From: Gemmatimonadota bacterium
GTDB taxonomy: Bacteria > GCA-2686955
DNA: 12,259 nucleotides
Assembly (NCBI GenBank): GCA_002686955.1
Contig: NYZA01000087.1
Span: 1 to 12,259 of the forward strand
Direction: 5' to 3'
Shown piece after piece: positions 1 to 12,259 of this stretch. Made by a program: the position numbers and the translations under genes. Under the pieces are notes generated by a model that was not told the DNA's origin, did not search any database, and worked only from the letters and a program-made list of their open reading frames with translations. Position 1 is the first letter of the stretch. Every line of letters starts with the position of its first letter.

Positions 1-1587
1 ATCGACGTCGTCTGCCCCGAGGGCGACCCCTGGAGGCAGGAGATCCGCAGCGAAGGGGTCTACTCGATCAGCGGCTGGTTCATGTGCAGCGGCCAGATGA
101 TGAACATGGTCTCCGAGGAGTTCCGCCACTACTTCCTCACCGCCAACCACTGCGGCATCAGCACCGGCAACGACCAGAGCGTCGTCGTCTATTGGAACTT
201 CGAATCGCCCTCCTGCGGCATGCTCTCGGGCGGTAGCCTCGCCGACAACCAGTCCGGTTCGACCTGGCGCTCCGGCAACTCCTTCTCCGACTTCACCCTC
301 ATCGAGCTCGACGATGATCCCGATCCCGCCTGGCAGGTCGCCTACTCCGGCTTCGACGCGACCGGCGACGTCCCCTCCTCCTGCGTCGCGATCCACCACC
401 CCGGAACCGACGAGAAGGCGATCAGCTTCAACGACGACGCGCTGATCAGCGAGTCCTACCTCGGCAACCTTCCGAACAACCACAGCCACTGGCAGGTGAA
501 TGACTGGGAGGTGGGAACGACCGAGCCAGGCTCCTCCGGCTCCGGGATCTGGGATCCGAACCACCGATTGATCGGGCAGCTCCACGGCGGCTACGCGTCC
601 TGCACCAGCATCACACCCGACTGGTACGGACAGTTCTCCGAGTCGTGGGACCGCGGATCTTCGGCCAGCAGCCGCATCAAGGACTGGCTCGACCCTTACA
701 ACACCGGCATTCGCACGGTCGACACCGCCGATCCCCATCCGCCCACACCGACGACCGCCCTCTCCGCCTTCGGCAGCCGCGACTACTGCGACACCGTCAC
801 CAACGGCGTCTGGGAGCCGGGTGAGCAGATCTATGTGGGCGCGCAACTCCTGGCGGTCAACGGCGACGTCACGAACATTCAGGGGCAGCTCACGGCGCTG
901 AGCGGCGGCGTGACCGTTCTCGACGGGATCGCCTCCTGGCCCGACATTCCGCAAGGGACCGAGGCGATCAGCGAGTCGCCCCACTTCCTGGTGGAGCTCG
1001 ATCAGAGCGTTACCTGCGACGCCGTGCTCGAATTCCAGCTCGACACCCAGTTCGATCAGGGAACCGCTTCGACCACCTTCTCGCAGCAGGTCGGACGCGA
1101 CGGTCCGCCGCTCGGCACCTTCGAGTCGATCGACGTGCCCAAGTCGATCCCCGACGACTACCCGGGCGGCGCCACCAGCTCGATGAACGTGGCGGCGGGC
1201 GGTACGATCGACCGCGTCTGGGTCGGGCTCGAGATCGAGCACACCTGGGTCGGCGATCTCGAGGTCGAGGTGATCAGCCCTGATGGAACGACCGTGACCC
1301 TGCTCGATCGCGCCGGCGGAACCGGCTGCAATGACGACGATATGAGGGTCGTCTTTTCCGACGCCTCGCCGCTCGACTTGAACAACCACTGCGCCGATAC
1401 GACCCCCTGGTACGAGGGCTTCGGGCACCCACTCGAGGCGCTCAGCGCACTCTCGGGCGAGTCCGCGGCGGGCACCTGGAGCCTGCGCGTGATCGACCAC
1501 GCCGGCGCCGATACCGGCTCGATCGTTCGCTGGGGCGTTCGGATCTACGATGCCGAGGGCAGGATCTGCGAGGTCTGTTCGGGGTAG
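1..1587 (+). CDS. Secreted lysyl-endopeptidase-like serine protease with C-terminal P-domain (5' end missing)
   Basis: The gene is cut by the window start; its frame is open from base 1, so the signal peptide and any propeptide lie upstream. The catalytic domain resembles Achromobacter lysyl endopeptidase (chymotrypsin fold, family S1). His is in the ANHC motif (codon 148-150), preceded by YFLT and followed by a VVVYWNFE stretch. Asp is in SDFTLIEL (289-291). Ser is in EPGSSGSG (535-537), followed by IGQLHGG. An Asp before WYG downstream might be the Lys-specificity residue, but this needs an alignment. Next comes a beta-sandwich-like linker region (about 740-1100), then a proprotein-convertase P-domain (about 1111-1545) with conserved DLEVEVISPDGT and WSLRVIDHAGADTG-type blocks. 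The protein ends in CEVCSG. Family knowledge suggests an exported, calcium-stabilised degradative protease. The fold and family are confident; Lys specificity is inference. Confidence 0.93.
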   Translation: MDVVCPEGDPWRQEIRSEGVYSISGWFMCSGQMMNMVSEEFRHYFLTANHCGISTGNDQSVVVYWNFESPSCGMLSGGSLADNQSGSTWRSGNSFSDFTLIELDDDPDPAWQVAYSGFDATGDVPSSCVAIHHPGTDEKAISFNDDALISESYLGNLPNNHSHWQVNDWEVGTTEPGSSGSGIWDPNHRLIGQLHGGYASCTSITPDWYGQFSESWDRGSSASSRIKDWLDPYNTGIRTVDTADPHPPTPTTALSAFGSRDYCDTVTNGVWEPGEQIYVGAQLLAVNGDVTNIQGQLTALSGGVTVLDGIASWPDIPQGTEAISESPHFLVELDQSVTCDAVLEFQLDTQFDQGTASTTFSQQVGRDGPPLGTFESIDVPKSIPDDYPGGATSSMNVAAGGTIDRVWVGLEIEHTWVGDLEVEVISPDGTTVTLLDRAGGTGCNDDDMRVVFSDASPLDLNNHCADTTPWYEGFGHPLEALSALSGESAAGTWSLRVIDHAGADTGSIVRWGVRIYDAEGRICEVCSG

Positions 1588-1604
1588 AGTCGAAGAGGAG
1601 AGAT

Positions 1605-1633
1605 GGGGGGGCGATATGCGCTATCGTCCCCTC
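1605..1633 (+). terminator. GC-rich stem-loop between protease and moaB, possible terminator
   Basis: The core arms are 1607-1616 and 1622-1631, giving ten pairs with one G-T(U) wobble around the loop TGCGC. Two more outer pairs (one wobble) extend the stem to 1605-1633. It starts 18 bases after the protease stop and ends 28 bases before the moaB start, so a transcript end or mRNA barrier is plausible. No T-run follows on the plus strand, so it is not a classical intrinsic terminator. Confidence 0.35.
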
Positions 1634-1661
1634 CCGACTCCCCTTCAGCGGCTGAGATTCC

Positions 1662-2255
1662 ATGGCTCCGCTCGAAACACGCGCCGAATCAGATTCCACT
1701 ACCGGCGAGGCCGATCTCGCCCGCCTCGACGCGTCGATCTCTTTCCTCCCGGTGCGAATCGCCCTGCTGACCGTCTCCGACAGCCGCGGCGCCGCGGACG
1801 ACCGCTCCGGCGATCTTCTCGCTGCCCGTGTCGAGGCGGCGGGGCACGAGCTGGCGGCGCGGGCGATCGTGCGCGACGATCCCGACGCGATAGAGGCTCG
1901 GCTGCGGGAGTGGGTCGCCGCTCCGGAGATTCAGGTGGTCATCACAACCGGCGGCACCGGCATCACCGGCCGCGACCTGACCCCCGAAGCGATGGAGCGG
2001 GTCTGCGACAAGATCCTGCCCGGCTTCGGCGAGCTCTTCCGGTCGCTGAGCTTCCCATCGATCGGCACCTCGGCCATGCAATCCAGAGCGATCGGCGGCG
2101 TCGCGCGAGAGACCTACCTCTTCGCTCTTCCCGGCTCCACCGGTGCGTGCAAGGACGGGTGGGACAAGATCCTGCGGTGGCAGCTCGACATCCGCCACCG
2201 CCCCTGCAATCTGGTGGAGCTGATGCCGCGGCTCGGCGAGCGTTGCCCCGGATGA
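1662..2255 (+). CDS. moaB: MoaB/MogA-family molybdenum cofactor biosynthesis protein
   Basis: The product is 197 residues and colinear with E. coli MoaB (about 170) after roughly 30 extra N-terminal residues. Visible landmarks are VRIALLTVSDSRG (Asp40), the nucleotide/molybdopterin-binding loop TTGGTGITGRDLTPEA (about 95-110), the block FGELFRSLSFPSIGTSAMQSRA, and ALPGSTGACKDGW near the C-terminus. Family members bind molybdopterin; MogA-type enzymes adenylylate it before metal insertion, and MoaB can fill that role in some bacteria. It should be cytosolic. The ATG at 1662 has no clear Shine-Dalgarno. The only close alternative, a GTG at the first core strand, would leave almost no N-terminus. 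The stop overlaps the next gene by ATGA. No other cofactor genes lie in the window. The N-terminal extension is acidic and Ser/Thr-rich and probably disordered. Confidence 0.93.
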   Translation: MAPLETRAESDSTTGEADLARLDASISFLPVRIALLTVSDSRGAADDRSGDLLAARVEAAGHELAARAIVRDDPDAIEARLREWVAAPEIQVVITTGGTGITGRDLTPEAMERVCDKILPGFGELFRSLSFPSIGTSAMQSRAIGGVARETYLFALPGSTGACKDGWDKILRWQLDIRHRPCNLVELMPRLGERCPG

Positions 2256-2758
2256 AGACGATCTCTCGCCGACTCGTGCTGTTGCGGCACGCCAAGAGCT
2301 CCTGGAAGCGGCCGGATCACCACGATCGCGATCGGCCGCTTTCGGCCCGTGGCCGGCGAGACGCGCCCAGGGTGGCGGAACGGCTCGTTGCACTCGGCTG
2401 GGAACCGGAGCAGATCGTGAGCAGCGACGCCCGCCGGGCGAGAGAGACGGCGAAGCTGCTGCTCGGGGCCTTTGGGGACGGGGTGGAGATCACGCTCGAT
2501 CCCGCCCTCTATTCCGACGGCGCCTCCGCGATTCTCGACTCTCTATCGGGTCTCGAGCCGAGCGTCGGCGCCGCGATGGTGGTCGGCCACAACCCGGACA
2601 TGGAATGGGCGGTGCGGATCTTGTCCCGAAGCTCGATCGGCTTCGGCACCGCGACCGCGGTGTTGCTCAGCATCGACAACACGGCCGACTGGGCGGAGGC
2701 CTCCGGTCTGGCGGGGGAATGGACCGTCGAAGGGGTGATCCGGCCCGATCAGATCTGA
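2252..2758 (+). CDS. SixA-type histidine phosphatase family protein
   Basis: The product is 168 residues. The phosphohistidine-forming motif is LLRHAKSSW (Arg12-His13), where family members usually read RHG or RHA. It is followed by DRPLSARGRRDA, the SSDARRARETA arginine block that binds phosphate, and the second catalytic His in VVGHNPDMEW. Short length and lack of an alpha insertion fit the COG2062/SixA subgroup. SixA itself dephosphorylates phosphohistidine on signalling or PTS proteins, but substrates of most members are unknown. I chose the ATG at 2252 because it overlaps the moaB stop by four bases (ATGA), typical of translational coupling, and puts the RHA motif at the usual distance. 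The frame is open far upstream through moaB, but that stretch is Arg/Pro-rich shadow. Its 3' end overlaps the convergent yciB gene by 10 bases. Confidence 0.9.
   Translation: MKTISRRLVLLRHAKSSWKRPDHHDRDRPLSARGRRDAPRVAERLVALGWEPEQIVSSDARRARETAKLLLGAFGDGVEITLDPALYSDGASAILDSLSGLEPSVGAAMVVGHNPDMEWAVRILSRSSIGFGTATAVLLSIDNTADWAEASGLAGEWTVEGVIRPDQI
2749..2758. other. Palindromic tail-to-tail overlap of two stop codons
   Basis: The ten bases TCAGATCTGA are a perfect palindrome. Read on the plus strand they give CAG ATC TGA, the end of the histidine phosphatase; read on the minus strand they give the same CAG ATC TGA, the end of the YciB protein. Both proteins therefore end Gln-Ile. There is no room for a terminator between the genes, so convergent transcripts must overlap. 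Confidence 0.9.
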
Positions 2759-3303
2759 ACCCCCTCCTCCTCGATCGCGTGCTTGGATATCAGGGGGATC
2801 TGGCTCATCGTGAAGAGCAGGGTGAGCGGCAGGAAGCCGAACACCTTGAAGGTCACCCATGCGTCGGTCGAGACGTTGCGCCAGACCGCCTCGTTCACGG
2901 CGGCCATGGTCAGGAAGAAGAAGCCCCAACGGATGCTGAGCAGGCGCCAGCCCTCATCGCTCATCTTCATCACCGATCCCAGAATCGGCTGGAGCAGTGC
3001 CCTTCCTCGTAAGACTCCCCCCAAGAGGATGACACCGAAAAGGGCGTTGACGATCGTGGGTTTCAGCTTGATGAAGGTCTCGTCTCGAAAGGCCACCGTC
3101 ATGCCTCCGAAGACCAGCACCACCACGGCGGTCACCAGCTGCATGGTGGAAACCTTGCGGGTCTTCCAGTACGAGACCGCGAGCGCGATCGTGATCGCGA
3201 TCATGAACGCGGCAGTGGCCGCCACGATGCCCCACCGGGCGTTCGCGAAGAAGAAAATCAGAAGGGGTCCGAAATCGAGAAGACCTTTGACTGTCGAATT
3301 CAT
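2749..3303 (-). CDS. yciB: YciB (septation protein A / IspZ family) inner-membrane protein
   Basis: The product is 184 residues, against about 179 for E. coli YciB, and colinear with it. N-terminal LLDFGPLLIFFF matches the family FLDFLPLVVFF, followed by ATAAFMIA, a VVLVFGGMTV segment, a charged FRDETFIKLKPT loop, NALFGVILLGG, WAV-like IRWGFFFLTMAAVNEAVW and the signature WVTFKVFGFLPLTLLFT. These give about five membrane helices. YciB proteins in proteobacteria act in envelope integrity and cell division. The ATG at 3303 matches the family start; a GGAGG lies upstream but too far (about 16 bases) for a standard ribosome site, so translation signals are weak. An upstream extension of this frame to 3492 would add Arg-rich, non-family residues and run into the divergent gene, so I exclude it. 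Confidence 0.92.
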   Translation of the reverse strand: MNSTVKGLLDFGPLLIFFFANARWGIVAATAAFMIAITIALAVSYWKTRKVSTMQLVTAVVVLVFGGMTVAFRDETFIKLKPTIVNALFGVILLGGVLRGRALLQPILGSVMKMSDEGWRLLSIRWGFFFLTMAAVNEAVWRNVSTDAWVTFKVFGFLPLTLLFTMSQIPLISKHAIEEEGVQI

Positions 3304-3401
3304 GGGCGGAAGAGTAGATCCTCCGTGCCGGCGATTCCACTTCCGCCGGAATGATACGATTCCGCCTTCTCGACAAGGGCCACCAGCAGGAATCGAAATC
3401 G
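3304..3401. promoter_or_regulatory. Divergent spacer between yciB and the AP-superfamily gene, with small palindrome
   Basis: This 98-base spacer must hold the promoters of both divergent genes. An 11-base inverted repeat, TTCCG-C-CGGAA, sits at 3341-3351 and could be an operator half-site pair, but is short enough to be chance. No convincing -35/-10 pair with normal spacing was seen. An AGGAA at 3388-3392 lies nine bases before the ATG at 3402. Confidence 0.25.
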
Positions 3402-4757
3402 ATGAACATCTTGAAGCGCGTCTTCGGCCGAAAGAGCCCGAAGCTCTTCTTCCTCGGGCTCGACGGCACTCCCCATACACTGCTGGAGACACTAGCCGGC
3501 GAAGGGGTCATGGAGAACTACGCCCGCATCCTCGAGCAGGGCTCCTCGCGCCGGATGGAAACCACGATTCCCGATATCTCATCGGTGGCCTGGTCGACCT
3601 GGATGACCGGCACCAACCCCGCCAAGCACCAGATTTTCGGCTTCACCGATCTGAAGCCGGCATCCTACAAGACATATTTCCCTAACTTCCAGCATCTCAA
3701 GGGCTCCCCGATCTGGGCGGTGCTCGGGGCCAAAGGGAAACGTTCCGTGATCCTGAATATCCCGGGCTCGTACCCGGCTCGGCCGATGAGCGGCGCGCTG
3801 ATCTCCGGATTCGTCGCCATCGATCTCGCCAAGGCGACCTTCCCGGCCGCGCATCTTCCCTTTCTGAAGAAGATCGGCTACCGGACCGACGTCGACGCGC
3901 GCAAGGCGGCCGAGGGCTGGGATATCTTCTTCGAGGAGCTCCATGATGTGCTTCGGGCACGGCGCGAAGCGATCTTCCATCTTCTCGAAAAAGAGAGTTG
4001 GGATCTTTTCGTCGCCGCGATCACCGGCACCGATCGCCTGCAGCATTTTCTGTGGACCGCCTACAGCGATCCGGAGCACGCCCACCACCAGGATTTTCTC
4101 GACTACTACCGGGCGGTCGATCGGCTGATCGGCGAGATCGACCGAGCCATCGGCGAGGATCATCCGCTCATGGTCATGAGCGACCACGGCTTCACCGACC
4201 TTCGCCACGAGGTCTACCTGAACTGCTGGCTCGAACAGCAGGGCTATTTGAAATGGAAGGTCGCCCCCGCGGATCGCACCGATATGCAGGCGATGGCGCC
4301 CGAGAGCCGCGCATTCTGTCTCGACCCCGGCCGGATCTACCTGCATGTCAAAGGGCGTCACCCGGCGGGCTGCGTCGCGCCGGAGGACTACCGCGCCTTG
4401 CGCGACGAGATCGAAACCAAGCTCGGGGCACTGAGCGATCCCGGCAACAACGACGCGCCCGTGATCCGATCGGTCCGTCGCAAGGAAGATCTGTACGACG
4501 GTCCCTACCTACAGCAATCTCCCGATCTGGTCTGCGTGCCCCACGACGGCTACGACATGAAGGGCGCCACGCGCGAGACCGAGCTCTTCGGCAACAAACA
4601 GTTCACCGGCATGCATACGCAGCATGGTGCGCATATCTTCGTGCGCGGGCACGAGATCGAGAAAGCGACACCCCACATTTGTGATGTGATGCCGACGATG
4701 CTCCGGCTTCTCGATGTAGAGATACCGGCGAACGTCGATGGAGTGTCGCTCGTTTGA
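3402..4757 (+). CDS. AP-superfamily phosphohydrolase without export signal (paralogue 1)
   Basis: The product is 451 residues, related to type I phosphodiesterase/nucleotide pyrophosphatase and the predicted phosphohydrolases of COG3379. All expected metal and nucleophile positions are visible: Asp21 in FLGLDGTP, the putative nucleophile Ser60 in IPDISSVAWSTWMTG, Asp211 and His215 in TGTDRLQHFLW, Asp261-His262 in MSDHGF, and His405 in TGMHTQHG. The enzyme should use two divalent metals, probably zinc, to hydrolyse or transfer a phosphate ester. No signal peptide or membrane helix is present, so it is predicted cytoplasmic. It lacks the roughly 120-150-residue beta-rich insertion of its two paralogues downstream. 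I prefer the ATG at 3402, with AGGAA nine bases upstream, over an in-frame ATG at 3351 that lacks a usable ribosome site. It converges on the neighbouring membrane-protein gene with only 11 bases between stops. The substrate is unknown. Confidence 0.9.
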   Translation: MNILKRVFGRKSPKLFFLGLDGTPHTLLETLAGEGVMENYARILEQGSSRRMETTIPDISSVAWSTWMTGTNPAKHQIFGFTDLKPASYKTYFPNFQHLKGSPIWAVLGAKGKRSVILNIPGSYPARPMSGALISGFVAIDLAKATFPAAHLPFLKKIGYRTDVDARKAAEGWDIFFEELHDVLRARREAIFHLLEKESWDLFVAAITGTDRLQHFLWTAYSDPEHAHHQDFLDYYRAVDRLIGEIDRAIGEDHPLMVMSDHGFTDLRHEVYLNCWLEQQGYLKWKVAPADRTDMQAMAPESRAFCLDPGRIYLHVKGRHPAGCVAPEDYRALRDEIETKLGALSDPGNNDAPVIRSVRRKEDLYDGPYLQQSPDLVCVPHDGYDMKGATRETELFGNKQFTGMHTQHGAHIFVRGHEIEKATPHICDVMPTMLRLLDVEIPANVDGVSLV

Positions 4758-4768
4758 TCGATCTCTGC

Positions 4769-5605
4769 CTAAAGCTCCACGCCCATCTTGTTCTTCAGCG
4801 CGAAGCCGCTGATGAGCGAAACGATGCAGAAGTACCAGAGAGCGGCCGGCAGCCCGCCCCAATTCCCCACGCCGAGCACCGATTCCACGTGGGGGTATTC
4901 GACTTCGACCACGTCGAAATGAGACTCGGCATCGAAGCGCGGTCCCCCCGGATAGAGGAAATCGTCCTCGAAGTTGTTCTTGGTCATTCTGTGGTAGAGC
5001 CGCTTCGGAGCGTCCGACGCGCCGACATAGATCGGCATAGTGATCGCTTCGTCGCCGTGGGTGAGAGTGAGCTCGTGGGCCCCGCCCCGCCGGGTCTTGA
5101 TCTTGTAAACGAATTCGGTTCTTGCCACGCGGAAGGGATCTCCGGTGACCTCGAGGCCGGAGCTGGTGCTCAGTGAAGGTGCCTGAGATGCGCGGGGGGC
5201 GTCTTCACCCATCCGTACGCTCACCTCGGTGGTGGTGTTCGGAGTGAGGGGCAGCACATCCCAGCGAATGACGAACTGCGCGATCAGCAAGAGCGCGACC
5301 GGCAGCAGAAGCACTATCGATCTCCCGGCCTGCCACGTGTAGCCGCCAACCGCGCCGAAGAGCTTGCCCTGTGCCCGCAAGAGTACGGCGATGTCTTGCT
5401 GAAATAGACGCACTTCGAGAACGGCGGCACTCATGCGCCGTTTTACATCTTTGATCGCGAGCTGATTCGTCGCCAGGGCATACGCCTTGAGAAAGACGAC
5501 GCCCATGACGACCGACCACACCGTGATCCCCGTGAGGACCGACCAACCGAAGGGAAGAAAGAGCAGGTCGAAAAGGGGCGTCATCAAGTTCGCGACAAGA
5601 GCCAT
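4769..5605 (-). CDS. Three-helix membrane protein with Oxa1/EMC3-like topology and extracytoplasmic insert
   Basis: The product is 278 residues. Helix 1 spans about 20-40, followed by a basic, helical loop (about 41-95, with KDVKRRM, EVRLFQQD and LLRAQGK). Helix 2 (about 96-113) is LLLPVALLLIAQFVIRW. A beta-rich soluble segment covers about 114-250, and helix 3 (about 252-270) precedes a short tail ending MGVEL. Positive charges place the loop between helices 1 and 2 and the C-terminus in the cytoplasm, and the 114-250 domain outside. A helical cytosolic hairpin between the first two helices is the core layout of the Oxa1 superfamily (YidC, EMC3, TMCO1, DUF106), so I suggest a distant relationship; the large insert is not typical. 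I recall similar uncharacterised bacterial proteins with NQ..I..VK..... LELRLF motifs, unverified. It is the last gene of the minus-strand operon, 68 bases after the ribbon-helix-helix gene. The ribosome site is weak (GAGA). Confidence 0.85.
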   Translation of the reverse strand: MALVANLMTPLFDLLFLPFGWSVLTGITVWSVVMGVVFLKAYALATNQLAIKDVKRRMSAAVLEVRLFQQDIAVLLRAQGKLFGAVGGYTWQAGRSIVLLLPVALLLIAQFVIRWDVLPLTPNTTTEVSVRMGEDAPRASQAPSLSTSSGLEVTGDPFRVARTEFVYKIKTRRGGAHELTLTHGDEAITMPIYVGASDAPKRLYHRMTKNNFEDDFLYPGGPRFDAESHFDVVEVEYPHVESVLGVGNWGGLPAALWYFCIVSLISGFALKNKMGVEL

Positions 5606-5651
5606 GATCGATTCTCACATGTCCGAGCCACCCTTCCGGGGGCCGCTCGAT

Positions 5652-5678
5652 TCGGAGTTCTAGCGTCGGAGTTCTAGC
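5652..5678. repeat. 13-bp tandem duplication across the stop of the ribbon-helix-helix gene
   Basis: TCGGAGTTCTAGC occurs at 5652-5664 and again at 5666-5678, a period of 14. The second copy covers the TAG stop (5674-5676, minus strand) of the ribbon-helix-helix gene. It looks like a small slippage duplication. Confidence 0.8.
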
Positions 5679-5868
5679 TGATGTAGCCCAGCCCTTTGAG
5701 CTTGGCCTTGATCTCCTCGTCCGAAGCCGCATCGTCGAAGTGTGAGAGCTCGCGCTCCAGCACGTGGTGGATGAATTCGCCCACCGAAGCGTAGCCACCG
5801 ACACTCGCCGCCTTTTCGGCCTTCTCGAGCAGGTCTTTGTCGATCTTGATCTTGGTTCCACCAAACAT
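5674..5868 (-). CDS. Small ribbon-helix-helix (CopG/MetJ-fold) protein
   Basis: The product is 64 residues. TKIKIDKDLLEKAEKAASVG has the alternating beta strand and first helix of a ribbon-helix-helix DNA-binding fold, and YASVGEFIHHVLERELSHF supplies the turn and second helix, as in ParD/VapB-like antitoxins and CopG repressors. An acidic linker then leads to a distinct tail, SDEEIKAKLKGLGYIS. The start is well supported: GAGGAG at 5875-5880 lies six bases before the ATG. It sits inside an operon between the periplasmic phosphohydrolase and the membrane protein, with no toxin gene beside it. It could therefore be an autoregulator of this operon, or a dimeric structural partner using the fold without DNA. 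Fold assignment is good; role is inference. Confidence 0.85.
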   Translation of the reverse strand: MFGGTKIKIDKDLLEKAEKAASVGGYASVGEFIHHVLERELSHFDDAASDEEIKAKLKGLGYIS

Positions 5869-5884
5869 GTTCTTCTCCTCGTTG

Positions 5885-5900
5885 CGGCGGCTCGCCGCCG
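5885..5900 (-). promoter_or_regulatory. GC-only hairpin before the ribbon-helix-helix gene
   Basis: CGGCGG and CCGCCG arms (5885-5890 and 5895-5900) enclose a four-base loop, six G-C pairs in all. The hairpin ends five bases before the GAGGAG ribosome site. There is no U-run, so mRNA processing or 3'-end protection of the upstream cistron, or modulation of translation, is more likely than termination. Confidence 0.4.
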
Positions 5901-5908
5901 AATGAAAA

Positions 5909-7879
5909 CTAGAAAACCGATTCCCCGACCATATCGGAGGGCACCGCGATGCCCATCTCCGAAAGAACCGTCGGAGCGATATCGACCAGTGCGGGATCGC
6001 TCTTCTTGATTTTCTTGTTGCTCAGGATGACGCCGGGCACCAGCGTGTAGTCCACGCAGTGGTCGCCCGTCCATTTCTTGTCGTCGTTCATCGCCACGAA
6101 CGAACCGTTGACGACCTGGCCCTTGGCCGACTCGTCGGAGCCACGATAGCCCCAGCCGTACCCGACCAAGAGATCCGGAGCGTTTTCGACATGAGCACCG
6201 TGATAGATCTCCTCACGTCGGTACACCTTTTCGAAAACGCGCGCGCCGGATTCCGGATCGACGGCGGCTTCGAGCTTCTCCACCAGCTCGCTCATCAGTG
6301 CTTCTTTCGCCGCGCCCGCGCTCACGGTTCCCTTCCCTTCGCGACCGCGTTGGTTGATGTATAGGCTGTTGATGCCGATCGCGTACGCCTTGGTCTTCCA
6401 GAAATTCACCTCGGAAAGGAACTCCCCCTCTCCGTAGTTGTTCGGATCGGTGACGGCCAAGTAGCCATTCTCTTTGAGCCAGGTGTTCAGGTGCACGGAG
6501 CGGTGCCAGGGCGAGAAGCCGTGGTCGGAGATCAGGATCAGCGTACCCTCGTCGCCCACGGCATCGATCACCTTGCCGATCGCTTCGTCCGTTAGAACGT
6601 AGGTATCTCGGATCCCCGCGGCGCTCGCCGCGTCCTCCGGAAGTCGGGCCGGGTGGGTTTCGTCCATCGTTCGCCACATCATATGCGAGGTCTGGTCGAC
6701 CGAGCCGAAATAGAAGAAAGTCATCCCATTCTCTCTGGCGCGATACTCGTCCAGCACCACGTCGAGCTGCAATCGACGCTCATCGAAGACAATTCGTCGC
6801 TGCTGCAAAAACTCCTCGTTGCTGAAGATCCACCCTTCGAGAGCCTTCGTCTCTTCGGGCATGCCCTGAGTGTAGAAGCGCCCGATCTTCTCGCAGAGCT
6901 CCTCGGCGTAATCGGAGGGCGTCGTCGTAGCCCCCGCGTCCGCGCAGGGATCGAAATTCACGGGGGAGACGTAGAGACGGAAATTTGGCGAGACCTCTTG
7001 CAGGTAGAAACGGGCGATCCCCTGCATGCTCTGCATCAGCGAAAACTCGAAAGGTATGACGACCCAGTCGCTCCACTCCCCCTCGCGCAGGAGCACCCGC
7101 TCGCCTCCGACGGTGATCGCGGCGGTCTCGCTGTTGCGATCCAGAATCGCTTCGAATCGGCACGGGGTTTCGTGGCTGTCGGATCGGAAGGAATCGGGCG
7201 GCCCGAGGATCTCGGCTTCGAAGTAGTCGTCCACGATCTCTACGCGATGGATGTTGCCGGCTGAGATCTCCTTCACCGGCTTCTTCGTGTCGACGTCGGT
7301 GTAGTAGCTGAAGGTGCCGTAGGTGCCGATCACATCCGGTGTGCCCATATCGGAGATCGCGCGCCCCGTGCCGAAATCGCTGGGGGGGTAGTTCGCCGGC
7401 ATCTTGAAGATCGTCGTCTCGAATCCAGCTTGCGCGACGTAGTCCCAGAAAGGCACTCCCTTGCGGAGATTCACCGTTTCAGCGGGGGTGGAGTAGAGCG
7501 GGATCGGAAGTGTGTAGCCAAAGAGCTCGACGGTGTTCTCCGGGGGCCTGGCTTCCGATGTCGACAGAAAGGGCAGGTAACTTTCCGGGCGGCGGTGGAT
7601 GAAGTCGAAGATCCCGTGTCCGCCCGGATCGAGTCCGGTGATCACGCTGGACCAGGCCACGGGGCTCTGTGGAGGCATGGAGGTCTCGCAGGGCATGAAG
7701 CTGCCCCCATCGGCCAGCCGCTTGTAGTTCGGCAGAAGGCCCTCGTCCATATACTGCCGAAGCAGGTTCGGATCGCATCCGTCGACGCCCAGCAGAAAGA
7801 CCTTCTGCGCCGAAGCGACGCCGGGAATGGCAATGACCGAGCCGGCGAGGAGAAGAGCGAACTTTGTACCTTTACTCAC
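5909..7879 (-). CDS. Exported AP-superfamily phosphohydrolase (paralogue 2)
   Basis: The product is 656 residues from a GTG start. The first 24 residues form a clear Sec signal: basic SKGTK, hydrophobic FALLLAGSVIAIPGV, and an ASA cleavage site before Gln25. The mature enzyme begins almost at the catalytic core. Ligands are Asp33 (LLGVDGCDP), putative nucleophile Ser72 (PPQSPVAWSSVITG), Asp395 and His399 (GSVDQTSHMMW), Asp452-His453 (SDHGF), and His607 (TGDHCVDY). A beta-rich insertion (roughly nt 7265-6930) contains EGEWSDWV, matched by the KYSDWV region of paralogue 3. Several cysteines suit an oxidising periplasm. An in-frame ATG at 7954 would overlap the upstream stop by eight bases but add 25 residues ahead of a good signal peptide, so I prefer GTG 7879; a GGGAAAGGG lies 11-12 bases upstream. 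Second gene of the minus-strand operon, 67 bases after paralogue 3. The substrate is unknown. Confidence 0.9.
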   Translation of the reverse strand: MSKGTKFALLLAGSVIAIPGVASAQKVFLLGVDGCDPNLLRQYMDEGLLPNYKRLADGGSFMPCETSMPPQSPVAWSSVITGLDPGGHGIFDFIHRRPESYLPFLSTSEARPPENTVELFGYTLPIPLYSTPAETVNLRKGVPFWDYVAQAGFETTIFKMPANYPPSDFGTGRAISDMGTPDVIGTYGTFSYYTDVDTKKPVKEISAGNIHRVEIVDDYFEAEILGPPDSFRSDSHETPCRFEAILDRNSETAAITVGGERVLLREGEWSDWVVIPFEFSLMQSMQGIARFYLQEVSPNFRLYVSPVNFDPCADAGATTTPSDYAEELCEKIGRFYTQGMPEETKALEGWIFSNEEFLQQRRIVFDERRLQLDVVLDEYRARENGMTFFYFGSVDQTSHMMWRTMDETHPARLPEDAASAAGIRDTYVLTDEAIGKVIDAVGDEGTLILISDHGFSPWHRSVHLNTWLKENGYLAVTDPNNYGEGEFLSEVNFWKTKAYAIGINSLYINQRGREGKGTVSAGAAKEALMSELVEKLEAAVDPESGARVFEKVYRREEIYHGAHVENAPDLLVGYGWGYRGSDESAKGQVVNGSFVAMNDDKKWTGDHCVDYTLVPGVILSNKKIKKSDPALVDIAPTVLSEMGIAVPSDMVGESVF

Positions 7880-7946
7880 GATGCTGCTACCCTTTCCCGG
7901 GCGGCGGACTGGAACCGTCTCCGCCCCGCTCCGGTTCAGTTTGTAA

Positions 7947-10112
7947 CTACACATTTGCGGTTCGAGAGTCGATCGGTTTGCCGCTCGGGAGCAGCGTAGG
8001 ATCGATTCGAGTCGGCCCCAGGAGGGAGAGCCCCTCCATCTGCGGCGTCTTCGCGACACCGAAAAGCTCCAGCACCGTTGGGGCCAGATCGATGATGCGT
8101 GGGTTCTCGCAGTCGAGCTTGCGCGTGCTGTAGAGCACACCGGGCACCAGGCGCGGATCGATGCAGTGATCGCCGCTCCAGGCCTTCGTGTTGTCCACCA
8201 GAGCCTCTTCGAGGATCTTGCCGGTCACCGATTCCCACGACACGCGGTACCCCTTGTTGTAGCCGATCAGCACATCGGGGGCGTTCTCCACGAAGGGGCC
8301 GGGACCGTAGCAATCGTCCCGATCCCACGCATCGACCACGACCTGTTCGTTGTCGTATTCGGGATCCCTGAGCTCTCGCAGCTTCTCGATGATCTCGGCC
8401 TTGAGAGCCTTCGCCTCTTCGCCCGGCTCGACGATCCCTTTCGATTCGCGTCCTTTGATATTCAGAAAGAGACCGGCCAGCCCGAGCCCGAAGGCGCGCG
8501 TCTTCTCCCAATCGACGTCGACGAACCAGTCGCGCCCCTCGGTCTTCCCCTCGCGCAGAACGAGATAACCCTGATCTCTCAGCCAGCTGTTGACGTTGAG
8601 GCCCCGATGGAAGCTCTTGAAACCGTGATCGGAGAGCACGAAAAGCTCTTCGTCCTCCTTGCGCCGATCGAGCACCTCACCCACCAGCTTGTCGGCCCGC
8701 TCGTAGATGTCGCGGATGGCGTGTTGGTACTTCTCCACATCGAACCCGCGGGCGGCGGGATGGCCGTCCTGGATGAAACGGTAGAACATGTGCTGAATGC
8801 GGTCGGTCGCATCGAAAACGCAAACGACCAACCCCTTGCGAACCTTGTCCAACTCCGACCAGAACATCTTCTCCCGCTCCTCGTGGATCAGGTAGGTCTG
8901 CTCCAGGAACTGGTCCTCGTTGATGACACGTTCGTTCAGCGCCCAGGTGTCCTCGGCCAGGCCCAGCGTCGCGAACGATCCGAGCGCCTTCGAGAGGTAG
9001 ATCGAATAGACCAACGGGTGCGAGATCGGCAGCGCGGGGTTCTCCGGATCGATGTTGATCGGAGTCATATAGAGGTTGAAGGTCGGCTCGATCGAAGTGA
9101 TCAGAAGACGCGCGATGCCGTGGACCTTCTGCCCCAGTCCGGCGCTGTAGCTGAGCCGAACCCAATCGGAGTACTTCCCCCTTTCGAGGTGGATCGTGTC
9201 ACCCGTACCCAGCTCGACCACGGCGCTCTGTCGCGCCGAATCGACCTTGATCGTGAAGGGGATCTCGAGCTGAGGGCTCCCCTCGACCAGCGAGTTCGCC
9301 GGGCCGGGAATCGCCCCTTTGATGACGTCCCCTTCGCGGGTGATCTTGATCCGCTCGCCACCGGTGGTCGCGGAGTCCTCGGGATTCGTGCTGAACGAGG
9401 TGAAGCTGCCCTGCGTGCCCTTGAGATCGGGCGCGCACATCGCGGCGAGCTGCACGCCGTCGAACTCCTCGGCCGGAAAGGTGATCGGCACCCGCAGGAT
9501 CGCCGAGAAGACGCCGTGCTCGCCGAGTTGCTTCCAGAACGACTTCCCTTTGCGCAAGAGCTTGATACCGGGCTTCTCGAGGGGGAAGCGATACTTGCCG
9601 AGCTTGAGCACCTTCTTGGGTGAAGTGATCTGCGCCGAAGAAAGATCGGGTAGGTAGGTGCGGCGGTCCCGGGCCAGGAAATCGAAGATGTTGTGCTTGG
9701 CAGGGCTGCAGCCGGTGATGAAGGAGGACCAGGCCACGGGCGAGATCGAGGGGAAGGTCGTTGACAGCTTCGAAGAGAATCCCTGTTCGCCCAGACGCTT
9801 GAAGTTCGACATTCTGCCTTCGGCAACGTATTTCCGGACAAGATCGGGATCGAGCCCATCGAAACCCATGACGATGACGCGACGGACCATCGCGGCTCCC
9901 GTCCCTTTCCGGCGGCGCTTGAGCGCGACCCAGGCCATCCGGATCGGGAAGAAGAGGATCGTCGCCAGCGCCAGAAGAACCGCGCCCAGGAAGAAAAAGA
10001 GGGAACCGGCAAACGCAAACCCGGCACCGGGACCGACATAGGCAGTCGCGGGCAGGGGAATGACAAGACCGAGAAGAGCCGCGATCGACGCGGCGCGAGC
10101 AATTCGTTTCAA
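7947..10112 (-). CDS. Membrane-anchored AP-superfamily phosphohydrolase with YVGPGAG module (paralogue 3)
   Basis: The product is 721 residues from a TTG start, supported by GAGAGG seven bases upstream and by the N-terminus it gives. Residues 1-24 look like a signal peptide ending ATA. They are followed by YVGPGAG (25-31), a membrane helix (about 33-56) and a very basic segment (PIRMAWVALKRRRK). By the positive-inside rule the catalytic domain that follows is cytoplasmic. Catalytic positions are Asp85 (VMGFDGLDP), Ser124 (FPSISPVAWSSFITG), Asp437 and His441 (ATDRIQHMFY), Asp495-His496 (LSDHGF) and His649 (SGDHCID). A beta-rich insertion (roughly nt 9362-9018) is shared with paralogue 2 and absent from paralogue 1. 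First gene of the minus-strand operon; a promoter-like sequence lies about 150 bases upstream. The two-metal phosphohydrolase/transferase chemistry is inferred from the family; the substrate is unknown. Confidence 0.9.
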   Translation of the reverse strand: MKRIARAASIAALLGLVIPLPATAYVGPGAGFAFAGSLFFFLGAVLLALATILFFPIRMAWVALKRRRKGTGAAMVRRVIVMGFDGLDPDLVRKYVAEGRMSNFKRLGEQGFSSKLSTTFPSISPVAWSSFITGCSPAKHNIFDFLARDRRTYLPDLSSAQITSPKKVLKLGKYRFPLEKPGIKLLRKGKSFWKQLGEHGVFSAILRVPITFPAEEFDGVQLAAMCAPDLKGTQGSFTSFSTNPEDSATTGGERIKITREGDVIKGAIPGPANSLVEGSPQLEIPFTIKVDSARQSAVVELGTGDTIHLERGKYSDWVRLSYSAGLGQKVHGIARLLITSIEPTFNLYMTPINIDPENPALPISHPLVYSIYLSKALGSFATLGLAEDTWALNERVINEDQFLEQTYLIHEEREKMFWSELDKVRKGLVVCVFDATDRIQHMFYRFIQDGHPAARGFDVEKYQHAIRDIYERADKLVGEVLDRRKEDEELFVLSDHGFKSFHRGLNVNSWLRDQGYLVLREGKTEGRDWFVDVDWEKTRAFGLGLAGLFLNIKGRESKGIVEPGEEAKALKAEIIEKLRELRDPEYDNEQVVVDAWDRDDCYGPGPFVENAPDVLIGYNKGYRVSWESVTGKILEEALVDNTKAWSGDHCIDPRLVPGVLYSTRKLDCENPRIIDLAPTVLELFGVAKTPQMEGLSLLGPTRIDPTLLPSGKPIDSRTANV

Positions 10113-10265
10113 CTCAAACCCTCTCGTGGCGATTCAAGATTTGGGGCCGACGCGCCAACCCATGGCGGTCGCGAACTGCGGTCTGCGGCGTGCGCGAGCG
10201 GTTCGTGGACTCAGAGCGGTGAGCCGGCCTGGCTTCGAGGACCACGGATTGATCATCGGCTCGCA

Positions 10266-10294
10266 AGCATAGGAACTGAAAGCGGAGATGCTAA
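10266..10294 (-). promoter_or_regulatory. Candidate sigma70-type promoter for the AP operon
   Basis: On the minus strand, TTAGCA (10294-10289) and TATGCT (10271-10266) are separated by exactly 17 bases; each matches four of six consensus positions. Transcription would start near 10259, leaving a leader of roughly 150 bases before the TTG at 10112. This rests on sequence resemblance only. Confidence 0.3.
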
Positions 10295-10455
10295 CCGCTG
10301 ATCGAGATGGACAAAAGTAATTGTTCGCAGTCTCGAGGCTTCGACAGAGCCGCAAGCTCGCGAGTGGCCCGACGAGAGAACGCGGGTGAGTCGAGGCCGG
10401 GGACGTTCGCCGGAAATGGGACTGGGCGCGACATCCTCGCATTGGGACCCACCAT

Positions 10456-10490
10456 CGCGCTCCGGCCGGTTTTCCGGTCGCGTGAGCGCG
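10456..10490. other. 35-nt strong hairpin in the intergenic region
   Basis: Outer arms CGCGCTC (10456-10462) and GAGCGCG (10484-10490) pair perfectly. Inner arms 10463-10469 and 10474-10480 add seven more pairs (one wobble) around a TTTT loop. The only interruption is a three-base bulge (10481-10483). It could be an operator-like palindrome, part of a leader or a small RNA; there is no U-run on either side to make it a classical terminator. Confidence 0.5.
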
Positions 10491-10603
10491 AAGCAGAGCA
10501 CGGCAAAGGGGGCGTGAAGACGACTCGTTCCACATCCGACAAAGGTCAAGAGGCGCCTGGCGAAGCGCACATCAGGTGGCGGATTCTGGAAGATCGAGCC
10601 CCC

Positions 10604-10632
10604 TTGCACCCTTTCAAACACCCGCCTACCAT
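10604..10632 (+). promoter_or_regulatory. Candidate sigma70-type promoter for the glycosidase-like gene
   Basis: TTGCAC (10604-10609) and TACCAT (10627-10632) are 17 bases apart, each with four of six consensus matches. The predicted start near 10640 would leave a leader of about 145 bases before the ATG at 10784. Sequence resemblance only. Confidence 0.3.
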
Positions 10633-10772
10633 CGATCTCGTTCGATTCCCTCGACGGATCCGAACCGGGGCTCGGCCTCCGATCTCGGGCGATGAAGATC
10701 ACGGCCAATGAGACGTGGCGCGATCCGAACGATCGCCTGGAAGGGATTGGCGGGACCGACTCTGAGAGTATG

Positions 10773-10777
10773 AGGAG
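10773..10777 (+). promoter_or_regulatory. Ribosome binding site deciding the start at 10784
   Basis: AGGAG lies six bases before the ATG at 10784. This strong, well-spaced site fixes the start of the glycosidase-like gene in a frame that later needs a one-base shift, and so is the main argument that the frame break is real in the sequence as given, not a wrong start choice. Confidence 0.75.
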
Positions 10778-10783
10778 CAAATA

Positions 10784-12259
10784 ATGAATTGTGCATCGAA
10801 GTGGTTCGCCACAAGCGTTTTCGGCCTGATTCTTGCCCCCCCTCAACCTCGCGCTAGCGGCGGTCGTTCCGACCTTGCCGCCGCGTGACGGCGATGCCGA
10901 CTATACGATCGCGGAGCGGATTCTCGGTCCGATCCTGACGAATATCACCGGGGTGTGTGAGGGGGAGGAGGCCGCGCTAGAGCGGATCGTGCAGGCGACG
11001 GATGAGACCGGGTGCGGCTGGGTTCGCCACGCCAACGGCAAGATGGGGTGGTTCGATCTGAGCACCATGCCGGATGCTGATGGAGAGTTCGAGCTCCGGT
11101 TCTCGAAACTGATTTGGCAAAGCGCAGAGGGTTGCGACTCGCCCGTCACCGGTCATTTCGACTGGTGGGCGCGCCAGTACGGCAAAACCGACCCCCCGAA
11201 TCAGTTCATGAGCCAGATCGGGCGATTCGACATCTACGGACCCTCGGCGGCGGAGTGGGACGAAGATTCGCCGGACGATGAAAGGAACGAATGGACCGGC
11301 GACTACTTCACGCACGAGGGTGTTTTCGCGTACGACGTCAACGATGGGTGGACAATCGGGCTGGATCCAAATATGAGAATAATCGATCTTTGGCCGGAGT
11401 GGGTCGCGAAGACCTTCTGCACCTACGACGTCAGCAGATATGGCGATGGTTGTCCCGGGATCGACGAGCCGGATCTTCTCGACGCCTATTTCGAGAAGTG
11501 GATGATCTTCAACGAGCCCTTCACGCGCGGGCTCTTCCCCTGGAACATCATCGAGCTCTTCCGGCTGGCCAAGGCGAAGACGATCGAGCTGCAAGGCTCG
11601 GGCCCCCGTTCACCCGTGTACATCGGCGGGGTGAACGGAGTCAAGCATCCTCCCAGAGTGGACGGTGGCATCGAGCGCCGAGACAACCCGATGACCCCCC
11701 TCGAACGCCATTGGGCTCTGATGTGCTACGGGGGCGGGCAGGCAGGCGAGGAATACCAGAACGACGCGATCGCCGCACACTTCCAGGTCGTCCTCGGCCC
11801 CGAGACCCGCTTTCTCTCCGACCCGGGAGAGTTCAGTCGAGACGACTACTCCGGCGCTTTCGATGCCAGCGCGTCGCTTTTCTCGCTCGGGCGTTTCTGG
11901 GGCATCGATCCCGTGAGGGTCATGCTGGACGAGACGACGATCAAGGCTGTGGACGGCCCCTTCCACCCGGTCTCGAATCCCCCCGAGGCTCAGGCGAACT
12001 ACCTCGAACGAACCCTGCTCCTGGCGCTTTCGACCGGCTACGTAGATGGGCTCCACATGGCGTGGGAGGACCACTGCGAGTACGATGACGAAGATATCAT
12101 AGCGTCCGACACACCCGGTTGTGCCCGTCACCGTGCGGCCGGGATTAAGAAGCCGGGCTTCTTCGGCGCGGCATTGATTCATCGAATGCTGGGCGACGCG
12201 AACAATCCGAACGCTCTCTCGTACGAGAGCTCATTGCCGATCGAGCACCCGACCGACCC
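10784..12259 (+). CDS. Putative secreted clan GH-A glycoside hydrolase, frame broken at a C run, 3' end beyond window
   Basis: From ATG 10784 the frame starts with a good signal peptide (MNCASKWFATSVFGLILA) but hits TGA at 10886-10888. The frame one base further on is open from 10830 to the window end, with about 470 residues of normal composition. Removing one C from the seven at 10836-10842 joins them as LILAPLNLALA, then AVVPT: a complete signal peptide with an ALA cleavage site. With that correction the protein has EKWMIFNEP (Asn243-Glu244-Pro245, codons 11511-11519), the acid/base motif of TIM-barrel clan GH-A enzymes. It also has VMLDET (Glu383 at 11931-11933), a plausible nucleophile on strand 7, then EAQANYLERTLLLA and YVDGLHMAWED, the layout expected around strands 7-8. 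The GH family and polysaccharide substrate are not recognised. It may be a sequencing error, a phase-variable gene or a pseudogene. Confidence 0.7.
10836..10842 (+). repeat. Seven-C homopolymer that breaks the reading frame
   Basis: G followed by seven C then T, within the hydrophobic core of the predicted signal peptide. Six (or nine) C would make the glycosidase-like gene continuous. Homopolymers of this kind are sites of replication slippage and of sequencing or assembly errors. Confidence 0.9.

Follow-up and report, generated by a model that had tools for sequence, protein, structure and literature searches.

A conserved bacterial gene unit of phosphodiesterase-like AP-superfamily enzymes, a ribbon-helix-helix-like protein and a DUF106/EMC3-type membrane protein, with relatives that point to sulfate activation

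Enzymes of the NPP branch of the AP superfamily, such as Xac NPP, the ENPPs and PhnA, share a PF01663 domain, a full set of metal ligands and a hydroxyl nucleophile. Sulfate activation that forms PAPS is carried out by Sat and CysC and goes together with sulfotransferases or sulfatases, while ribbon-helix-helix (RHH) regulators of the PutA type join an RHH to a metabolic enzyme. Within the Oxa1 superfamily, DUF106 (MJ0480, PDB 5c8j), EMC3 and TMCO1 have TM1, a cytosolic helical hairpin, TM2 and a later TM3, and DUF106 has been reported as archaeal with three TMs (PMC8887752). Here we analyse a 12,259-nucleotide stretch of DNA from a Gemmatimonadota bacterium (contig NYZA01000087.1, assembly GCA_002686955.1), hereafter the window, in which three AP-superfamily genes adjoin genes for an RHH-like protein and an Oxa1-superfamily membrane protein, MEM (Table 1). 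Every feature that a sequence-only reading of this DNA had claimed was found where it had been placed.

Table 1. Positions of the module genes and of the RHH tail in the window (/ marks the predicted signal boundary)
Feature	Position	Strand	Description
APcyt	3402-4757	+	451 aa, without signal peptide or LGY tail
MEM	4769-5605	-	278 aa, Oxa1-superfamily (EMC3/DUF106-like) membrane protein
RHH	5674-5868	-	64 aa, ribbon-helix-helix-like, C-terminal LGY tail
LGY tail of RHH	5674-5721	-	last ~15 codons; C-terminal sequence ...SDEEIKAKLKGLGYIS
APsig	5909-7879	-	656 aa, GTG start, Sec signal ending ...GVASA/QK
APtm	7947-10112	-	721 aa, TTG start, ...PATA/YVGPGAG + TM + KRRRKG

The minus-strand run reads APtm-APsig-RHH-MEM and holds two of the window's three AP proteins. 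This is the unit of two APs, an RHH gene and a three-helix membrane protein that the earlier reading had described, and its order is kept in relatives. Because APcyt lies on the other strand and is convergent with MEM, with stop codons 11 bp apart, it is a neighbour outside the operon in the window. A promoter and terminator scan of the window gave signals no better than shuffles, and an NCBIfam search returned no informative names.

All three AP enzymes match PF01663, with scores of 146 (APcyt), 125 (APsig) and 110 bits (APtm) above a Pfam cut-off of 23, and the NPP branch provides their best profile and fold matches. The nearest solved structures, in a comparison that included a Foldseek run for a related AP, are NPP phosphodiesterases and phosphonoacetate hydrolase. 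The seven metal-ligand and nucleophile positions (D, S, D, H, D, H, H) are all kept in the window enzymes, as had been claimed, and are practically invariant in an alignment of relatives (15 APcyt, 21 APsig and 22 APtm). APsig and APtm are 35% identical over 641 aa (E 8e-135), and over the catalytic parts each shares 26-32% identity with APcyt. The module departs from described members of the NPP branch in uniting three to four ancient paralogues, each with a fixed location, and in a large insert that is present in APtm and APsig and absent from APcyt. In a tree of the AP domains, every paralogue forms a separate clade spanning phyla (SH-aLRT 98 for APcyt, 100 for APsig and 97 for APtm), each window copy grouping with its own orthologues and none with an unrelated family.

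We predict from sequence that the three APs are type I phosphodiesterase-like enzymes, one cytoplasmic, one exported and one membrane-anchored, and these predicted locations, which match the earlier proposal, are conserved among orthologues. For the most part, APsig orthologues are lipoproteins or carry Sec or Tat signals; these types were assigned by a simple regex that could not place 19 of 66, many of which had starts that were wrong or cut. APtm is predicted to combine a signal-like segment, a conserved Y[IV]GPGAG, one TM and a basic stop, which would leave its catalytic domain in the cytoplasm. Among 64 called APtm orthologues, YxGPGAG is present in 56, the remainder being mostly 5'-truncated, and an AxA-like site precedes it in 54; the median net charge downstream of the TM is +5. 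Assignment of the APs as formylglycine sulfatases (PF00884) was considered and rejected: C/S-x-P-x-R is absent, the nucleophile context is S-[SP]-V-A-W-S, and the best PF00884 match scores 13.6 bits, below the cut-off of 25.

On comparative rather than experimental evidence, gene neighbourhoods show APtm-APsig-RHH-MEM to be an ancient conserved unit, which probably does a basic, so far unnamed job. After codon-usage gene calling and clustering of neighbour genes, RHH was found immediately before MEM in 96 of 97 loci. All four core genes are kept in 69 of the 97, most of the others being cut by contig ends, and their order is conserved over many phyla. RHH and MEM occur in the identical 24 of 241 sampled genomes, with one weak partial MEM match set aside (Fisher p ~1e-33), and the core is present in about a tenth of this broad genome sample. 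Given this co-occurrence, the adjacency of RHH and MEM and the recurrence of four-gene loci, the four-gene run is not accidental; neighbour search and co-occurrence scoring thus bore out the linkage proposed from the window. A scan of species genomes yielded at least 510 RHH relatives, and Acidobacteriota, Gemmatimonadota, Planctomycetota, Omnitrophota and other phyla are among the matches listed. The sequence-only reading had further proposed that the genes form a dedicated module whose AP enzymes serve both sides of the inner membrane, a view that this conservation supports with the locations as predicted. Its inclusion of all three APs stands for APtm and APsig, which belong to the core, but not for APcyt, which belongs to a second, separable sub-cluster. 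As it had also suspected, no described system of the same composition was found in the open-access literature.

The assignment of MEM as an Oxa1-like membrane protein was strengthened by both profiles and a structural model. A profile built from 53 MEM sequences matches MJ0480 over TM1-hairpin-TM2 (E=4.8e-8), and 18 of these 53 relatives match EMC3_TMCO1 (best 3.8e-7). The AF2 model (pLDDT 88) places TM1 at residues 23-45, a helical hairpin at 48-67/72-115 (TM2 inside) and TM3 at 254-274, in keeping with the TM1-cytosolic helical hairpin-TM2-TM3 architecture of the Oxa1 superfamily, with topology inferred. Between TM2 and TM3 lies an Ig-like domain (~119-245), predicted to be periplasmic, with an Ig/filamin-like match at Z 6.5. 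Judged by profile and model, MEM is related to archaeal DUF106/EMC3, and it differs from archaeal DUF106, EMC3 and TMCO1 in its bacterial host, its exported Ig-like domain and its tie to AP enzymes. The DUF106/EMC3 branch, described as archaeal and eukaryotic, would accordingly reach bacteria with specific enzyme partners. The window MEM itself has no Pfam match, the PF01956 cut-off was passed in 0 of 241 bacterial genomes, and Foldseek/VIA lists obtained with the MEM model were filled by the Ig-like domain, with no Oxa1 entry among them, an absence that does not count against the assignment.

The ribbon-helix-helix identity proposed earlier is weak in the window protein alone (E=0.12 against an RHH profile) and consistent across the family, where at E<=1 RHH_1 is matched by 20 of 44 relatives (best 1.8e-4) and PSK_trans_fac by 26 of 44. 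The protein resembles PutA-type regulators in the idea of an RHH paired with an enzyme, whereas the module RHH stands alone as a 64-aa protein and ends in a tail. This LGY tail, a helix at the C-terminus with the ending L-x-x-L-G-Y-I, is common to RHH, a second RHH (RHH2), the module APS kinase (or CysD) and many AP/sulfatase enzymes; the tail lies beyond what the sequence-only reading had reported. Its Tyr is invariant in an acidic context, its Leu and Gly are conserved too, and it occurs on cytoplasmic as well as exported proteins. The majority of LGY tails in the window's genome are on AP/sulfatase enzymes, and RHH, RHH2, CysC and CysD carry it without having an AP fold. The LGY tail is probably a docking tag, and its presence on unrelated proteins provides a testable hypothesis for coupling sulfate activation to AP-superfamily enzymes. 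An AF2 model of a tailed AP gave docking no clear support, with the tail at a pLDDT of ~80 after a loose linker. Since tailed CysC and LGY-rich genomes are also found where MEM is absent, MEM was rejected as the sole or universal receptor of the tail. No description of the tail strings or of a bacterial DUF106 was found in the open-access literature.

Many relatives have a second unit of ATP sulfurylase, APx, APS kinase and APcyt, which adjoins the core or lies elsewhere in the genome. APcyt is the final gene of this Sat-APx-CysC-APcyt cluster, and APx is a fourth, partly degenerate AP whose ligands are lost in some members. Genes beside the module in relatives include Sat (PF01747), CysC (PF01583), a Sulfotransfer_3-like gene (29 loci, mostly divergent upstream), sulfatase and PAPS-reductase/CysD-CysN-type genes. 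In one relative (G229), CysD-CysN lies between MEM and APcyt, CysD carries the LGY tail, and no APS kinase match was found in the genome. The clustering of APcyt with ATP sulfurylase and APS kinase in relatives points to sulfate activation (PAPS), and the sulfate activation, sulfotransfer and sulfatase genes among the neighbours point that way rather than to the phosphate ester or phospholipid head group that the earlier reading had inferred as substrate class. The resemblance to PAPS-forming sulfate activation lies in such genes standing next to the module in many relatives; the differences are that the module's APS kinase is LGY-tailed, as surveyed by HMM search for CysC, and that its partners are NPP-like AP enzymes and not an obvious glycan cluster. 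The sulfate link rests on relatives, since the window's genome has Sat and CysC elsewhere, unlinked to the module, and no APx orthologue was found in it. Its CysC was also rejected as a tailed form, as it lacks the LGY tail.

We tentatively favour, at somewhat less than an even chance, a dedicated envelope enzyme module in which APs work at both faces of the inner membrane. APtm, tethered with its catalytic domain inside, and APsig, outside, would serve the two faces, and their substrate might be a single class of envelope compound with sulfate or phosphodiester linkages or a sulfonucleotide (APS/PAPS or products). MEM, as an EMC3/DUF106-type protein with an exported Ig-like domain, would insert or scaffold the AP enzymes, and the LGY tail would act as a docking tag that gathers the sulfate-activating enzyme, the regulator and the AP enzymes. 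The RHH, presumably dimeric, would couple enzyme or substrate state to operon expression. The broader proposal that the EMC3/DUF106-type protein and the LGY tag organise sulfate activation, RHH and APs into a membrane-spanning system by which many uncultured phyla make or remodel sulfate/phosphodiester envelope compounds is more doubtful.

A somewhat unlikely alternative is the phosphodiester or phospholipid head-group module of the earlier reading, in which the APs would act at both faces by cleaving or transferring lipid or glycan phosphoesters, with no functional tie to sulfate and with the sulfate cluster a common, incidental neighbour. The closest solved relatives are indeed phosphodiesterases, including ENPP6/7 acting on phosphocholine lipids, the metal ligands and Ser nucleophile are intact, and Sat/CysC do not adjoin the core in the window and many relatives; however, the ancient member APcyt sits within the Sat-CysC cluster in many phyla, and CysC and CysD share the RHH tail. 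The distribution of that tail also weighs on an unlikely reading of the locus as ordinary scavenging, with RHH a plain operon repressor, the APs periplasmic and cytoplasmic nutrient-recovery phosphodiesterases, MEM a general accessory insertase and LGY a structural cap with its origin in AP/sulfatase enzymes. The ~50 AP-superfamily ORFs in the window's genome, where AP/sulfatase enzymes bear most of the tails, would suit such a role, but proteins without an AP fold end in the same tail and RHH and MEM co-occur strictly across distant phyla.

That the tail instead serves as a tag for degradation or modification, its Tyr being sulfated, for instance, by the neighbouring sulfotransferase-like protein, seems improbable: the invariant Tyr, its acidic context and the mostly upstream Sulfotransfer_3-like gene would fit, yet conservation of Leu, Gly and Tyr together suits a structural dock, and the tail is found on cytoplasmic as well as exported proteins and also at loci where a search for neighbours showed no sulfotransferase-like gene. 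RHH proteins often occur in toxin-antitoxin pairs, and PglZ of BREX is an AP-superfamily member, so that an RHH antitoxin with an AP-superfamily effector in anti-phage defence is conceivable. We consider this very improbable, as none of the five proteins gave a PADLOC match at E<=1e-3, tblastn placed no MEM on plasmids, and the gene order is kept over many phyla and not in patchy islands.

Five genes of the window match the sequence-only reading, which had proposed a dedicated module of three AP-superfamily paralogues (APcyt, APsig and APtm), a three-helix Oxa1-like membrane protein (MEM) and a small ribbon-helix-helix-like protein (RHH). All three AP proteins pass the Pfam cut-off for PF01663, and neither MEM nor RHH of the window has a Pfam match above cut-off. 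The core, APtm-APsig-RHH-MEM, lies on the minus strand, convergent to plus-strand APcyt; only 67, 40 and 68 bp separate its genes, which makes an operon plausible, and promoter and terminator scans were uninformative. The window spans an entire contig (12,259 bp), and its genome (4.28 Mb, 84.5% complete) has one close relative among the 241 sampled. MEM occurs in 24 of these genomes, a weak, partial match in G050 being set aside, and RHH in exactly the same 24 (Fisher p about 1e-33, related genomes not being independent); a scan of species-genome contigs with RHH gave at least 510 confirmed relatives. Of the 97 loci holding both, 96 have RHH immediately before MEM in the same orientation and 69 have the full core; most exceptions are truncated at the end of a contig. 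In seven loci the run is APtm-RHH-MEM, lacking the intervening APsig, and in genome G229 RHH and MEM are on separate contigs. A tree of 82 AP sequences, built by a quick method, gives a single cross-phylum clade each for APcyt, APsig, APtm and APx, a fourth paralogue found in relatives (SH-aLRT 98, 100, 97 and 100, respectively), with APsig sister to APtm. Because the minus-strand genes are neighbours in relatives and each AP copy has its own cross-phylum clade, the proposed grouping withstands comparison. The module almost certainly exists as a conserved unit.

The metal ligands and serine nucleophile are practically invariant in the APcyt, APsig and APtm families, which do not contain the sulfatase motif. 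Their nearest solved relatives are NPP phosphodiesterases and phosphonoacetate hydrolase by profile, and NPPs by fold (queried with a related, tailed AP). The catalytic domain of APcyt begins right at the N-terminus, and APsig of the window carries a Sec signal; by a simple pattern 36/66 APsig orthologues are lipoproteins, the others including Tat-like or Sec-like signals. APtm begins with a signal-like segment, followed by a conserved Y[IV]GPGAG motif, one transmembrane helix and a basic stretch. The motif is present in 56 of 64 called orthologues, the remainder being mostly 5'-truncated, with an AxA-like site ahead of it in 54. The net charge after the helix has a median of +5, and the positive-inside rule predicts an inside catalytic domain.

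A 53-sequence MEM profile matches MJ0480, the structurally solved archaeal DUF106 protein, over TM1-hairpin-TM2 (E=4.8e-8). Singly, 18 of the 53 members match EMC3_TMCO1 (best 3.8e-7), and no genome of the 241 yields a PF01956 match above cut-off. In the AF2 model (pLDDT 88), TM1 is followed by a hairpin of helices that includes TM2, then by an Ig-like domain and TM3. The Ig-like domain is similar to filamin repeats (Z about 6.5), a common arrangement, and because it fills the Foldseek list the membrane part went unmatched there. DUF106 has been published as archaeal, with three transmembrane helices related to Oxa1 TM1, 2 and 5 (PMC8887752), whereas MEM is a bacterial DUF106/EMC3-like protein.

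RHH ends in a C-terminal tail of the form [DE]E-x-I-x-x-x-L-x-x-L-G-Y-I-S. The strict L-x-x-L-G-Y-[ILVM] pattern is found in 78 of 82 called RHH copies, the rest being one-letter variants. This LGY tail also ends a second RHH-like protein (RHH2), the module-type APS kinase (CysC), most neighbouring sulfatases and several neighbouring APs; in an AF2 model of a tailed AP it forms a helix, modelled at pLDDT about 80 and preceded by a loose linker. In G229, where APS kinase was not found, the tail is on CysD, encoded with CysN between MEM and APcyt. Searching the window's genome with a DNA pattern for the tail yielded 22 matches, versus 1 with a reversed control; one of the 22 is RHH and the other 21 resemble AP/sulfatase-superfamily ORFs, of which a few are truncated by contig ends and judged by their C-terminal part. 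Counted by hand, at least ten matches occur in 11/24 genomes with MEM versus 2/217 without (p about 6e-11, uncorrected for phylogeny). Four MEM-less genomes (G002, G078, G103 and G220), and nearly G058, have a tailed CysC in a neighbourhood of ATP sulfurylase (Sat), APx, CysC and APcyt, with adjoining tailed APs in three and a tailed sulfatase in two; the tail system therefore extends beyond the core. At loci L212, L213 and L214, from genomes without MEM, APs with LGY tails come after the tailed CysC, and L212 and L213 add an LGY-tailed sulfatase of ~1075 aa. The window's 4.3-Mb genome holds ~50 PF01663 ORFs, among which hydrophobic N-termini and LGY tails are frequent. In Eisenbacteria-like loci, APsig has an LGY motif near the N-terminus, directly after the lipoprotein cysteine.

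In relatives, APcyt often lies within a second run, RHH2-Sat-APx-CysC-APcyt (Sat, PF01747; CysC, PF01583; APx, PF01663), which is joined to the core in L029, L030, L088, L106, L140, L147 and L153, some with single genes missing, and apart from it in G188. Some APx members have lost ligands or the nucleophile, and APx may be a pseudoenzyme. Also found next to the module are a gene for a Sulfotransfer_3-like protein of ~170-200 aa (29 loci, in most of them divergent from APtm), a sulfatase gene and PAPS-reductase/CysN-type genes. In the window's genome Sat and an untailed CysC are present but elsewhere, and no APx orthologue was found; since this genome is without such linkage, it is from relatives that we infer the module's tie to sulfate activation.

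Sequence comparison supports a conserved unit, conserved active sites, conserved predicted locations, an Oxa1-type membrane protein and a common tail. The AP enzymes might have sulfonucleotides or sulfated or phosphodiester-linked compounds of the envelope as substrates, with MEM inserting or scaffolding them, the LGY tail docking and RHH binding DNA; as a whole, we hold this mechanism tentatively, at somewhat less than even chances. Each part is a new subfamily within a known superfamily. Our search of open-access papers returned no description of this composition, of the bacterial DUF106/EMC3-like protein or of the cross-protein tail.

Three further genes precede the module at window 1662-3321, after a truncated protease gene, and a YciB/IspA-like protein also adjoins APcyt in G001 (L028). 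The open ORF at the other end has no Pfam or NCBIfam match and contains ...WMIFNEP..., reminiscent of the glycoside hydrolase clan A acid/base motif.

Coordinates of flanking genes in the window and of selected features in relatives
Feature	Location	Strand	Remark
Secreted-type protease	window 1-1587	+	truncated by contig start; trypsin-like domain (below cut-off), proprotein-convertase P domain (PF01483)
MoaB-like	window 1662-2255		
SixA-like histidine phosphatase	window about 2300-2758		
YciB/IspA septation protein	window 2749-about 3321	-	
Open ORF	window 10833-12257	+	475 aa
LGY-tailed CysD-type (PAPS reductase/ATP sulfurylase small subunit)	L151:8858-9658	-	between MEM and CysN-APcyt
APsig with N-terminal LGY motif	L081:7714-9867; L089:853-3015; L099:81-2219; L105:7854-9980		
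APx (metal ligands or nucleophile lost in some members)	L030:13187-14566; L029:14599-15975		also in relatives
Sulfotransfer_3-like	L058:5135-5653	-	example
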